Positions 1-64,000 of a stretch of DNA of 64,000 nucleotides are shown here, piece by piece. This stretch comes from Streptomyces sp. WM6378 (GTDB lineage: Bacteria > Actinomycetota > Actinomycetes > Streptomycetales > Streptomycetaceae). A model generated the notes under the pieces. The model did no database searches and was not told the DNA's origin. It saw nothing but the letters and a program-made list of their open reading frames with translations. The DNA lies in assembly GCF_001279695.1 (NCBI RefSeq), contig NZ_LGDD01000294.1:1-64000 (forward strand), given 5' to 3'. Position 1 is the stretch's first letter. Every line of letters begins with the position of its first letter. A program made the translations under genes and the position numbers.

Positions 1-1
1 G

Positions 2-94
2 GCCGTCGAGCGGCTCGCATGGCTGGCCGTACCCCACCGGGACCGAGAGGTCACAACCCTATCCACCAGGGCTGCAGAAGGGATGGTCCTCTAG
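2..94 (+). CDS. C-terminal end of an unidentified upstream gene (partial)
   Basis: An open frame enters from the left edge and stops at a TAG whose last base is the first base of the hisH GTG start. That TAGTG coupling is the main reason to think it is coding. About 30 residues are visible, rich in Arg and Glu, with no recognisable motif. It does not look like the end of HisB, which often lies upstream of hisH in Streptomyces, so it may be a small extra gene of the his operon. A chance open frame is possible because only 93 bases are seen. Confidence 0.35.
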
Positions 95-738
95 TGAGCG
101 CGGCAGCCAAGAAGGTCGTCGTCTTCGACTACGGCTTCGGCAACGTACGGTCCGCCGAGCGGGCCCTTGCCCACGTCGGCGCCGACGTCGAGATCACCCG
201 GGACTACGACCGGGCCATGAACGCCGACGGGCTCCTCGTCCCCGGCGTCGGCGCCTTCTCCGCCTGCATGCAGGGCCTTCGCGACGCACGCGGCGACTGG
301 ATCGTGGGGCGCCGGCTCTCCGGCGGCCGCCCGGTCATGGGCATCTGCGTCGGCATGCAGATCCTCTTCGAGCGCGGCATCGAGCACGGCGTCGAGACGG
401 AGGGCCTGGACGAGTGGCCCGGCGTCGTCGAGCCGCTCAACGCCCCGGTCGTGCCGCACATGGGCTGGAACACGGTGAAGGCCCCCGAGGGCAGCGAGCT
501 GTTCGCGGGCCTGGACGCCGAAGCCCGCTTCTACTTCGTGCACTCCTACGCCGTGCGCGACTGGAGCCTCGAAGTCACCAACCCCAAGATCCGTGCCCCC
601 AGGGTCACTTGGGCCACCCACGGCGAGCCGTTCGTCGCCGCGGTGGAGAACGGTGCGCTGTGGGCCACCCAGTTCCACCCCGAGAAGTCCGGCGACGCCG
701 GAGCCCAGCTGCTCACCAACTGGATCGGAACCCTGTGA
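94..738 (+). CDS. hisH: Imidazole glycerol phosphate synthase, glutaminase subunit HisH
   Basis: Class I glutamine amidotransferase of 214 residues. It hydrolyses glutamine and channels ammonia to HisF to make IGP and AICAR in histidine synthesis. The nucleophile is Cys85 in MGICVGMQ; the His/Glu partners are His195 and Glu197 in QFHPEKSG. The oxyanion region PGVGAF is near residue 50. I chose the GTG at 94, after an AGAAGGGA-like ribosome site, over the ATG at 19: it starts the protein directly at the first beta strand and abuts the upstream stop. The stop overlaps the priA ATG by one base (TGATG), so the genes are translationally coupled. Confidence 0.95.
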
Positions 739-1466
739 TGGCCCCCAAGCTCGAACTCCTCCCCGCCGTCGACGTCCGCGACGGCCAGGCCGTACGCCTG
801 GTCCACGGCGAGTCCGGCTCCGAGACGTCCTACGGCTCGCCCCTGGAGGCGGCCCTCGCCTGGCAGCGCTCCGGCGCCGAGTGGCTGCACCTGGTCGACC
901 TGGACGCCGCGTTCGGCACCGGCGACAACCGCGCGCTGATCGCCGAGGTCGCGGGCGCCATGGACATCAAGGTCGAGCTGTCCGGCGGCATCCGCGACGA
1001 CGCCTCCCTGGCCGCCGCCCTCGCCACCGGCTGCACCCGCGTCAACCTCGGCACGGCGGCCCTTGAGACCCCGGAGTGGGTCGCCAAGGTCATCGCCGAG
1101 TTCGGCGACCGGATCGCGGTCGGCCTGGACGTGCGCGGCACCACGCTGCGCGGCCGCGGCTGGACCCGCGACGGCGGCGACCTGTACGAGACCCTGGCCC
1201 GCCTGGACTCCGAGGGCTGCGCGCGCTACGTCGTCACCGACATCGCCAAGGACGGCACGCTCCAGGGCCCCAACCTGGAGCTGCTGCGCAACGTCTGCGC
1301 GGCCACGGACAAGCCGGTGGTGGCCTCCGGCGGCGTCTCCTCCCTGGACGACCTGCGGGCCATCTCCGAACTGGTCCCGCTCGGAGTCGAGGGCGCGATC
1401 GTGGGCAAGGCCCTGTACGCGAAGGCCTTCACGCTGGAAGAGGCGCTCAAGGCGGTTGCCGCATGA
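738..1466 (+). CDS. priA: Bifunctional phosphoribosyl isomerase PriA (HisA/TrpF)
   Basis: A 242-residue (beta-alpha)8-barrel isomerase. It acts on ProFAR in histidine synthesis and, in actinobacteria, also on phosphoribosyl-anthranilate in tryptophan synthesis. The two catalytic aspartates are visible: Asp12 in AVDVRDG and Asp168 in VTDIAKDGT. Phosphate-binding Gly motifs are SGGIRD and ASGGVSS. No separate trpF is seen among the trp genes of this window, which fits the dual role known from S. coelicolor and M. tuberculosis. It overlaps hisH by one base and the next gene by four (ATGA). The dual activity is inferred from family knowledge, not directly visible. Confidence 0.95.
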
Positions 1467-1864
1467 GCGACGAGGTCCGCAAGATCTCCTCCGGCGCCCC
1501 CTGGGAGGAGCGCTTCGGCTACTCCCGCGCCGTGGAACTCCCGGGCGGCCTTGTCCTGGTGGCCGGTTGTACGTCGGTGACCAACGGCCGCATCGACGAG
1601 GGCGGTCCGTACCAGCAGACGGTGAACGCGTTCGGCGTCGCCATCAAGGCGCTGGAGTCCATCGGCCTCGGCCGCGCCGATGTGGTCCGCACCCGTATGT
1701 ACATCACCCATGCCCGGGACGTGGAGGATGTGGGCCGAGCCCACAAGGAACTGTTCGACGACGTACGCCCCGCGTCCTCGATGCTGATCGTGTCGGGCTT
1801 CGTGGACCCGAGCCTGGTGGTAGAGGTCGAGGTAGAGGCGTACAGGGGAACGGTGGCGTCATGA
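1463..1864 (+). CDS. Rid-family (YjgF/YER057c/UK114) protein inside the his operon
   Basis: A 133-residue protein of the Rid superfamily, coupled by ATGA overlaps to both priA and hisF. It has the family's usual length and trimer fold pattern, ending [10 protein letters not shown]. Archetypal RidA enamine/imine deaminases have an Arg shortly before this C-terminal strand (PxR motif). Here the stretch reads [18 protein letters not shown], so the Pro is kept but Ser stands where the Arg would be. It is therefore probably not a classical RidA imine deaminase but one of the Rid subfamilies of unknown activity. Its place between priA and hisF suggests a histidine-pathway or metabolite-damage role, which is inference. 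Confidence 0.85.
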
Positions 1865-2616
1865 CCTTGGCCGTACGAGTGATCCCCTGCCTGGACGTGG
1901 ACAACGGCCGGGTCGTCAAGGGCGTGAACTTCCAGAACCTGCGCGATGCCGGCGACCCCGTCGAGATGGCCAAGCTGTACGACGCCGAGGGCGCGGACGA
2001 GCTGACGTTCCTCGACATCACGGCGTCCTCCGGCAACCGCGAGACCACGTACGACGTGGTGCGCCGCACCGCGGAGCAGGTCTTCATCCCGCTGACGGTG
2101 GGCGGCGGCGTCCGAAGCACCGACGACGTGGACAAGCTCCTGCGGGCGGGCGCGGACAAGGTGGGCGTGAACACGGCCGCCATCGCCCGCCCCGACCTGA
2201 TCCGCGAAATCGCCGAACGCTTCGGCCGCCAGGTCCTGGTCCTCTCGGTGGACGCCCGCCGAACCGCGTCGGGCACCTTCGAAGTGACGACCCACGGCGG
2301 CCGCAGGGGCACGGGCATCGACGCGGTCGAATGGGCGCACCGGGCGGCCGAGTTGGGGGCGGGGGAGATCCTGCTCAACTCGATGGACGCGGACGGCACG
2401 AAGGACGGCTACGACACGGAGATGATCGCGGCGGTCCGCCGCCACGTGACCGTCCCGGTCATCGCCTCGGGCGGCGCCGGCCGCCTGTCCGACTTCCCCC
2501 CGGCCATTGAGGCGGGCGCGGACGCGGTCCTGGCGGCGTCGGTCTTCCACTTCGGCGACCTGCGCATCGCAGAGGTGAAGGAAACCCTGCGAAAGGCGGG
2601 CCACCCGATCCGCTGA
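1861..2616 (+). CDS. hisF: Imidazole glycerol phosphate synthase, cyclase subunit HisF
   Basis: A 251-residue (beta-alpha)8 barrel that uses HisH-derived ammonia to convert PRFAR to imidazole glycerol phosphate and AICAR. The catalytic aspartates are Asp12 ([12 protein letters not shown]) and Asp131 (LSVDARR). Phosphate sites include GGGVRS and ASGGAG. The ATG overlaps the Rid stop (ATGA). It is the last gene of this his block; hisI lies 3 kb downstream in the trpE transcription unit. Full family length, no anomaly. Confidence 0.96.
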
Positions 2617-2659
2617 ACCCCGTCCCCACCCCACCCCTTCCCGAGACCCGCCGGGGGTG

Positions 2660-2922
2660 AATCAGGTGCGGACCGTGGGCGGCTGGTCGCGCCCACGCGG
2701 CGCAGCCGCACAATGTCGCAGCCCCGCGCCCCTAGCGGCATGCGGTACGGGCATACCCAGCCTGTCCGGCGCTTGAGGACGAGCGCCCTCAAGGCGCGAA
2801 CGGGGTCTGGGGCGGAGCCCCAGGAACGACCACCGGGCCGCAGCCGAGCCATCTCACCCCCGGCGGGTTTCGGGAAGGGGGGTGAGGGCTCAACGGGGTC
2901 TGGGGCGGAGCCCCAGTGATGC
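2660..2922 (+). repeat. Composite extragenic repeat block, copy 1
   Basis: The 395-base gap between hisF and the ArsR-like gene holds interspersed repeats and no gene. From about 2665 to 2745 there is a module with GGTCGCGCCCACGCGG and GCCCCGCGCCCCTAGCGGC. From 2758 to 2832 a second module reads CTGTCCGGCGCTTGAGGACG and ends in GGGGTCTGGGGCGGAGCCCC, an imperfect hairpin (GGGGC-GGA-GCCCC). The hairpin part recurs at 2896-2922. Both modules recur at about 35.06 and 50.2 kb. The hairpins may help terminate the his transcript. Confidence 0.8.
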
Positions 2923-2961
2923 TGGGCCACCACGACACCCCTGCCAGATGCGCAGCACTTC

Positions 2962-2983
2962 TTGCGCAACTTTTATTGCGCAA
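2962..2983. promoter_or_regulatory. Two TTGCGCAA palindromes, candidate operator of the ArsR-like regulator
   Basis: TTGCGCAA occurs at 2962-2969 and again at 2976-2983, each a perfect 8-base palindrome inside a 9-base direct repeat (TTGCGCAAC) with TTTTA between. The sites are AT-rich relative to the surroundings and lie 29-50 bases upstream of the regulator's ATG. This is the position expected of an autorepressor operator for the regulator/MFS operon. The link to the encoded protein is inference. Confidence 0.6.
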
Positions 2984-3011
2984 CATTCCTTTCCTATCTA
3001 CGCTCGATGCC

Positions 3012-3599
3012 ATGGCACCCAAGGGCAACCGCAGGATCACCGACGTCGACACCCTCAAGGCATTCGGCCACCCCCTGCGCATGAAGCTCTACCGCGCGCT
3101 CTACAACGCCCGCTCCGCCACCGCCTCCCAGCTCGCCGACCAGGTCGACGAAGCCGTCTCCCTCGTCAGCTACCACCTGCGCAAGCTCGCCGACCACGGG
3201 CTCATCGAGGAGGCCGAGCCGCAGGGCAAGGACGGGCGCGAGCGTTGGTGGCAGCCCGCGTCGGACGGGATCAGCTACCGCCACGAGGACTTCAAGGACG
3301 CCCCCGAGAAGGTCGCCGTGCACACCTCGGTGACCCGGCTCCTCCTGGAGCAGCGGATCGAGCTGTACCGCGCCTTCCTCGACGCCATGTCCGCCTGGCG
3401 CGAGGAGTGGGTGACCGCCTCGTTCAGCAGCGAGTACACGGCTCACCTGACCCCGGCCGAACTCACGGCGCTGGACGGGGAGTTGGACGCCGTGCTCGGC
3501 AAGTACAAGCAGCGCGGCGAAGCCGCCGTCGCGGCGGGCGACACCGAGGGGCGCGAGAACGTCGCGGTCCACCTGTACGGCTTCCCCTTCCGCGCCTGA
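3012..3599 (+). CDS. ArsR-type winged helix regulator
   Basis: A 195-residue helix-turn-helix protein. Residues about 12-75 form an ArsR/HTH_20 winged helix: LKAFGHPLRMKLYRAL, then a recognition segment around SLVSYHLRKLADHGL, then a wing with RERWW. The rest is a helical C-terminal domain of unknown ligand, with no CxC metal site, so metal sensing is not indicated. I chose the ATG at 3012, as the longer frame would run through the TTGCGCAA operator repeats. It lies 10 bases upstream of the MFS transporter, so it probably controls export of a compound by that transporter. Confidence 0.85.
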   Translation: MAPKGNRRITDVDTLKAFGHPLRMKLYRALYNARSATASQLADQVDEAVSLVSYHLRKLADHGLIEEAEPQGKDGRERWWQPASDGISYRHEDFKDAPEKVAVHTSVTRLLLEQRIELYRAFLDAMSAWREEWVTASFSSEYTAHLTPAELTALDGELDAVLGKYKQRGEAAVAAGDTEGRENVAVHLYGFPFRA

Positions 3600-3609
3600 G
3601 AGGACTTCC

Positions 3610-4884
3610 GTGTCGATGAGAACCCCGGTCGGGCCGGAAGCCGCCACCCTCATACCGGCCGCCCCCGCCCGCCCCGCCCACCGCGACGGCAACGTGCTGC
3701 GGTGGCTCGCCGCGTACACCTCGTCGCTCGTCGGCGACAGCGTGTACTACATGGCGCTGGCCTGGGCCGCGGCGCGTTCCGGGAGCCCCGGGCAGGCCGG
3801 GCTCGTGCTCGCGGTGGGCGCCGTGCCCAGGGCGCTGCTCATGCTCGGCGGCGGCGTGGTCGCCGACCGGTTCGGGCCGCGCCGGGTCGTGATCGGCAGC
3901 GACGCCGCCCGCAGCCTGATCATCCTGGGCATGGCCGCGACCCTGCTGGTCACGGGCCCCGAACTGTGGCTCCTGATCGTGCTCGCGCTGGTTTTCGGGG
4001 CCGTGGACGCGGTGCTGCTGCCCGCGCTCGGCGCGCTGCCGCCCAGGCTCACCGGCCCCGGCGAACTCGCCCGGGTGCAGGGGCTCAAGGGGATCGGTGC
4101 GCGGGTCGCCAACATCGCCGGGGCCCCGCTCGGCGGGCTCGCCGTGGCGCTCGGCGGGACCGCGGCCACCTTCGCCGTGGCGGGAGCCCTGTTCGCCGTC
4201 TCGACCGCCCTGCTGGTGCGCGTACGCATCGCCCGGCTGCCCGGCGACGACCAGAAGGCCGAGGAGCCCGCGCTGCGGGAGCTCGCCGACGGGCTGCGCT
4301 ACATCCGCCGCCACGCCCTGCTCGCCCCGCTGATGCTGGTCATAGCCGTCGGCGAGCTGGGTTTCGCCGCCCCGCTCAACATCGGGCTCACCCTGCTCGC
4401 GAAGGAGCGGGGCTGGGGCGCGGCCGGCATGGGATGGATCGTCGCCGCGTTCGGGGCGGGCGCGGGGGCCGCCTCGCTGCTGCTCTCGGTACGCGGCCGG
4501 ATCCCCCGCGCCGGGCTCGTCCTGCCGGTGTCCCTGCTCGGCGGCGCGACCGCCATAGGCGCCCTGGCGTACACCCACTCGGTGGCGCTCGCCGCGGCCG
4601 CCGGCGTCCTCATCGGACTGCTCGCCGGGCTGAGCGGCGCCCTGTGCGGGGCGCTGGTGCAGACCGCGACGGAGCCCGCCTACCTCGGCCGGGTCACCGC
4701 CGTGTCGTCCCTGTTCACCATGGGCATCGCGCCGCTCGGCTATCCGCTGGCGGGCGCCGCCATCGGCGCCTGGGGCACCACGCCCGTGTTCCTGGCCAGC
4801 GCGGCGGTGTGCGCGACGGGCGCGGTGACGGGACTTGCCTCCGGCCACCTGCGCCGCGCGGAGCTGCCCAAGACCGCGGTCTAG
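3610..4884 (+). CDS. Major facilitator superfamily exporter
   Basis: A 424-residue membrane protein with about 12 hydrophobic segments and the MFS loop signature GGGVVADRFGPRRVV between segments 2 and 3. The family resembles MFS drug/compound exporters of the MdfA/EntS-like 12-TM group. It starts at GTG 3610, 10 bases after the ArsR-like gene, with an AGAGGA ribosome site, so the pair is an operon. The substrate cannot be read from sequence. Its stop overlaps the stop of the convergent gene: the TAG codons of both strands share CTAG at 4881-4884. Confidence 0.88.
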   Translation: MSMRTPVGPEAATLIPAAPARPAHRDGNVLRWLAAYTSSLVGDSVYYMALAWAAARSGSPGQAGLVLAVGAVPRALLMLGGGVVADRFGPRRVVIGSDAARSLIILGMAATLLVTGPELWLLIVLALVFGAVDAVLLPALGALPPRLTGPGELARVQGLKGIGARVANIAGAPLGGLAVALGGTAATFAVAGALFAVSTALLVRVRIARLPGDDQKAEEPALRELADGLRYIRRHALLAPLMLVIAVGELGFAAPLNIGLTLLAKERGWGAAGMGWIVAAFGAGAGAASLLLSVRGRIPRAGLVLPVSLLGGATAIGALAYTHSVALAAAAGVLIGLLAGLSGALCGALVQTATEPAYLGRVTAVSSLFTMGIAPLGYPLAGAAIGAWGTTPVFLASAAVCATGAVTGLASGHLRRAELPKTAV

Positions 4885-5513
4885 ATCCCGAGCTTCGCCT
4901 CCAGCGCCCGTGTGGACGCCTCCTTGTCGCCCTCCAGCTCGACCTGCGCCGCCTCCTGGCGGCCGTGCGCGAACAGCGTCAGCTCGCCCGGCTCGCCCGT
5001 GACCGTCACCACCGGGGTGCCCTTGTGCGCCACCGCCGTCTGGCCGTCCGGGCGGCGCAGCACGATGCCCACCGGCGACCTGCGGCCCATCAGCCGGGCC
5101 GCCTTCTCCAGGCGGGACCACAGCGCGTCCGAGAACACCGGGTCGAGCTCGCGGGGCGTCCAGTCCGGCTGCGCCCGGCGGACGTCCTCGGCGTGAACAT
5201 AGAACTCCACCGCGTTGGCGCCCTCGTCGACCTGCTTGAGGTTGTACGGGGAGTACTTCGGCGGGCCGGTGCGGATGAGCTGGATCAGTTCCTCGTACGG
5301 CTTGGCGGCGAATTCCGCCTGGACCCGGTCGAGGCGGTTCTTCAGGGCCGGGATCACGATCCCGCCCGCCGCGTCGAGGCGCCGCTCGCGCACCACGACA
5401 TGGGCCGCGAGTTCGCGGGCCGTCCAGCCCTCGCAGAGGGTCGGTGCCTCGGGGCCCGCCGCCTCCAACAGGTCGGCGAGCAGAAGCCGTTCACGCTTGG
5501 CATGGGTCGACAT
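4881..5513 (-). CDS. DinB/maleylpyruvate isomerase-type (TIGR03085-like) protein
   Basis: A 210-residue protein of the actinobacterial MDMPI/DinB-like superfamily, a four-helix bundle that often binds a metal. The conserved N-terminal pattern [18 protein letters not shown] carries one His of the expected three-His site, and [15 protein letters not shown] carries another. The C-terminal half has a beta-rich SCP2-like pattern. I chose the ATG giving [16 protein letters not shown], as family members begin close to the first helix. Members are often annotated as mycothiol-linked, but function here is not known. It converges on the MFS gene with a 4-base overlap. Confidence 0.75.
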
Positions 5514-5596
5514 GTCCGCCAGCGTACGGCCGCGGCCGTCGTCCGGACAGTGGACGCACCGCCCGACAGCCCCGTCGGCCACGGCAGAATGGGGGC

Positions 5597-5947
5597 ATGA
5601 CCAGCAATCTCGACCCCGCCATCGCCGCCCGCCTCAAGCGCAGCGCCGACGGTCTGGTCCCGGCCATCGCCCAGCAGTACGACACCGGTGAGGTGCTCAT
5701 GCTCGGCTGGATGGACGACGAGGCCCTGCACCGCACCCTGACCACCGGCCGCTGCACGTACTGGTCGCGCAGCCGTCAGGAGTACTGGGTCAAGGGAGAC
5801 ACCTCCGGGCACGTCCAGCACGTGAAGTCGGTCGCCCTGGACTGCGACGCGGACACCGTCCTGGTCAAGGTCGACCAGGAGGGCGCCGCCTGCCACACCG
5901 GGGACCGCACCTGCTTCGACGCCGACGTGCTCGACCTCGGGAAGTAG
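5597..5947 (+). CDS. hisI: Phosphoribosyl-AMP cyclohydrolase HisI
   Basis: A 116-residue cyclohydrolase opening the adenine ring of PR-AMP in histidine synthesis. It has the zinc/magnesium signatures of the family: [18 protein letters not shown], then ALDCDAD with a metal-binding Cys and Asp residues, and [12 protein letters not shown] with two cysteines and a histidine. It is HisI only; no HisE domain is fused. ATG at 5597. It sits two bases upstream of trpE, so histidine and tryptophan genes share a transcript here. Confidence 0.95.
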
Positions 5948-5949
5948 TC

Positions 5950-7434
5950 ATGGACCTCGACACCTTCCGCAAGCTCGCCGTCGACCGCCGCGTCATCCCC
6001 GTCCACCGCCGCCTGCTCGCCGACGGCGACACCCCGGTGGGCCTCTACCGCAAGCTCGCCGCCGAGCGGCCCGGCACCTTCCTGCTGGAATCCGCCGAGA
6101 ACGGCCGGTCCTGGTCGCGGTACTCCTTCGTCGGCGTGCGCTCCGACGCGACCCTCACCGTGCGCGACGGAGAGGCCCACTGGATCGGAACGCCGCCGGT
6201 CGGCGTCCCCACTTCGGGTGATCCTCTTACGGCCCTCAAAGCCACCGTCGAGGCCCTGCACACCCCGCGCGACCTGGTCGCCGGAATGCCGCCCTTCACC
6301 GGCGGCATGGTCGGCTACCTCGGCTACGACATCGTGCGCAGGCTCGAAAAGATCGCCGAGCACGGGGGCGACGACCTCCGGCTGCCCGAGCTGACCATGC
6401 TGCTCACCTCGGACCTCGCCGTGCTCGACCACTGGGACGGCTCGGTCCTGCTGATCGCCAACGCGATCAACCACAACGACCTCGACACCGGCGTCGACGA
6501 GGCGTACGAGCACGCCGTGGCCCGGCTCGACGCGATGGAGGCCGACCTCGCGAAGCCCGCCGAGTACGCGCCGGTCGCGCTGCCCGCCTCCGAGCTGCCC
6601 GAGTACACCGCGCTGTGGGGCGGCAAGGCCTACCAGGACGCCGTCGAGGACATCAAGGAGCGCATCCGGTCCGGCGAGGCCTTCCAGGTGGTGCCTTCGC
6701 AGCGCTTCGAAACGCCGTGCCGGGCAAGCGCGTTGGACGTCTACCGGGTGCTGCGGGCGACCAATCCGTCGCCGTACATGTACCTGTTCCGCTTCGACGG
6801 CTTCGACGTCGTGGGATCGAGCCCCGAGGCGCTCGTCAAGGTCGAGGACGGGCGCGCGATGCTTCACCCGATCGCCGGGACCCGGCCGCGCGGCGCCACC
6901 CCGCAGCGCGACCAGGCGCTCGCCGACGAGCTGCTCGCCGACCCCAAGGAGCGCGCCGAGCACCTCATGCTCGTCGACCTCGGCCGCAACGACCTGGGCC
7001 GGGTCTGCGAACCGGGCTCGGTGGAGGTCGTGGACTTCATGTCGATCGAGCGGTACTCCCATGTGATGCACATCGTGTCGACCGTGACCGGCCGGGTCGC
7101 CGAGGGACGCACCGCGTTCGACGTCCTGACGGCCTGCTTCCCGGCCGGCACGCTCTCGGGTGCCCCCAAGCCCCGCGCCATGCAGATCATCGAGGAGCTC
7201 GAACCCAGCCGCCGCGGGCTCTACGGAGGCTGCGTCGGCTACCTCGACTTCGCCGGGGACTCCGACACCGCGATCGCGATCCGCACCGCACTGCTGCGGG
7301 ACGGCACCGCCTACGTGCAGGCCGGAGCCGGCGTGGTCGCCGACTCCGACCCGGTCGCGGAGGACGACGAGTGCCGCAACAAGGCGGCCGCCGTCCTGCG
7401 CGCGGTCAACACGGCCAACCGGCTCAGCCGGTGA
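5950..7434 (+). CDS. trpE: Anthranilate synthase component I TrpE
   Basis: A 494-residue chorismate-utilising enzyme making anthranilate with a TrpG glutaminase that is not in the window. The N-terminal [16 protein letters not shown] is the tryptophan-binding region of feedback-inhibited TrpE. The C-terminal chorismate-binding domain is complete, with [27 protein letters not shown] and [12 protein letters not shown]. The gene is only 2 bases after hisI. I see no run of Trp codons upstream, so a leader-peptide attenuator directly at this gene is not evident. Its end overlaps the convergent peptidase gene by 11 bases. Confidence 0.96.
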
Positions 7435-8641
7435 ACGCGGCGGTCCCGTTCGGGGTGCCGAGCCCCGTCGGGCCGTCGTAGCCGCTGCCCGAGTTGCACA
7501 GGTAGCTCGGCGAGCAGCTGCCGTTGGAGCCGCTCGTCACGTCGTTGAGCGAACCGGTGTGGGCGTACGGGAACGAGGCGGGCGTGGAGCCCGAGGACGG
7601 GGTGCCCGCGAGCGCGTACACCGCGGCGATCAGCGGCGAGGAGGCGCTGGTGCCGCCGAACACCTCCCAGCCCGGGTCGCCGCCGTAGGTGTCGTACACC
7701 GCGACACCCGTGGCCGGGTCGGCGACCGCAGAGACGTCCGCGACGGTCCGCTTCGCGCAGCCGGTGTCCTTCTGCCAGCTCGGCTTCGCGTCGTAGGCGG
7801 AGCAGCCGGAACCGGCGTCGCTCCAGGCGCTCTCGGTCCAGCCGCGGCTGTTGGACGAGGAGTTGAGCGAGGTGCCGCCGACCGCGGTGACATAGCGGGA
7901 GGCCGCCGGGTACTCGGTGCCGTAGGCCCCGTCACCGGAGCTCACCGTGATGGCGACGCCCGGGTGGTTGAAGTACTTGGTGTCGTACGAGGTGTCGGAG
8001 GAGGACTCGCCGCCGCCGTAGCTGTTGGACACGTACTTCGCGCCGAGCGACACCGCCGTGTTGACGGCCGTGCCCAGGTTGGCCATCGACGACGACTTCG
8101 CCTCGACCAGCAGGATCTTGCAGTTGGGGCAGGCCGCGCTGACCATGTCGAGGTCGAGGGATATCTCCTCGGCCCAGCCGGCGTCGGCGCTCGGCAGGGT
8201 CGAGGTGCCGGTCTGGCCGACCTTCTGGAAGCAGCCGTTGGCCGTCGTGCAGGCCGGAAGCCCGTACTGGGAACGGTACTTGGCGAGGTCGGCGGCCGCG
8301 TTGGGGTCGTCGTACGCGTCGACGATCGCCACGGTCCGGCCCGAACCGGCCGTCGAGGACGGCAGCTTGTACGCGGACTGGATCGAGGCGGGGCCGTAGC
8401 CGGAGGGCGCGGCTGCGGCGGTCAGCGCGCGCTCGGCATTGGCGGACTTCACCGTGCCGCCGGTCACCTTCAGCGCCTTGCAGGCCATGACGTCCTTCTG
8501 CGTCGGGGCCGCGCAGGAGCGGACGGTGGTGACGTGCGCCGCGGTCGAAGGGGTGGCCGCCTGGGCGAGGGGAGTTGCCAGGGCGAGCGCTGCCGCGGCC
8601 AAGGTGGCGGCCAGGGCGGTGGGGGACTGGGATCTGCGCAA
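7424..8641 (-). CDS. Secreted S53 (sedolisin)-like serine-carboxyl peptidase
   Basis: A 405-residue exported protein with a Sec signal peptide (RR, about 15 hydrophobic residues, cleavage near PLAQAA). The sedolisin catalytic elements are visible: Glu and Asp in [11 protein letters not shown], an Asp in SSGDGAYG, and the nucleophile Ser in FGGTSASSP. It lacks the long activation pro-domain of classical sedolisins, having only about 60 residues between the signal and the catalytic domain. The TTG start is supported by GGAGGAAG four bases upstream. Its last codons overlap trpE on the other strand. Substrate unknown. Confidence 0.85.
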
Positions 8642-8957
8642 CTTACTTCCTCCGTGAGGTGGGTCAACCAGGAGACGTGCGGGTGCGCTGTGCGGGCCGT
8701 GCCGCGTGGTGCGCGACTCGGACCGGCGGTGAACCTAGGTGTGACCCGGCCATGCCAACAAGAAGGTGGCTGGAATCTCTATCGCCGCTTTGCCTTCGGG
8801 GGCCGTTCAAGGTCTGTTCGGGGACAGTTCCCGGGCTGATCGGGGGCAGCTGATGGCCGATCCCTTGCCCGCCCTTGGTTCCTGTCGGCGGCTGGGCGTG
8901 GCAAGGACGCGGGCCCCGGGTGCGGCGCCGGGCCGCGCGCAGGCGATAGTGGAGTAC
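8642..8957. other. Divergent intergenic region, no gene seen
   Basis: A 316-base gap between the leftward peptidase and the rightward membrane protein. Next to the peptidase it holds that gene's ribosome site (complement of CTTCCTCC at 8647-8654). Promoters for both directions must lie here, but I find no convincing -10/-35 pair, inverted repeat or RNA gene. Open frames across it have no coding character. Confidence 0.5.
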
Positions 8958-9605
8958 GTGAGTGCCGCATCCGTACCCCAGCCCCGTGCCGAAGCAGCCG
9001 CGCCGTCCGCCCGCGGCGGCGGCCGCCGCAGCCTGGCCGCCGCACTGCTCGCCGGCGCCGTCGGCGCCGCCGTCGTCCTCATGGCCTCCGGGCAGACCTG
9101 GGCCCACGGCCAGGCCGCCGTCGGCGGTGGTGCGCTGCCGCTGAAGGCCTCCGGCGGCGACATCACCGGCGTGCCCTCCGCCCTCGCGATCGTCGGCCTG
9201 GCCGCCCTGGTGGCCGTCTTCGCGGTACGCGGCCCGGGCCGCGTCCTGGTCGCCGTGCTGCTCACGCTCAGCGGCGCCGGGGCCGCCGTGACCGCCTGGC
9301 TCGGCGTCGGCGACAGCGCCGCCCTGGACGAGAAGGCGGCCAAGGCCAGCGGCGACGCCGCGGCCACGATCAACGCGCTCACCCACACGAGCTGGCCCTA
9401 CGTCGCCGTCGCCGGCGGTGCCCTGCTGCTGCTCGCCGGGCTGCTCGCCCTCCGCTTCGGCGCGTCCTGGCCCGCGATGGGCGGCCGCTACGAGCGCGAC
9501 GGCACCCCCCGCCCGCGCAAGGCGCGCACCGCGCCCGACCCGGAGCGCCCCGAGGAACTCTGGAAGGCGCTGGACCGCGGCGAGGACCCGACGCGCGAGA
9601 GCTGA
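8958..9605 (+). CDS. Trp-biosynthesis-associated membrane protein (TIGR02234-like)
   Basis: A 215-residue integral membrane protein of the actinobacterial family found near trp genes. Four hydrophobic segments are visible: LLAGAVGAAVVLMAS, LAIVGLAALVAVFAVRG, VLVAVLLTLSGAGAAV and VAVAGGALLLLAGLLAL. The loop after the first carries the conserved GQTWAHG. The C-terminus is a charged cytoplasmic tail (PDPERPEELWKALDRGEDP). The start is GTG 8958 or GTG 8949; both are in frame, and 8958 gives the common VSAA start. The molecular role is unknown; the trp link is family context only. Confidence 0.8.
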   Translation: MSAASVPQPRAEAAAPSARGGGRRSLAAALLAGAVGAAVVLMASGQTWAHGQAAVGGGALPLKASGGDITGVPSALAIVGLAALVAVFAVRGPGRVLVAVLLTLSGAGAAVTAWLGVGDSAALDEKAAKASGDAAATINALTHTSWPYVAVAGGALLLLAGLLALRFGASWPAMGGRYERDGTPRPRKARTAPDPERPEELWKALDRGEDPTRES

Positions 9606-9607
9606 CC

Positions 9608-9637
9608 CCCGCACCCGGGCATCCGTTCCGGTGCGGG
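9608..9637 (+). terminator. Hairpin after the trp-associated membrane protein
   Basis: CCCGCACC at 9608-9615 pairs with GGTGCGGG at 9630-9637 around a 14-base loop, starting 3 bases after the stop codon. No T-run follows. A terminator function is likely from position only. Confidence 0.5.
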
Positions 9638-9746
9638 ACAATGGCGTGGAGCGTCGGGTTCGACGACAGCGGTGGCAGCGGAAAAGACGCCGACAGCAGC
9701 GCCGACAACGACAACAACACGGAAACACCTACGAGGAGCAACCCCC

Positions 9747-10016
9747 ATGGCGAAGAGCGGCCACGGCCACACCCCGGCAGCCTGGACCGGTGTCATCATT
9801 GCCTTCATCGGATTCTGCGTGACCTGCGTCTTCATAGTGGCCGCCAACCCGGTGGGCTTCTGGGCCGGCATCGCACTCCTCGGCATCTCCGCCGTCGTCG
9901 GCGGCGTCATGAAGATGGCCGGCCTCGGCACCCCCAAGGACACGCCCGAGATGCAGCGCATGCGCGAGGACGCCGCCGCCAAGGTGCGCGCCCGTCTTGA
10001 GGCCCAGGCAGGCTGA
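9747..10016 (+). CDS. Small HGxxPAAW-family membrane protein
   Basis: An 89-residue protein with the family signature HGHTPAAW at residues 6-13 and two hydrophobic segments (VIIAFIGFCVTCVFIVA and GFWAGIALLGISAVVGG). A short charged C-terminal helix follows (EMQRMREDAAAKVRARL). The ATG at 9747 follows a strong GAGGAG ribosome site. This family sits next to trp genes in many Streptomyces genomes. Function unknown. Confidence 0.85.
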   Translation: MAKSGHGHTPAAWTGVIIAFIGFCVTCVFIVAANPVGFWAGIALLGISAVVGGVMKMAGLGTPKDTPEMQRMREDAAAKVRARLEAQAG

Positions 10017-10035
10017 ACCGCCGGCCACCCTGTTG

Positions 10036-10065
10036 GGCGCAGCCCCCACACGGGCTGCGCCTTTT
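10036..10065 (+). terminator. Intrinsic terminator with T-run
   Basis: GGCGCAGCCC at 10036-10045 and GGGCTGCGCC at 10052-10061 form a perfect 10-bp stem with a 6-base loop, followed directly by TTTT. It lies 20 bases after the HGxxPAAW stop codon and is one of the few hairpins in the window with a U-tract. Confidence 0.85.
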
Positions 10066-10090
10066 CATGTGATCGGGGGACAATCACCCA

Positions 10091-10540
10091 GTGGACGCAG
10101 CCCAGCCGACCCCCGCCCCGGCGCATCCGGCCGCCACGCCCGCCACCCCGGCCAGGAGGCTCCTGGTGCCGTTCGGCACGCTCGGCGCGGTGGCCTCCGC
10201 GTTCGCGTACGTGGGCCTCGTCGACCCGAACCATCCGGGGCACTATCCGGTCTGCCCGCTGTACCGGTTCACCGGCGTCTACTGCCCCGGCTGCGGCGGG
10301 CTGCGCAGCGCACACGACTTCATCACCGGGCACTTCGCCGCGGCCGTCCACTCCAACGCCCTCGCCGTCGCCGGCTATCTGCTCTTCGCCGCGGGCTGGG
10401 TCCTGTGGGCCGTCCGCTCGGCCCGGGGGCTGCCCGTGCGATTCACGCCGAGCGATCGCCAGTGGTGGTTGATCGGATCGGTCGTGTTGATCTTCTCGGT
10501 GGTCCGGAACCTGCCGTTCGGCTCGGTACTCGCGCCGTGA
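10091..10540 (+). CDS. DUF2752 membrane protein
   Basis: A 149-residue protein with an Ala/Pro-rich cytoplasmic N-terminus and three hydrophobic segments. It carries the DUF2752 signature CPLYRFTGVYCPGCGGLRS around residues 56-76, whose cysteines suggest metal or redox chemistry. The histidine in SAHDFITGHF is also conserved in this family. It starts at GTG 10091, 25 bases after the upstream terminator, so it begins its own transcript. Biochemical role unknown. Confidence 0.85.
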   Translation: MDAAQPTPAPAHPAATPATPARRLLVPFGTLGAVASAFAYVGLVDPNHPGHYPVCPLYRFTGVYCPGCGGLRSAHDFITGHFAAAVHSNALAVAGYLLFAAGWVLWAVRSARGLPVRFTPSDRQWWLIGSVVLIFSVVRNLPFGSVLAP

Positions 10541-10564
10541 CGGAATCGGTGAATCCGCAGGTGA

Positions 10565-10583
10565 CGTCCCAATTATTGGGACG
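10565..10583. promoter_or_regulatory. Perfect inverted repeat upstream of trpC (candidate operator)
   Basis: CGTCCCAATTATTGGGACG has 9-base arms around a single central T, with an AT-rich core in otherwise GC-rich DNA. It is 124 bases upstream of the trpC GTG and 24 bases after the DUF2752 stop. Neither T-tract nor loop length suits a terminator, so an operator for a dimeric repressor of the trpC-trpM-trpB-trpA unit is more likely. The regulator is unknown. Confidence 0.6.
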
Positions 10584-10706
10584 CCGGTCAACCGGATGCG
10601 ACCCCTTCGCTCCGGTGCGGATACCATCGTCATGGCTGATCGTGACCGCTTGTGAGGGTCACCCTCGTCCTGACCGACATCACCGTCCCGGAAGGGGGCC
10701 GCTCGC

Positions 10707-11516
10707 GTGAGTGTGCTCGACGAGATCATCGAAGGCGTCCGCGCCGACCTCGCAGAGCGGCAGGCGCGTGTCAGCCTCGACGAGCTGAAGGAGCGCGCCG
10801 AAAAGGCGCCCCAGGCCCGGGACGGGGTCGCGGCCCTGCGCGGCGACGGCGTGAAGGTCATCTGCGAGGTCAAGCGCTCCAGCCCCTCCAAGGGCGCGCT
10901 CGCCGCCATCGCGGACCCCGCGGCCCTCGCCGCCGACTACGAGGCGGGCGGCGCGTCCGTCATCTCCGTGCTGACCGAGCAGCGCCGGTTCGGCGGCTCG
11001 CTCGCCGACCTGGAGGCCGTCCGCGCCAAGGTCGACATCCCGGTCCTGCGCAAGGACTTCATCGTCACGGCCTACCAGCTGTGGGAGGCCCGCGCGTACG
11101 GCGCCGACCTCGCGCTGCTCATCGTGGCCGCCCTGGACCAGCCGGCCCTGGTGTCGCTGATCGAGCGCGCCGAGTCGATCGGCCTCACCCCGCTGGTCGA
11201 GGTGCACGACGAGGACGAGGTCGACCGGGCCGTGGACGCGGGCGCCAAGATCATCGGCGTCAACGCGCGCAACCTGAAGGACCTCAAGGTCGACCGCACC
11301 ACGTTCGAGCGGGTCGCCCCGGAGATCCCGAACCACATCGTGAAGATCGCCGAGTCCGGCGTCCGCGGCCCGCACGACCTCATCGCGTACGCCAACGCGG
11401 GGGCCGACGCCGTCCTGGTCGGCGAGTCCCTGGTGACCGGCAAGGACCCGCGCGCGGCCGTCGCCGACCTCGTCGCGGCGGGCGCCCACCCGGCCCTGCG
11501 CCACGGGCGGGGCTGA
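10707..11516 (+). CDS. trpC: Indole-3-glycerol phosphate synthase TrpC
   Basis: A 269-residue TIM-barrel enzyme converting CdRP to indole-3-glycerol phosphate. Family signatures are [11 protein letters not shown] with the catalytic Lys, [39 protein letters not shown] and ESGVRGPHD. It starts at GTG 10707 after AAGGGGG and is monofunctional, with no TrpF domain fused. It is first in the trpC-trpM-trpB-trpA unit, with trpM 8 bases downstream. Confidence 0.95.
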
Positions 11517-11524
11517 CCGACCCC

Positions 11525-11680
11525 ATGTCCATCGCCGTCCGCCTCGCACCCGGCTGCCGCCCCCGCGGCTGCCGCGCTCCGGCGCGCCGGGTGCACGGAC
11601 GGCGCGTGCGGTACGTGATCGGCTCGGAGCCGGGTCAGGTCAACGGCATGCGATGGCGCGGTGCCCTGAGCGCCGCCTGA
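11525..11680 (+). CDS. trpM: TrpM small protein between trpC and trpB
   Basis: A 51-residue, strongly basic protein starting at ATG 11525, 8 bases after the trpC stop. It has the pattern of Streptomyces TrpM/TrpX: CRPRGCRAPARRVHGRRVRY, then a segment ending GQVNGMRWRGALSAA. About a quarter of the residues are Arg and there are two Cys. In S. coelicolor the gene lies in the same position and has been linked to tryptophan metabolism and development; its mechanism is unresolved. It is easily missed because of its length. Confidence 0.8.
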   Translation: MSIAVRLAPGCRPRGCRAPARRVHGRRVRYVIGSEPGQVNGMRWRGALSAA

Positions 11681-11689
11681 GTGACGTAC

Positions 11690-11724
11690 CGCGCGACCGG
11701 CCCTTCGCGGCCCGTGGTCGCGCG
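11690..11724 (+). other. Strong stem-loop between trpM and trpB
   Basis: CGCGCGACC at 11690-11698 pairs perfectly with GGTCGCGCG at 11716-11724; an inner GGCC/GGCC pair closes a small loop around TTCG. It starts 10 bases after trpM and ends 88 bases before the trpB ATG. With no T-run and an operon gene downstream, it may be an attenuator, processing site or RNA-stability element. Confidence 0.6.
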
Positions 11725-11812
11725 CCTCGCTCATCACCTGCGGCGCCCGGGCGCATCCGTGCCAACACGCCAACCCAGGACCGGGGCTGCGACGCCCCTG
11801 CGAGGTATCCGC

Positions 11813-13066
11813 ATGTCCAACGAGAACGAGTTCTTCGTACCCGACCCCGAAGGTCAAGTCCCAAGCCCCCAGGGCTACTTCGGCGCCTTCGGAGGCAAGT
11901 TCATCCCCGAGGCGCTGGTCGCCGCGGTGGACGAGGTGGCCGTCGAGTACGAGAAGGCCAAGCACGACCCGGCCTTCGCGGCCGAGCTCAACGACCTCAT
12001 GGTCAACTACACCGGCCGGCCCAGCGCCCTGACCGAGGTGCCCCGGTTCGCCGAGCACGCGGGCGGCGCCCGGGTCTTCCTCAAGCGCGAGGACCTGAAC
12101 CACACCGGCTCGCACAAGATCAACAACGTGCTCGGCCAGGCGCTGCTCACCAAGCGCATGGGCAAGACCCGCGTCATCGCCGAGACCGGGGCGGGCCAGC
12201 ACGGCGTCGCCACCGCCACCGCCTGCGCCCTGTTCGGCCTCGAATGCACCATCTACATGGGCGAGATCGACACCCAGCGCCAGGCGCTGAACGTCGCCCG
12301 GATGCGGATGCTCGGCGCCGAGGTCATCCCGGTCACCTCCGGCAGCCGCACCCTCAAGGACGCCATCAACGAGGCGTTCCGCGACTGGGTCGCCAACGTC
12401 GACCGCACGCACTACCTGTTCGGCACGGTCGCAGGACCGCACCCCTTCCCCGCGATGGTGCGCGACTTCCACCGCGTGATCGGCGTCGAGGCCCGCCGCC
12501 AGATCCTGGAGCGCGCCGGACGCCTGCCCGACGCGGCCGTCGCCTGCGTGGGCGGCGGCTCGAACGCGATCGGCCTCTTCCACGCCTTCATCCCGGACGC
12601 CTCCGTACGCCTCATCGGCTGCGAGCCCGCGGGCCACGGCGTCGAGACCGGCGAGCACGCGGCGACCCTGACCGCGGGCGAGCCCGGCATCCTGCACGGT
12701 TCACGGTCGTACGTCCTCCAGGACGAGGAGGGCCAGATCACCGAGCCCTACTCGATCTCGGCGGGCCTGGACTACCCCGGCATCGGCCCGGAGCACTCCT
12801 ACCTCAAGGACATCGGCCGCGGGGAGTACCGCGCGGTCACCGACGACGCGGCGATGCAGGCCCTGCGGCTCCTTTCGCGCACCGAGGGCATCATCCCGGC
12901 GATCGAGTCGGCGCACGCGCTCGCGGGCGCGCTCGACGTGGGCAAGGAGCTCGGCAAGGACGGGTTGATCGTGATCAACCTGTCCGGCCGCGGCGACAAG
13001 GACATGGACACGGCCGCGCGCTACTTCGGCCTGTACGACGGTGGACACGAGGGGGACGCGAAGTGA
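11813..13066 (+). CDS. trpB: Tryptophan synthase beta chain TrpB
   Basis: A 417-residue PLP enzyme condensing indole and serine. Lys102 in HTGSHKINN forms the PLP Schiff base, preceded by [10 protein letters not shown]. The PLP-phosphate loop is GGGSNAIG and the C-terminal Ser/Gly region is [10 protein letters not shown] chose the ATG at 11813 with GAGG 7 bases upstream; an in-frame extension from 11681 would read through the hairpin region and lacks family similarity. It overlaps trpA by four bases (GTGA). Confidence 0.96.
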
Positions 13067-13878
13067 GCGGGAACGTAGAGCTGCTGAACGGCACTCTCGC
13101 CAAGGCGAAGGCCGAGAACCGGGCCGCGCTCATCGCCTACCTGCCGGCCGGCTTCCCGACCGTCGACGGCGGCATCGAGGCGATCAAGGCCGTGTTCGAC
13201 GGCGGCGCCGACGTCGTCGAGGTCGGCCTGCCGCACAGCGACCCGGTCCTGGACGGCCCGGTCATCCAGACCGCCGACGACATCGCCCTCAAGGGCGGCG
13301 TGAAGATCGCCGACGTGCTGCGCACGGTTCGCGAGGCCCACGCGGCCACCGGCAAGCCGGTCCTGGTCATGACGTACTGGAACCCCATCGACCGCTACGG
13401 CATCGAGCGCTTCACCGCCGAGCTCGCCGAGGCGGGCGGCGCGGGCTGCATCCTGCCCGACCTGCCGGTCGAGGAGTCCGGGGTGTGGCGCGAGCACGCC
13501 GAGAAGCACGGCCTCGGCACGGTCTTCGTGGTCGCCCCGAGCAGCAAGGACGCCCGCCTCGCCACGATCACCGCGGCCGGTTCGGGCTTCGTGTACGCGG
13601 CCTCGCTGATGGGCGTCACGGGCACCCGGGAGTCGGTCGGCGCCTCGGCCGAGGACCTGGTGCGCCGGACCCGGGCGACCACGGAACTCCCGGTCTGCGT
13701 GGGCCTCGGCGTCTCGAACGCGGTCCAGGCCAAGGAGGTCGCGGTCTTCGCCGACGGCGTGATCGTCGGCTCGGCCTTCGTCAAGCGCATGCTGGACGCG
13801 CCGGACGAGGCCGCGGGCCTGGTGGCCGTACGGGAACTTGCGGCCGAGCTCGCCGAGGGCGTTCGCCGGGCGTCGTAG
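13063..13878 (+). CDS. trpA: Tryptophan synthase alpha chain TrpA
   Basis: A 271-residue TIM barrel cleaving indole-3-glycerol phosphate to indole and G3P in complex with TrpB. Catalytic Glu is in [11 protein letters not shown] and catalytic Asp in [11 protein letters not shown]. The phosphate-binding loop is GVTGTRES and the C-terminal motif [10 protein letters not shown]. The second catalytic-loop signature reads [13 protein letters not shown], a normal variant of the family. It starts at GTG 13063 overlapping trpB and ends the trp operon. Confidence 0.95.
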
Positions 13879-13918
13879 CGCGTTCATCGCACGGATAATC
13901 CGTACGAGTGGAAGTGGG

Positions 13919-13948
13919 ACCGGGGAGGCACGAGCGTGCCTCCCCGGT
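13919..13948 (+). terminator. Long perfect hairpin after trpA
   Basis: A nearly loop-free inverted repeat. ACCGGGGAGGCACG at 13919-13932 mirrors CGTGCCTCCCCGGT at 13935-13948, giving 14-base arms with only AG between. It lies 41 bases after the trpA stop and 15 bases before the next GTG. It is probably the trp operon terminator; the perfect symmetry would also serve as an operator. Confidence 0.75.
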
Positions 13949-13962
13949 TCGTTGCTGCGGGT

Positions 13963-14784
13963 GTGAGTGACAACCGTGATGCGAAGCGGGCCGCGCGAGA
14001 CCGGCTCATCCAACAACGCGAGCAGCAGAAGGCGGGCGAGCGCCGCCGGCGGCAGCTGATCGTGGCCGGAGCCGTGGTGGGCGTGCTCGGCTTGGCCGCC
14101 GTGATCGGCGTGATCGCCGCGAACGCGGGCGGCAGCGAGAGCGCCAAGAGCGCGAGCACGGCGGGCCCCGCCGTGCCCCCTGCCGGAGCCGACGACAAGG
14201 GGAAGCTGGCCATCCCGGTCGGCGCCGCCGACGCCCCCTCCACGCTCACGGTGTGGGAGGACTTCCGCTGCCCGGCCTGCGCCGCGTTCGAGAAGGGCTT
14301 GAGGGCCACCATTCACGAATTGGAGAACAGCGGCCAGGTGCGCGTCCAGTACCACCTGGTCACCCTCATCGACGACAAGACCCGGGGCGGCGGCTCGCTG
14401 CACGCGGCCAACGCGGCGGGCTGCGCGCAGGACGCGGGGAAGTTCTCCGCGTACCACGACGTCCTCTACACCAACCAGCCCGACGAGATGGACGACGCGT
14501 TCGCGGACAACGCCAAGCTGCTCGATCTGGCCAAGAAGGTGCCGGGCCTGGACACGCCCGCCTTCCGCTCCTGCGTCCAGAACGGCACGCACAACAGCTG
14601 GGTCGTGAAGTCCAACGAGGCGTTCCAGGCCGGCAAGTTCAGCGGCACGCCGACCGTGCAGCTCAACGGCGAATCGATCTTCCCGGCGAAGGGCAACGAG
14701 CCGATCACCCCGGCCAACCTGAAGAAGTGGGTGACCCAGGCCAACAAGGGCAAGCGGGCCGGAGAGGCGAGCCCGGCCTCCTGA
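13963..14784 (+). CDS. DsbA-like membrane-anchored thiol-disulfide oxidoreductase
   Basis: A 273-residue protein with a cytoplasmic basic/coiled N-terminus (DAKRAARDRLIQQREQQ), one membrane segment (LIVAGAVVGVLGLAAVIGVIA) and an extracytoplasmic thioredoxin-like DsbA_2/DSBA domain. The active site is Cys103-Pro-Ala-Cys106 in WEDFRCPACAAF. The cis-Pro region is SGTPTVQLNG. I chose GTG 13963 because VSDNRDAKRAARDRL is the usual family start and the alternative GTG 13936 lies inside the upstream hairpin. It probably forms or exchanges disulfides in exported proteins. Confidence 0.88.
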   Translation: MSDNRDAKRAARDRLIQQREQQKAGERRRRQLIVAGAVVGVLGLAAVIGVIAANAGGSESAKSASTAGPAVPPAGADDKGKLAIPVGAADAPSTLTVWEDFRCPACAAFEKGLRATIHELENSGQVRVQYHLVTLIDDKTRGGGSLHAANAAGCAQDAGKFSAYHDVLYTNQPDEMDDAFADNAKLLDLAKKVPGLDTPAFRSCVQNGTHNSWVVKSNEAFQAGKFSGTPTVQLNGESIFPAKGNEPITPANLKKWVTQANKGKRAGEASPAS

Positions 14785-14811
14785 GCCACGGGGTCCTCGT
14801 TACTCATAAGT

Positions 14812-14844
14812 TGCCGGGCGGGTTGCCGCTGCGCCCGCCCGGCA
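14812..14844 (+). terminator. Hairpin between dsbA-like gene and lgt
   Basis: TGCCGGGCGGG at 14812-14822 pairs with CCCGCCCGGCA at 14834-14844, 11 bp with an 11-base loop, 28 bases after the stop. No T-run. Only 19 bases remain before the lgt ATG, so the stem lies inside or immediately upstream of the lgt leader. Confidence 0.65.
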
Positions 14845-14863
14845 CGGTAGCGTCGACCCTGCC

Positions 14864-15814
14864 ATGGAACTTGCCTTCATCCCCAGCCCGTCGACCGGTG
14901 TGATCCACCTCGGACCGATCCCGCTGCGCGGCTACGCCTTCTGCATCATCATCGGTGTCTTCGTTGCCGTCTGGTACGGCAACAAGCGGTGGGTCGCCCG
15001 CGGCGGCCGCTCCGGCACCGTCGCCGACATCGCCGTCTGGGCGGTGCCCTTCGGGCTCGTCGGCGGCCGGCTCTACCACGTCATCACCGACTACCAGCTG
15101 TACTTCAGCGACGGTGAGGACTGGGTCAACGCCTTCAAGATCTGGGAGGGCGGCCTCGGCATCTGGGGCGCGGTCGCGCTCGGCGCGGTCGGCGCCTGGA
15201 TCGGCTGCCGCCGCCGGGGCATCCCGCTCCCCGCCTGGGCCGACGCGCTGGCCCCCGGCCTCGCCTTCGCCCAGGCCATCGGCCGCTGGGGCAACTGGTT
15301 CAACCAGGAGCTGTACGGCCGCCCCACCGACGTGCCCTGGGCCCTGAAGATCAGCGAGGGCCCGAACCGGATCGCGGGCACCTACCACCCGACGTTCCTG
15401 TACGAGTCCCTGTGGTGCGTCGGCGCCGGCTTCCTGGTCATCTGGGCCGACCGCCGCTTCAAGCTGGGCCACGGCCGGGCGTTCGCGCTGTACGTCGCCA
15501 CGTACTGCGTGGGCCGCTTCTGGATCGAGTACATGCGGGTCGACGAGGCCCACCACATCCTGGGCCTGCGCCTGAACGACTGGACCGCGGGCGGCGTCTT
15601 CGTGCTGGCGGTCGCCTACATCGTGATCTCGGCGAAGCTGCGGCCCGGCCGCGAGGAGATCGTCGAGCCGGGTGCGCAGGACGATGCCGTCGAGGAGAAG
15701 GACGGCGAGTCCGTGTCCCTGGACAAGGGCGACCCCGCCGAACCCACGGACGAGCCCACCGACGAGCCCAAGGCGGAGTCGGTGGCATCGGAGCCGGAGC
15801 CGAAGAAGGCCTGA
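14864..15814 (+). CDS. lgt: Prolipoprotein diacylglyceryl transferase Lgt
   Basis: A 316-residue polytopic membrane enzyme that adds diacylglycerol to the lipobox cysteine of prolipoproteins. Hallmarks are RGYAFCIIIGV, VGGRLYHVI, KIWEGGLGIWGA and the signature GRWGNWFNQELYG with the essential Arg. About seven membrane segments are visible. The C-terminal 60 residues are an acidic, Pro/Glu/Lys-rich tail with DEPTDEP repeats, typical of Streptomyces Lgt and absent from E. coli Lgt. ATG 14864. Confidence 0.94.
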   Translation: MELAFIPSPSTGVIHLGPIPLRGYAFCIIIGVFVAVWYGNKRWVARGGRSGTVADIAVWAVPFGLVGGRLYHVITDYQLYFSDGEDWVNAFKIWEGGLGIWGAVALGAVGAWIGCRRRGIPLPAWADALAPGLAFAQAIGRWGNWFNQELYGRPTDVPWALKISEGPNRIAGTYHPTFLYESLWCVGAGFLVIWADRRFKLGHGRAFALYVATYCVGRFWIEYMRVDEAHHILGLRLNDWTAGGVFVLAVAYIVISAKLRPGREEIVEPGAQDDAVEEKDGESVSLDKGDPAEPTDEPTDEPKAESVASEPEPKKA

Positions 15815-15834
15815 CGCCCTCCCCGTACATGGCT

Positions 15835-15877
15835 GAGCCCCCGCTGGTGCCGGAACCCCGGCCACCGGCGGGGGCTC
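15835..15877. terminator. Bidirectional hairpin between lgt and ribokinase
   Basis: GAGCCCCCGC at 15835-15844 pairs perfectly with GCGGGGGCTC at 15868-15877, with internal GCCGG/CCGGC complementarity. It separates the convergent lgt and ribokinase genes and can serve both strands. Confidence 0.8.
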
Positions 15878-15902
15878 GCTCGTGAAAGCCCCGTACGCCC
15901 CT

Positions 15903-16790
15903 TTACGCGCCGATCTCCGTCCTGTACGGCATCGACGTGGCCGCCCCCGGCCGCTGCACCGACAGCGCGGCGGCGCTGGACGCCCAGGCCAGGGCGTCCA
16001 GCATCGGACGGCCCTCGGCCAGGGCCACCGCGAGGGCGCCCACGAAGGTGTCGCCCGCGCCTGTCGTGTCCACGGCGGTGACCGGCGGGGCAAGCACCGC
16101 CACCGGCTCCGGCTGCGCCCGGGACGCGTACAGACAGCCCCGCGCGCCCAGCGTGATCACGACCTCGGGCACGTGCGCGAGGAGTGCGGCCGCGGCCCGC
16201 TCGGGGTCGCCCGAGATGCCGGTCAGCGTCGCGGCCTCGTGCTCGTTGGGCACCAACAGGTCGGTGACGGCGAGGAGTTCGGGGGGCAGCGGCCGGGCGG
16301 GCGCGGGGGTCAGGATCGTACGGACCCCGTTGCGCCGGGCCGCTTCCGCACCGGCCAGGACCGCGCTCATCGGCAGTTCCAGCTGGATCAGCAGGGACCG
16401 CGCCTCGGCGATCATCGCGCGGTCCGCGTGGCTGAGCGAGGTGACCGAGCCGTTGGCGCCCGGGATGACGACGATCGCGTTGGCGCCGTCGCCGTCGACC
16501 ACGATGTGGGCGGTGCCGGAGGGGCCCTCGGTGGTGCGCAGCAGGTCGATGTCGACGCCCGAGTGTTCGAGCGTGGCACGCAGCCGGTCGCCGAACTCGT
16601 CCGTGCCGACCGCGCCGATCATCGCCACCTCCGCCCCGGCCCGGGCGGCGGCGACGGCCTGGTTGGCGCCCTTGCCGCCGGGGACGGTGCGGAACTCGTG
16701 GCCGGTGACGGTCTCGCCGCTGCGCGGCGCGGTGGTGACGTACGCGACGAGGTCCATGTTGGTGCTGCCGAGCACGGTGATCCGGGTCAT
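15903..16790 (-). CDS. rbsK: Ribokinase (PfkB family)
   Basis: A 295-residue sugar kinase. The N-terminal PfkB signature is GGKGANQAVAAARAG and the C-terminal ATP/anion-hole motif is DTTGAGDTFVGAL, with catalytic base Asp247. The substrate-side GSTNMDLV at the N-terminus is typical of ribokinases rather than fructokinases. I chose ATG 16790 over GTG 16805 because MTRITVLGS starts at the first strand and AGGGTGG lies upstream. It is a single gene with no ribose transporter next to it, so the substrate could be another pentose or a nucleoside sugar. Confidence 0.85.
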   Translation of the reverse strand: MTRITVLGSTNMDLVAYVTTAPRSGETVTGHEFRTVPGGKGANQAVAAARAGAEVAMIGAVGTDEFGDRLRATLEHSGVDIDLLRTTEGPSGTAHIVVDGDGANAIVVIPGANGSVTSLSHADRAMIAEARSLLIQLELPMSAVLAGAEAARRNGVRTILTPAPARPLPPELLAVTDLLVPNEHEAATLTGISGDPERAAAALLAHVPEVVITLGARGCLYASRAQPEPVAVLAPPVTAVDTTGAGDTFVGALAVALAEGRPMLDALAWASSAAALSVQRPGAATSMPYRTEIGA

Positions 16791-16895
16791 GCCGGGATTG
16801 TCCACCCTGGGCGGCCGGTTCCGTGGGTGCGGGGTGCCCGGCGCGTTCGACGGGCCGCACGAAAGGGGGTTCGGCGCGTCCTTTTCGCTCCGTCG

Positions 16896-16943
16896 GTAAG
16901 GCCTTGCTTACTGAGCCCAACCTCACTAAGTAAGGCCTTACTT
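16896..16943. promoter_or_regulatory. Palindromic TAAGGCCTT elements upstream of the VIT transporter
   Basis: AAGTAAGGCCTTACTT at 16928-16943 is a perfect 16-base palindrome. A related element, GTAAGGCCTTGCTTAC at 16896-16911, has matching GTAAG/CTTAC ends and the same TAAGGCCTT core. They lie in the divergent ribokinase/VIT gap, 92-139 bases upstream of the VIT start. Two sites suggest cooperative binding; a metal-sensing regulator (DtxR/MntR class) is a plausible but unproven binder. Confidence 0.6.
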
Positions 16944-17034
16944 GCTGGCGCGGCCCTTACATCGGGCGTAGTTTCGACGGTGTTGAGGGGGCGCGGGACG
17001 TGAAGTGCCCGCTGCCGGAAGCAAGGGGATAGCT

Positions 17035-17766
17035 GTGTCCATCATCGATACCGAAGCGACGCTGCACGAGGCGCACCGCGACAACCACACCCACCGCGAT
17101 GTCAACGGTGGCTGGCTGCGCCCGGCCGTGTTCGGCGCGATGGACGGCCTGGTCTCCAACCTCGCCCTGATGACGGGCGTCGCCGGCGGCGCGGTCTCGC
17201 ACCAGACCATCGTCATCACCGGCCTCGCCGGCCTCGCGGCCGGCGCCTTCTCGATGGCGGCCGGCGAGTACACCTCGGTCGCCTCGCAGCGCGAGCTCGT
17301 CGAGGCCGAACTCGACATCGAGCGGCGGGAGTTGCGCAAGCACCCGGCCGACGAGGAGCGCGAGCTCGCCGAGCTCTACATGTCGCGCGGCGTCGAGCCG
17401 AAGCTCGCCCGCGAGGTCGCCCGCCAGCTCTCGCAGGACCCCGAGCAGGCGCTGGAGATCCATGCCCGCGAGGAGCTCGGCATCGACCCGTCCGACCTGC
17501 CCTCGCCCACCGTGGCCGCGGTCTCCTCCTTCGCCTCCTTCGCCCTCGGCGCGCTGCTGCCCCTGCTGCCGTACCTGCTGGGTGCGACCGCGCTGTGGCC
17601 CGCGGTGCTGCTCGCGCTGATCGGCCTCTTCGGCTGCGGCGCGGTGGTCGCCAAGGTGACGGCCCGCTCGTGGTGGTTCAGCGGTGTGCGCCAGCTGGCC
17701 CTCGGCGGCGCCGCGGCCGCCCTCACCTTCGGCATCGGCTCCTTCTTCGGTACCGCCATCGGCTGA
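17035..17766 (+). CDS. VIT1/CCC1-family metal (Fe/Mn) transporter
   Basis: A 243-residue membrane protein of the vacuolar iron transporter family. The first segment carries the signature FGAMDGLVSNLALMTGVAGG, then AAGAFSMAAGEYTSVASQRE in segment 2. A charged cytoplasmic helical domain (residues about 85-150, ELDIERRELRKHPADEEREL and further) is the metal-binding hairpin of the family. Three C-terminal hydrophobic segments follow. The GTG at 17035 has AAGGGGA 5 bases upstream. It likely exports or sequesters ferrous iron or manganese. Confidence 0.87.
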   Translation: MSIIDTEATLHEAHRDNHTHRDVNGGWLRPAVFGAMDGLVSNLALMTGVAGGAVSHQTIVITGLAGLAAGAFSMAAGEYTSVASQRELVEAELDIERRELRKHPADEERELAELYMSRGVEPKLAREVARQLSQDPEQALEIHAREELGIDPSDLPSPTVAAVSSFASFALGALLPLLPYLLGATALWPAVLLALIGLFGCGAVVAKVTARSWWFSGVRQLALGGAAAALTFGIGSFFGTAIG

Positions 17767-17783
17767 CGAACGCGGAGGTCGTG

Positions 17784-17817
17784 ACACGGGGCGGTGCCAT
17801 TCGGCGCCGCCCCGTGT
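17784..17817 (+). terminator. Terminator of the VIT gene
   Basis: ACACGGGGCGG at 17784-17794 and CCGCCCCGTGT at 17807-17817 form an 11-bp stem that continues as TGCC/GGCG to a 4-base loop (ATTC). It starts 18 bases after the VIT stop. Confidence 0.8.
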
Positions 17818-17890
17818 GACGTACGTCCTGCGCGCTTCGCCGCCCCGGGCCGTAGGATGGCGGAGTATGCATGAGGCCACATAAGTAATC

Positions 17891-17917
17891 GTTACTCGGC
17901 GGTTTCGGATCTTTTAC
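17891..17917 (-). promoter_or_regulatory. GlnR-like box upstream of gltB
   Basis: Read on the minus strand, GTAAA, GAAAC and GTAAC stand in a row, each separated by exactly 6 bases. This matches the alternating a-site/b-site pattern gTnAc-n6-GaAAc known for the actinobacterial nitrogen regulator GlnR, with one mismatch in the outer half-site. It is about 280 bases upstream of the gltB ATG and AT-rich compared with its surroundings. Confidence 0.5.
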
Positions 17918-18195
17918 CGCCGGGCATAGGCCGTACACACCCGAACGGCACGCCCGCGTGCGCCCCCGTGGGCAATGAAGCCCGCACCTCGGGTGTCCGC
18001 ATGCTGGAATGCACTATCCGGTTCCCGAGATACGTTCCATCATGTAACCTGCACGAAATTTCGCAGAGGGCCAACGTCGCCCCTCGGCTACGACTCCCCA
18101 AGCTCTCTCCCCCAAGCCCTCGACCTCGTTCGAGCAGGGGGACCCCCAGATCGAGCAGGGAGCCCCCAATGCCACTAACGACGACGGGAGAGCCG
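17918..18195 (+). other. Long gltB leader region
   Basis: Nearly 280 bases without a gene before the gltB ATG. It includes CGAAATTTCG (18054-18063), a palindrome within TGCACGAAATTTCGCA, and a GGGGGACCCCC fold-back at 18136-18146. In-frame ATGs upstream of 18196 exist (17968, 18169), but the peptide there is Arg/Pro-rich and unlike GltB. I do not recognise a known riboswitch. Confidence 0.5.
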
Positions 18196-22753
<4,558 letters not shown>

Positions 22754-22761
<8 letters not shown>

Positions 22762-24214
22762 CCCCAAGGGCTTCCTGACCACCGGGCGCGAGGTCGCCAA
22801 GACCCGCCCGGTGGGCGAGCGCGTCAAGGACTGGAACGAGGTCTACGTTCCCGGTTCGCTGCTGCCGATCATCAGCAAGCAGGCCGGGCGCTGCATGGAC
22901 TGCGGCATCCCGTTCTGCCACAACGGCTGTCCGCTGGGGAACCTGATCCCCGAGTGGAACGACTACGCCTACCGCGAGGACTGGCAGGCCGCGTCCGAGC
23001 GCCTGCACGCCACGAACAACTTCCCGGAGTTCACCGGGCGGCTGTGCCCGGCTCCCTGCGAGTCGGCGTGCGTGCTCGGCATCAACCAGCCCGCCGTCAC
23101 CATCAAGAACGTTGAAGTCTCGATCATCGACAAGGCGTGGGACACCGGCGACGTCAGGCCGCAGGCGCCCGAGCGCCTCTCCGGCAAGACCGTCGCGGTC
23201 ATCGGCTCGGGCCCGGCGGGCCTGGCCGCCGCCCAGCAGCTGACCCGGGCAGGACACACGGTCGCCGTGTACGAGCGCGCCGACCGCATCGGCGGCCTGC
23301 TGCGCTACGGCATCCCCGAGTTCAAGATGGAGAAGGTGCACATCAACCGCCGCATCGAGCAGATGCGCGCGGAGGGCACCAAGTTCCGTACCGAGGTCGA
23401 GATCGGCCGTGACATCGACGCCGCGAAGCTGCGCAAGCGCTACGACGCGGTCGTCATCGCGGCCGGTGCCACGGTCTCCCGCGATCTCCCCGTCCCTGGA
23501 CGGGAGTTGAACGGCATCCACTTCGCGATGGAGTACCTGCCGCTCTCGAACAAGGTGCAGGAGGGCGACTTCGTCACCCCGCCGATCACCGCCGAGGGCA
23601 AGCACGTCGTGGTGATCGGCGGCGGCGACACCGGCGCGGACTGCGTGGGCACCGCCCACCGCCAGGGCGCGGCCTCCGTCACGCAGCTGGAGATCATGCC
23701 GAAGCCGGGCGACGAGCGGAACCCGGGCCAGCCCTGGCCGACGTTCCCCATGCTCTACAAGGTGACCTCCGCGCACGAGGAGGGCGGCGAGCGCGTCTAC
23801 TCGGTCTCGACCACCCACTTCGAGGGCGACGAGGACGGCAACGTCCAGTTCCTGCACCTCGTCGAGGTCGAGTTCGTCGACGGCAAGCTGACCCAGAAGC
23901 CGGGCACGGAGCGCAGGATCCCCGCCCAGCTGGTCACCCTCGCCATGGGCTTCACCGGCACCGACCAGGCCAACGGCCTGGTGGCGCAGTTCGGCCTTGA
24001 GCTCGACGAGCGCGGCAACGTCGCGCGCGACGCGGACTTCGCGACCAACGTCGACGGCGTGTTCGTCGCCGGTGACGCGGGCCGCGGCCAGTCCCTGATC
24101 GTCTGGGCGATCGCCGAGGGCCGCTCCGCGGCGCGCGGCGTCGACCGCTACCTGACCGGCGCGAGCGACCTGCCCGCCCCGATCCGCCCCACGGACCGCG
24201 CGCTCACGGTTTAG
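22754..24214 (+). CDS. gltD: Glutamate synthase small subunit GltD
   Basis: A 486-residue FAD/NADPH subunit passing electrons to GltB. N-terminal cysteines for two 4Fe-4S clusters are in [17 protein letters not shown] and CPAPCESAC. The FAD Rossmann motif is [15 protein letters not shown] near residue 150 and the NAD(P)H motif [15 protein letters not shown] near residue 290. The C-terminal FAD motif [19 protein letters not shown] closes the protein. The ATG lies in the last 8 bases of gltB, so the subunits are translationally coupled. Confidence 0.95.
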
Positions 24215-24270
24215 CGCCCCCGGGTCCAGGACCCCTCATACGTCCCGTACAACGACGTGCGGAACTGACC

Positions 24271-24314
24271 GGCGCCCGCCCCACTGTCCCCGACCGGACG
24301 ACTGGGCGGGCGCC
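24271..24314 (+). terminator. gltBD terminator
   Basis: GGCGCCCGCCC at 24271-24281 pairs with GGGCGGGCGCC at 24304-24314, a perfect 11-bp stem with a 22-base loop, 57 bases after the gltD stop. Confidence 0.75.
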
Positions 24315-24346
24315 GCGGCGTGTTCGGGCCACGGCCGGCGCCACGT

Positions 24347-24363
24347 ATTGACTATTAGTCAAT
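24347..24363. promoter_or_regulatory. ATTGACTATTAGTCAAT palindrome (candidate operator)
   Basis: A 17-base perfect inverted repeat with 8-base arms around a central T, 49 bases upstream of the TTG start of the small protein. The site is very AT-rich for this genome and contains TTGAC, so it may overlap a -35 element. The shape suits a MarR- or TetR-type dimer; no such regulator is adjacent. Confidence 0.6.
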
Positions 24364-24411
24364 TGCGCTCCACCCTCGGGACGAGCCGCCGTCCGTCACC
24401 GGGAGGATCCG

Positions 24412-24630
24412 TTGAGCAACGAAGCGCTGTCGCAGTTGAGTACGGAGCTGGGGACCGCGCCCCCGGACTCCCTGGCCGAGCTGACGACCAATCAACTCTC
24501 TTTCCTGACAGGCGCGTTGCGCAAGGAGCGCGAGGGCCGGGCGGCCGGTCTCGGCGAGGCCGCCGAAGAGGCCCTGAAGCTCGTGCCCGCCCTCGCCCGC
24601 GGCCCCGTCCGCCGCATCCTCTTCAAGTGA
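24412..24630 (+). CDS. Small uncharacterised protein (TTG start)
   Basis: A 72-residue protein beginning at TTG 24412, supported by GGGAGG 5 bases upstream. It looks alpha-helical: ALSQLSTELGTAPPDSLAEL, then NQLSFLTGALRKEREGRAAG, then a basic end (RGPVRRILFK). I recognise no family. It is 8 bases upstream of the tandem-repeat protein, so the two are very likely co-transcribed behind the palindrome at 24347. Confidence 0.65.
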   Translation: MSNEALSQLSTELGTAPPDSLAELTTNQLSFLTGALRKEREGRAAGLGEAAEEALKLVPALARGPVRRILFK

Positions 24631-24638
24631 GGCCGGCC

Positions 24639-25745
24639 ATGGACACCCGCGACAAGCTCCGCAACCGTGCCGAGACCGAGAAGATCGCGGCCCTGCTCGG
24701 CGAGCGCCCCGAACGCCTCGCCTTCCTCGAAACCCTGCCCGCCGAAGACCTGAAGAAGCTCCGCGAACAGGCTGTGGCCGCCCTGTTCGACGGCATGCCG
24801 GACATGCTCGACCGCATCGCGCGGGCCACCAAACTCGTCCCGGCCGGGGTCGCCGCCGCCATCTCGCAAAAAGCCCTCGGCCCACGCCTCGCCGCCGCCG
24901 TAGCGGGCCGACTCGAACCGGCCCGGGCCGCCGACATCATCGAAAAACTCCCCGTGGCGTTCACCGCGGCGTCCTGCGCCCACCTGGACCCGCGCCGCAT
25001 CGCGGGCATCGTCGACCGCCTCGACGAGAACCTGCTCGTACGGATCTCGGTCACTCTCGCCGAACGCGGCGACCACCTCACGATGGGCCGCTTCGTCGGC
25101 CACCTGCGCGACTCGGCGCTGACCCGCATCCTGCCGCAGGTCGACGACGCGGTGGTCCTGCGGACCGGGTTCGCGGTCGACCAGCCCCAACGCCTCGGCA
25201 GGATCGTCGAGTTGATGGGCGACGAGCGCCTGGCCCAGGTCATCGCGTCGGCGGCCGACGGCCTGTGGCCCGAGGCCCTGGCGGTCGCGGGCATGGTGAC
25301 GGGGGACCAGCGCGCCCGCATCGCGACACTGGCCGCGCGCCAGCCCCAGGACCGACTGGACACGCTGGTACGGACGGTGGCCGACCAGGACCTGTGGGAG
25401 TCGCTGCTCCCGCTGGTGGCCCTGCTTGGCGAGGAGGACCGCCGGGCGGTGGCCGTACTGCCCTCCCTGACCGACCCGTCGGTCCTGGCCGGCATCGTCC
25501 CGGCGGTGGTGGCGACCGCGTTGTGGGCGGAGTTCCTGCCGCTGGTGGAGCTGCTGCCCGAGGAGTCCCGCAAGGTGGTGGCGGACGCGGCAGGCGCCCT
25601 GACGGACGAGGACCTGGACGCCCTGACGAGAGAGGTGGACAAACAGAACCTGTGGGAACTGGTGCTGCCGCTGGTGGAGTTGATGGAGGACGCGGCGAAG
25701 GAGCGAATCTTCGCGCTGCCGGCTTTCCAGGACCAGGCCCCGTAG
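24639..25745 (+). CDS. Tandem-repeat helical protein, MgtE-N-like
   Basis: A 368-residue cytoplasmic protein, apparently all-helical. The N-terminus (ALLGERPERLAFLETLPAEDLKKLREQ) recalls MgtE N-domain-like repeats. From about residue 205 there are four diverged repeats of roughly 44 residues, each with an LW..xLPLV..LL..E.R..VA pattern: GLWPEALAVAG, DLWESLLPLVALLGEED, ALWAEFLPLVELLPEES and NLWELVLPLVELMED. No membrane segment or catalytic motif is seen. Such solenoids usually bind other proteins. No firm family or role. Confidence 0.7.
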   Translation: MDTRDKLRNRAETEKIAALLGERPERLAFLETLPAEDLKKLREQAVAALFDGMPDMLDRIARATKLVPAGVAAAISQKALGPRLAAAVAGRLEPARAADIIEKLPVAFTAASCAHLDPRRIAGIVDRLDENLLVRISVTLAERGDHLTMGRFVGHLRDSALTRILPQVDDAVVLRTGFAVDQPQRLGRIVELMGDERLAQVIASAADGLWPEALAVAGMVTGDQRARIATLAARQPQDRLDTLVRTVADQDLWESLLPLVALLGEEDRRAVAVLPSLTDPSVLAGIVPAVVATALWAEFLPLVELLPEESRKVVADAAGALTDEDLDALTREVDKQNLWELVLPLVELMEDAAKERIFALPAFQDQAP

Positions 25746-25896
25746 GACTCGGCGCGGGCGACCAAACCCCCTGAGGGACGCGGGGAACGACCGGGGCCAG
25801 CCGGAACCACCCCGCATCGCGTAACCTCGCACCGGGTGCGTAGGCAACGCGGGGTGCCCCGCCGCCGGAACCACCCCGCGCGGAAGGGGTCGTACG

Positions 25897-26460
25897 GTGA
25901 AGGTGTTGCGGGCCGCCGTCAGGAAGGCCGTGCCGTGGAAGAACGGCGGCGGAGTGACCCGGAGCGTCGCCGCCCACCCCGAAGGCTCGGGGACGGCGGA
26001 GTTCGAGTGGCGGGTCAGCCTCGCGGACGTCGGCGCGGACGGCCCGTTCTCCGGGTTTCCGGGCGTGGACCGGATCCTCACCGTCGTCGAGGGCGCCGGA
26101 ATGGACCTCACCGTGAACGGTCAACGGCGCCTGGTGGACGAACGGTTCGTGCCCCAGCACTTCCCCGGTGACGCCCCCACCGACTGCCGGCTCCTGGCCG
26201 GTCCTGTCGTCAACTTCAACGTGATGTTCCGCCGGGGCCGCCCCGCCCCGGCGGTCGCCGTGGTGCGGGGCGGCCTGACGATCACCGGGCCAGCCCTGGT
26301 CGTCGCTCTCGACGCGCCCGCCCACGTCGACGGCGTACGCCTGGGCCCGTACGACGCGGTGCTCACCGAGGAGGGCGGTGCGGTGGTGCGGGCCGAGGGG
26401 CACGCGGCCGTCGTCACCCTCCCGGCGCGGCAATCCGGACAGGAGATGTCGGGTATCTGA
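25897..26460 (+). CDS. HutD/Ves family cupin protein
   Basis: A 187-residue protein with the HutD signature KAVPWKNGGGVTRSVA at residues 11-26 and a bicupin core (EWRVSLADVGADGPFSGFPG, ILTVVEGAGMDLTVNG). HutD is associated with histidine utilisation in proteobacteria, where it is thought to modulate hut expression. No hut genes are near here, so the role may differ. GTG start at 25897 with GGAAGGGG upstream. A 13-base direct repeat (GGAACCACCCCGC) occurs twice in its leader at 25803 and 25867. Confidence 0.85.
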   Translation: MKVLRAAVRKAVPWKNGGGVTRSVAAHPEGSGTAEFEWRVSLADVGADGPFSGFPGVDRILTVVEGAGMDLTVNGQRRLVDERFVPQHFPGDAPTDCRLLAGPVVNFNVMFRRGRPAPAVAVVRGGLTITGPALVVALDAPAHVDGVRLGPYDAVLTEEGGAVVRAEGHAAVVTLPARQSGQEMSGI

Positions 26461-26474
26461 GGTCTCCTGGAGCC

Positions 26475-26996
26475 ATGGCAACCAAGGAGACAGGAACCAC
26501 GGCGGTCGGTTGGAGCGAGTTCCGGCGGGCCGAGGCGCAGTTCGCCGAGCGCGTCGAGGCGCGGTTCAAGATCTACAAGCACCACGTCCTGGCCACGCTG
26601 CGCAAGGACGGCTCGCCCCGGGTGACCGGCCTGGAGGTGGAGTTCCAGGGCGGCGAGCTCTGGCTCGGCATGATGCCGAACTCGATGAAGGCCCTCGACC
26701 TGCGCCGCGACCCGCGCTTCGCGGTGCAGGCCAACCCCGGCCCGGACGCCGAGATGGCGGACGGCGACGTACGGGTCAGCGGCCGCGCGGTGGAGGTCAC
26801 CGACCGCGAGGTGATGGCCGCCTTCGCCTCGCAGGTCGAGCCGCCCGAGCCGTTCCACCTCTTCCGCGCCGAGCTGACCGAGGTCGTCTGGACCGGCCTC
26901 GACAACGACGAGCTGGTCGTACGGGCCTGGCGACCCGGTGCCGCGCTGCGCACGCTGCGGCGCGGCAATGACGAAGGAGTCCGCGAGGACGCCTGA
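26475..26996 (+). CDS. Pyridoxamine 5'-phosphate oxidase-like split-barrel flavin protein
   Basis: A 173-residue protein of the FMN/F420-binding split-barrel superfamily. The typical first strands are HHVLATLRKDGSPRVTGLEV and ELWLGMMPNSMKALDLRRDP. It ends in a charged tail. It starts at ATG 26475, 14 bases after the HutD gene, with GGAG upstream, so it may be co-transcribed. Members include F420-dependent reductases and heme-binding proteins; the cofactor cannot be told by eye. Confidence 0.8.
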   Translation: MATKETGTTAVGWSEFRRAEAQFAERVEARFKIYKHHVLATLRKDGSPRVTGLEVEFQGGELWLGMMPNSMKALDLRRDPRFAVQANPGPDAEMADGDVRVSGRAVEVTDREVMAAFASQVEPPEPFHLFRAELTEVVWTGLDNDELVVRAWRPGAALRTLRRGNDEGVREDA

Positions 26997-27055
26997 GGCG
27001 CAGGCCGCTACAGTCGCCCTGGGCATGCGACGGATTCGAAGATCCAGGGGAATTC

Positions 27056-27775
27056 ATGAGCAGCGAGCACAACAACGGCCCGGTCACCCTCGTCACCGGC
27101 GGGGCGAGCGGGATCGGCGCCGCTAGCGTCCGGCGGCTCCTGGACGGAGGCCACCGGGTCGCCGTCACCGGCCGCGACCAGGCGAGGCTGGACGCCTTCG
27201 CGGCCGAACTCGGCGCGGGGGAGCGGGTGTTGGCGGTCGCCGCCGACACCACCGACCTCGCCTCGATCGGCGCCGCGGTCGAGGCGACCGTCAAGAACTT
27301 CGGGCGGCTCGACCACGTCGTCGCCAACGCCGGGTTCTCCACCCACGACAACCTCGCCGACGGCGACCCCGAGCACTGGCGCGAAATGCTCATGGTCAAT
27401 GTGCTGGGCCCGGCCGTCCTGGTGAAGGCCGCGCTGCCCGCGCTCACCGAGAGCGGCGGCCGCATCGTGATGGTGGGCAGCACGGCGGGGATCAAGAACA
27501 CGCCCGGCAACATGTACTCGGTGACCAAGGGCGCGCTGACCTCGCTCGCCGAGAACACCCGGGTCCTGGTCACCGGCTCGGGCGTCGGCGTGACGCTGGT
27601 CGCGCCGGGCCGGGTGGACAGCCCGTTCTGGTCGAGCCACCCGACGGGCGTCGTCCCGGACGGCCCCGCGATGACCCCGGAGGACGTGGCCGAAGCGATC
27701 GTGTGGGCGCTGGCCCAGCCGGCCGGGGTCGAGGTGAACCAGGTGGTGGTCCGCCCCACGGGTCAGGTCCACTGA
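27056..27775 (+). CDS. Short-chain dehydrogenase/reductase
   Basis: A 239-residue classical SDR. The cofactor motif is VTGGASGIGAAS near residue 13, NAG occurs as VANAGFS, and the catalytic Ser-Tyr-Lys is in MVGSTAGIKNTPGNMYSVTK. The Arg after the second strand (VTGRDQARL) suggests NADP(H) preference. It is convergent with, and directly abuts, the FadE-type gene. It lies outside the KstR2-like boxes, so it probably does not belong to the steroid regulon. Substrate unknown. Confidence 0.85.
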   Translation: MSSEHNNGPVTLVTGGASGIGAASVRRLLDGGHRVAVTGRDQARLDAFAAELGAGERVLAVAADTTDLASIGAAVEATVKNFGRLDHVVANAGFSTHDNLADGDPEHWREMLMVNVLGPAVLVKAALPALTESGGRIVMVGSTAGIKNTPGNMYSVTKGALTSLAENTRVLVTGSGVGVTLVAPGRVDSPFWSSHPTGVVPDGPAMTPEDVAEAIVWALAQPAGVEVNQVVVRPTGQVH

Positions 27776-28759
27776 TCACTGGCCCGCCAGCACTGCCGCC
27801 CGGCACTCGCTCGGCGACCCCCACGCGTCCCTCAGCGGACGCGCCTTCCGCAGCCAAAGCGACAGGTCGAGCTCCTGGGTGTAGCCCACCGCACCGTGCA
27901 GTTGCAGCGCGGTGCGGGCGGCGGCGTACGCGGCCTCGCCCGCCGTCACCTTCGCCGCGGCCACATCCCCCGGCGCGAGCGAGAGCGCGGCCCCGTACAG
28001 CAGCGGCCGCGCGAACTCCACCGCGACCAGCGTGTCCGCGAGGCGGTGCTTGACCGCCTGGAACGACCCGATGGGCGCCCCGAACTGGGTGCGCTGCTTG
28101 ACGTACGCCACGGTCCGGGCAAGCAGCGCCTCCGCGATCCCGAGGCACTGGCCTGCCGCGGCGAGCCGCGCCCAGACCGTGGCGTACGCGACGGCCTCTG
28201 CCAACTGGGGCCCTGTGGCGAGGAGTTCACCGCCGGGCAGCGGGCGGGAGAGGCGCCGGGCCGGGTCGGCCGAGGGCTGGACGGGGCCGTGGCCCGGCGC
28301 TAGCCGCGCCTCCTGGCCCGTGACGGCGAGCACCACGTCCGCCGCGTCCGCGTCGAGCGCGTACGGGCTCGCGCCCGGGAACAGCACGCTCGCCGCGCAC
28401 GCACCCGATGCGATCGAGGGCAGCAGCCGCTTGGCCGGGCCCTCCTCGCGGAGCTCCGCGAGCCGGGCGAGGAGGGCGGACGCCGCGACCGTCTCCACGA
28501 GCGGGCCCGGTACCGCGTGCCGCCCCAACTCCACGTAGGAGAGGGCCAGTTCGACGGGCAGCGGCCCGACCCCTTCGTACGCCTCGGGCGCGGTGAGCGC
28601 GAACACCCCGGCCTCGGCGATCCGGGACCACAGGGCGCGGCCAGGCCCCGCGTCCCCCGCGCCCCAGGCCCGTACCGCCGAGGGCGTGTCGGCGGCGGTC
28701 AGCATCGCGTCGAGGGAGCGGGCGAAGTCGAGCTGTTCCGGGGTGAGCAGGAACCTCAT
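27776..28759 (-). CDS. Acyl-CoA dehydrogenase, small FadE32/33-like subunit
   Basis: A 327-residue acyl-CoA dehydrogenase homologue, shorter than usual (about 380). It keeps the C-terminal domain (RTQFGAPIGSFQAVKHRLAD, LQLHGAVGYTQELDLSLWLR), but the N-terminal and middle domains are reduced. Short FadE proteins of this type in steroid clusters pair with a full-length partner as alpha2beta2 enzymes. The full-length partner is directly upstream with a 4-base ATGA overlap. The likely role is dehydrogenation of a CoA thioester from steroid C/D-ring breakdown. The exact FadE number is inferred. Confidence 0.75.
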   Translation of the reverse strand: MRFLLTPEQLDFARSLDAMLTAADTPSAVRAWGAGDAGPGRALWSRIAEAGVFALTAPEAYEGVGPLPVELALSYVELGRHAVPGPLVETVAASALLARLAELREEGPAKRLLPSIASGACAASVLFPGASPYALDADAADVVLAVTGQEARLAPGHGPVQPSADPARRLSRPLPGGELLATGPQLAEAVAYATVWARLAAAGQCLGIAEALLARTVAYVKQRTQFGAPIGSFQAVKHRLADTLVAVEFARPLLYGAALSLAPGDVAAAKVTAGEAAYAAARTALQLHGAVGYTQELDLSLWLRKARPLRDAWGSPSECRAAVLAGQ

Positions 28760-29925
28760 CGGCGGCCCTTCGGCAGGCCGAGCAGACGCTCGGCGATGAT
28801 GTCGCGCTGGATCTCGTTCGTCCCGGCGTAGATCGGACCGGCCAGCGAGAAGACGTGGTTCTCGGCCCAACTGCCGCATGCGGGAGCCTCGTTGGCTTCG
28901 TCGGACAGTTCGCCGTACGGGCCGAGCAGGTCGAGTGCGGTCTCGTGCAGGGCGATGTCGTACTCCGACCAGAACACCTTGTTGAGGCTCGACTCGGCGC
29001 CGATGGCCTCGCCCGCGGCGAAGCGGGCGGCGCCCGCGCAGGTGAACAGCTGATAGGCGCGCGCTCCGATCACCGCGTCCGCGACCCGGTCGCGCAGCGC
29101 GGTGTCCGCCGGGTCTCCCTGCGCGTGCCAGAGCTCGACGAGCCGCGCGGCCGAGGCGAGGAAGCGGCCGGGGGAGCGCAGCATCAGGCCGCGCTCGTTG
29201 CCGGTCGTGGACATGGCGATCCGCCAGCCCGCGCCCACCTCGCCGATGACGTCCTCGTCGGGCACGAAGACGCCGTCGAGGAACAGCTCGGCGAAGGCCG
29301 GCTTGCCGTCGATGCGCCCGATGGGCCGGACCGTCACACCGGGCGCCCGCAGGTCGAACATCAGGTAGGTGAGGCCCTGGTGGGGCTTGGTCGCGTCCGG
29401 ATCCGTACGGAAGATGCCGAAGGCGCGGTCGGCGAACGCGGCCCGCGACGACCAGGTCTTCTGCCCCGAGAGCAGCCAACCGCCTTGCGTGCGCACGGCT
29501 TTGGACCGCAGCGAGGCGAGGTCGGAGCCGGCCTCCGGCTCGGACCAGGCCTGCGCCCAGATCGTGGCGCCGCTCGCCATGTCCGGCAGGATCCGCGCGC
29601 GCTGCTCGGGCGTCGCGTGGTCGAACAGGGTGGGCGCGAGGAGGTTGATGCCGTTCTGGGAGACACGCCCCGGGCCGCCCGCCGCGAAGTACTCCTCCTC
29701 GAAGACCAGCCACTTGAAGATGTCGACGCCCCGGCCCCCGTACTCCTCGGGCCACGACACCACCGACCAGCGGTCCGCGGAAAGGCGCGCCTCCCACTCC
29801 CGGTGCGCGGCGAAACCCGCCTCGGTCTCCAGCGAGGGGAGCGGCGTGGCAGGGACGTGCGCCGCGAGCCAGTCGCGCGCCTCGGCCCGGAAGGCCTCCT
29901 GATCGGGCGTGGGGTCCAGGTCCAT
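28756..29925 (-). CDS. Acyl-CoA dehydrogenase, FadE31-like (steroid C/D-ring catabolism)
   Basis: A 389-residue acyl-CoA dehydrogenase. Its FAD/substrate region IWAQAWSEPEAGSDLASL closely matches my memory of mycobacterial FadE31, as do VFEEEYFAAGGPGR and GKPAFAELFLDGVFVPDEDV. The position of the usual catalytic Glu near the C-terminus reads YAGTNEIQR instead of YEGT; the Glu in GNERGLMLR may take over, as in isovaleryl-CoA dehydrogenase. It is the first gene leftwards from the KstR2-like box at 29947 and is coupled to the smaller subunit. Confidence 0.8.
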   Translation of the reverse strand: MDLDPTPDQEAFRAEARDWLAAHVPATPLPSLETEAGFAAHREWEARLSADRWSVVSWPEEYGGRGVDIFKWLVFEEEYFAAGGPGRVSQNGINLLAPTLFDHATPEQRARILPDMASGATIWAQAWSEPEAGSDLASLRSKAVRTQGGWLLSGQKTWSSRAAFADRAFGIFRTDPDATKPHQGLTYLMFDLRAPGVTVRPIGRIDGKPAFAELFLDGVFVPDEDVIGEVGAGWRIAMSTTGNERGLMLRSPGRFLASAARLVELWHAQGDPADTALRDRVADAVIGARAYQLFTCAGAARFAAGEAIGAESSLNKVFWSEYDIALHETALDLLGPYGELSDEANEAPACGSWAENHVFSLAGPIYAGTNEIQRDIIAERLLGLPKGRR

Positions 29926-29946
29926 GGGTACGGCACACCATCCTTC

Positions 29947-29966
29947 CCTAACAAGTGTTTGGTAGG
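29947..29966. promoter_or_regulatory. KstR2-like operator in the fadE/ipdF divergent promoter
   Basis: CCTAACAAGTGTTTGGTAGG lies between the divergent FadE31-like and IpdF genes. The core AACAAGTGTTTGGT (29950-29963) matches the published mycobacterial KstR2 motif AnCAAGnnCTTGnT at all fixed positions but one. Its reverse complement is almost the same as the element at 41064-41082. It is 14 bases upstream of the ipdF start. Confidence 0.75.
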
Positions 29967-29979
29967 TTAACGTGGCGCC

Positions 29980-30768
29980 GTGACGGACAACAAGGCTCAG
30001 TACGTGCCGGGCCACGGCCTCCTCGACGGCCGCACCGCCGTCGTCACGGCGGCGGCAGGCGCCGGGATCGGCGGCGCCACCGCCCGCAGGCTCCTCGAAG
30101 AGGGCGCCCGCATCGTCATCGGCGACGCCCACGCCCGCCGCCTGGGGGAGACCGAGCGGGCGCTCGCCACCGAGTTCGGTGCACACAACGTTGCCTCCCT
30201 CCCCTGTGACGTGACCGACGAACAACAGGTGGCGGCTCTCTTCGCGCTCGCCGCGCGCGAACACGGCGGACTCGACATCGTCGTCAACAACGCGGGCCTC
30301 GGCGGCACTTGCTCCCTCGTCGACATGAGCGACGAAGCCTGGTCCAAGGTCCTCGACGTCACCCTGAACGGCACCTTCCGCTGTACGAGGGCGGCGCTGC
30401 GCGCCTTCGAGGAGTCCGGCCGGGGTGGCGTCATCGTCAACAACGCGTCCGTCGTCGGCTGGCGTGCCCAGGCGGGCCAGGCCCACTACGCCGCGGCCAA
30501 GGCGGGCGTCATGGCGCTCACCCGGTGCGCGGCGGTCGAGGCCGCCGCGTTCGGCGTGCGGGTCAACGCGGTCGCGCCCAGCCTCGCCATGCACCCGCAC
30601 CTGGTGAAGGTCACCTCCGCCGAACTCCTCGAAGAGCTCACCGCCCGCGAGGCGTTCGGCCGGTACGCGGAGCCCTGGGAGGTCGCCAACGTCATCGTGT
30701 TCCTGGCCAGCGGCTACTCCTCGTACCTGACCGGCGAGGTCGTCTCCGTCAGCAGCCAGCGCGCCTAG
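29980..30768 (+). CDS. ipdF: IpdF-like SDR, 5-hydroxy-HIC-CoA dehydrogenase (steroid C/D ring)
   Basis: A 262-residue SDR with VVTAAAGAGIGGATARR for cofactor binding, VVNNAGLGG, and catalytic Ser-Tyr-Lys in NNASVVGWRAQAGQAHYAAAK. The sequence around GWRAQAGQAHYAAAKAGVMA and GRYAEPWEVANVIVFLAS fits mycobacterial IpdF (Rv3559c), which oxidises the 5-hydroxyl of the HIP-derived CoA ester. It starts at GTG 29980 directly after the KstR2-like box. KstR2 and FadA6 follow in the same direction. Confidence 0.8.
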   Translation: MTDNKAQYVPGHGLLDGRTAVVTAAAGAGIGGATARRLLEEGARIVIGDAHARRLGETERALATEFGAHNVASLPCDVTDEQQVAALFALAAREHGGLDIVVNNAGLGGTCSLVDMSDEAWSKVLDVTLNGTFRCTRAALRAFEESGRGGVIVNNASVVGWRAQAGQAHYAAAKAGVMALTRCAAVEAAAFGVRVNAVAPSLAMHPHLVKVTSAELLEELTAREAFGRYAEPWEVANVIVFLASGYSSYLTGEVVSVSSQRA

Positions 30769-30789
30769 CGGGAGCAGCACAATGGGCGG

Positions 30790-31404
30790 GTGCCAACGAA
30801 CAAGAAGAAGACGCAGGTGACCGCCTCGCCCGAGCGGCGGCGCGAACTCCTGGCCACCGCGGCCGAGGTGTTCGCCGCCCACGGGTACAACGCCACCACC
30901 GTCCGGAAGATCGCCGACGAGGCGGGCCTGCTCGCGGGGAGCCTCTACTACCACTTCGACTCCAAGGAGTCGATGCTCGACGAAATCCTCTCGACCTTCC
31001 TCAACGAGCTCTGGGAGGGGTACGACGCCGTGCTCGCCGCCGGACTCGGCCCGCGGGAGACCATCGAGGCCCTCGTCACCGAGTCCTTCCGCGAGATCGA
31101 CCGGCACCGCGCCGCCGTCGCGATCTACCAGAAGGAGTCCAAGCACCTGGCCGCGCTGCCCCGCTTCCACTACCTGACCGACTCGCAGCAGAAGTTCGAG
31201 AAGGCATGGCTGGGAACCCTTGAGCGCGGGGTCGCCTCGCACGCCTTCCGCGCCGACCTGGACATCCGCCTCACCTACCGCTTCGTGCGCGACACGGTGT
31301 GGGTGGCCGCGTCCTGGTACCGCCCCGGCGGCCGGCACAGCCCGGAGGAGATCGCCCGCCAGTACCTCTCGATGGTCCTGGACGGAATCGCCGTACGTAC
31401 GTAA
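30790..31404 (+). CDS. kstR2: KstR2-like TetR-family repressor
   Basis: A 204-residue TetR regulator. The N-terminal helix-turn-helix is ATTVRKIADEAGLLAGSLYY followed by HFDSKESMLDEIL. The ligand domain matches the mycobacterial KstR2 pattern: AVAIYQKESKHLA, RADLDIRLTYRFVRDT, SWYRPGG and QYLSMVLDGI. KstR2 represses the HIP (steroid C/D-ring) genes and is released by HIP-CoA. It starts at GTG 30790, 21 bases after ipdF. Two matching boxes in the window (29947, 41064) are its probable targets, including its own operon. Confidence 0.82.
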   Translation: MPTNKKKTQVTASPERRRELLATAAEVFAAHGYNATTVRKIADEAGLLAGSLYYHFDSKESMLDEILSTFLNELWEGYDAVLAAGLGPRETIEALVTESFREIDRHRAAVAIYQKESKHLAALPRFHYLTDSQQKFEKAWLGTLERGVASHAFRADLDIRLTYRFVRDTVWVAASWYRPGGRHSPEEIARQYLSMVLDGIAVRT

Positions 31405-31430
31405 CTCGCTTACCTGATTGGGGAGTTGGC

Positions 31431-32588
31431 ATGTCCGAGGCCTACATCGTCGAAGCGGTGCGCACCCCGGTGGGCCGGCGCGGGGGAGGGCTCTCGGGGG
31501 TCCACCCCGCGGACCTCGGCGCCCACGTCCTCAGGGCGCTCGTCGAGCGCGTCGGCGTCGACCCGGCCGCCGTCGAGGACGTCGTCTTCGGCTGCCTGGA
31601 CACCGTGGGCCCGCAGGCCGGCGACATCGCCCGTACGTCCTGGCTGGCGGCGGGCCTGCCCGAAGAGGTCCCCGGCGTCACCATCGACCGCCAGTGCGGC
31701 TCGTCGCAGCAGGCGATCCACTTCGCGGCGCAGGGCGTGCTCTCGGGCACCCAGGACCTGGTGGTCGCGGGCGGCACCCAGAACATGTCGATGATCCCGA
31801 TCGCCTTCGCCTCCCGTCAGGCCGCCGAACCGCTCGGCCTGACCGACGGCCCCTACCTCGGCAGCGAGGGCTGGCGCGCCCGCTACGGGGAGGCGCCGGT
31901 GAACCAGTTCCACGGCGCGCAGCTGATCGCCGAGAAATGGGGGATCTCGCGCCTCGACATGGAGGAGTTCGCGCTGCGCTCGCACCAGCGGGCGGTCCGC
32001 GCCGTCGACGAGGGCCGCTTCGAGCGGGAGACCGTCGCGTACGGAGCCGTCACCACGGACGAGGGGCCGCGCCGGGACACCACCCTGGAGAAGATGGCAC
32101 GCCTCAAGCCCGTCATGGACGGCGGCACGATCACCGCGGCCTGCTCGTCCCAGGTCTCCGACGGCGCGGCCGCCCTCCTCATGGCCTCCGAGCGCGCCGT
32201 CGCCGAGCACGCACTGACCCCGCGCGCCCGCATCCACCACCTCTCGGTACGCGGCGAAGACCCCATCCGCATGCTGTCCGCCCCGATCCCGGCCACCGCG
32301 TACGCCCTGAAGAAGACGGGCATGAGGATCGACGACTTCGACCTGGTCGAGATCAACGAGGCGTTCGCGCCGGTGGTGCTCGCCTGGCTGAAGGAGACCG
32401 GCGCAGACCCGGCCCGGGTCAACGTCAACGGCGGCGCGATCGCGCTCGGCCACCCGCTCGGCGCGAGCGGCGTCAAGCTGATGACGACGCTGCTGCACGA
32501 GCTGGAGCGAACCGGCGGCCGCTACGGCCTCCAGACGATGTGCGAGGGCGGCGGCCAGGCCAACGTGACGATCATCGAGCGGCTGTAG
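31431..32588 (+). CDS. fadA6: FadA6-like acyl-CoA thiolase (steroid C/D-ring catabolism)
   Basis: A 385-residue thiolase. The acyl-carrying Cys89 is in [14 protein letters not shown], the His in [14 protein letters not shown], and the second Cys in [26 protein letters not shown] and [11 protein letters not shown] fit the degradative FadA5/FadA6 group. In mycobacteria FadA6 performs the last known thiolysis of HIP breakdown. It lies 26 bases after kstR2 in the ipdF-kstR2-fadA6 operon, after GGGGAG. Confidence 0.82.
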
Positions 32589-32607
32589 GCGCGGGGGACG
32601 CCCGCGA

Positions 32608-32642
32608 CGCTGGGGGACGCCGGCCGACTGCGTCCCCCAGCG
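32608..32642 (+). terminator. fadA6 operon terminator
   Basis: CGCTGGGGGACGC at 32608-32620 pairs perfectly with GCGTCCCCCAGCG at 32630-32642 (13 bp, 9-base loop), 20 bases after the fadA6 stop. It separates the steroid operon from the cold-shock gene. Confidence 0.85.
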
Positions 32643-32719
32643 ACGAGTACGTGACGAGCCACACGGACGTGCCGCACGGCGGCGTGCTATCGTGGTGGCT
32701 GTTGCAGTTTTGGTACCCA

Positions 32720-32860
32720 TATACTTTATGTGCGCCTGACGGGAATGATCCTCAGGCGCATTATTTGTTTCCGGGGTTTCTCCGGATGGGCTCAATGCGG
32801 CGACGAGGAATCCGTAAATCCGCGGATTTCCGGAACTGCCCCTGTCTTAGGAGAAATGAC
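32720..32860 (+). promoter_or_regulatory. Structured leader of the cold-shock gene with terminator-like stem
   Basis: A TATACT -10-like hexamer (32720-32725) is followed by a perfect 9-bp stem, TGCGCCTGA (32731-32739) with TCAGGCGCA (32752-32760), and then TTATTTGTTT. That is the layout of an intrinsic terminator, placed 100 bases upstream of the coding region. Two more fold-backs follow: TCCGGGG-type pairing near 32771-32785 and the palindrome AAATCCGCGGATTT at 32816-32829. The leader ends in an AGGAGAAA ribosome site. The whole stretch is AT-rich relative to its neighbours. Confidence 0.6.
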
Positions 32861-33064
32861 ATGGCTACTGGCACCGTGAAGTGGTTCAACTCGGAAAAGG
32901 GCTTCGGCTTCATCGAGCAGGACGGCGGCGGCCCCGACGTCTTCGCCCACTACTCCAACATCGCCTCCTCCGGCTTCCGTGAGCTCCTTGAGGGCCAGAA
33001 GGTCTCCTTCGAGGTCACCCAGGGCCAGAAGGGCCTGCAGGCGGAGAACATTCTCCCCGCCTAA
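32861..33064 (+). CDS. Cold-shock protein (CspA family)
   Basis: A 67-residue single-domain RNA/DNA chaperone starting [23 protein letters not shown]1 is KGFGFIE and RNP2 is VFAHYS. Full family length. It has a strong AGGAGAAA ribosome site and a long structured leader, as is usual for temperature-regulated csp genes. The DEAD-box helicase follows downstream, separated by a hairpin, and both act on RNA structure. Confidence 0.95.
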
Positions 33065-33117
33065 TCGCCGACGAGGCGTATTTTGCAGCCGCGGATTTAG
33101 CGGCTCGCGAATTTCGC

Positions 33118-33153
33118 AGCCGGGGCCCGCACCCTCAGGTGCGGGTCCCGGCT
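33118..33153 (+). terminator. Hairpin after the cold-shock gene
   Basis: GCCGGGGCCCGCACC at 33119-33133 and GGTGCGGGTCCCGGC at 33138-33152 form a 15-bp stem with one G-U pair and loop CTCA, flanked by A/T and followed by TT. It ends 34 bases before the helicase ATG. Confidence 0.8.
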
Positions 33154-33186
33154 TGTGCTGTCTTGTCCCAGGAAGGCAAATTCCGT

Positions 33187-34848
33187 ATGACGCGCATGAC
33201 CAGCAAGCGCTCCGGTGCCGGTTCCGGTGCCGGTACCGGCTCCCGTTCCGGTTCCGGTTCCGGTTCCGGTGCCCGCAGGGGTTCCGGCCGGCCCGCCGCC
33301 AAGTCCACGAAGCCCGCCAAGGGCCGGACCATGGCGCCGCAGGGCGAATTCAAACTGCCCGAGACCCTCACCCCCGCGCTGCCCGCCGTCGAGGCCTTCG
33401 CCGACCTGGACATGCCCGCGGCGCTCCTCAAGACGCTCGACGCGCAGGGCGTGACCGAGCCGTTCCCCATCCAGGGCGCCACCCTGCCGAACTCGCTCGC
33501 GGGCCGCGACATACTCGGCCGCGGCCGCACCGGCTCCGGCAAGACCCTCGCCTTCGGCCTCGCCCTGCTCGCCCGCACCGCGGGCCGGCGCGCCGAGCCC
33601 GGGGCGCCGCTCGCCATGGTCCTCGTACCGACGCGCGAGCTCGCCCAGCAGGTCACCGACGCGCTCACGCCCTACGCGACGGCCGTCAACCTGCGCCTCA
33701 CCACGGTCGTGGGCGGCCTCTCCATCACCAAGCAGTCCAATGCACTGCGCCGTGGCGCCGAGGTCATGGTCGCCACCCCGGGCCGGCTCAAGGACCTCAT
33801 AGAGCGGGGTGACTGCTCACTGGAGAACGTGGGCATCACCGTCCTCGACGAGGCCGACCAGATGGCCGACATGGGCTTCATGCCGCAGGTCACCGCGCTG
33901 CTCAAGCAGGTCGAGCCGGACGGCCAGCGGATGCTGTTCTCGGCGACCCTGGACGCCAACATCGACCGCCTGGTCCGGATGTTCCTCACCGACCCGGTGG
34001 TGCACTCCGTCGACCCGTCGGCCGGCGCGGTCACCACGATGGAACACCACGTCCTGTACGTGATGGACGAGACCGACAAGAAGGCCGTCACCACGCGCAT
34101 CGCGGCCCGCGACGGGCGCGTGATCATGTTCCTGGACACCAAGCGGTCCGTGGACCGGCTGGTCAAGCGGCTGCTCTCCAGCGGTGTCCGCGCGGCGGGC
34201 CTGCACGGCGGACGCTCGCAGCCGCAGCGCAACCGCACGCTGGACCAGTTCAAGAACGGCCAGGTCACGGCGCTGGTCGCGACGAACGTCGCCGCGCGAG
34301 GCATCCACGTCGACGACCTGGACCTGGTCGTGAACGTCGACCCCCCGACGGACCACAAGGACTACCTCCACCGCGGTGGGCGTACCGCCCGGGCCGGCGA
34401 GTCGGGCAGCGTCGTCACGCTCGTGCTGCCCGAGGAGAAGCGCGAGATGACCAAGCTCATGTCCTTCGCGGGCATCCGTCCTCGGACGGCGGAGATCAAG
34501 TCGAGCTCCGAGGAGCTTGTACGGGTCACGGGGGCGCGGGAGCCGTCCGGCGTGCCGGTGGTCATAGAGGTGCCGGCTCAGCCGGAGCCGAAGCGGGCTG
34601 CGTCCGGGCGCAGTCGGGGTCGCCGCGGCGGGCAGGGTTCCCGCGGGGGCGCGGGCCAGCCCGCCGCGTCCCGCTCGCAGGGTTCTGGCTCCGCCAGGCA
34701 GGCTGCGGGTCAGCCTTCCGGGGCTCGCTCGCAGGGTTCCGCTGCTGGCAGGCAGGGTGCTGCGCCCCGTTCGCAGGGTTCTGCCTCTGCTCGGCAGGGT
34801 GCGGCTTCCCGTGCGCAGGGTGGGCGCGGGCGCCGGTCCGGGGCCTGA
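33187..34848 (+). CDS. DEAD-box RNA helicase with low-complexity ends
   Basis: A 553-residue RhlE/CsdA-type ATP-dependent RNA helicase. Motifs: Q motif PFPIQGATLP, I GRTGSGKT, Ia PTRELAQQ, GG, Ib TPGRL, II DEAD (VLDEADQM), III SAT, IV-V ARGIHVDDL, VI HRGGRTARAGE. The N-terminus has a Gly/Ser run from a GGTTCC repeat at 33241-33270. The last 100 residues are a basic tail of SRSQGSxSARQ-like repeats and RGG-type Arg/Gly, typical RNA-binding disorder. Start ATG 33187 after AGGAAGG; ATG 33196 is an alternative. Confidence 0.92.
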   Translation: MTRMTSKRSGAGSGAGTGSRSGSGSGSGARRGSGRPAAKSTKPAKGRTMAPQGEFKLPETLTPALPAVEAFADLDMPAALLKTLDAQGVTEPFPIQGATLPNSLAGRDILGRGRTGSGKTLAFGLALLARTAGRRAEPGAPLAMVLVPTRELAQQVTDALTPYATAVNLRLTTVVGGLSITKQSNALRRGAEVMVATPGRLKDLIERGDCSLENVGITVLDEADQMADMGFMPQVTALLKQVEPDGQRMLFSATLDANIDRLVRMFLTDPVVHSVDPSAGAVTTMEHHVLYVMDETDKKAVTTRIAARDGRVIMFLDTKRSVDRLVKRLLSSGVRAAGLHGGRSQPQRNRTLDQFKNGQVTALVATNVAARGIHVDDLDLVVNVDPPTDHKDYLHRGGRTARAGESGSVVTLVLPEEKREMTKLMSFAGIRPRTAEIKSSSEELVRVTGAREPSGVPVVIEVPAQPEPKRAASGRSRGRRGGQGSRGGAGQPAASRSQGSGSARQAAGQPSGARSQGSAAGRQGAAPRSQGSASARQGAASRAQGGRGRRSGA

Positions 34849-34857
34849 TTTCTTCCC

Positions 34858-35243
34858 CACCCCGCTGTGACACTCCGCGGCGTGGCCTCCGGGGGTGGCG
34901 CTGCGGCCCGGCGGGGTGCGCTGGGGCTCCGCCCCAGACCCCGGGAGGCCCCACCCCGCCCCTTCTCGAAACCCGCCGGGGGTTGGAAAGGGAGCCGAGC
35001 CTCCTGGGGCTCCGCCCCAGACCCCCTGCGGGGACTCCGTCCCCTGCACCCCTGCTCCAGGGGCTCCGCCCCCGGACCCCGTTCGCGCCTGAAGGGCACT
35101 CGTCCTCAATCGCCGGACGGGCTGAAGTGGGCTGACGTCCGAGTTCGCCAGACGGCTGGGAGTGGGTTGACGCCCGATTCCGTCGCCCGACCGGGAGCGC
35201 CCGCATGGCTCCCTTGCCAAGGCCAACCCCGCCAAGGCCAACC
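34858..35243. repeat. Interspersed hairpin repeats after the helicase
   Basis: No gene. CTGGGGCTCCGCCCCAG hairpins occur at 34921-34937 and 35004-35020, with a third variant near 35058-35075. The last is followed by GTTCGCGCCTGAAGGGCACT and CGCCGGACGGGCTGAA, the same module as at 2758-2832 and 50178-50245. At about 35212-35243, GCCAAGGCCAACCC is repeated twice in tandem. Confidence 0.8.
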
Positions 35244-35575
35244 CTGTTGGGGGCGCGGGGAACTGCGCGACCAGCCACGTACGGTCCGCGGTCGAAGGCG
35301 GTTTGGGGCGCGCGGCTATGACGGCGTGCGGCTCCGCCGAGCGGGCGCGACCATCGGTACTGGGTGCCCTACAGGGGCGCGGGGAACGGCGCGAGCAACC
35401 AGGCACGGTCCGCAGTCGAAAGCGCTGTTAGGGGCACGAGGAACGGCGCGGCCAGCCATGTCGGTCCCGCGGTCGAAAGCGCTGTTGGGTGCGCGGGGAA
35501 CTGCGCGAGCAACCACGTACGGTCCGCGGTCGAAGGCGGGTTCAGGGGGCGCGGGGAACTGGGCGATCAAGGCGC
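35244..35575. repeat. Tandem array of a ~57-bp extragenic repeat
   Basis: A degenerate unit reading GGGGCGCGGGGAACTGCGCG, then ACCAGCCACGTACGGTCCGC, then GGTCGAAGGCG occurs at about 35249, 35374, 35431, 35487 and (partial) 35544. The last four are head to tail with about 57-bp spacing. Between the first and second lies a different module similar to 2665-2745 and 50276-50345. Copies differ at several positions, so this is an old array, not a CRISPR. Each unit can form a short GCGC hairpin. Confidence 0.8.
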
Positions 35576-35672
35576 CCTCACCCCGCAGGCGGACCCCGCA
35601 CCCAACCCCTCCCGCGAAGCGGAGCCGCGGGGTCTGGGGCTCGGCCCCGGGAGGCGTCGGGGCGCCGAACCC

Positions 35673-36029
35673 TCAACCCGCCGCCCGCAGAGGGCACCCC
35701 GTGCCAGCCCGTGCCTCAAGCTCGGCGCGCAGGGCCGCGAGTTCGCTGATGCGGGCGTCGATGACCCTGATCTTCTCCTCGAACAGCGCGGACAGCGCCT
35801 CCGCACTGTCCGGCGCGTCCCGCAACTCCTCGCCGGTCCGGGCGATCTCGGCCAGCGAGAACCCCAGGGCCTGGGCGGTGCGCACGTACTGGAGCCACGG
35901 CACCGTCTCCGGCGGGAAGTCGCGGTAGCCGTTCGGCAGCCGTCGGCCCGTGACGAGGCCGACCTTCTCGTAGAAGCGGATGGCGTCCCTGCTCAGACCC
36001 GCCTGCGCGGCCAGCTCCCCGATGCGCAC
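35673..36029 (-). CDS. MerR-family regulator
   Basis: A 118-residue MerR protein. The N-terminal winged helix is MRIGELAAQAGLSRDAIRFY followed by EKVGLVTGRRLPNGYRDF. A dimerisation helix comes next (LFEEKIRVIDARISELAALR). It lacks the Cys pattern of mercury or copper sensors; only one Cys is near the end (GTGCPL). It is divergent from a membrane protein whose promoter carries a MerR-type dyad. The ligand is unknown. Confidence 0.88.
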   Translation of the reverse strand: MRIGELAAQAGLSRDAIRFYEKVGLVTGRRLPNGYRDFPPETVPWLQYVRTAQALGFSLAEIARTGEELRDAPDSAEALSALFEEKIRVIDARISELAALRAELEARAGTGCPLRAAG

Positions 36030-36085
36030 GGCTCTCCTCCGGATTGCGAACTGCGAAGCGCCAACGGCCTACTTCCACCGCGGAC

Positions 36086-36116
36086 TTGACCTTGGACAGT
36101 ACTCCACTGTTTAGCG
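36086..36116 (+). promoter_or_regulatory. MerR-type promoter with 19-bp spacer and central dyad
   Basis: TTGACC (36086-36091) and TTAGCG (36111-36116) are separated by 19 bases. The dyad ACAGT/ACTGT (36096-36110) lies in the spacer. Over-long spacers with a dyad between the hexamers are the hallmark of MerR-activated promoters. It sits between merR and the divergent membrane gene. Confidence 0.6.
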
Positions 36117-36157
36117 TCGAGGCGTTCATGCAGGAGAACGCCAGCAGGAGACCCGCC

Positions 36158-36622
36158 GTGATCCGTTCCACGACCCGTTCCATGGCCCGTTCCGTGACGC
36201 CTTTCCGTCCCGGCTATCTGCGCGCCGTACGCGCCAGCGCCTGGTACGACCTCGTCGTCACCGCCGGATTCGCCACCCCCTGGACCTACACGGTGGTGCA
36301 CGACGCGCTGTCGAAGCTCGGGGGCGGGCTCGGGCTCGGCACCCTGCCCGCCCTCGCTCCGATGGAGATGCTCTACGCGAACCTCATGGGGTCGGTGGTC
36401 GTCGTCTGGGCGCTGCTGCGGATCGTCAAGCCGTTGGCCGTGCACGGGCTGTTCGACGGGGTCGCGCGTACGCTCTTCGCCTCGTGGCAGGCGTACGCGC
36501 TCGCTCACGGCGCCCCGCGCTGGCTGTGGCTGTTCTTCGTGGTCGAGGTCTCGTTCGGTGTCGTCGAGCTCGCACCCTGGGGGCGGGCCCGGCGCGTCGG
36601 CCTCGTGCGCGCCTCCGCCTGA
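36158..36622 (+). CDS. Small integral membrane protein, probable MerR target
   Basis: About 154 residues with four hydrophobic segments: SAWYDLVVTAGFATPWTYTV, YANLMGSVVVVWALLRIV, ARTLFASWQAYALAHG and LWLFFVVEVSFGVVELA. I recognise no family with certainty. I prefer the GTG at 36158 with AGGAG 7 bases upstream; the in-frame ATG 36128 would leave almost no leader after the predicted -10. The MerR-type promoter upstream suggests induction by the MerR ligand. It converges on the phosphatase gene with a 1-base gap. Confidence 0.65.
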   Translation: MIRSTTRSMARSVTPFRPGYLRAVRASAWYDLVVTAGFATPWTYTVVHDALSKLGGGLGLGTLPALAPMEMLYANLMGSVVVVWALLRIVKPLAVHGLFDGVARTLFASWQAYALAHGAPRWLWLFFVVEVSFGVVELAPWGRARRVGLVRASA

Positions 36623-36623
36623 A

Positions 36624-37550
36624 TCAGCTCACCAGCCTGGACCGCAGCGCTGCCAAGTCGCCGAGACTCAGGCCCAGCCCCTGCGTCAGGTACCCGTACA
36701 AGTCGCCGTACTGGGACGACAGTTGGGACAGCGCCGCGTTCAGGTAGTCGAGGCGCACTTCCTGCAGCGGGATCAGCAGGTCCGGGTTCTGCATCATGCC
36801 CGACTGTTTCAGGCCCGCCCGCAGTGCCGCGTCGGCCGCCGCCCGGAAGCCGTTGGACGCCAGGTAGTCCTGCTGGGCCGTCGCGTCCGGCACCCCGAGG
36901 GCGCGCAGGAGTACGTAACTCTCCCAGCCCGTACGGTCTTTGCCCGACGTGCAGTGGAAGAGCAGCGGCCCCCGCCCCGCCGCCAGGTCCTTGAGTGTCG
37001 CTCCGAACTGCGCGCGGCTCGCCGGGTCCGAGACGAAGTCCTGGTACACCGTCCGCATGAGGGCCTCCGCCTTGCCGTGGCCCAGCATCGCGTCCTGCTT
37101 CGCCGGGTCCTTGGACCCGATCGCCGCCAGCATCTGCGCGTACAGGCCGCTGTCGGAGACCGGGCGCGCGGTCGGGGCCAGCCCGGCGGGGAGGCGGTCG
37201 GGGCCGTCGTACTGGAGCTCCAGCGGCACCCGGAAGTCGACCACCTCGCGCAGGCCGAGCCGCGAGAGCGTCGTGATGTCCGCGTCTGTTGTCTTGTTCA
37301 GGGCGTCTGCCCGATAGGCGAGTCCGTACCGGACCCGCTTGCCGTCGTACGTCCAATAGCCGCCCAGATCACGGGCGTTGACCGCGCCCTGCAGGACGAC
37401 CTGGTGGATCGGCGACGCCTCCTGCCGGTGCGCGCCGCCGACAGCCACGGCCGGCGCCGCCGTCGGCATGCCCACCGCCAGGATCGCGGCGACCACGGCG
37501 GTCGCCATCCTGGCACGTGTCACCTTGCGGATGGAGTGGTGATGGTTCAT
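36624..37550 (-). CDS. Secreted tyrosine/serine (Y_phosphatase3-type) protein phosphatase
   Basis: A 308-residue exported protein. A Sec signal peptide covers residues about 1-37 (basic start, VVAAILAVGMPTAAPAVAVG). The active-site P-loop is FHCTSGKDRTG with nucleophile Cys200. NARDLGGYWT near residue 57 and YRADALN are typical of the Tyr/Ser phosphatase family. The gene ends the leftward run after ipdC, 71 bases away, but its function is unrelated to steroids. Substrate unknown; members dephosphorylate proteins or phosphoinositides. Confidence 0.85.
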   Translation of the reverse strand: MNHHHSIRKVTRARMATAVVAAILAVGMPTAAPAVAVGGAHRQEASPIHQVVLQGAVNARDLGGYWTYDGKRVRYGLAYRADALNKTTDADITTLSRLGLREVVDFRVPLELQYDGPDRLPAGLAPTARPVSDSGLYAQMLAAIGSKDPAKQDAMLGHGKAEALMRTVYQDFVSDPASRAQFGATLKDLAAGRGPLLFHCTSGKDRTGWESYVLLRALGVPDATAQQDYLASNGFRAAADAALRAGLKQSGMMQNPDLLIPLQEVRLDYLNAALSQLSSQYGDLYGYLTQGLGLSLGDLAALRSRLVS

Positions 37551-37621
37551 GGGGGATCGATCAACTCCCTTGCGTCTAAGGGGGATTCGTCCAAATGGGA
37601 TTGAAGGGGATTCAAGGGGGT

Positions 37622-38686
37622 TCACTCTGCCGTCGGCAGGGTGGCCAGCACGTGCGCGGCCTCGGTCAGCACGCGGGTGATCAGTTCCTCGCAGCTCGGG
37701 AGGTCCTCGATCAGCCCGGCGACCTGGCCCGAGGCCATCACGCCGAGATCGGTGCGGCCCTCGACCATCGACGCCCGCAGCAGCATCGGAGTGTTCGCGG
37801 CCAGGAGCGTCTGGCTCCAGGTCAGGTTCTTGCCGTGCTTCATCGCGACGCCGTCCCTGACCAGTTGGGGCCAGCTCAGGCCGGAGATCTTCCGGAAGCC
37901 GGATGCCCGGCGCACCGCCTGCGCCAGCGCCCTGACGCGGCCGGCCCCTTCCAGCGACGCGACGAGTTCCGTACGGAGCATGCGGTGCGGCAGCCCGTCC
38001 ACGGCCGTCGTCACGGTGACGTCCTTGACCGTCGCTTCCAGGTACTTCGCCTTGACCGCGTCCGGGACCGTGGAGTCCGAGGTAAGCAGGAAGCGGGTGC
38101 CCATCGCCACGCCCGCCGCGCCGAAGGCGAGCGCCGCCACCAGGCCCCGGCCGTCGTGGAAGCCGCCCGCCGCGATCACCGGGATGTCGACCGCGTCCAC
38201 GACTTGCGGCAGCAGCACGGTGGTCGCGACCTCCCCCGTGTGGCCGCCGCCCTCGCCGCCCTGCACGATCACCGCGTCCGCGCCCCACGCCGCGACCTTC
38301 TCGGCATGCCGCCGCGCGCCGATGGAGGGGATCACGACGACGCCCGCGTCCTTCAGCTCGGCGATGAGTTCGCGGGAGGGGGCGAGCGCGAAGGACGCCA
38401 CGCGCACGCCCTCGTCGATGATGATCCGGACCCGCTCGCGGGCATCGGCGGCATCGGCCCGCAGATTGACCCCGAACGGCTCCTCCGTACGGGCCTTGAC
38501 CTCCCGCACCGCCAGACCCAACTGCTCGGTCGTCATCGTGGCGGAGGCGAGGATGCCCAGGGCGCCCGCGTTCGCGGTGGCCGAGACCAGGCGGGGGCCC
38601 GCGACCCAGCCCATGCCGGTCTGCACGATCGGATGCCGGACGCCGACCAGCTTCGTCAGGGCCGTCTCCAGGCGGGGCGTCGTCAC
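37622..38686 (-). CDS. ipdC: IpdC-like flavin-dependent enoyl-CoA reductase (NPD family)
   Basis: A 354-residue TIM-barrel flavoprotein of the nitronate monooxygenase/2-nitropropane dioxygenase family. FMN-binding features are PIVQTGMGWVAGPRLVSATA, VQGGEGGGHTG and PVIAAGGFHDGRGLVAALAF. In Rhodococcus and Mycobacterium the gene after ipdAB encodes IpdC, needed to reduce a CoA-thioester intermediate of the C ring. It overlaps ipdB by four bases, completing the echA20-ipdA-ipdB-ipdC operon. Confidence 0.82.
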   Translation of the reverse strand: MTTPRLETALTKLVGVRHPIVQTGMGWVAGPRLVSATANAGALGILASATMTTEQLGLAVREVKARTEEPFGVNLRADAADARERVRIIIDEGVRVASFALAPSRELIAELKDAGVVVIPSIGARRHAEKVAAWGADAVIVQGGEGGGHTGEVATTVLLPQVVDAVDIPVIAAGGFHDGRGLVAALAFGAAGVAMGTRFLLTSDSTVPDAVKAKYLEATVKDVTVTTAVDGLPHRMLRTELVASLEGAGRVRALAQAVRRASGFRKISGLSWPQLVRDGVAMKHGKNLTWSQTLLAANTPMLLRASMVEGRTDLGVMASGQVAGLIEDLPSCEELITRVLTEAAHVLATLPTAE

Positions 38687-39429
38687 GGCCTGACCTCGCG
38701 GTCGCGCAGGTCGTCCGGGTCGATGACCTCTCGGATGAGGCGGAGTTCCTCGGGGGTGGGTGCGCGGGTGTACGCCGGCTCGTCGAGGCCGGACAGGTCG
38801 AACGCCGTCGCCTCCCGCACCTGGTCGACCGTCACCCCCGGATGCAGCGACACCACCCGCATCGAGTGGTCCGGCGTCGCGAAGTCGAAGACGCCCAGGT
38901 CGCTCACGACGCGCGGGATGCGGTGGTAGCGCGTCGCGGACGGGCCCGCGGCCGCCGCGCTGTCGTAGCCCACCCCGCTGATCAGGTCTACCTTCGGCAC
39001 GAAGACCCGGGTCGAGTGCTTCGGTACCCAGTAACTCACCGGATTGTTGAGGGTGTTGACCGGTGCGCCGCGTACGCCGAGGAGCTGGCGGGCGGGCTGC
39101 TTCCAGTCGCCGATGCAGGAGATGTTCTGGTTGCCGAACCGGTCGATCTGGCTCGCGCCCATCATGACGTGCCGCCGGCCGCCGGTGACCATCGCGAGGT
39201 GCTGGCGGTACGGCAGCCAGCCCTCGGGCTCCCCGTCGAGGCCGACCAGCATCGCCTCGCCGTCGGTGAGCAGCAGGTCGGGCGAGAAGGTGCGCCGGGC
39301 GAGCCGCGCGCCGACCGACGGGATCAGACCCATGGGGCTCGCGAGCACCTCCCCGTTGTCGCGCCAGGCCTCGGCGCAGGCGATCACGCAGTACTCGGCG
39401 CGGCTGACACGCACGGTGCTCGTCGTCAT
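38683..39429 (-). CDS. ipdB: COCHEA-CoA hydrolase subunit IpdB
   Basis: A 248-residue protein with the fold pattern of a class I CoA-transferase beta subunit (GLIPSVGARLARR, VMMGASQIDRFGNQN). It lacks the usual transferase catalytic Glu motif near the N-terminus. IpdAB are known to act as a hydrolase that opens the last steroid ring rather than as a transferase. It is coupled by 4-base overlaps to ipdA and ipdC, the same order as M. tuberculosis Rv3551-Rv3553. Confidence 0.83.
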   Translation of the reverse strand: MTTSTVRVSRAEYCVIACAEAWRDNGEVLASPMGLIPSVGARLARRTFSPDLLLTDGEAMLVGLDGEPEGWLPYRQHLAMVTGGRRHVMMGASQIDRFGNQNISCIGDWKQPARQLLGVRGAPVNTLNNPVSYWVPKHSTRVFVPKVDLISGVGYDSAAAAGPSATRYHRIPRVVSDLGVFDFATPDHSMRVVSLHPGVTVDQVREATAFDLSGLDEPAYTRAPTPEELRLIREVIDPDDLRDREVRP

Positions 39430-40268
39430 TTCTGCTCCTCGTGCCAGCTCTGCACGGCCGACTGGTAGGACTTCTCGTCAGGCCCGGACAGGAAGCGCTC
39501 GGCGAACTCGGGCCAGGGCGTGCTCGCGTACAGCTTCTGGAACGGCTCGTCGCGGCCGTAGTCGGGGACGCAGGACGTGAAGTGCGCGCCGTTCGGGCTC
39601 TCCACGACTCCCGTCACCGCATACCGCTTGACCAGCAGGGACTGCGGCACTGTGGCCCCGAAGCCGTCCACGATCCGCTCGCACGAGACGTACGCGCTGT
39701 CGGCGGCCTCGCAGAACAAGTCGTCGAAGTACGGGTCGGGTCCGAGGTACTGGCCGTTGCCGAGCCGGTCCGCGCGGTTGAGGTGGACGAGCGCCGCGTC
39801 CATGCGCAGGGCCGGCATCGCGACGAACGTCTCGCCGTCCTCGTACGGTGAAGTGACCGTACGCAGCGCCGGGTTGACCCGCATCACGTCGGAGCCGATG
39901 CCCGCGCGGACCGGCAGGAACGGCAGCCGGTTGGCGGCCGCGTGCAGCCCCCACATGAACATCGCCTCGTCGACCTCCATCAGCTCGAACGCGCCCGCCT
40001 GGCGGGCCGCGCGGAAGTGCGGCTCCAGGGGGATCGAGTCGAGCGTCGCGAAGGGCGCGACCAGTTTGCGGATCCTCCCGGCGGCGGCGAGCAGGCCGAC
40101 GTCGGGGCCGCCGTACGAGATCACCGTGAGGTCGGTGACGGGGGAGCGGAGCAGGGCGCGCACCAGCGCCATCGGTTTGCGGCGCGAGCCCCAGCCGCCG
40201 ATGCCGATGGTCATGCCGCTGCGCAGCCGCGCGACGACGTCCTCGGGCGTCATGGTCTTGTCCGTCAC
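39426..40268 (-). CDS. ipdA: COCHEA-CoA hydrolase subunit IpdA
   Basis: A 280-residue protein resembling a class I CoA-transferase alpha subunit. The N-terminal glycine motif is GMTIGIGGWGSRRKPMALVR and a conserved segment is FELMEVDEAMFMWGLHAAAN. It partners IpdB in retro-Claisen-like hydrolysis of the C ring of the HIP-derived CoA ester. It starts with ATGA overlapping the end of echA20. Confidence 0.83.
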   Translation of the reverse strand: MTDKTMTPEDVVARLRSGMTIGIGGWGSRRKPMALVRALLRSPVTDLTVISYGGPDVGLLAAAGRIRKLVAPFATLDSIPLEPHFRAARQAGAFELMEVDEAMFMWGLHAAANRLPFLPVRAGIGSDVMRVNPALRTVTSPYEDGETFVAMPALRMDAALVHLNRADRLGNGQYLGPDPYFDDLFCEAADSAYVSCERIVDGFGATVPQSLLVKRYAVTGVVESPNGAHFTSCVPDYGRDEPFQKLYASTPWPEFAERFLSGPDEKSYQSAVQSWHEEQK

Positions 40269-41044
40269 GGGGAGGCCTCCTCGGTGGCCGGTGCGCGGGA
40301 GGTGTCGGGTGCTCCGAAGGTGCCGCGGACGCGGTCGGCGACGCCGCTGAGGTTGGCCTCGAAGGTGAAGCCCTGCTCGAAGCGGTAGCTGCGGCGTACG
40401 TCGACCGGGTCGATGCCGTTGATGGCGGCCTTGGCGAGCCGGATCAGCGTGCCGTCCTTGCTGGCGATCTCCCGCGCCAACTCCAGTGCTGCGTACTGGA
40501 GTTCATCACGGGGGACCACCTTCCACACCGCGCCGTGGGCGTGCAGCTCCTGGGCCGTCGCCGCGCGCGAGGTGTAGTACAGCGCGCGCATGAGGTGCTG
40601 CGGGACCAGGCGGGCGAGGTGGGTGGCGGCGCCGAGTGCGCCGCGGTCCAGTTCGGGCAGGCCGAAGACGGCGTCGTCGCTCGCCACGATCGCGTCCGCG
40701 TTGCCGACCAGGCCGATGCCGCCGCCGAGGCAGAACCCGCCGACCGCCGCGACGACCGGCACCTCGCACTCGTACACGGCGGCGAAGGCCTCGTAACAGC
40801 CCCGGTTCGCGCCGATGAGGGCGGTGTGGCCGGGGTCGCGCTGCATCTCCTTGATGTCGACCCCGGCGTTGAAGCCGCGGCCCTCGGCGGCGAGCACCAC
40901 ACAGTGGTTCCCGGGGTCGCGCCCAGCCGCGCGGACCGCGTCGGCGAGGTCGTACCAGCCCTGCACGGGAAGGGCGTTGACGGGCGGGAAGTCGACCGTG
41001 ACGAGGCAAATGCCCTTCTCGGGGCTTGAGGTGGAGACACCCAT
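40265..41044 (-). CDS. echA20: EchA20-like crotonase-fold hydrolase (steroid D-ring opening)
   Basis: A 259-residue enoyl-CoA hydratase-superfamily protein. It follows mycobacterial EchA20 (Rv3550) very closely: VTVDFPPVNALP, AEGRGFNAGVDIKEMQR, ANRGCYEAFAAVYECEVPVV, GALGAATHLARLVPQHLMR and EQGFTFEANLSGVADR. EchA20 hydrolyses the D ring of HIEC-CoA. I chose ATG 41044, matching the family start, rather than ATG 41074, which lies in the KstR2-like box. It is first in the leftward ipd operon. Confidence 0.88.
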   Translation of the reverse strand: MGVSTSSPEKGICLVTVDFPPVNALPVQGWYDLADAVRAAGRDPGNHCVVLAAEGRGFNAGVDIKEMQRDPGHTALIGANRGCYEAFAAVYECEVPVVAAVGGFCLGGGIGLVGNADAIVASDDAVFGLPELDRGALGAATHLARLVPQHLMRALYYTSRAATAQELHAHGAVWKVVPRDELQYAALELAREIASKDGTLIRLAKAAINGIDPVDVRRSYRFEQGFTFEANLSGVADRVRGTFGAPDTSRAPATEEASP

Positions 41045-41063
41045 GGGCGGATCAGCTACCTTT

Positions 41064-41082
41064 CCACCAAACATTTGTTAGG
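41064..41082. promoter_or_regulatory. KstR2-like operator in the echA20/SDR divergent promoter
   Basis: CCACCAAACATTTGTTAGG, whose reverse complement CCTAACAAATGTTTGGTGG differs from the box at 29947 at one position in the first 17 (A for G). The core ACCAAACATTTGTT (41066-41079) fits the KstR2 motif with G/C replaced by A/T at the two inner fixed positions. It is centred between echA20 (start 41044) and the SDR (start 41113). Confidence 0.75.
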
Positions 41083-41112
41083 TCAGGTGTTAGCTCAGGA
41101 AGGTAGCAGCGG

Positions 41113-41901
41113 ATGGAGCTGGCCGGGAAGGCAGTCGTCGTCACCGGTGGCACCCGGGGCGTGGGCGCGGGGATCGCGAAGGCGTTCCTCGGAGCGGGCG
41201 CGGACGTGGTCGCGTGCGCCCGCCGACCGCCCGACGAACCCGTCGAACTCGGCGGCCGGAAAGCCGAGTTCCGCCCGCTGGACCTGCGGGAACCCGACGC
41301 CGTACGAGCCTTCTTCGCCGAGGTCGCCGCCGACTACGAGCGCCTCGACGTGCTGGTCAACAACGCGGGCGGCACCCCGTACCGGCTGCTCGACGAGGGC
41401 GAGGCCGAACGCCACGCGCGGGTCGTCGAGCTGAATCTGACGGCCCCGCTCACCGCGTCGCTCGCCGCCCGGCCGTATCTGCGGGCGGCCCGCGGCTCGG
41501 TCGTGATGATCGGCAGCGTGAGCGGAGGGCGGCCCTCGCCCGGATCGGCAGCGTACGGGGCCGCGAAGGCGGGCCTGGAGAGCCTCGCCCGCTCGATGGC
41601 GGTGGAGTGGGCGCCCGAGGTCCGGGTCAACACCCTGGTGCTCGGGATGGTCCGCACGGAACTGAGCGAGCTGCACTACGGCGACGCGGAGGGCGTCGCG
41701 CGGGTGGGCGCGACCGTGCCGCTCGGCCGGCTCGCCGAGCCCGAGGAGGTCGGGGCGGCCGCCGTCTTCCTCGCCTCGGCGAAGGCGTCCTACATCAGCG
41801 GCGCGTCGCTGCTCGTCCACGGCGGCGGCGAGCGCCCGGCGTTCCTGGCGGCGGCCACGGTCAATCAACGTGTCAACTCACTTGAAGGGAACGGAAGATG
41901 A
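41113..41901 (+). CDS. SDR of the steroid C/D-ring cluster (Rv3549c-like)
   Basis: A 262-residue classical SDR. The cofactor motif is VVVTGGTRGVGAGIAKAF, then VLVNNAGGTPYRL, with catalytic Ser and Tyr-x3-Lys in MIGSVSGGRPSPGSAAYGAAK. It is divergent from echA20 and coupled to a second SDR by a 4-base overlap. This is the same arrangement as Rv3549c-Rv3548c beside echA20 in M. tuberculosis. Its precise step in HIP breakdown is not established. Confidence 0.8.
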   Translation: MELAGKAVVVTGGTRGVGAGIAKAFLGAGADVVACARRPPDEPVELGGRKAEFRPLDLREPDAVRAFFAEVAADYERLDVLVNNAGGTPYRLLDEGEAERHARVVELNLTAPLTASLAARPYLRAARGSVVMIGSVSGGRPSPGSAAYGAAKAGLESLARSMAVEWAPEVRVNTLVLGMVRTELSELHYGDAEGVARVGATVPLGRLAEPEEVGAAAVFLASAKASYISGASLLVHGGGERPAFLAAATVNQRVNSLEGNGR

Positions 41902-42851
41902 GCGGTTTGTGCGAGGGCCGGGTCGTGATCGTGACCGGCGCGGGACGGGGGCTCGGGCGCGCCCACGCGCTGGCGTTCGCCGGGCAGGGGGCGCGGGTCG
42001 TGGTCAACGACCTCGGGGTCGGAGTCGACGGGCAGGGCGTTCCCCAAGGTCTCGGCTCGGCTCGACCAGGGGAGGCCCCGATGGCCGGCCCCGCCCAGTC
42101 GGTGGTGGACGAGATCCAGGCGGCGGGCGGCGAGGCGGTGGCGCACGGCGGCGACATCGCGACGACCGAGGGTGCGGCCTCGCTGATCGCGACGGCGTTG
42201 GACGCGTTCGGCGCGCTGCACACCCTGGTCAACAACGCGGGGTTCCTGCGCGACAGGATGCTGGTCAACCTGGAGGAGGACGACTGGGACGCGGTCATGC
42301 GGGTCCACCTCAAGGGCCACTTCCTGCCGCTGAAGCACGCCGCCGCGTACTGGCGCGCCGAGGCGAAGGCGGGCCGCGAGGTCGCGGCCCGGGTGGTCAA
42401 CACCAGCTCCGGGGCAGGGCTGTTGGGCTCAGTCGGCCAGGGCAACTACAGCGCAGCGAAGGCCGGGATCGTGGGGCTCACCCTGGTCGCGGCGGCCGAG
42501 ATGGGCCGGTACGGAGTCCAGGTCAACGCGATCGCCCCGGCGGCCCGCACCCGGATGACGGAGGGGACCTTCGCGGAGGCGATGGCGGCGCCGGGGAAGC
42601 CGGGGGCCTTCGACGCGATGGCTCCCGACAACGTCTCGCCGCTCGTGGTGTGGCTGGGCTCGGCCGCGAGCGAGGGCGTCACCGGCCGGGTCTTCGAGGC
42701 GGAGGCGGGCCGCATCACCGTGATGGAGGGCTGGCGCCCGGGACCGACGAGCGACAAGGGCGCCCGCTGGACCCCGCGCGAGGCGGGCGAGGCGGCCCTC
42801 AAGCTCCTTGCGGAGGCGGAGACTCCGGGGGTGGTGTACGGATCGCGATAG
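41898..42851 (+). CDS. SDR of the steroid C/D-ring cluster (Rv3548c-like, HSD17B4-type)
   Basis: A 317-residue SDR of the larger type related to the dehydrogenase domain of peroxisomal multifunctional enzyme. The cofactor motif is VIVTGAGRGLGRAHALAFA, followed by VVNDLGVGVDG. VNNAGFLRDRMLVNLEEDDW is typical of the group. Catalytic Ser is in VVNTSSGAGL and Tyr-x3-Lys in GNYSAAKAG. A 3-hydroxyacyl-CoA dehydrogenase role in side-chain or ring beta-oxidation is likely. Confidence 0.8.
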   Translation: MSGLCEGRVVIVTGAGRGLGRAHALAFAGQGARVVVNDLGVGVDGQGVPQGLGSARPGEAPMAGPAQSVVDEIQAAGGEAVAHGGDIATTEGAASLIATALDAFGALHTLVNNAGFLRDRMLVNLEEDDWDAVMRVHLKGHFLPLKHAAAYWRAEAKAGREVAARVVNTSSGAGLLGSVGQGNYSAAKAGIVGLTLVAAAEMGRYGVQVNAIAPAARTRMTEGTFAEAMAAPGKPGAFDAMAPDNVSPLVVWLGSAASEGVTGRVFEAEAGRITVMEGWRPGPTSDKGARWTPREAGEAALKLLAEAETPGVVYGSR

Positions 42852-42985
42852 GGGCGTTGAACGATCTCAGGTTGCGGATGCCTTAACCGCCCGTGGCGCT
42901 TTCATTACGCATGTGACCGCCTCGGTTAACAGGTAGAAAAATCAACGGTGTTGGCGTTGACGGCCTCCGCTCTACGCGCGTCATC

Positions 42986-43417
42986 ATGGTGCACATGACA
43001 ATCCCCCCACGTTTCGCAGCCCTCGGCGGCGCCTTCGCCGTAGCCGCCGCCCTCCTCGCGGGTCCGGTCGCCGGCACCGCGTCGGCCGCCCCCACGGCCA
43101 CCGCCGCCTCCGCCTCCGTGTCCGTGAAGTCGGTCGGCGACGTCTGTTACTCCGCGCTGCCGTCCCAGGCGCACGACACGATCAGCCTCATCGACCAGGG
43201 CGGCCCGTTCCCGTACCCCCGGGACGGCATCGTCTTCGACAACCGCGAGCAGGTGCTGCCGAGCCAGAGCAGCGGCTACTACCACGAGTACACCGTGATC
43301 ACCCCGGGCGCGCCGACGCGCGGCACCCGCCGCATCATCACGGGCGAGCAGGACCACGAGGACTACTACACCGCCGACCACTACGTCACGTTCCGCCTGG
43401 TCGACTTCGGCTGCTGA
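42986..43417 (+). CDS. Secreted guanyl-specific ribonuclease (RNase Sa-like)
   Basis: A 143-residue secreted RNase of the microbial N1/T1 family. The signal peptide ends near ASA at residues 34-36. The mature part follows S. aureofaciens RNase Sa closely: CYSALPSQAHDTISLI, GPFPYPRDGIVF, YYHEYTVITPGAPTRGTRRI and ITGEQDHEDYYTADHY. Catalytic Glu101, Arg115/116 and His132 are all present, and two Cys can form the family disulfide. It starts at ATG 42986 (42995 is also possible). No barstar-like inhibitor gene is next to it. Confidence 0.92.
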   Translation: MVHMTIPPRFAALGGAFAVAAALLAGPVAGTASAAPTATAASASVSVKSVGDVCYSALPSQAHDTISLIDQGGPFPYPRDGIVFDNREQVLPSQSSGYYHEYTVITPGAPTRGTRRIITGEQDHEDYYTADHYVTFRLVDFGC

Positions 43418-43460
43418 ACCGGGAGTTGACCGGTAGTCGACCGGGAGCCGCCATGCGACG

Positions 43461-43497
43461 AGGCCCGCCTCGCCCCTTCCGGGGGTGGGGCGGGCCT
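43461..43497. terminator. Terminator after the RNase gene
   Basis: AGGCCCGCC at 43461-43469 pairs with GGCGGGCCT at 43489-43497, with inner CGCCCC/GGGGTG pairing. It lies 43 bases after the RNase stop. Confidence 0.75.
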
Positions 43498-43583
43498 TGG
43501 TGTTCACGCGGGGGCCGCCGAGGCTGAGCAAGGGTGGCTCGGATGGGCCTCGGCCGCATGCTGCCCCCTCCTTGGGACGCCTC

Positions 43584-43766
43584 TCACTGGGACGCCTCTG
43601 CCCTCGCGCCGGTCTGCTTCTGCGCGGTGCGCCGGAGGCGGCGGTTGACCGCGTCGATCGCAGCACACGAGCCCTCGCCGTCTTCGACGCGCTCCCGGAA
43701 GTCGGACCAATCCGCGTCGGTCCAGCGGTCGAGGGCGGCCGGGAACGACGTGTCCTCGCCGGTCAC
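43584..43766 (-). CDS. Small acidic/amphipathic hypothetical protein
   Basis: A 60-residue frame starting at GTG 43766, with GGAGGG about 4 bases upstream. It reads FPAALDRWTDADWSDFRERV, then EDGEGSCAAIDAVNRRLRRT, and ends in a charged tail. Third positions are G/C-rich. I recognise no family. It is isolated between the RNase terminator and the Nudix unit, on the opposite strand to both. Confidence 0.45.
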   Translation of the reverse strand: MTGEDTSFPAALDRWTDADWSDFRERVEDGEGSCAAIDAVNRRLRRTAQKQTGARAEASQ

Positions 43767-43825
43767 TGGCCCTCCGGCGGGTCCGTATCCGGGGTGACCG
43801 GCTCGGGGTCGGCGAGGCAGCACGC

Positions 43826-43984
43826 GTGGTGCAGCAGCTCGACGGCCTGAGCCGACGCATGGAGCCGCACGCGGGGTACCGGCCGGTCCGGGAGTACCTG
43901 GCGGACTTCGACGACGCGCGCAGGGCCAGAATGCTTCTGCTGGCCGACATCATCCCGTCGTCACCGGGAGGCACCCCCGCATGA
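43826..43984 (+). CDS. Candidate small ORF coupled to the Nudix gene
   Basis: An open frame starting at GTG 43826 (or ATG 43859). Its TGA overlaps the Nudix ATG as ATGA. The peptide VVQQLDGLSRRMEPHAGYRP then VREYLADFDDARRARMLLLA looks like a genuine helical protein, and nearly all codons end in G or C. The frame remains open well upstream, so it may be the 3' part of an eroded longer gene. No family recognised. Confidence 0.5.
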   Translation: MVQQLDGLSRRMEPHAGYRPVREYLADFDDARRARMLLLADIIPSSPGGTPA

Positions 43985-44502
43985 GGCCCCAGGCTCCTAC
44001 ACCTGCCGATCCCGAAGCGTGGAATGCCTACCTCGCCGAAGGCAATGCCAAGCAGGCCCGCAAACGCGTCGCCGCCGATGTACTGCTCCGCGATCCGTCG
44101 GGACGTGTGCTGCTGGTGAACCCCACCTACAAACCCGGATGGGACCTCCCCGGCGGGATGGTGGAAGCGAACGAGCCGCCGGAGGACGCCGCGATTCGGG
44201 AGCTGAGTGAGGAACTGCGGTTCCGGCCGACGTTGCGGGGACTGCTCGTGGTGGACTGGGTGGCACCGCACGGTCCCTGGGACGACCAACTCGCGTTCGT
44301 CTTCGACGGGGGCACTCTCGACGAGGCAGTGGCGGCCTCGTTGCGGCCCCGTGACGAGGAGTTGTCCGAGGCGGTGTTCGTGGCACCCGACGAGGTGCCC
44401 CGCCGGGTCAGTGACCGTATGCGGCGGCGATTCACCGCCGCACTGGATGCCCTCGCCACGGGGCGTCCGCGGTATCTGAGGGACGGCAGCCCTGTGGCAT
44501 AG
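43981..44502 (+). CDS. Nudix hydrolase
   Basis: A 173-residue Nudix protein. The box G-x5-E-x7-REL-x-EEL is GGMVEANEPPEDAAIRELSE followed by EL, with the metal-binding glutamates intact. Upstream it has VLLRDPSGRVLLVNPTYKPG, as in other actinobacterial members. It hydrolyses a nucleoside diphosphate linked to an unknown group. It starts at ATG 43981 after GGGAGG, coupled to the small ORF. Confidence 0.88.
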   Translation: MRPQAPTPADPEAWNAYLAEGNAKQARKRVAADVLLRDPSGRVLLVNPTYKPGWDLPGGMVEANEPPEDAAIRELSEELRFRPTLRGLLVVDWVAPHGPWDDQLAFVFDGGTLDEAVAASLRPRDEELSEAVFVAPDEVPRRVSDRMRRRFTAALDALATGRPRYLRDGSPVA

Positions 44503-44643
44503 CCCGTACGCGGAGGTGACGGCGGCCCGCTGCTGTGCCTGCCGAACTGCGCCGTCACCGCGTTCGGTGAGCGATGGGACCGGCACGGCACCGAACCCGG
44601 GTTCGTGGCCGTTCTCGTCAACACGAACGGATTACGGGCTGAA
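44503..44643 (+). other. Possible gene remnant between Nudix and GntR genes
   Basis: A short open frame reads GGPLLCLPNCAVTAFGERWD and continues GFVAVLVNTNGL before losing coding character. It has no good start and includes a TTA codon. It may be a decayed end of a gene, but I cannot name it and it may be chance. Confidence 0.2.
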
Positions 44644-44681
44644 GGCGGGGGATGGGGCGGGCCCCGCCGCAAACCCCCGCC
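44644..44681. terminator. Bidirectional terminator, Nudix/GntR
   Basis: GGCGGGGG at 44644-44651 pairs with CCCCCGCC at 44674-44681, with inner GGGGCGGG/CCCCGCC pairing. It ends at the base before the GntR stop codon, between convergent genes. Confidence 0.7.
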
Positions 44682-45434
44682 TCACTCTTCCCCGAGCTGC
44701 CGCCCCAGCGCGCTCGTCGCCGTCGAGTTGTGGACCGTGAACGCCACCGTCCCCGGCAGATAGCGGTCCTCCGACCACTCCACCGGGGTGCCCGCCGGGT
44801 CGGTCGAGCGGCGGCGTTCGCGCAGCAGGGCGTGGCCCGTGCGGCAGTCGAGCAGCTGCGCGTCGTCCGCGTCGGCCAGCACCACGTCGATGGTGTGGTG
44901 CGCGTCGGTGAACAGGACGCCGTGCAGCTCCAGTTGGTGGGAGTGCGACACCTCGTCGACGTCCATCGCGGCCACCAGCTCGCCGATCCGCTCCGGGTAC
45001 GTCGAGCGCTCCACCATCACCGGCGCGCCGGACAGGGTGCGGACCCGGCGAACCCTGAACACCCTTGTTCCAGAGGGGAGTTGGAGGTGATGGGCTTCCT
45101 CTTCCGTCGCCTCGGCCGGGTCGACCGCCACCGTCCTGCCGCCCGGTTCCTCGCCCAGCGAGCGGGCCCAGCGGGCGAACGAGCGCAGCTCCCCGAAGCT
45201 CTGCAACCGGGCCGCCCCGCCGAGCACCACCCGGCGGGCGCCGCGCCGCGAGGTCACCAGGCCGTCCGCTCGCAAAGACGCGAGGGCCTGGCGGACCGTG
45301 CCTCTCGACACGCCGTAGCGGCGGGCGAGTTCGTCCTCGGCGGGCAGCCGTGCGCCCGAACCGTACTCGCCCGCCGCGATGGCGGTCCGCAGATCACCGG
45401 CCACTTTCCGGTAGAGCGGCGACTTGCTGGACAC
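44682..45434 (-). CDS. GntR-family (HutC/UTRA) regulator of the ABC/HAD operon
   Basis: A 250-residue GntR protein. The N-terminal winged helix is GSGARLPAEDELARRYGVSR then GTVRQALASLRADGLVTSRR. The C-terminal UTRA ligand domain has HLQLPSGTRVFRVRRVRTLS and MVERSTYPERIGELV. I chose GTG 45434 with GAGGGGG 7 bases upstream, rather than TTG 45449. It is the last gene of the operon headed by the binding lipoprotein, and two HutC-type operator palindromes precede that lipoprotein, so it most likely autoregulates the operon. Confidence 0.87.
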   Translation of the reverse strand: MSSKSPLYRKVAGDLRTAIAAGEYGSGARLPAEDELARRYGVSRGTVRQALASLRADGLVTSRRGARRVVLGGAARLQSFGELRSFARWARSLGEEPGGRTVAVDPAEATEEEAHHLQLPSGTRVFRVRRVRTLSGAPVMVERSTYPERIGELVAAMDVDEVSHSHQLELHGVLFTDAHHTIDVVLADADDAQLLDCRTGHALLRERRRSTDPAGTPVEWSEDRYLPGTVAFTVHNSTATSALGRQLGEE

Positions 45435-45445
45435 CCCGGGCCCCC

Positions 45446-46093
45446 TCAACTGCCTATCAGTGAGCGGAGCAAGGTGAGGTCCGCCTCCTCCAGACTAGTC
45501 AGCACCGTGCGGCCGGCGGCGGGCGCTATCGGTTCCACCGACGGAACCGCGAGCACCGCACACCCCGCGGCCTCCGCCGACGCGACGCCCGTCGCGGTGT
45601 CCTCGACCGCCACGCAGCGCGCCGGGTCCGCGCCGAGCGCCGCGGCCGCCGCCAGGTACGGGTCGGGCGCGGGCTTGGTGCGCTCGGTGTCCTCGGCCCC
45701 GTACACCGCGTCGAAGCGGTGGCCGTCGAGTGACGTCGCGACCCTGCGTACGATCGCGCTCGGTGATGCCGACACCAGTGCGGTCAGTACCCCCGACTCC
45801 CGCAATGCGCGCAGGAGCTGGAGTGCGCCCGGTCGCGGCTCGGCGCCGTCCGCCAGGCGTGCCGTGAAGTCCGACCCCAGTTCGGCGGCCAGCTCCTCGC
45901 GCCGGGCGCCCAGCGACACGTACAGGAGCTCGGCCGTGTCCTCCACCGAGCGGCCGTACACCGAGCGGCGCTCCTCGCCCACCAGCGCGTGCCCGTAGCG
46001 GGCCGCGACCTTCTCCACGACCTCGACCCAGGCCTCCTCGGTGTCGACGAGGGTGCCGTCCATGTCGAACAGGACCGCCCGCAGCCCGCTCAC
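45446..46093 (-). CDS. HAD-superfamily phosphatase (beta-phosphoglucomutase type)
   Basis: A 215-residue HAD hydrolase. Motif I is LFDMDGTLVDTEEAW, motif II LVSASPSA, motif III Lys in RTKPAPDPY and motif IV VEDTATGVASAEAAG. The alpha-helical cap inserted after motif I is of the C1 type. It overlaps the ATPase gene by four bases (GTGA). Its place between transporter and regulator suggests that it dephosphorylates the imported solute, or that the solute is a phosphorylated compound. Confidence 0.88.
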   Translation of the reverse strand: MSGLRAVLFDMDGTLVDTEEAWVEVVEKVAARYGHALVGEERRSVYGRSVEDTAELLYVSLGARREELAAELGSDFTARLADGAEPRPGALQLLRALRESGVLTALVSASPSAIVRRVATSLDGHRFDAVYGAEDTERTKPAPDPYLAAAAALGADPARCVAVEDTATGVASAEAAGCAVLAVPSVEPIAPAAGRTVLTSLEEADLTLLRSLIGS

Positions 46094-47139
46094 GCAGCCT
46101 CACCGGCCGCGAGCACGGGACGCCGCTGCGGCCGTACGGTGACGCTCGCGCCCGCGCCGAAGGAGCCGGCGGCGTGCGAGGGCAGGTCGGCCTTGACCAC
46201 GGTGCCGTCCGCGAGCCGCACGGTCAGGCGGGTGCTCGCACCGTGGAAGGAGGAGCCCGTCACCGTGTCGGGGCCGCCGTCCGTCACCTCCAGGGCTTCG
46301 GGGCGCAGCAGGAACACCGAGCCCGTCGCCGGCCCGTCCACCGGCAGACGCACGCCCAGCACCTCGGCGAGGCCGTCGGAGGCGATCCTGCCCGGGACGC
46401 GGTTCATCGTCCCGACGAACGACGCCACGAACGCGGTCGCCGGACGGTCGTACAACTCGGCCGGGGCCGCGCACTGTTCGAGCCGCCCGCCGCGCATCAC
46501 CGCGACCTTGTCGGCCATGGAGAGGGCCTCCTCCTGGTCGTGGGTGACGAACACGGTGGTGATGCCGAGTTCCAGCTGGAGGCGCCGGATCTCCTCGCGC
46601 AACTGGACGCGGACCTTGGCGTCCAGGGCCGAGAGCGGCTCGTCCAGGAGCAGCAGCCTTGGTTGGAGGGCGAGCGCGCGGGCGAGCGCCACGCGCTGCT
46701 GCTGCCCGCCGGAGAGCTGGTGCGGGAAGCGGTCGCCGTGCTCGGGCAGGCCGACCAATTCCATCAACTCGGCGGCACGAGTCCGGCGTTGGGGCGCCGG
46801 GACCTTGCGCATCTTCATGCCGAAGGCCACGTTGTCGGCCGCGCTCAGATGCGGGAAGAGGCTGTACGACTGGAAGACCATGCCGGTGTCGCGCCGGTTG
46901 GCCGGCACCGGCACGATGTCCTCGCCGTCGAGCAGCACCTCGCCCGCGTCGGGCCGCTCGAAGCCCGCGAGGACCCGGAGCGCGGTGGTCTTGCCGCAGC
47001 CCGACGGGCCGAGCAGCGCCAGGAGTTCCCCCGGCGCGACATCGAGGTCGAGCCCGTCGAGGGCCACGGCGGACCCGAAGGTGCGGCGAAGGCCCCGGAT
47101 CGTGAGGGCGGTGCCGGTGCGCGGCGGTGCGGTGGTCAT
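46090..47139 (-). CDS. ABC transporter ATP-binding protein (Fe/polyamine/phosphonate importer class)
   Basis: A 349-residue ATPase. Walker A is LLGPSGCGKTT, Q-loop VFQSYSLFPHLS, signature LSGGQQQRVALARAL, Walker B LLLLDEPLSALDA and switch His in VFVTHDQEEA. A C-terminal TOBE-type regulatory domain follows (residues about 245-345). The family is the PotA/FbpC/AEP-transporter class. The ATG overlaps the permease stop by one base and the stop overlaps the HAD start. Confidence 0.92.
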   Translation of the reverse strand: MTTAPPRTGTALTIRGLRRTFGSAVALDGLDLDVAPGELLALLGPSGCGKTTALRVLAGFERPDAGEVLLDGEDIVPVPANRRDTGMVFQSYSLFPHLSAADNVAFGMKMRKVPAPQRRTRAAELMELVGLPEHGDRFPHQLSGGQQQRVALARALALQPRLLLLDEPLSALDAKVRVQLREEIRRLQLELGITTVFVTHDQEEALSMADKVAVMRGGRLEQCAAPAELYDRPATAFVASFVGTMNRVPGRIASDGLAEVLGVRLPVDGPATGSVFLLRPEALEVTDGGPDTVTGSSFHGASTRLTVRLADGTVVKADLPSHAAGSFGAGASVTVRPQRRPVLAAGEAA

Positions 47140-47981
47140 CAGACGGCTTCCTTCTTACGAGACTTGCGGGTGCCGCGGGTGCGGGCGAGGCCGGTCACGA
47201 CCAGGAGCAGCCCCCACGTGAGCAGCAGGCTGAGCAGCGAGACCGCCACCGACAGCTGGGCGTTGTCGCCGGAGGCCTGCACGATCCACACCGCGAACGG
47301 CTGGAACCCGAGCAGCGAGGCCACGGTGAACTCGCCGAGCACCAGGGCCAGCGCCAGGAACGAGGCGTTCAGGATCGCGGTGCGCAGATTGGGCAGCACG
47401 ACCGCGAACAGCGCCCGCGGCCAGGACGCGCCCAGATCGCGGGCGGCCTCCACCAGGGTGCGCACATCGACGGCCCGCAGCCCCGCGTCCAGCGAGCGGT
47501 ACACGAACGGCAGCGCCATCACGACGTACGCGAAGACCAGGACCAGCGGGAACGACGGGTTCTGGACCGCGACGAACGTCTGGTACAGCGGGGTCGTGGC
47601 GAGATGGTCCGGGCCCCACTTGAGGACCGTGCCCAGGCCCGCGACCAGCGCCACCGGCGGCACCACAAGGGGCAGCGTGCACACCACTTCGAGCACCGCC
47701 CGCAGCCGCCCCGAACCGGAAAGCCGCACCGCGAGCGCGGCCGGAAGCGTCAGGACCAGGGCGAGCGCGACCGTGCACAGGGCGAGCCCGACCGACCTGA
47801 GCAGGGCCGCGGTGAACCCCTCGGCGCCGAAGATCTGCGTGTACGAGGAGAGGGTGAGGCCCTGCCCGGGCACGTCCACCGTGAACACCAGGGAGGCGAG
47901 CAGCGGCACCAGGAAGTAGGTGCCCGCGACCAGCAGGACCGCGCCGCGCCACGGGCGCAGGGGATACGTCAGGCGAGCCAT
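47139..47981 (-). CDS. ABC transporter permease (second)
   Basis: A 280-residue permease with six hydrophobic segments. The EAA loop is LVEAARDLGASWPRALFAVV followed by LPNLRTAIL. It begins MARLTYPLRPWRGAVLLVAG. It overlaps the first permease by 13 bases and the ATPase by one, so the membrane subunits are co-translated. The family is the Fe3+/polyamine/2-aminoethylphosphonate importer group. Confidence 0.9.
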   Translation of the reverse strand: MARLTYPLRPWRGAVLLVAGTYFLVPLLASLVFTVDVPGQGLTLSSYTQIFGAEGFTAALLRSVGLALCTVALALVLTLPAALAVRLSGSGRLRAVLEVVCTLPLVVPPVALVAGLGTVLKWGPDHLATTPLYQTFVAVQNPSFPLVLVFAYVVMALPFVYRSLDAGLRAVDVRTLVEAARDLGASWPRALFAVVLPNLRTAILNASFLALALVLGEFTVASLLGFQPFAVWIVQASGDNAQLSVAVSLLSLLLTWGLLLVVTGLARTRGTRKSRKKEAV

Positions 47982-48865
47982 CGGGCGCTCCTTCGCTGAA
48001 GGGGCAGGTGCACGGCCATAACGAGGAGGGCGACGATCACCATGTCGAGGCTGAGCGCGAGCGCCACGTTCTCCTGGCCGACCAGCACGTTGCCGGACAG
48101 GGCGTCCGCGATCTGCATCGTGACCAGCGGCACCGAACTGCCCACCATCGAGGCGGCCGTGGCGTACGCGGCGAACGCGCTGCCGAACAGCAGGACGAAG
48201 CCGCCGAGCAGGGTGGGAAGCAGCACCGGGACGCCGACATGGCGCCAGTACTGCCAGGCGCTCGCGCCGCTGCTCTGAGCCGCCTCGCGCCACTGCGGGC
48301 GAAGGCCGTCCAGGGCCGGTGCCACGGTGAGCACCATCAGCGGGACGAGGAAGTACAGGTAGGTCAGGGCCAGGCCCCAGAAGCTGTAGAGGCTCCAGCC
48401 GTGTTCGGCCAGGCCCAGCTTGGTGGTGAGGACGCCCGCGTTGCCGAGGGTGGCGACGAAGGCGAAGGCGAGCGGCACGCCGCCGAAGTTGGCGAGCACC
48501 CCGGACGCGGTGAGCACGGCCTCGCGCAGTGCCTTGCCGCGCGAGGTGACGACGGCCTGCGCGAGCAGCAGGCCGAGCACGGCGGCGATGGCGGCGGTGG
48601 TGGCCGCGAGCTTCACGCTGCCGAGCAGGGCCGTCCAGTACGCGCCGTGCACGGACTGGCTCATGTTGCCGAGCCCGTACGAGCCGTTGACGGACAGCGC
48701 GCCGTTCAGCATGGCGAGGGCCGGGACGCCGAAGGCGAGCGTGACGAAGGCGAGCAGCGGAACCGCGGCGAGCCAGGCGCCGGGACGCCTGCGGCCCCGG
48801 CGCTGCGTCGGTCGCTCAACTGCCGTGACAGCGACCGGAGTTGAGGTGGTAGTGGTGAGGGTCAT
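47969..48865 (-). CDS. ABC transporter permease (first)
   Basis: A 298-residue permease with about six hydrophobic segments and an EAA-type loop (REAAQSSGASAWQYWRHVGV followed by PVLLPTLLGG). I chose ATG 48865 (MTLTTTTSTPVAVTAVE), 7 bases after the binding-protein stop. It pairs with the second permease to form the membrane channel. Confidence 0.9.
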   Translation of the reverse strand: MTLTTTTSTPVAVTAVERPTQRRGRRRPGAWLAAVPLLAFVTLAFGVPALAMLNGALSVNGSYGLGNMSQSVHGAYWTALLGSVKLAATTAAIAAVLGLLLAQAVVTSRGKALREAVLTASGVLANFGGVPLAFAFVATLGNAGVLTTKLGLAEHGWSLYSFWGLALTYLYFLVPLMVLTVAPALDGLRPQWREAAQSSGASAWQYWRHVGVPVLLPTLLGGFVLLFGSAFAAYATAASMVGSSVPLVTMQIADALSGNVLVGQENVALALSLDMVIVALLVMAVHLPLQRRSARWLA

Positions 48866-48872
48866 GGAGTGA

Positions 48873-50039
48873 TCAGCCCGAGATCGCCTTGGCCCAGCCA
48901 TTGGCGAGGACCGTCTTCGCCTGGGTGTTCTGCGCCTCGGTGGGGAAGGTGGGGGTGCCGGCGACCTGCGGGAGCTTGGCGGCCGCGGCCTTGTCGAGCG
49001 TGCCGTCCTTGTCCATGGCGGGCATGAGCGTCGGGCGGGCGTACCCCTTCAGCCACAGGTTCTGGCCCTCGGTGGAGTACAGGTACTCCTGCCACAGGCG
49101 GGCGGCCGCCGGGTGCGGGGCGTCCTTGTTGACGGCCTGCGAGTAGTACTGGGCGTAGACGCCGTCGGTGGGGACCGCGGTCTTCCAGTCGAGGCCCTTG
49201 CCCCTGAACTGGTCGGCGTAGCCGGCGTTCAGGTAGTCCCAGTCGATGGAGATGGGCGTCTCGCCCTTCTCGACGGTGGCCGGGGTCGACTCCACCGGGT
49301 TGTAGTTGCCGGCCTTCTTCAGCTTGGCGAAGAAGTCCAGGCCGGGCTGGATGTTGTCGAGCGAACCGCCGTTGGCCAGCGACGCCGCGTACACCCCGGC
49401 GAAGGCCGAACCGGACTTGGTGGGGTTGCCGTTGAGGGCGACCTGCCCCTTGTACTCGGGCTTCAGCAGGTCCGCGAACGTGGTCGGGCACACCTTGACG
49501 CGCTTGGCGTCGCAGCCGATCGAGACGTAGCCGCCGTAGTCGTTGAACCAGCGGCCCTGCGCGTCCTTCTGCGCCGCGGGGATCTTGTCGAAGCCCTCGA
49601 CCTTGTACGGGGCGGTCAGGCCCTGGTCGCCCGCGGACTGGGCGAAGGAGGCGCCGAGGTCGAGGACGTCGGGGGCGCGGTCCTGGCCCTTGCGGGTCTT
49701 GACCGCGTTGATCTCGTCGGCGCTGGTGCCGTCCGGGTTCTCGACGGAGACCTTGATGCCGTACTTCTTCGTGAAGCCGTCGATGAGCGCGCCGTAGTTC
49801 GCCCAGTCGCGCGGGATGGCGATCGCGTTGAGCGTGCCCTCCTTCTTCGCGGCGGCGATCAGCGCGTCCATGCCGCCCGCGTCCTTCGCGGAGGTGGCGG
49901 CCGCGGGGCTCTTGCCGCCCTTGCCGCCGTCGGCCGCGCTGGTCGAGGCGTCGGACTTGGCGCCGCAGGCGGCGAGGGCGAACGCGGAGGCGGCCAGGGT
50001 CACGGCGAGGCCTGCGGTGCGTATGCGGGGGGCGATCAC
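48873..50039 (-). CDS. ABC transporter solute-binding lipoprotein
   Basis: A 388-residue extracytoplasmic binding protein. The signal peptide ends in the lipobox ALAAC with Cys25, a substrate for Lgt. A Gly/Ala/Ser-rich linker follows, then a periplasmic-binding-protein fold of the ABC type (MDALIAAAKKEGTLNAIAIP, WANYGALIDGFTKKYGIKVS). The family transports iron, thiamine, polyamines or phosphonates; the ligand is not evident. The GTG start has GGAG 5 bases upstream. It is first in the operon and lies just after the double operator. Confidence 0.9.
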   Translation of the reverse strand: MIAPRIRTAGLAVTLAASAFALAACGAKSDASTSAADGGKGGKSPAAATSAKDAGGMDALIAAAKKEGTLNAIAIPRDWANYGALIDGFTKKYGIKVSVENPDGTSADEINAVKTRKGQDRAPDVLDLGASFAQSAGDQGLTAPYKVEGFDKIPAAQKDAQGRWFNDYGGYVSIGCDAKRVKVCPTTFADLLKPEYKGQVALNGNPTKSGSAFAGVYAASLANGGSLDNIQPGLDFFAKLKKAGNYNPVESTPATVEKGETPISIDWDYLNAGYADQFRGKGLDWKTAVPTDGVYAQYYSQAVNKDAPHPAAARLWQEYLYSTEGQNLWLKGYARPTLMPAMDKDGTLDKAAAAKLPQVAGTPTFPTEAQNTQAKTVLANGWAKAISG

Positions 50040-50049
50040 GGGAGCTCCA

Positions 50050-50080
50050 AGTTGTACGGACAACTGTTGTACAGACAACT
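50050..50080. promoter_or_regulatory. Double GntR/HutC-type operator
   Basis: GTTGTACGGACAAC (50051-50064) and GTTGTACAGACAAC (50066-50079) are adjacent near-identical inverted repeats with GTTGT/ACAAC arms and a 15-base period. They lie 11-40 bases upstream of the lipoprotein GTG. Palindromes of the GT-(N)-TA-(N)-AC kind are usual for HutC-subfamily regulators, and one is encoded at the end of the operon. Confidence 0.75.
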
Positions 50081-50169
50081 CCATTACGAGGGTGGTGGGT
50101 GTCCCGTTGGTGAACGCGGGGCGAAGCGCGCGATGCGGTTGGCAGGCGGATCCGGTCACCACCTTTCAG

Positions 50170-50345
50170 CCACCCTGGGGCTCCGCCCCAGACCCCGTAT
50201 CGCGCCTTAAGGGCGCTCGTCCTCAAGCGCCGGACAGGCTGAAGATGCCGGTGCCGGCCAGCAATGACGCCGCTAGGGGCGCGGGGCTGTGACATTTGCG
50301 GCTCCGCCGCGTGGGCGCGACCAGCCATGGACGGCCCGCAGTCGA
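50170..50345 (-). repeat. Composite extragenic repeat block, inverted copy
   Basis: CTGGGGCTCCGCCCCAGACC at 50175 onward, then GCGCTCGTCCTCAAGCGCCG and GGACAGGCTGAA, then GCTAGGGGCGCGGGGCTGTG and CCGCGTGGGCGCGACCAGCC. This is the reverse complement of the block at 2665-2832, with both modules in corresponding order. It fills most of the gap between the lipoprotein promoter and the protease-like gene. A partial copy of the 35-kb array unit (GGGGCGCGGGGAACTGCGC) follows at 50354. Confidence 0.8.
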
Positions 50346-50397
50346 AAGGTAAGGGGCGCGGGGAACTGCGCAAACAGCCCCCCACCCCCGCGGAGCG

Positions 50398-51291
50398 CTA
50401 CGTGTCGCACTCCAGCACCGCCCCGCACAACCCGCACCGCGCCCGGACCCGCCCCCGCACCGGCACCCGGATTCGCTGGCAGCACGTCGGGCAGGCGAAG
50501 CGCACCCGCAGGCCGTCCGGGGCGGGCTCGAAGGAGTAGGGGGAGCCGGGCTCCGCCCAGGCACCCCCGTGCTCAGACGCGTACCGCCGGTCCTTCGCGT
50601 AGCGCCGCCGTCCCGTCCAGCCCGCCGCGACGAGCGGAGGCTGCTGCCCGTCCCGGCGTGCCTGGGCCGCGCCCGCCGTGTACGCGGGGTACGCCTGCGG
50701 GCTGGTGAACCAGGGCGAGGGGTCCTCGCCGAACAGTTCGGCCCGCTTGGCCAGGACGTACCCGAACTCCTCCGGGGTCAGATATCCCAGCTTCTGGCTG
50801 GACACCCCGTCCTCGCGGAACGCGTCGAGCAGCAGCCATCCCGCACCCAGGTACGTGGTCGCCGTGTCGGTGAGGATCTCGTTGTCGCGGGTGCCCGGGA
50901 ACGTCAGGTCCAGGCGGTGGAGCAGCACGTGGGTGATCTCGTGGGCGAGCGCCGCCCCGATGTCCCGGCGGTGGCTGCGGAACCGGTCGTTCAGTTCGAT
51001 GAAGTACTCGGGTCCCGCCGCCAGTTCGACGCTCGCCGCGTGCTGCATCTCGCGGAAGCCCACGATCATCCGGGCGTCGGGCAGGTGCAGGTGCTGGACG
51101 AGCGCGCGGGCCACCCGCTGGGCGCCCAGGTGCAGGTCGTCGTGGTCGGCGAAGGCCACATCGGCGGGGAGCACGCTGGTCGCGTACCCCTGGAGCCCGT
51201 CCCGGGACAGCCGCTTGTGCAGCGCCGTGATGGCCGCGCGCACCGTGGCGAGGTGCGGATAGCCGTGGACGACCGGGCTCGACGTGCCCAC
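50398..51291 (-). CDS. Zinc-metallopeptidase-like protein with C-terminal zinc ribbon
   Basis: A 297-residue protein. Residues about 110-140 have ALAHEITHVLLHRLD, an HExxH-like zinc site with Ile and Thr (HEITH). A further acidic segment follows (NEILTDTATTYLGAGWLLL) that may provide the third ligand. The C-terminus has a zinc ribbon with CPTCCQRIRVP and CGLCGAVLEC. I chose GTG 51291 after GGGGGTGG. No signal peptide, so it is cytoplasmic. Substrate unknown. Confidence 0.7.
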   Translation of the reverse strand: MGTSSPVVHGYPHLATVRAAITALHKRLSRDGLQGYATSVLPADVAFADHDDLHLGAQRVARALVQHLHLPDARMIVGFREMQHAASVELAAGPEYFIELNDRFRSHRRDIGAALAHEITHVLLHRLDLTFPGTRDNEILTDTATTYLGAGWLLLDAFREDGVSSQKLGYLTPEEFGYVLAKRAELFGEDPSPWFTSPQAYPAYTAGAAQARRDGQQPPLVAAGWTGRRRYAKDRRYASEHGGAWAEPGSPYSFEPAPDGLRVRFACPTCCQRIRVPVRGRVRARCGLCGAVLECDT

Positions 51292-51395
51292 GCTGCCACC
51301 CCCGTTCCGAACCGCGGACCGGATTCCACTGTAAGGGCGCCGGGCGGTGGCGGCCCCGTCCGGGCGCTGGCCGGAAAGCGGCCCTTGTGAGCGGC

Positions 51396-51409
51396 GCGGA
51401 GGCCTCCGC
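51396..51409. repeat. 14-base palindrome upstream of the trypsin gene
   Basis: GCGGAGGCCTCCGC is a perfect palindrome about 90 bases upstream of the trypsin start, in the divergent gap. It could be an operator or part of a leader fold. No clear -10/-35 pair could be assigned, although TTGACA occurs at 51427. Confidence 0.4.
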
Positions 51410-51441
51410 ATAATCCCCGCAACGCATTGACACGCCCATGA

Positions 51442-52290
<849 letters not shown>

Positions 52291-52368
52291 CGCGCGGAGC
52301 CGCTGACCCCGGCCCGGCCGGGCGCCCCGAATTTGCGGGCGTCCGGCCGAACCTGCTCATATAGGGGC

Positions 52369-53022
52369 ATGTCGATCACAGTGGTCATCGCGGACGACCA
52401 GGAAATGGTCCGTACCGGCTTCCGCATGATCCTGGAGAGCAGGGACGACATCGAGGTCCTCGCCGACGTCGTCGACGGGCACGCCGCCCTCGAAGCCGTC
52501 GAGCGCCTCCAGCCGGACGTGCTGCTCCTCGACATCCGGATGCCCGGCCTCGACGGCCTCGAAGTCACCCGCCGCCTGGGCGGCCGCGACCACCCCCGCA
52601 TCGTCATCTGCACCACCTTCGACCTCGACGAATACGTCCACGCGGCCCTGCGCGGCGGCGCCTCCGGCTTCCTCCTCAAGGACGCCAGCCCCGAAATGCT
52701 CGTCGAAGCGGTGCGCGCCGCGGCCGCCGGGGACTCGCTCGTCTCACCCGCGATCACCGTGCGGCTGTTGAAGGAACTCGCCTCGGCCCGCCCCGCCGAA
52801 GGCGTACGCAAACCGTCCGAGCCGCTCACCGAACGCGAACGCGACGTCGTGCGCTGCCTCGCCCGCGGCGCCACCAACGCCGAGATCGCGCGCGAGCTGT
52901 ACGTCTCCCTGTCCACCGTGAAGACCCACCTCGCCAACGTCCAGGGCAAACTCGGCGCCCGCAACCGCGTGGAGATCGCCGCCTGGGCCTGGGAGAGCGG
53001 ACTCGCCACGAGCGCCGCGTGA
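52369..53022 (+). CDS. NarL/LuxR-type response regulator
   Basis: A 217-residue response regulator. The receiver has acidic residues in VVIADDQEMVR, phosphoacceptor Asp55 in LLLDIRMPG, Thr in CTTFD and Lys in FLLKDA. The C-terminal LuxR helix-turn-helix is LTERERDVVRCLARGATNAE followed by IARELYVSLSTVKTHLANV. It precedes its histidine kinase by 7 bases. Targets are unknown; the neighbouring PixA-like operon is convergent with the pair. Confidence 0.93.
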   Translation: MSITVVIADDQEMVRTGFRMILESRDDIEVLADVVDGHAALEAVERLQPDVLLLDIRMPGLDGLEVTRRLGGRDHPRIVICTTFDLDEYVHAALRGGASGFLLKDASPEMLVEAVRAAAAGDSLVSPAITVRLLKELASARPAEGVRKPSEPLTERERDVVRCLARGATNAEIARELYVSLSTVKTHLANVQGKLGARNRVEIAAWAWESGLATSAA

Positions 53023-53029
53023 CGCGCCC

Positions 53030-54175
53030 GTGAGCCCCGTACGCCGCTGGCTCGGCCACCATCCGCGCGTCGCGGCCACCGCCCGGCCCCTGCTCGCCGC
53101 CGTCCTCGTCGCCCTCGTCACCTACGAAGGCGTGGCACTTGCCCGCCAGCCCACCCGGCCGCACGCCATCGTGTGGAGCGCCGGGATCGTGGTGTGCGTC
53201 TGCGCGGTGCCCTGGACGAGGATCCCGCTCGTCCCGCGCGCCTGGACCGCGGCCGTCGTCAGCTGGACCGCGACCGCCCTGCTCTTCACCGGCCGCCCCG
53301 AGATCGTCTGGGGCATGGGCGAGGCCATCGCCCTCCTGGTACTGCTCTCCTCGGTGCTCCTGTACGCCCCCGCCCGCACCGCCGCCGTCCTCGGCCCGGT
53401 GCTCGGCCTCGGCTGCGTGGCGGCGCCGGTACGCGACGCACAACCCGGCCGGTTCACCCTCCTGTTCACCGTCCTCGCCGTCGTCGTCAGCGCCTACTCG
53501 CTGCTCCTGCGCGCCCAGTCGGGCCAGCGCGTCCGCGACCTGGAGGCGGTACGCACCGCCGAGCGCATCGAACTCGCCCGCGAACTGCACGACTTGGTCG
53601 CCCACCACGTCACCGGCATCGTCGTCCAGGCCCAGGCCGCCCGCTTCACCGCCGTCTCCGGTGAACGCGCCGCCGAGTCCTTCGCCCGCATCGAGGAGGC
53701 GGGCGGCGAGGCGCTCGGCGCGATGCGGCGCCTGGTGCGGGTGCTGCGCGAGGGCGACGCGGAGACCGAGCCGGTGGCCGGCCTCGCCCAGGTCCGCGAG
53801 CTCGCCGCCCGCTTCTCCCGCGCCGGACCCCCGGCCGTCCTGTACATCGAGACCGGCCTGGAGGAACACCTGCCCGGCGACGCCGCCGCCCTCGCCCACC
53901 GGGTGGTGCGCGAATCCCTGACCAACGTACGCAAACACGCGGCGGACGCCACGGCCGTACGCATCGGCATCCGCACCACCGGCGGCCGCCTCGAAGTGCG
54001 CGTCAGCGACGACGGGGCCAGCGCGGCCACCCTCGCCGAACAGGCCCGCGGCGGCGGCTTCGGACTTGCGGGCCTGACCGAACGGGTCACCGCGATGGGC
54101 GGCGACCTCGCCGCGGGCCCCACCCCCGAAGGCGGCTGGCAGGTCACCGCGGTCCTGCCCCTCGAAGAGGAGTAG
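53030..54175 (+). CDS. NarL-partner sensor histidine kinase (HisKA_3)
   Basis: A 381-residue kinase with five or six membrane segments in residues 15-165 and no large extracellular sensor domain. The phosphoacceptor is His187 in ELARELHDLVAHHV (HisKA_3), followed by an HATPase_c domain with N box RESLTNVRKHA, D box SDDGASA and G box GGGFGLAGLTERV. GTG start at 53030. It phosphorylates the adjacent response regulator; the signal is probably membrane- or cell-wall-borne. Confidence 0.92.
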   Translation: MSPVRRWLGHHPRVAATARPLLAAVLVALVTYEGVALARQPTRPHAIVWSAGIVVCVCAVPWTRIPLVPRAWTAAVVSWTATALLFTGRPEIVWGMGEAIALLVLLSSVLLYAPARTAAVLGPVLGLGCVAAPVRDAQPGRFTLLFTVLAVVVSAYSLLLRAQSGQRVRDLEAVRTAERIELARELHDLVAHHVTGIVVQAQAARFTAVSGERAAESFARIEEAGGEALGAMRRLVRVLREGDAETEPVAGLAQVRELAARFSRAGPPAVLYIETGLEEHLPGDAAALAHRVVRESLTNVRKHAADATAVRIGIRTTGGRLEVRVSDDGASAATLAEQARGGGFGLAGLTERVTAMGGDLAAGPTPEGGWQVTAVLPLEEE

Positions 54176-54213
54176 GGCGCGCCCGCCGGATCCCGGCCGC
54201 CGGACGCGCCCCG

Positions 54214-54245
54214 GCCCCGGCCACCGATGCGGAGGCGGCCGGGGC
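54214..54245. terminator. Bidirectional hairpin between kinase gene and PixA-like operon
   Basis: GCCCCGGCC at 54214-54222 pairs perfectly with GGCCGGGGC at 54237-54245, with a 14-base loop. It lies between the convergent kinase and PixA-like genes. Confidence 0.7.
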
Positions 54246-54262
54246 GGCTCAGGGCCCGCTGG

Positions 54263-54817
54263 TCAGACCGCGAGGACCCGGATCGAGGGGTGCTCCACGG
54301 TGTTCAGGTACAGCTTCTCCTTCTTGCCGTCCTGCTCCAGCTCCACCACCAGGCGATAGCGGTACACGCCCGGCCGCGTGGTGCTCAGGATCGTGCCCGC
54401 CCAGTAGTAGTAGACCGGCGTGAACGGGTCGCGCATCCGGTCCGGCATCCCGTAGATCTTCAGCTCCGTACAGATCTTCCGCTCGATGACGTCCTCCTCG
54501 TCACCCCGCTCGGTGTCGAGGAAGACCAGGCTGCTGATCTTCGGCATCGGCGGCCAGGTGCCGTCGGGGCGCTTCTCCATGTCGACGGGCCGGATGATCC
54601 AGTTCAGGACCTGGCCCTGCTTGCAGACCGTCTCAAGGCGGTGGGTGCCCTGCCCGGTGCCGCCCACGCTGTTGTCCATCATGTACATGGAGTCCTTCAG
54701 CGAACCCGTCGCCGCCGCCCGCCCCATGTTCACGAGCGTCACGACATTGAGCTGCACGGAGTTCAGCTGACCCGGGTTCTGCTTCTCCACCTCGCTGGTG
54801 CGCGTACTCGTACTCAA
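54263..54817 (-). CDS. AidA/PixA-like inclusion-body family protein (paralogue 1)
   Basis: A 184-residue soluble protein with a beta-sandwich-like pattern. Near the N-terminus it has QLNVVTLVNMGRAA, then GTGQGTHRLETVCKQGQVLN, and near the C-terminus YYYWAGTILSTTRPGVYRYR. The GxGQGTxxL...GQxLxW and YxWxGT...PGxYxYR blocks are shared with the other three proteins of this operon and recall the AidA/PixA inclusion-body family. No signal peptide. The TTG start at 54817 has GGAGGAG. It is last in the operon. Function unknown. Confidence 0.6.
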   Translation of the reverse strand: MSTSTRTSEVEKQNPGQLNSVQLNVVTLVNMGRAAATGSLKDSMYMMDNSVGGTGQGTHRLETVCKQGQVLNWIIRPVDMEKRPDGTWPPMPKISSLVFLDTERGDEEDVIERKICTELKIYGMPDRMRDPFTPVYYYWAGTILSTTRPGVYRYRLVVELEQDGKKEKLYLNTVEHPSIRVLAV

Positions 54818-54840
54818 CGCTCCTCCTTCGGGCACGCCGG

Positions 54841-55278
54841 TCAGCCGAACAGGGCCGGCGGCAGAGTGGTCGTGATGGGATCGGTCCTCGTGCCCACCCT
54901 GAACCTGATCTGGTACGGCACGGACTGGACGTCGTCCTTCTTCACCGTCCCGATCCAGTACGCGACATCGGTACCCGGATAGATCTTCCGCTCCGGCTCG
55001 ATCACGTCCCGGTCGATCACGATGTCGTCGATGCTGACGAACGCCTCGCACTCCAGCGCGAGCACGTTCCACAGCAGCTGGTCGCCGCGCTTGACCTTCG
55101 TCCGCAGCTCCTCGGTGCCGAACCCGGTCGAGCCGCCCGCCTTGTTGGTGTCGTACAGATACAGGTGGCCGTGCACGCTGTGGGAGGCGAGCGCCCCCAC
55201 GCAGTCCACCACCGCGGTGATCGAGATCGGCCGCTTGGCGCCGGTCCCGGTCTCCCGCAGCCTCGGTTTCGTGGTCAT
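54841..55278 (-). CDS. AidA/PixA-like family protein (paralogue 2)
   Basis: A 145-residue protein sharing the operon's motif set: ITAVVDCVGALASHSVHGHL, then GFGTEELRTKVKRGDQLLWN, then VAYWIGTVKKDD. It is the shortest and most diverged of the four and lacks the PGxYxYR motif, having SVPYQIRFRVG instead. The ATG at 55278 follows GAGGAGGAGC. It is 23 bases upstream of paralogue 1. No signal peptide or catalytic motif. Confidence 0.6.
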   Translation of the reverse strand: MTTKPRLRETGTGAKRPISITAVVDCVGALASHSVHGHLYLYDTNKAGGSTGFGTEELRTKVKRGDQLLWNVLALECEAFVSIDDIVIDRDVIEPERKIYPGTDVAYWIGTVKKDDVQSVPYQIRFRVGTRTDPITTTLPPALFG

Positions 55279-55327
55279 CTGCTCCTCCTCGTTCTGGCTG
55301 GGTCAGGGGTCCTACGAGCAGGCGCCG

Positions 55328-56128
55328 CTACGAGAACGGGCGCGGCGGGATGGGCAGCAGACCGAGCCCCGCCTTGGTGAAGGCGTTCCGCTTGGGCTCG
55401 GTGACGACCCTGATCCGCGACTCGCACGTCAGGTTCACCGGCTCCCACAGCGACTCGCCGCCCTGCTGCACGAGCCGGTGCAACTGGATCCGCATCGTGT
55501 ACGCGTAGGTTCCCGGCCGGGACGTGTCGACCGTCGCCGACCAGTACCAGCCGTCGGTCACCAGGTCGGGCGAGCCGTACTCGGCGGGATAGATGACCTT
55601 CTCGTCGACGGCCTGGCCGTAGATGTCGGTGATCACCGGCGCGGGGTAACTGTGCGCCCCCGTAGAGCCGTTGGAGACCACCTTGCCCGTGACGTCCAGG
55701 ACCTTCTGGCCCGAAAGGCGGCCCCGGGTGCGCCGCGTCGTCTTCACCCGCCGGCCCGCGGTCTGCCGGATCCGGATCAGCTCGGCCGCCGCGTCCACCC
55801 CGGCCGCACTCGACTTCACCGCCAGGTCGTCCAGCTCGGCCAGCGCCTGCTCGTCGGTCGCCCGTGCCCGCTCGGCCTCGTAGCCGCGCGGCACCGTCGG
55901 CGGGATCGAACCCAGGCTGTAGGGAAGCCAGTTGAGGACCTGCTCGCTCGCCTGCGAACCGTCGCTCCAGTACGAGCCGTTGATCGCGGTCACCAGGTCG
56001 CCGGTGCCCTGGTTCTCCGAGCCCTGCAACTTCATGTTGTCGAACAGGTACGTATTGCCGTCCAGGGTCTGGGACTCCAGCGCGTTGCCGACGTCCACGA
56101 GCACGATGACCGCTAGCTGCTGGGGCAT
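55328..56128 (-). CDS. AidA/PixA-like family protein with central insertion (paralogue 3)
   Basis: A 266-residue protein, the longest of the four. N-terminal block: VIVLVDVGNALESQTLDGNT then NQGTGDLVTAINGSYW. C-terminal block: DGWYWSATVDTSRPGTYAYT. Between them an extra stretch of about 100 residues is rich in Ala, Glu and Arg (YEAERARATDEQALAELDDL, RRVKTTRRTRGRL) and may be helical. The NALESQTLDGNTYLFDN segment resembles paralogues 2 and 4 most. ATG 56128 with GAGGAAGG upstream. Confidence 0.6.
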   Translation of the reverse strand: MPQQLAVIVLVDVGNALESQTLDGNTYLFDNMKLQGSENQGTGDLVTAINGSYWSDGSQASEQVLNWLPYSLGSIPPTVPRGYEAERARATDEQALAELDDLAVKSSAAGVDAAAELIRIRQTAGRRVKTTRRTRGRLSGQKVLDVTGKVVSNGSTGAHSYPAPVITDIYGQAVDEKVIYPAEYGSPDLVTDGWYWSATVDTSRPGTYAYTMRIQLHRLVQQGGESLWEPVNLTCESRIRVVTEPKRNAFTKAGLGLLPIPPRPFS

Positions 56129-56185
56129 GAGCCCACCTTCCTCGTCTCTCGTTTCCCGTTGGGGGGTTTGCTCGTCGGCTGCCGG

Positions 56186-56668
56186 CTACAGACACATCAG
56201 CGCGGGCGACTCGATGTGCAGCGTGCTGAACTCGCCCTCGTACATCTGCACTTCGAGCCGGTACTGGTGGGCCACGCCCGGCGCCAGGTAGGGCACCACG
56301 CCGCTCCACACATCCAGCTCGGGGTTGTGCCGCTCCTCGGTGTGCCCGTCGTGGCCGCGCTGTACGGGGGCCTGGCGCTGGGGGGCCTGCGCGGCGGGGG
56401 GTGCCTGCCCGTCTTCGTGCCCGCCGTCGGCGTCCGGGCCGAGGAAGGTGATGCTCTTGATCTCGACCGGGGTCTGGAGGTCGACGGCCAGCGCGGACCA
56501 GGTGACGACCTGGCCGGGCTTGACGACCGTGACCAGCTCGGGGGTTCCCTGGCCGGTGCTCTGCAACGAACCGTCGTCGATCATGCAGAGGTTCCCGTTG
56601 CGCAGGGTGCCGTCCGAGAGCGCCCCGATGACGTCCACGACCACGACGATGTTGACCTTCGGGTTCAT
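56186..56668 (-). CDS. AidA/PixA-like family protein with PQ-rich linker (paralogue 4)
   Basis: A 160-residue protein. N-terminal block: NIVVVVDVIGALSDGTLRNG then STGQGTPELVTVVKPGQVVT. C-terminal block: LDVWSGVVPYLAPGVAHQYR. A low-complexity linker of about 35 residues (DGQAPPAAQAPQRQAPVQRG) separates them. The blocks align clearly with AidA/PixA-type beta proteins. ATG 56668 with AGGAG 5 bases upstream. It is the first PixA-like gene after the adenylate-forming enzyme. Confidence 0.6.
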   Translation of the reverse strand: MNPKVNIVVVVDVIGALSDGTLRNGNLCMIDDGSLQSTGQGTPELVTVVKPGQVVTWSALAVDLQTPVEIKSITFLGPDADGGHEDGQAPPAAQAPQRQAPVQRGHDGHTEERHNPELDVWSGVVPYLAPGVAHQYRLEVQMYEGEFSTLHIESPALMCL

Positions 56669-56711
56669 CCTCACTCCTGTTCTCGTGTCCTGCCGATGCG
56701 CGTGCGTGTCG

Positions 56712-58268
56712 TCAACCCCGGTCCCGCACCAGCGGCACCTTGCCCACGGCCGTCCGCTCGATCTCCGGCGACGCGTGGGGGACGAACTTGAGCTGGAACC
56801 GGTAGCCGGTCTTCTCGACCGACAGCGGGTTCGCCTCGCCCTGGTTGAACAGCGAAAGCGCGCGCGGCACCGCGTTGACGAACACGCTCTGCAGCCCGTA
56901 CGGGCCGAGCGTGGTGTCCATCCGGTAGGTCAGGCCCGGTACGTCGTCCACCGAGGCGACCAGCGTGATCGTCCGCCCCTCGCGGTGGTTGACGAACTGC
57001 ACCTCGTGCGCCACCTCGTCCAGGTCCACCGCGGTCGCCGTCCGCAGCTCCTCGCGCAGCGCGTCGTAGGCGCGGGCCGCCGAGTACTGGCTGTCGGCCA
57101 GGTGCAGGACGTCACCGGTGCGCCCGGCGAACTCGAACTGCTGGGTCTTCAGGCCGGGCCCGTCCAGGCGGGGCCGCCGGATCATCCGGTCGCCCAGCTT
57201 GAGGCGGAGCAGCGGCGCCTCGTGGGCGTGAAGGCGCGTGACGACCAGCTCGCCCTCCTCGCCCTCGCCGACCCAGCGCCCCCGCTCGTCCACGATCTCG
57301 ACCAGGTGCAGGCCCGGAACGGACGCCAAGTACGGTGATTCGGCACGCAGTTGGAGCCCGATGGTCTCGGCCTGGGTCGCCGCGAAGTAGCTGAGGATCA
57401 CCAGGTTCGGGTAGACCGCCTGGAGCTCGGCCCGCTTGCGTTGGGCCAGCACCCCGCTGCCGTACAGGGCGACCCGGAAGCTGTCCCGGGCCTCGCGGCT
57501 CATGCCCGCGCCCAACTCGCTGAGGATCGCGATGCCCGCGGTGATGCCCATCAGGGCCTTGGGCCCCGGGTAGGAGAACATGTGCTCAAGGACCCCGGCG
57601 GTGACCGGACCCGCCCCGATGTAGTTGACGCCCGGCACGTTCTGCAGGACACCGCCCACCATGGTGCCGCTGCTCCACATCTGGTAGTCGGCCAGCGTGG
57701 TGTACAGCCACTTGGGGTCGGCGCCCCGCAGGTATTCACCGAGCTGATAGGTGCCCATGAAGTGGCCGGCGATCTCGTACGTGTCCCGCAACTCGCGCAG
57801 GGAATACACGATTTCGAGCGGGCGCCCGCCGCTGGTGCCGCCGCTCGCCACTATTTCGAATCCGCCGTGGCCGAGCGGGACGACCATGCCGGGCCGGTCG
57901 CCCATGAAGAAGTCGCGCTGGGTGTCCTTGTCGGACAGCGGAACGCGCTGCCATTCCTCGAACGTCGCCGGAGCGCCGGTGACCCCGGCTTCGGTGAGCC
58001 GGTCCCGCCACAGCGGATTCAGCAGCGTCGTGTTGACCATTTGCTGAAGCCGGCGCAGCGTCAACGCGTCCTGGACGTCGTGCGCCATCTCGCTGTACGG
58101 GCTCTGGCAGACCCGTTCACATTCGCGGATCTTGCTCGCGAACGAGGCGAGATGCGGCACGGCCGCCACGGAATCCGGTTTCAGCTCCCAGTCCGGGATG
58201 AGCCAGCCCGCCAGCTCTCCGGCGTCCCCGGGTGCCACCCGGGCCTGCGGCTCGTGCACTGAACTCAT
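56712..58268 (-). CDS. PaaK-like adenylate-forming (ANL) enzyme
   Basis: A 518-residue AMP-binding enzyme of the phenylacetate-CoA ligase type. The P-loop is IVASGGTSGGRPLEIVYS near residue 145, with further core motifs (SYFAATQAETIGLQ, LRLKLGDRMIRRP). The C-terminal catalytic Lys is in VGKVPLVRDRG. It has no carrier-protein domain. It would activate a carboxylic acid as an adenylate and transfer it to CoA or an amine. I chose ATG 58268 with AAAAGGGG; an in-frame GTG 58298 overlaps the decarboxylase stop as GTGA. The acid is unknown. Confidence 0.75.
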   Translation of the reverse strand: MSSVHEPQARVAPGDAGELAGWLIPDWELKPDSVAAVPHLASFASKIRECERVCQSPYSEMAHDVQDALTLRRLQQMVNTTLLNPLWRDRLTEAGVTGAPATFEEWQRVPLSDKDTQRDFFMGDRPGMVVPLGHGGFEIVASGGTSGGRPLEIVYSLRELRDTYEIAGHFMGTYQLGEYLRGADPKWLYTTLADYQMWSSGTMVGGVLQNVPGVNYIGAGPVTAGVLEHMFSYPGPKALMGITAGIAILSELGAGMSREARDSFRVALYGSGVLAQRKRAELQAVYPNLVILSYFAATQAETIGLQLRAESPYLASVPGLHLVEIVDERGRWVGEGEEGELVVTRLHAHEAPLLRLKLGDRMIRRPRLDGPGLKTQQFEFAGRTGDVLHLADSQYSAARAYDALREELRTATAVDLDEVAHEVQFVNHREGRTITLVASVDDVPGLTYRMDTTLGPYGLQSVFVNAVPRALSLFNQGEANPLSVEKTGYRFQLKFVPHASPEIERTAVGKVPLVRDRG

Positions 58269-58294
58269 GGACGACCCCTTTTCGTTGGTGGTCC

Positions 58295-59890
58295 TCACCG
58301 GCTTCGCTGTGCCTGGCGGAGCAGGTCCTGGCCGACCCGCCGGATTTCGCCGAGCAGCATGCGGAAGTGCTCGGAGGTGACCTGATGGTTCATCATGACC
58401 ACGCGCAGGGCGGCGACTTCACCCACGTTCACCTTGGAGATGAAGAAGTTGCCCTCGAATTTGATCCGATTCCTGATCTCCACCTGGAAGTCGTGCACAT
58501 CTGCCTCGTGGAGCCCCGCTGGGCGATAGCGGAAGCACAGGATGTTGGCTTCGGGACGGTGCAGGGTCTCGAAGTCCGGCTCGCCTTCGAGTATGCGGTG
58601 GACGTCTCCCGTCAGGCGGCACAGGTACTCGATCTTCTGGGCGAACAGGGCCCTTCCGTGGATGGCCCACAACGTCCAGAGCGGCATGATCATCGGGCGC
58701 TTGGTGCATTCGAAGTTCTTCTCGCCGCTGTCGAGCGCGGTATAGATGTCCGGCTCCTCGTCGAACACGTAGCTCGCCTGCTGGCGGAACGCGCCGAGGC
58801 TGTTCTCCCTGTTCCGGTAGAACAGCAGCGTGCAGGGCGCGGGCGTGAACATCATTTTGTGCGCGTCCCACGTCAGGGAATCCACCTGCTCGACGCCCCG
58901 CAGTTTGTGCCGCAGTTCGTCCGACACCAGCAGGCTCGCGCCGTGCGCGCCGTCGACGTGCAGCCACAGGTCCCGCTCGCGGGCCAGACCCGCGAGTTCG
59001 TCCAGCGGGTCGAAGGCGCCGACCGGCGTGGTGCCCGCCGAGGCGACCAGGCAGAACACCTTCAGGCCGCGCCGCTCGGCCGCGTCCAGGACCGGGCGGG
59101 CCCGCTCCACACAGATCTGGTGCCGCTCGTTCAGCGGGAGCCGCACGATCTGGGCGTCGCCGATGCCCATCACCCCGGCCGCCCGCGCCACGCTGTAGTG
59201 GACGTCGTCGCCGACCGCGATGGCGGGCCTGAGCTGCCCCATCAGACCCGCCCCGCCCTGCGACCAGTACCCGGGGAAGGCCTTGTTGCGGGCCGAGAGC
59301 AGCGCGGTGAGGTTGGCGAGCGAGCCCCCGGAGGTGGTCACCATCGCGAAGCTGTCCGGGTCCCAGCCGATGAAGGCGTTCAGCTCCTCGGCCATGATCC
59401 GCTCGGCCACGTTGGGGAGTTGGGCGGCCTCGTAGAACGAGGAAGGCTGGTTGACGACCGAGCTCACGAAGTCGATGACCCCGGACAGCGGCACGACACC
59501 CGAGAACTGGCGCCCCATGTATCCGGGCGAATGCACCTGGATCCCGGTCTTGATGTACAGGTCGACGATCGCGGCCAGCTTGTTCTCGTCGAACGCCGCG
59601 ATCTGTTCGCTCTCCGTGGTCATCAGGGCCCTGGCCGCGTCGATGAGGATCGCGGGATCGGTCAGGTCGAGCCCCCTGATCGAGAGGTCGGCCAGGTGTT
59701 TCTCCAGCTTGGCGACGACCGTCTCGGACTGTTCACGGAAGAGCTGGGCGTCGAACGCCTCCAATAATAATCCACTTTCGAGCGTTCCTGTCGCTTGAGG
59801 CGGCGAGGCAGCGGTCCCCGCCTGGGCGGAGAACGGCTCCGTGCCGTCGTGCCGCACACCGAAAGGGTTCTCCGACCGGTATTCCGTCAA
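58295..59890 (-). CDS. PLP-dependent group II decarboxylase
   Basis: A 531-residue fold-type I PLP enzyme of the DDC/GAD/tyrosine-decarboxylase family. Motifs: MVTTSGGSLANLTALLSARN, the PLP-ring His/Asp region LHVDGAHGASLLVSD, and Schiff-base Lys345 in SLTWDAHKMMF. The C-terminal domain is complete. The first 40 residues are a variable extension. The TTG start at 59890 has AGAGGAGAT 5 bases upstream. It is first in the PixA-like operon and would make an amine from an amino acid. Substrate (aromatic, acidic or diamino) is not readable. Confidence 0.8.
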   Translation of the reverse strand: MTEYRSENPFGVRHDGTEPFSAQAGTAASPPQATGTLESGLLLEAFDAQLFREQSETVVAKLEKHLADLSIRGLDLTDPAILIDAARALMTTESEQIAAFDENKLAAIVDLYIKTGIQVHSPGYMGRQFSGVVPLSGVIDFVSSVVNQPSSFYEAAQLPNVAERIMAEELNAFIGWDPDSFAMVTTSGGSLANLTALLSARNKAFPGYWSQGGAGLMGQLRPAIAVGDDVHYSVARAAGVMGIGDAQIVRLPLNERHQICVERARPVLDAAERRGLKVFCLVASAGTTPVGAFDPLDELAGLARERDLWLHVDGAHGASLLVSDELRHKLRGVEQVDSLTWDAHKMMFTPAPCTLLFYRNRENSLGAFRQQASYVFDEEPDIYTALDSGEKNFECTKRPMIMPLWTLWAIHGRALFAQKIEYLCRLTGDVHRILEGEPDFETLHRPEANILCFRYRPAGLHEADVHDFQVEIRNRIKFEGNFFISKVNVGEVAALRVVMMNHQVTSEHFRMLLGEIRRVGQDLLRQAQRSR

Positions 59891-60292
59891 CGGGATCTCC
59901 TCTGAAGAATGTGGCGCGTCCGGGCATGGCGGTGTCCAGAGGCTGCCGAGGCAATCGGGAAAGGTCCGGGGAAAGGGCCCGGCACACCTGGTCGAGGCGC
60001 GATGGTGGCCCTGGGCACGGAACGGCCCGCAGGGGTGACGCGGGCCCGCGTCCGCCATGGCACGCAGGGAGGGAAGAAAAGATCGGCAAAACCGCGGGAA
60101 GGAATTCATCCGGGCCGCTCCCGCACGGGCCAGCACGTGTCAACGAAATGGCCGCCGACATCCCGGCGAATTTCTCATGAACGCTTACGGGGCCGGAAGT
60201 TCACTCACTCGTCATGCTCGCCGGCCGGGGCCGCCCTCGTCCGGGTTCCGTGGAATGTGGCCCCGCCGGCATCTGTTCGTCGTGAGCGGGCT

Positions 60293-60334
60293 CGTAGTGA
60301 AGAGACGCGTAGCGAAGAGACGCGTGGTGAAGAG
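60293..60334. repeat. Three tandem 15-bp repeats
   Basis: CGTAGTGAAGAGACG (60293-60307), CGTAGCGAAGAGACG (60308-60322) and a third copy beginning CGTGGTGAAGAG (60323-60334). One base differs between copies 1 and 2. Iteron-like in form, but no replication gene is near; a cooperative protein-binding site is possible. Confidence 0.65.
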
Positions 60335-60632
60335 GCCGGCCCGGCCCGATGTCCCCGTTCTGTGATACCTGTCAGTACGGCGGTCCTGAACTCCGCGCCA
60401 CAGTCCGGCGCACCGTGCGACGCCCGCATCCATACCGTTCCGTTTCACCCGCACCATCGGCGTTCCGCCCCCTCTTGCTCCCCGAAGGCGAAGAACTCCA
60501 CGACCATGGTGCCGAGCCCCTATTCGGCCAAGCACGCGACGGCCCGCCGCGCGCTTGCTTTCGATCATGGCCAGCGCTTCGCAGGAACAACAGTAGGGGC
60601 TCACATTCGGTAGCCGAACCATTCCGGAGAGT

Positions 60633-60685
60633 CTGTCCGAAAAGAAACAAGAGGCCCCCTGCCGACCGGCACCCTTTTCGGACAG
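60633..60685. repeat. Long-loop perfect inverted repeat
   Basis: CTGTCCGAAAAG (60633-60644) and CTTTTCGGACAG (60674-60685) are perfect 12-base inverted arms 29 bases apart, with a G/C-rich loop. Both ends are AT-containing. It could be an operator pair for a looping repressor, or a transcript hairpin. Confidence 0.6.
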
Positions 60686-60956
60686 CACGCTTTCCGCAAT
60701 TCGCGGGCGGGCGCCACGGGCAACAGGCGATTCATCCATTGGCATAGACCAGGGGCAGATCCTTTCTGCCATTGAGTACGGTCGCCGGCCCGCCACCGCT
60801 GCGGCCGGTAAGCGCCAACCGGGCCGTGCGGGCCCCACTCCCACCCGCCACCGGAACCCGTTAGTCCAACACTTCCCACTCCTTTGTCCATGGGCGCACC
60901 CGCACCGCGCGGCACATCGTGACCCGCACCGGAAGCCGCCACGACAAGGAGCGAGC

Positions 60957-63900
60957 GTGAACGCCGAACAGCACGGGCCGAAGCGGAGGACAGTGGTCGC
61001 GGCCACCGCCCTGGCAGGCGCCGGAGCCGCCCTGGGCATCCCCTCGACGGCGCTCGCCGCAGCGCACCCGGCGGGGGAGACGGTGCTGCGCTCCGCCGCA
61101 CTCGACGTCCGCGTCGACACCGCGTTCCCGCGCGTCGTGACGTACACCGACCGCGCCACCGGCGCCGTGCTGCACGGCCAGGAGGACCCCGTCACCGACG
61201 TCCTCATCGACGGCGTCCCGCACACCCCCCAGGTGACCGCGCACCCCGGCCGGGACCGCATCGCCTACACGCTCGCCTTCGACGGCGGCACCGAGATCGC
61301 CGTGGAGATCCGGGTCACCGACCACCGCGTCGACTGGCGGGTCACCCGCATCGACGACACCGCCGCCCTGCGCGTCGGCACCCTCCAGATCCCCGGCCTC
61401 GCCCTGCTCTCCGTACGCAGCGACCAGCCGGGCGCCCAACTCCTCGCCGCCCAGCTCCAGTTGGACAAGGCCAAGAGCGGCGACACCCTCGTCACACCCA
61501 CCGCCACCACCGCCCCGGACGCGCGCCCCACCGGCTGCGCCTACGCGGTCCTCGCCCACCACGCGCTCGGCGGCGCCATCGAGACCAACACCGTCTACGA
61601 CAATCCCGCCGCCACCCCCGGAGCCACCTGGGAGAACGGCCGGCTGTGGCGCCAGACCCTCAAGAAGGACGGCTACGTCAAGGCCCAGCTGGTGCCGGGC
61701 CAGTGGACCCACCGCGCCGCGACCGCGCCGACCGGCGCCACCGAGCCCCTCCCGTACGCCACCGTCGTCGTCACCGGCGACCGGGGCGGCGACGGCGTCG
61801 TCGACTGGCAGGACGCCGCCATCGCGTTCCGCGACATCATGGCCACCCCGCTCGGCGCCGACGACCAGCACCTCCGCGTCGTCGCGCACATCCCCTTCAA
61901 CTTCGCATCGCAAGCCACCAACCCGTTCCTGGCCACCCTCGACAACGTCAAACGGATCTCGCTGGCCACCGACGGACTGCGCCAGTACACCCTGCTCAAG
62001 GGCTACCAGTCGGAGGGCCACGACTCCGCCCACCCCGACTACGCGGGCAACTACAACCAGCGCGCGGGCGGCCTCGCCGACCTCAACTCCCTGGTCCGGG
62101 AGGGCAAGAAGTGGAACAGCGACTTCGCCGTCCACGTCAACGCCACCGAGTCCTACCCCGTCGCCAACGCCTTCTCCGAGACCCTGGTCGACAAGAACAA
62201 CCGGCAATGGGACTGGCTCGACCAGTCCTACCGCATCGACCAGCGCCGAGACCTCGTCTCCGGCGACATCATCAAGCGCTTCGCCGACCTGCGCCGCGAC
62301 ACCGACCACGGACTCGACGCGATCTACCTCGACGTGTTCCGCGAATCCGGCTGGACCTCCGACCGCCTCCAGCGCGCCCTGCGCGACCAGGGCTGGCTCG
62401 TCGCCTCCGAATGGGGTCACGGCCTGGAACGCTCCTCCCTGTGGTCGCACTGGGCGAACGAGACGGACTACGGGCCCGACACCTCGCGCGGCATCAACTC
62501 CCAGCTCATCCGCTTCGTCCGGCACCACCAGAAGGACGTCTTCGCCAACAAGTGGCCCACCCTGCTCGGCCACGCCCACATGGGCAACTTCGAGGGCTGG
62601 ACCGGCAAGACCGACTGGAAGACGTTCTACGACCTGATCTGGACGGAGTCGCTGCCCGCCAAATACCTCCAGGCCCACCCCATCGAGCGCTGGACCGACC
62701 ACGAGGTCACCTTCGCCGGCTCCACCCGCACCTCGGTCTCCGACGCGGCGGGCGCCCGCCGCATCACCACCGACGGCCGCCTCGTGTACGACGCCGGCAC
62801 CTACCTCCTGCCGTGGGAACCCCGCAACGCCACCGACCCCGCCAAGCTCTACCACTACAACCCCGGTGGCGGGACGAGCAGTTGGCGCCTGCCGCGCGGC
62901 TGGACGGGCCTGCGCAGGGCGTTCCTGTACCGGCTGACCGACCAGGGCCGGGCGTACGTCGGTGACCTCCCGGTCCGGGCGGGCGGCATCACGATCCCGG
63001 ACGCGGTCGCGGGGCAGCCGTACGTGGTGTACCGGGAACGGGCGCGTGCCCAAGGGGACCCGGCCTGGGGTCAGTTCACCCCCGTCCACGACCCCGGGTT
63101 CAACTCCGGCACTCTTGAGGGCTGGCAGGTGACCGGCACGGCGAAGGTGGCCCGCAGCCCGCTCGGCGACTACGAACTGGTCCTGCCTGCAGGGGGCGCG
63201 GCCACGGTCAGCCAGCGCCTGGCCCGCCTCGCGCCCGGCACGTACTCCGCGTCCGTCCAGGTCGAGGTCGGCGAGCAGCCCGGGCAGCGGCGCCGGGCCG
63301 CCCTCGACATCCGCACCGCCGACGGCGTCACCGCCACCAACTGGACCGACGCCTCCACCGCGGGCAACTACGTGGCCGCCGACCGCAAGCACGACACCCG
63401 CTTCCAGCGCATGTCCGTCCCCTTCACGGTCCCGGCAGGCGGCGGCCCGGTCACCCTGACGCTCCGCGCCGACGACGGGCCGGCACGGATCCGCTTCGAC
63501 AACGTACGAGTGGTACGGACCGAGGTGACGGTACGGCCGGGCACACTCGCCCACGAGGACTTCGAGAACGTCCCGTCCGGCTGGGGCGTCTTCGTGAAGG
63601 GCGACGCGGGCGGCTCCACCGACCCGCGCACCCACATCGCCCAACGCCACGCCCCGTTCACCCGGCGCGGCTGGAACGGCAAGGCGATCGACGACGTGGT
63701 CGACGGCACTCAGTCGCTGAAATCGCGGGGCGAGAACGAGGGGCTGGTCTACCGCACGGTGGACCACACGGTCCGCTTCCTGCCGGGGCGCCGGTACCGG
63801 GTGTCCTTCCGGTACGAGAACGAGAAGGCGGGGCAGTACGCGTGGGTCACGGGGGTGGACGAGCCGACGCCGCGCGAGCTGACCCGGGTCGCGCTTCCCG

Positions 63901-64000
63901 TGGCCCCGGAACCCGCCCTGTTCACCTACGAGTTCACCGCGCCGGCGGTGGGGGCGGCCTGGGTGGGCCTGAGGAAGGTGGGGGACGACGGGGCGGCGGA
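60957..64000 (+). CDS. GH101 endo-alpha-N-acetylgalactosaminidase, Tat-exported (partial, runs off the edge)
   Basis: An open frame of more than 1010 residues starts at GTG 60957 after AAGGAG. It begins with a Tat signal (KRRTVVAATALAGAGAALG). A beta-domain (residues about 45-330) precedes the GH101 barrel. The catalytic pair is recognisable as nucleophile Asp459 in DAIYLDVF and acid/base Glu485 in VASEWGHG. Further GH101-like stretches are GNFEGWTGKTDWKTFYDLIW and WRLPRGWTGLRRAFLYRLTD. Two galactose-binding-like modules follow from about residue 700. It releases core-1 O-glycans from mucin-type proteins. Confidence 0.85.
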   Translation, partial: MNAEQHGPKRRTVVAATALAGAGAALGIPSTALAAAHPAGETVLRSAALDVRVDTAFPRVVTYTDRATGAVLHGQEDPVTDVLIDGVPHTPQVTAHPGRDRIAYTLAFDGGTEIAVEIRVTDHRVDWRVTRIDDTAALRVGTLQIPGLALLSVRSDQPGAQLLAAQLQLDKAKSGDTLVTPTATTAPDARPTGCAYAVLAHHALGGAIETNTVYDNPAATPGATWENGRLWRQTLKKDGYVKAQLVPGQWTHRAATAPTGATEPLPYATVVVTGDRGGDGVVDWQDAAIAFRDIMATPLGADDQHLRVVAHIPFNFASQATNPFLATLDNVKRISLATDGLRQYTLLKGYQSEGHDSAHPDYAGNYNQRAGGLADLNSLVREGKKWNSDFAVHVNATESYPVANAFSETLVDKNNRQWDWLDQSYRIDQRRDLVSGDIIKRFADLRRDTDHGLDAIYLDVFRESGWTSDRLQRALRDQGWLVASEWGHGLERSSLWSHWANETDYGPDTSRGINSQLIRFVRHHQKDVFANKWPTLLGHAHMGNFEGWTGKTDWKTFYDLIWTESLPAKYLQAHPIERWTDHEVTFAGSTRTSVSDAAGARRITTDGRLVYDAGTYLLPWEPRNATDPAKLYHYNPGGGTSSWRLPRGWTGLRRAFLYRLTDQGRAYVGDLPVRAGGITIPDAVAGQPYVVYRERARAQGDPAWGQFTPVHDPGFNSGTLEGWQVTGTAKVARSPLGDYELVLPAGGAATVSQRLARLAPGTYSASVQVEVGEQPGQRRRAALDIRTADGVTATNWTDASTAGNYVAADRKHDTRFQRMSVPFTVPAGGGPVTLTLRADDGPARIRFDNVRVVRTEVTVRPGTLAHEDFENVPSGWGVFVKGDAGGSTDPRTHIAQRHAPFTRRGWNGKAIDDVVDGTQSLKSRGENEGLVYRTVDHTVRFLPGRRYRVSFRYENEKAGQYAWVTGVDEPTPRELTRVALPVAPEPALFTYEFTAPAVGAAWVGLRKVGDDGAA

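Follow-up and report, generated by a model that had tools for sequence, protein, structure and literature searches.

The closest described relatives of the proteins considered here are MakC and MakD, which are encoded in the mak operon of Vibrio cholerae (NCBIfam NF049870; PDB 8rqy, 6tct). Both are presented as cytosolic, dimeric proteins with a described dimer interface, they are called proteins of unknown function, and the two paralogues are placed beside a tripartite toxin (PMC11484084). AidA and PixA (PF12306; PDB 4lzk, 4pib) form a further group, and AidA, PixA and MakC/MakD have been linked to virulence or stationary phase (PMC11484084, PMC9060813). For PixA, no enzyme partners of the type reported below are named in the available portion of the source (PMC9060813). 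In contrast to the mak operon, the locus analysed here comprises four MakC/MakD-like genes, the neighbours of which code for an ANL enzyme and a decarboxylase.

Gene layout of the locus

The window under analysis is a stretch of 64,000 nucleotides of Streptomyces sp. WM6378 (contig NZ_LGDD01000294.1, positions 1 to 64,000). Its DNA is G+C-rich (66–74% in 2 kb steps) and the host genome has a size of 9.49 Mb. A first-pass annotation had proposed six leftward genes at positions 54263–59890, coding for a decarboxylase, a PaaK-like enzyme and four paralogues, and this was borne out by the open reading frames of the minus strand and by family matches. The most upstream gene (58295–59890, minus strand) codes for a group II PLP decarboxylase of 531 aa matching PF00282, hereafter PLPDC. 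It starts with TTG, immediately preceded by a probable ribosome-binding site of the GGAG type (59891–59903, minus strand), the sequence of which is identical in the window and in four relatives (L010–L013). It is followed on the same strand by the gene of a stand-alone PaaK-like ANL (adenylate-forming) enzyme of 518 aa (56712–58268, with an alternative GTG start at 58298). The four remaining minus-strand genes code for MakC/MakD-like proteins, for which the working names Aid1 to Aid4 were coined in this analysis: Aid1 (56186–56668, 160 aa, alternative GTG start at 56674), Aid2 (55328–56128, 266 aa, with a variable helical insertion at approximately residues 83–124), Aid3 (54841–55278, 145 aa, the nearest of the four to MakC/MakD) and Aid4 (54263–54817, 184 aa, TTG start).

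The end of the cassette at 54263 faces a response-regulator/kinase-like pair on the plus strand (52333–54175, named from translation) in convergent orientation. A homologous pair was observed at the same position in the four nearest Streptomyces loci (L010–L013). The window also contains a plus-strand gene (51496–52290) whose product, as judged from the translation, is a serine protease of the trypsin type that has an N-terminus resembling a signal sequence. No RNA family reached its gathering score in the window.

Conservation of the six-gene unit

The PaaK-like protein was scanned against 84,980 species genomes, which delivered 65 loci, a lower bound since six short peptides seed the scan. 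The six-gene set does recur in other genomes: the order PLPDC-PaaK-Aid1-Aid2-Aid3-Aid4 is maintained on one strand in 64 of the 65 loci. The remaining locus (L074) is truncated by the end of its contig and comprises PLPDC and part of PaaK only. This conservation excludes a chance grouping of the six genes. From the gene calls made here, PLPDC and PaaK abut (median gap of −1) and the later gaps have medians of 13–43 bases. A precursor peptide encoded between cassette genes is unlikely with median gaps of at most 43 bases.

According to the titles of the genome records, the 64 loci belong to Actinomycetota (42), Pseudomonadota (11) and Bacteroidota (7), with single loci in Cyanobacteriota, Chloroflexota, Acidobacteriota and one unassigned 'Aminicenantes' bin, that is six phyla or more; for three loci (L043, L049, L064) the phylum is that of a single metagenome bin where mis-binning is possible, while the Acidobacteriota locus (L061) comes from a named strain. 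Pairwise distances between loci, compared among the six genes, correlated with r values of 0.87–0.97, which indicates joint inheritance and not contact between the proteins, because linked genes alone give high values. Both Tenacibaculum loci (L065, L068) display the order PLPDC-PaaK-PLPDC-PaaK-Aid1-4, with the enzyme pair in tandem and a single set of Aids. The PaaK tree required eight label changes for six groups where the minimum is five. This is a weak indication of possible transfer between phyla, as opposed to vertical inheritance alone.

The cassette was seldom encountered. Among 60 relatives of the window genome, of which 36 belong to the same genus, only weak PaaK matches were obtained (best E value of 3.1e-5). 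In the 394 genomes of the window's class, PaaK was detected at E ≤ 1e-60 in four; the same four gave strong Aid4 matches (236–286 bits), with one weak match of about 37 bits in each of two others, and PLPDC scores of 768–890 bits, against at most 288 bits elsewhere even though 77 of the 394 genomes match PLPDC at E ≤ 1e-60. In these class-wide searches three first-look candidates were scored per genome for PaaK and PLPDC and usually eight for Aid4, so that weak copies can escape. Aid4 had no strong match outside the centre genome in 398 Pseudomonadota and 296 Bacteroidota genomes. By sequence comparison, the cassette is a rare but strictly conserved unit across distantly related bacteria.

One weak Aid4 match in Pseudomonadota (L098, 5942–10132, genome G576) corresponds to a makD-makC-like pair followed by open reading frames of 354, 368 and 368 aa, which by size and position alone recall a tripartite pore-forming toxin operon. 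This suggests that the Aid4 profile recovers the kin of MakC/MakD in their own setting. A MakC/MakD-like gene standing on its own (130 aa) was seen in the window's class (L085, 1492–1884, and L100; G257), with no member of the six-gene set among the open reading frames of the surrounding 9 kb. A similar weak MakC/MakD-like match is located on a 3.3 kb contig of another genome (G122, L099).

The PaaK-like gene was identified in 7 of 72,556 plasmid records at E ≤ 1e-20, one of them being an 11.85 Mb Nonomuraea record that is effectively a chromosome. On two of the seven, both rhizobial plasmids, an annotated decarboxylase and the PaaK match are followed by four hypothetical proteins that correspond to the Aids in position and size, and then by a cysteine hydrolase. 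A phage origin was dismissed, as a search of 50,697 phage records gave nothing at E ≤ 1e-10, and so was an anti-phage defence system, the six proteins giving no PADLOC match at E ≤ 0.01.

Relationship of the Aid proteins to MakC/MakD and AidA/PixA

The NF049870 model (MakCD) matched Aid1–4 with E values of 1.5e-10 to 3.1e-17 (Aid1 1.8e-12, Aid3 3.1e-17, Aid4 5.5e-13), the scores of 41.2–62.8 bits lying below its cut-off of 110. Profile searches retrieved MakC (8rqy) with all four proteins (Aid1 1.8e-11, Aid2 3e-8, Aid3 3.6e-21, Aid4 9.8e-9), and the Aid4 profile detected MakD with an E value of 6.9e-8. A search with the single sequence of Aid3 was enough to find MakC (8rqy, 7.5e-11) and MakD (6tct, 2.8e-7). 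On these comparisons, MakC and MakD are the homologues to which the sequences of Aid1–4 are nearest.

The first-pass annotation had likened the four proteins to AidA/PixA. The predicted model of Aid2 adopts the beta-sandwich fold of MakC, MakD and PixA, and to that extent the likeness stands. It does not extend to family membership: PF12306 produced no match to the four Aids of the window at E ≤ 1, none of the 31 Aid4 and 4 of the 31 Aid3 relatives scanned matched (best E value of 0.039), none of these sequences reached the gathering score, and the sequences are nearer to MakC/MakD. The mutual similarity of the four proteins was clearly recovered, all six pairs being homologous with a probability of 97.8–99.9% in profile-profile comparison, where the alignment of two pairs covers 48 columns only. 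The motif set said to be common to them is exact in Aid4 (GGTGQGTHRL, GQVLNW, YYYWAGT, PGVYRYR) and looser in Aid1–3. When 261 Aid sequences were placed in one tree, all four were separated, each forming one side of a branch. The paralogues are thus old and not interchangeable, in agreement with the earlier view that they are not recent copies. In [Actinomadura] parvosata (L030, 10531–11120), Aid1 is spread over two overlapping frames, reflecting a frameshift or a sequencing error.

Features of the two enzymes

PLPDC matched PF00282 with an E value of 1.9e-51 and 175.4 bits, well above the cut-off of 27, and its nearest solved relatives are GAD67 (E value of 1.8e-54), GAD65 and CSAD. Like GAD67, CSAD and PanP, it belongs to group II and retains the catalytic lysine, aspartate, histidine, loop tyrosine and arginine of GAD67. 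In the family alignment, K345, D313 and H231 are kept in 67 of 68 sequences (the other having a gap) and Y374 and R496 in all 68. An open reading frame matching PLPDC was present in 65 of 65 loci, the copy of L054 being cut by the contig end and that of L072 being shorter (426 aa). PLPDC differs from GAD67 at Q190, S192 and N212, which are pocket positions and are aligned with R127, F129 and P149 of PLPDC, each kept in at least 97% of the family. It also differs from PanP, with 162.6 bits against a model cut-off of 606.1. The lowest score of a cassette copy (768 bits) compared with the next one (288 bits) defines PLPDC as a distinct subfamily at the sequence level.

The PaaK-like enzyme scored 20.1 and 25.8 bits with the NCBIfam PaaK models, far below their curated cut-offs of 646.3 and 700. 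The ANL superfamily fold (in the predicted model), the P-loop and the C-terminal catalytic lysine are all present, and the catalytic residues are intact in both the PLPDC and the PaaK-like families. Position 299 is a glutamine in 67 of 67 sequences, giving T-Q at the place of the usual T-E of the ANL motif A5, and a glutamate is found two residues further on in 67 of 67. As glutamine replaces the glutamate of T-E, the chemistry of the enzyme may differ. The alignment also revealed a near-invariant stretch, TTLADYQMWSSGTMVGGVL, which is particular to this family.

Fold neighbours of the model include NatL2, AjiA1 and ClxA, which are amide/ester ligases of benzoxazole pathways, and the GH3 acyl acid amido synthetases, all sharing the PaaK-type fold; AjiA1 and GH3 form esters or amides. 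In contrast to these proteins, to which it is only 10–17% identical in structure-neighbour alignments, the PaaK-like enzyme contains TTLADYQMWSSGTMVGGVL, has T-Q instead of T-E, and is accompanied by a decarboxylase. Formation of esters or amides has been described for NatL2 (PMC7204872) and for ClxA (PMC12519233). The closest relative of the PaaK-like enzyme is found in Streptomyces violascens (97% identity). Among the 120 matches listed, many had no source name, and the others were called 'hypothetical protein', 'phenylacetate-CoA ligase' (or family) or, in a single case, 'CoF synthetase'.

Accessory genes

Accessory genes on the cassette strand were detected in 11 of the 65 loci, the window having none. 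A gene for an aspartate-aminotransferase-like protein is inserted between PaaK and Aid1 in three loci, as shown by PF00155 in L043 and L045 and by clustering in L052. Clustering also revealed an isochorismatase-family gene near 15 loci, at most two genes away in 14 of them and in some cases on the opposite strand; it is close and on the same strand in six (L045, L055, L056, L058, L067, L072). PF00857 was matched in the three copies scanned (L045, L056, L031), and the best NCBIfam models for those of L045, L056 and L072 were amidohydrolases, all below cut-off. In L064, L066 and L074, a DHA2 efflux pump passing the TIGR00711 cut-off is encoded 0–74 bases upstream. Taken together, the aminotransferase, the hydrolase and the efflux pump suggest that the product is small and possibly exported, and amide chemistry is a reasonable guess for it. 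In six actinomycete loci (L036, L039, L047, L048, L050, L073), a metallo-beta-lactamase-fold hydrolase is encoded by the first or second gene that follows Aid4, with PF12706 matched in the only copy scanned (L050, 13187–13942).

Proposed function and alternatives

The analysis establishes the genes, their families, order, co-occurrence and co-divergence, the intact catalytic residues and, by model, the folds of Aid2 and the PaaK-like enzyme, and from these we infer substrates, amide bond, assembly, ligand binding, the contribution of the accessory genes and the physiological role of the cassette. The favoured reading, held tentatively and with somewhat less than even confidence, is that of a dedicated biosynthetic-and-binding cassette, in which the enzymes would make a small amide-type molecule and an assembly of Aids would bind, store or present it. 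PLPDC would decarboxylate an amino acid, the putative substrate, to an amine. The PaaK-like enzyme would adenylate a carboxylic acid and couple it to this amine (or to CoA), the presumed amide bond giving the product. Aid1–4 would be four non-interchangeable subunits of AidA/PixA fold forming a cytosolic assembly that may hold the product as a ligand. Such an assembly is indirectly suggested by the joint occurrence of four distinct subunits in 64 of 65 loci and by the dimer interface described for MakC/MakD. In some lineages the aminotransferase might supply a precursor, the isochorismatase-family hydrolase might trim or recycle the product, and the efflux pump might export it. Two observations weigh against this reading: the majority of loci, and the window among them, lack accessory genes on the cassette strand, and the T-Q of the PaaK-like enzyme may go with a different chemistry.

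Several other explanations have to be considered. The enzymes could act on the Aids themselves, the ANL enzyme attaching the amine made by PLPDC to an Aid carboxyl group, so that a modified protein assembly and no free metabolite would result. The presence of enzymes and Aids together in 64 of 65 loci, their co-divergence and the lack of a carrier protein or other acceptor among the gene calls inside the cassette would all fit such a modification, but inspection of the family alignments by eye showed neither a conserved C-terminal tail nor one acceptor residue common to the proteins, and the neighbouring efflux pumps and isochorismatase-family hydrolases suit a small molecule better, which makes it unlikely. 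An equally low probability is given to storage inclusions of the PixA type, with the enzymes making or recycling a stored nitrogen or carbon reserve. PixA proteins have been reported as inclusion body proteins in cells that enter the stationary phase (PMC9060813), and Aid2 has the PixA fold in its predicted model. A storage body built from four obligatory distinct subunits would however be out of the ordinary, and one would expect to meet a reserve system in more than 4 of 394 genomes.

An accessory role of the Aids for a secreted protein toxin, like that of MakC/MakD for MakABE, with the enzymes supplying something that the toxin needs, is suggested by their nearest named relatives and by the toxin-like size and position of the three open reading frames behind the makD-makC-like pair of Pseudomonadota. 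It is nevertheless quite improbable: clustering of the flanking genes, done without a toxin model, yielded no toxin-like family among those common to at least 4 of the 65 loci, and in 12 cassette genomes every match of the Aid4 profile at E ≤ 1e-5 falls at the cassette. The Aids might also be regulators of the two enzyme genes or of other genes, for instance by mimicking DNA, which has been proposed for one PixA protein, Bnr1, on the basis of its negative surface (PMC9060813). Aid1 of the window is indeed acidic (charge of −12, pI of 4.6), but Aid2 is only mildly so (−3.3) and Aid3 and Aid4 are near neutral (−0.2 and −0.3). With strong acidity limited to Aid1 in the window, DNA mimicry was rejected as a general explanation, and regulation retains a very slim chance. 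Finally, an ordinary central-metabolism operon, made of a catabolic decarboxylase and an acyl-CoA ligase with unrelated neighbours, would be in line with the commonness of both enzyme families, of which the PLPDC-type matches in 77 of 394 genomes are an example. Its patchy distribution, the distinct PLPDC subfamily and the constant association with four Aids in different phyla argue against it, and this explanation is disfavoured as highly improbable.

Significance

Full-text literature searches, covering few subscription journals and no bioRxiv preprints, returned no recognisable description of the cassette, which is probably a previously undescribed biosynthetic locus. Its product can be sought directly, since the locus is present in many named actinomycete strains. 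As relatives of AidA, PixA and MakC/MakD are here locked to two enzymes with screenable substrates, a concrete way towards a ligand of this fold is opened. A more far-reaching version of the biosynthetic-and-binding proposal, namely a two-enzyme pathway obligatorily coupled, as one unit across phyla, to a four-subunit hetero-assembly of AidA fold capturing, storing or signalling with the product, is still doubtful. If true, it would represent a new class of metabolite-protein system and would provide a concrete ligand for the AidA/PixA/MakCD fold.
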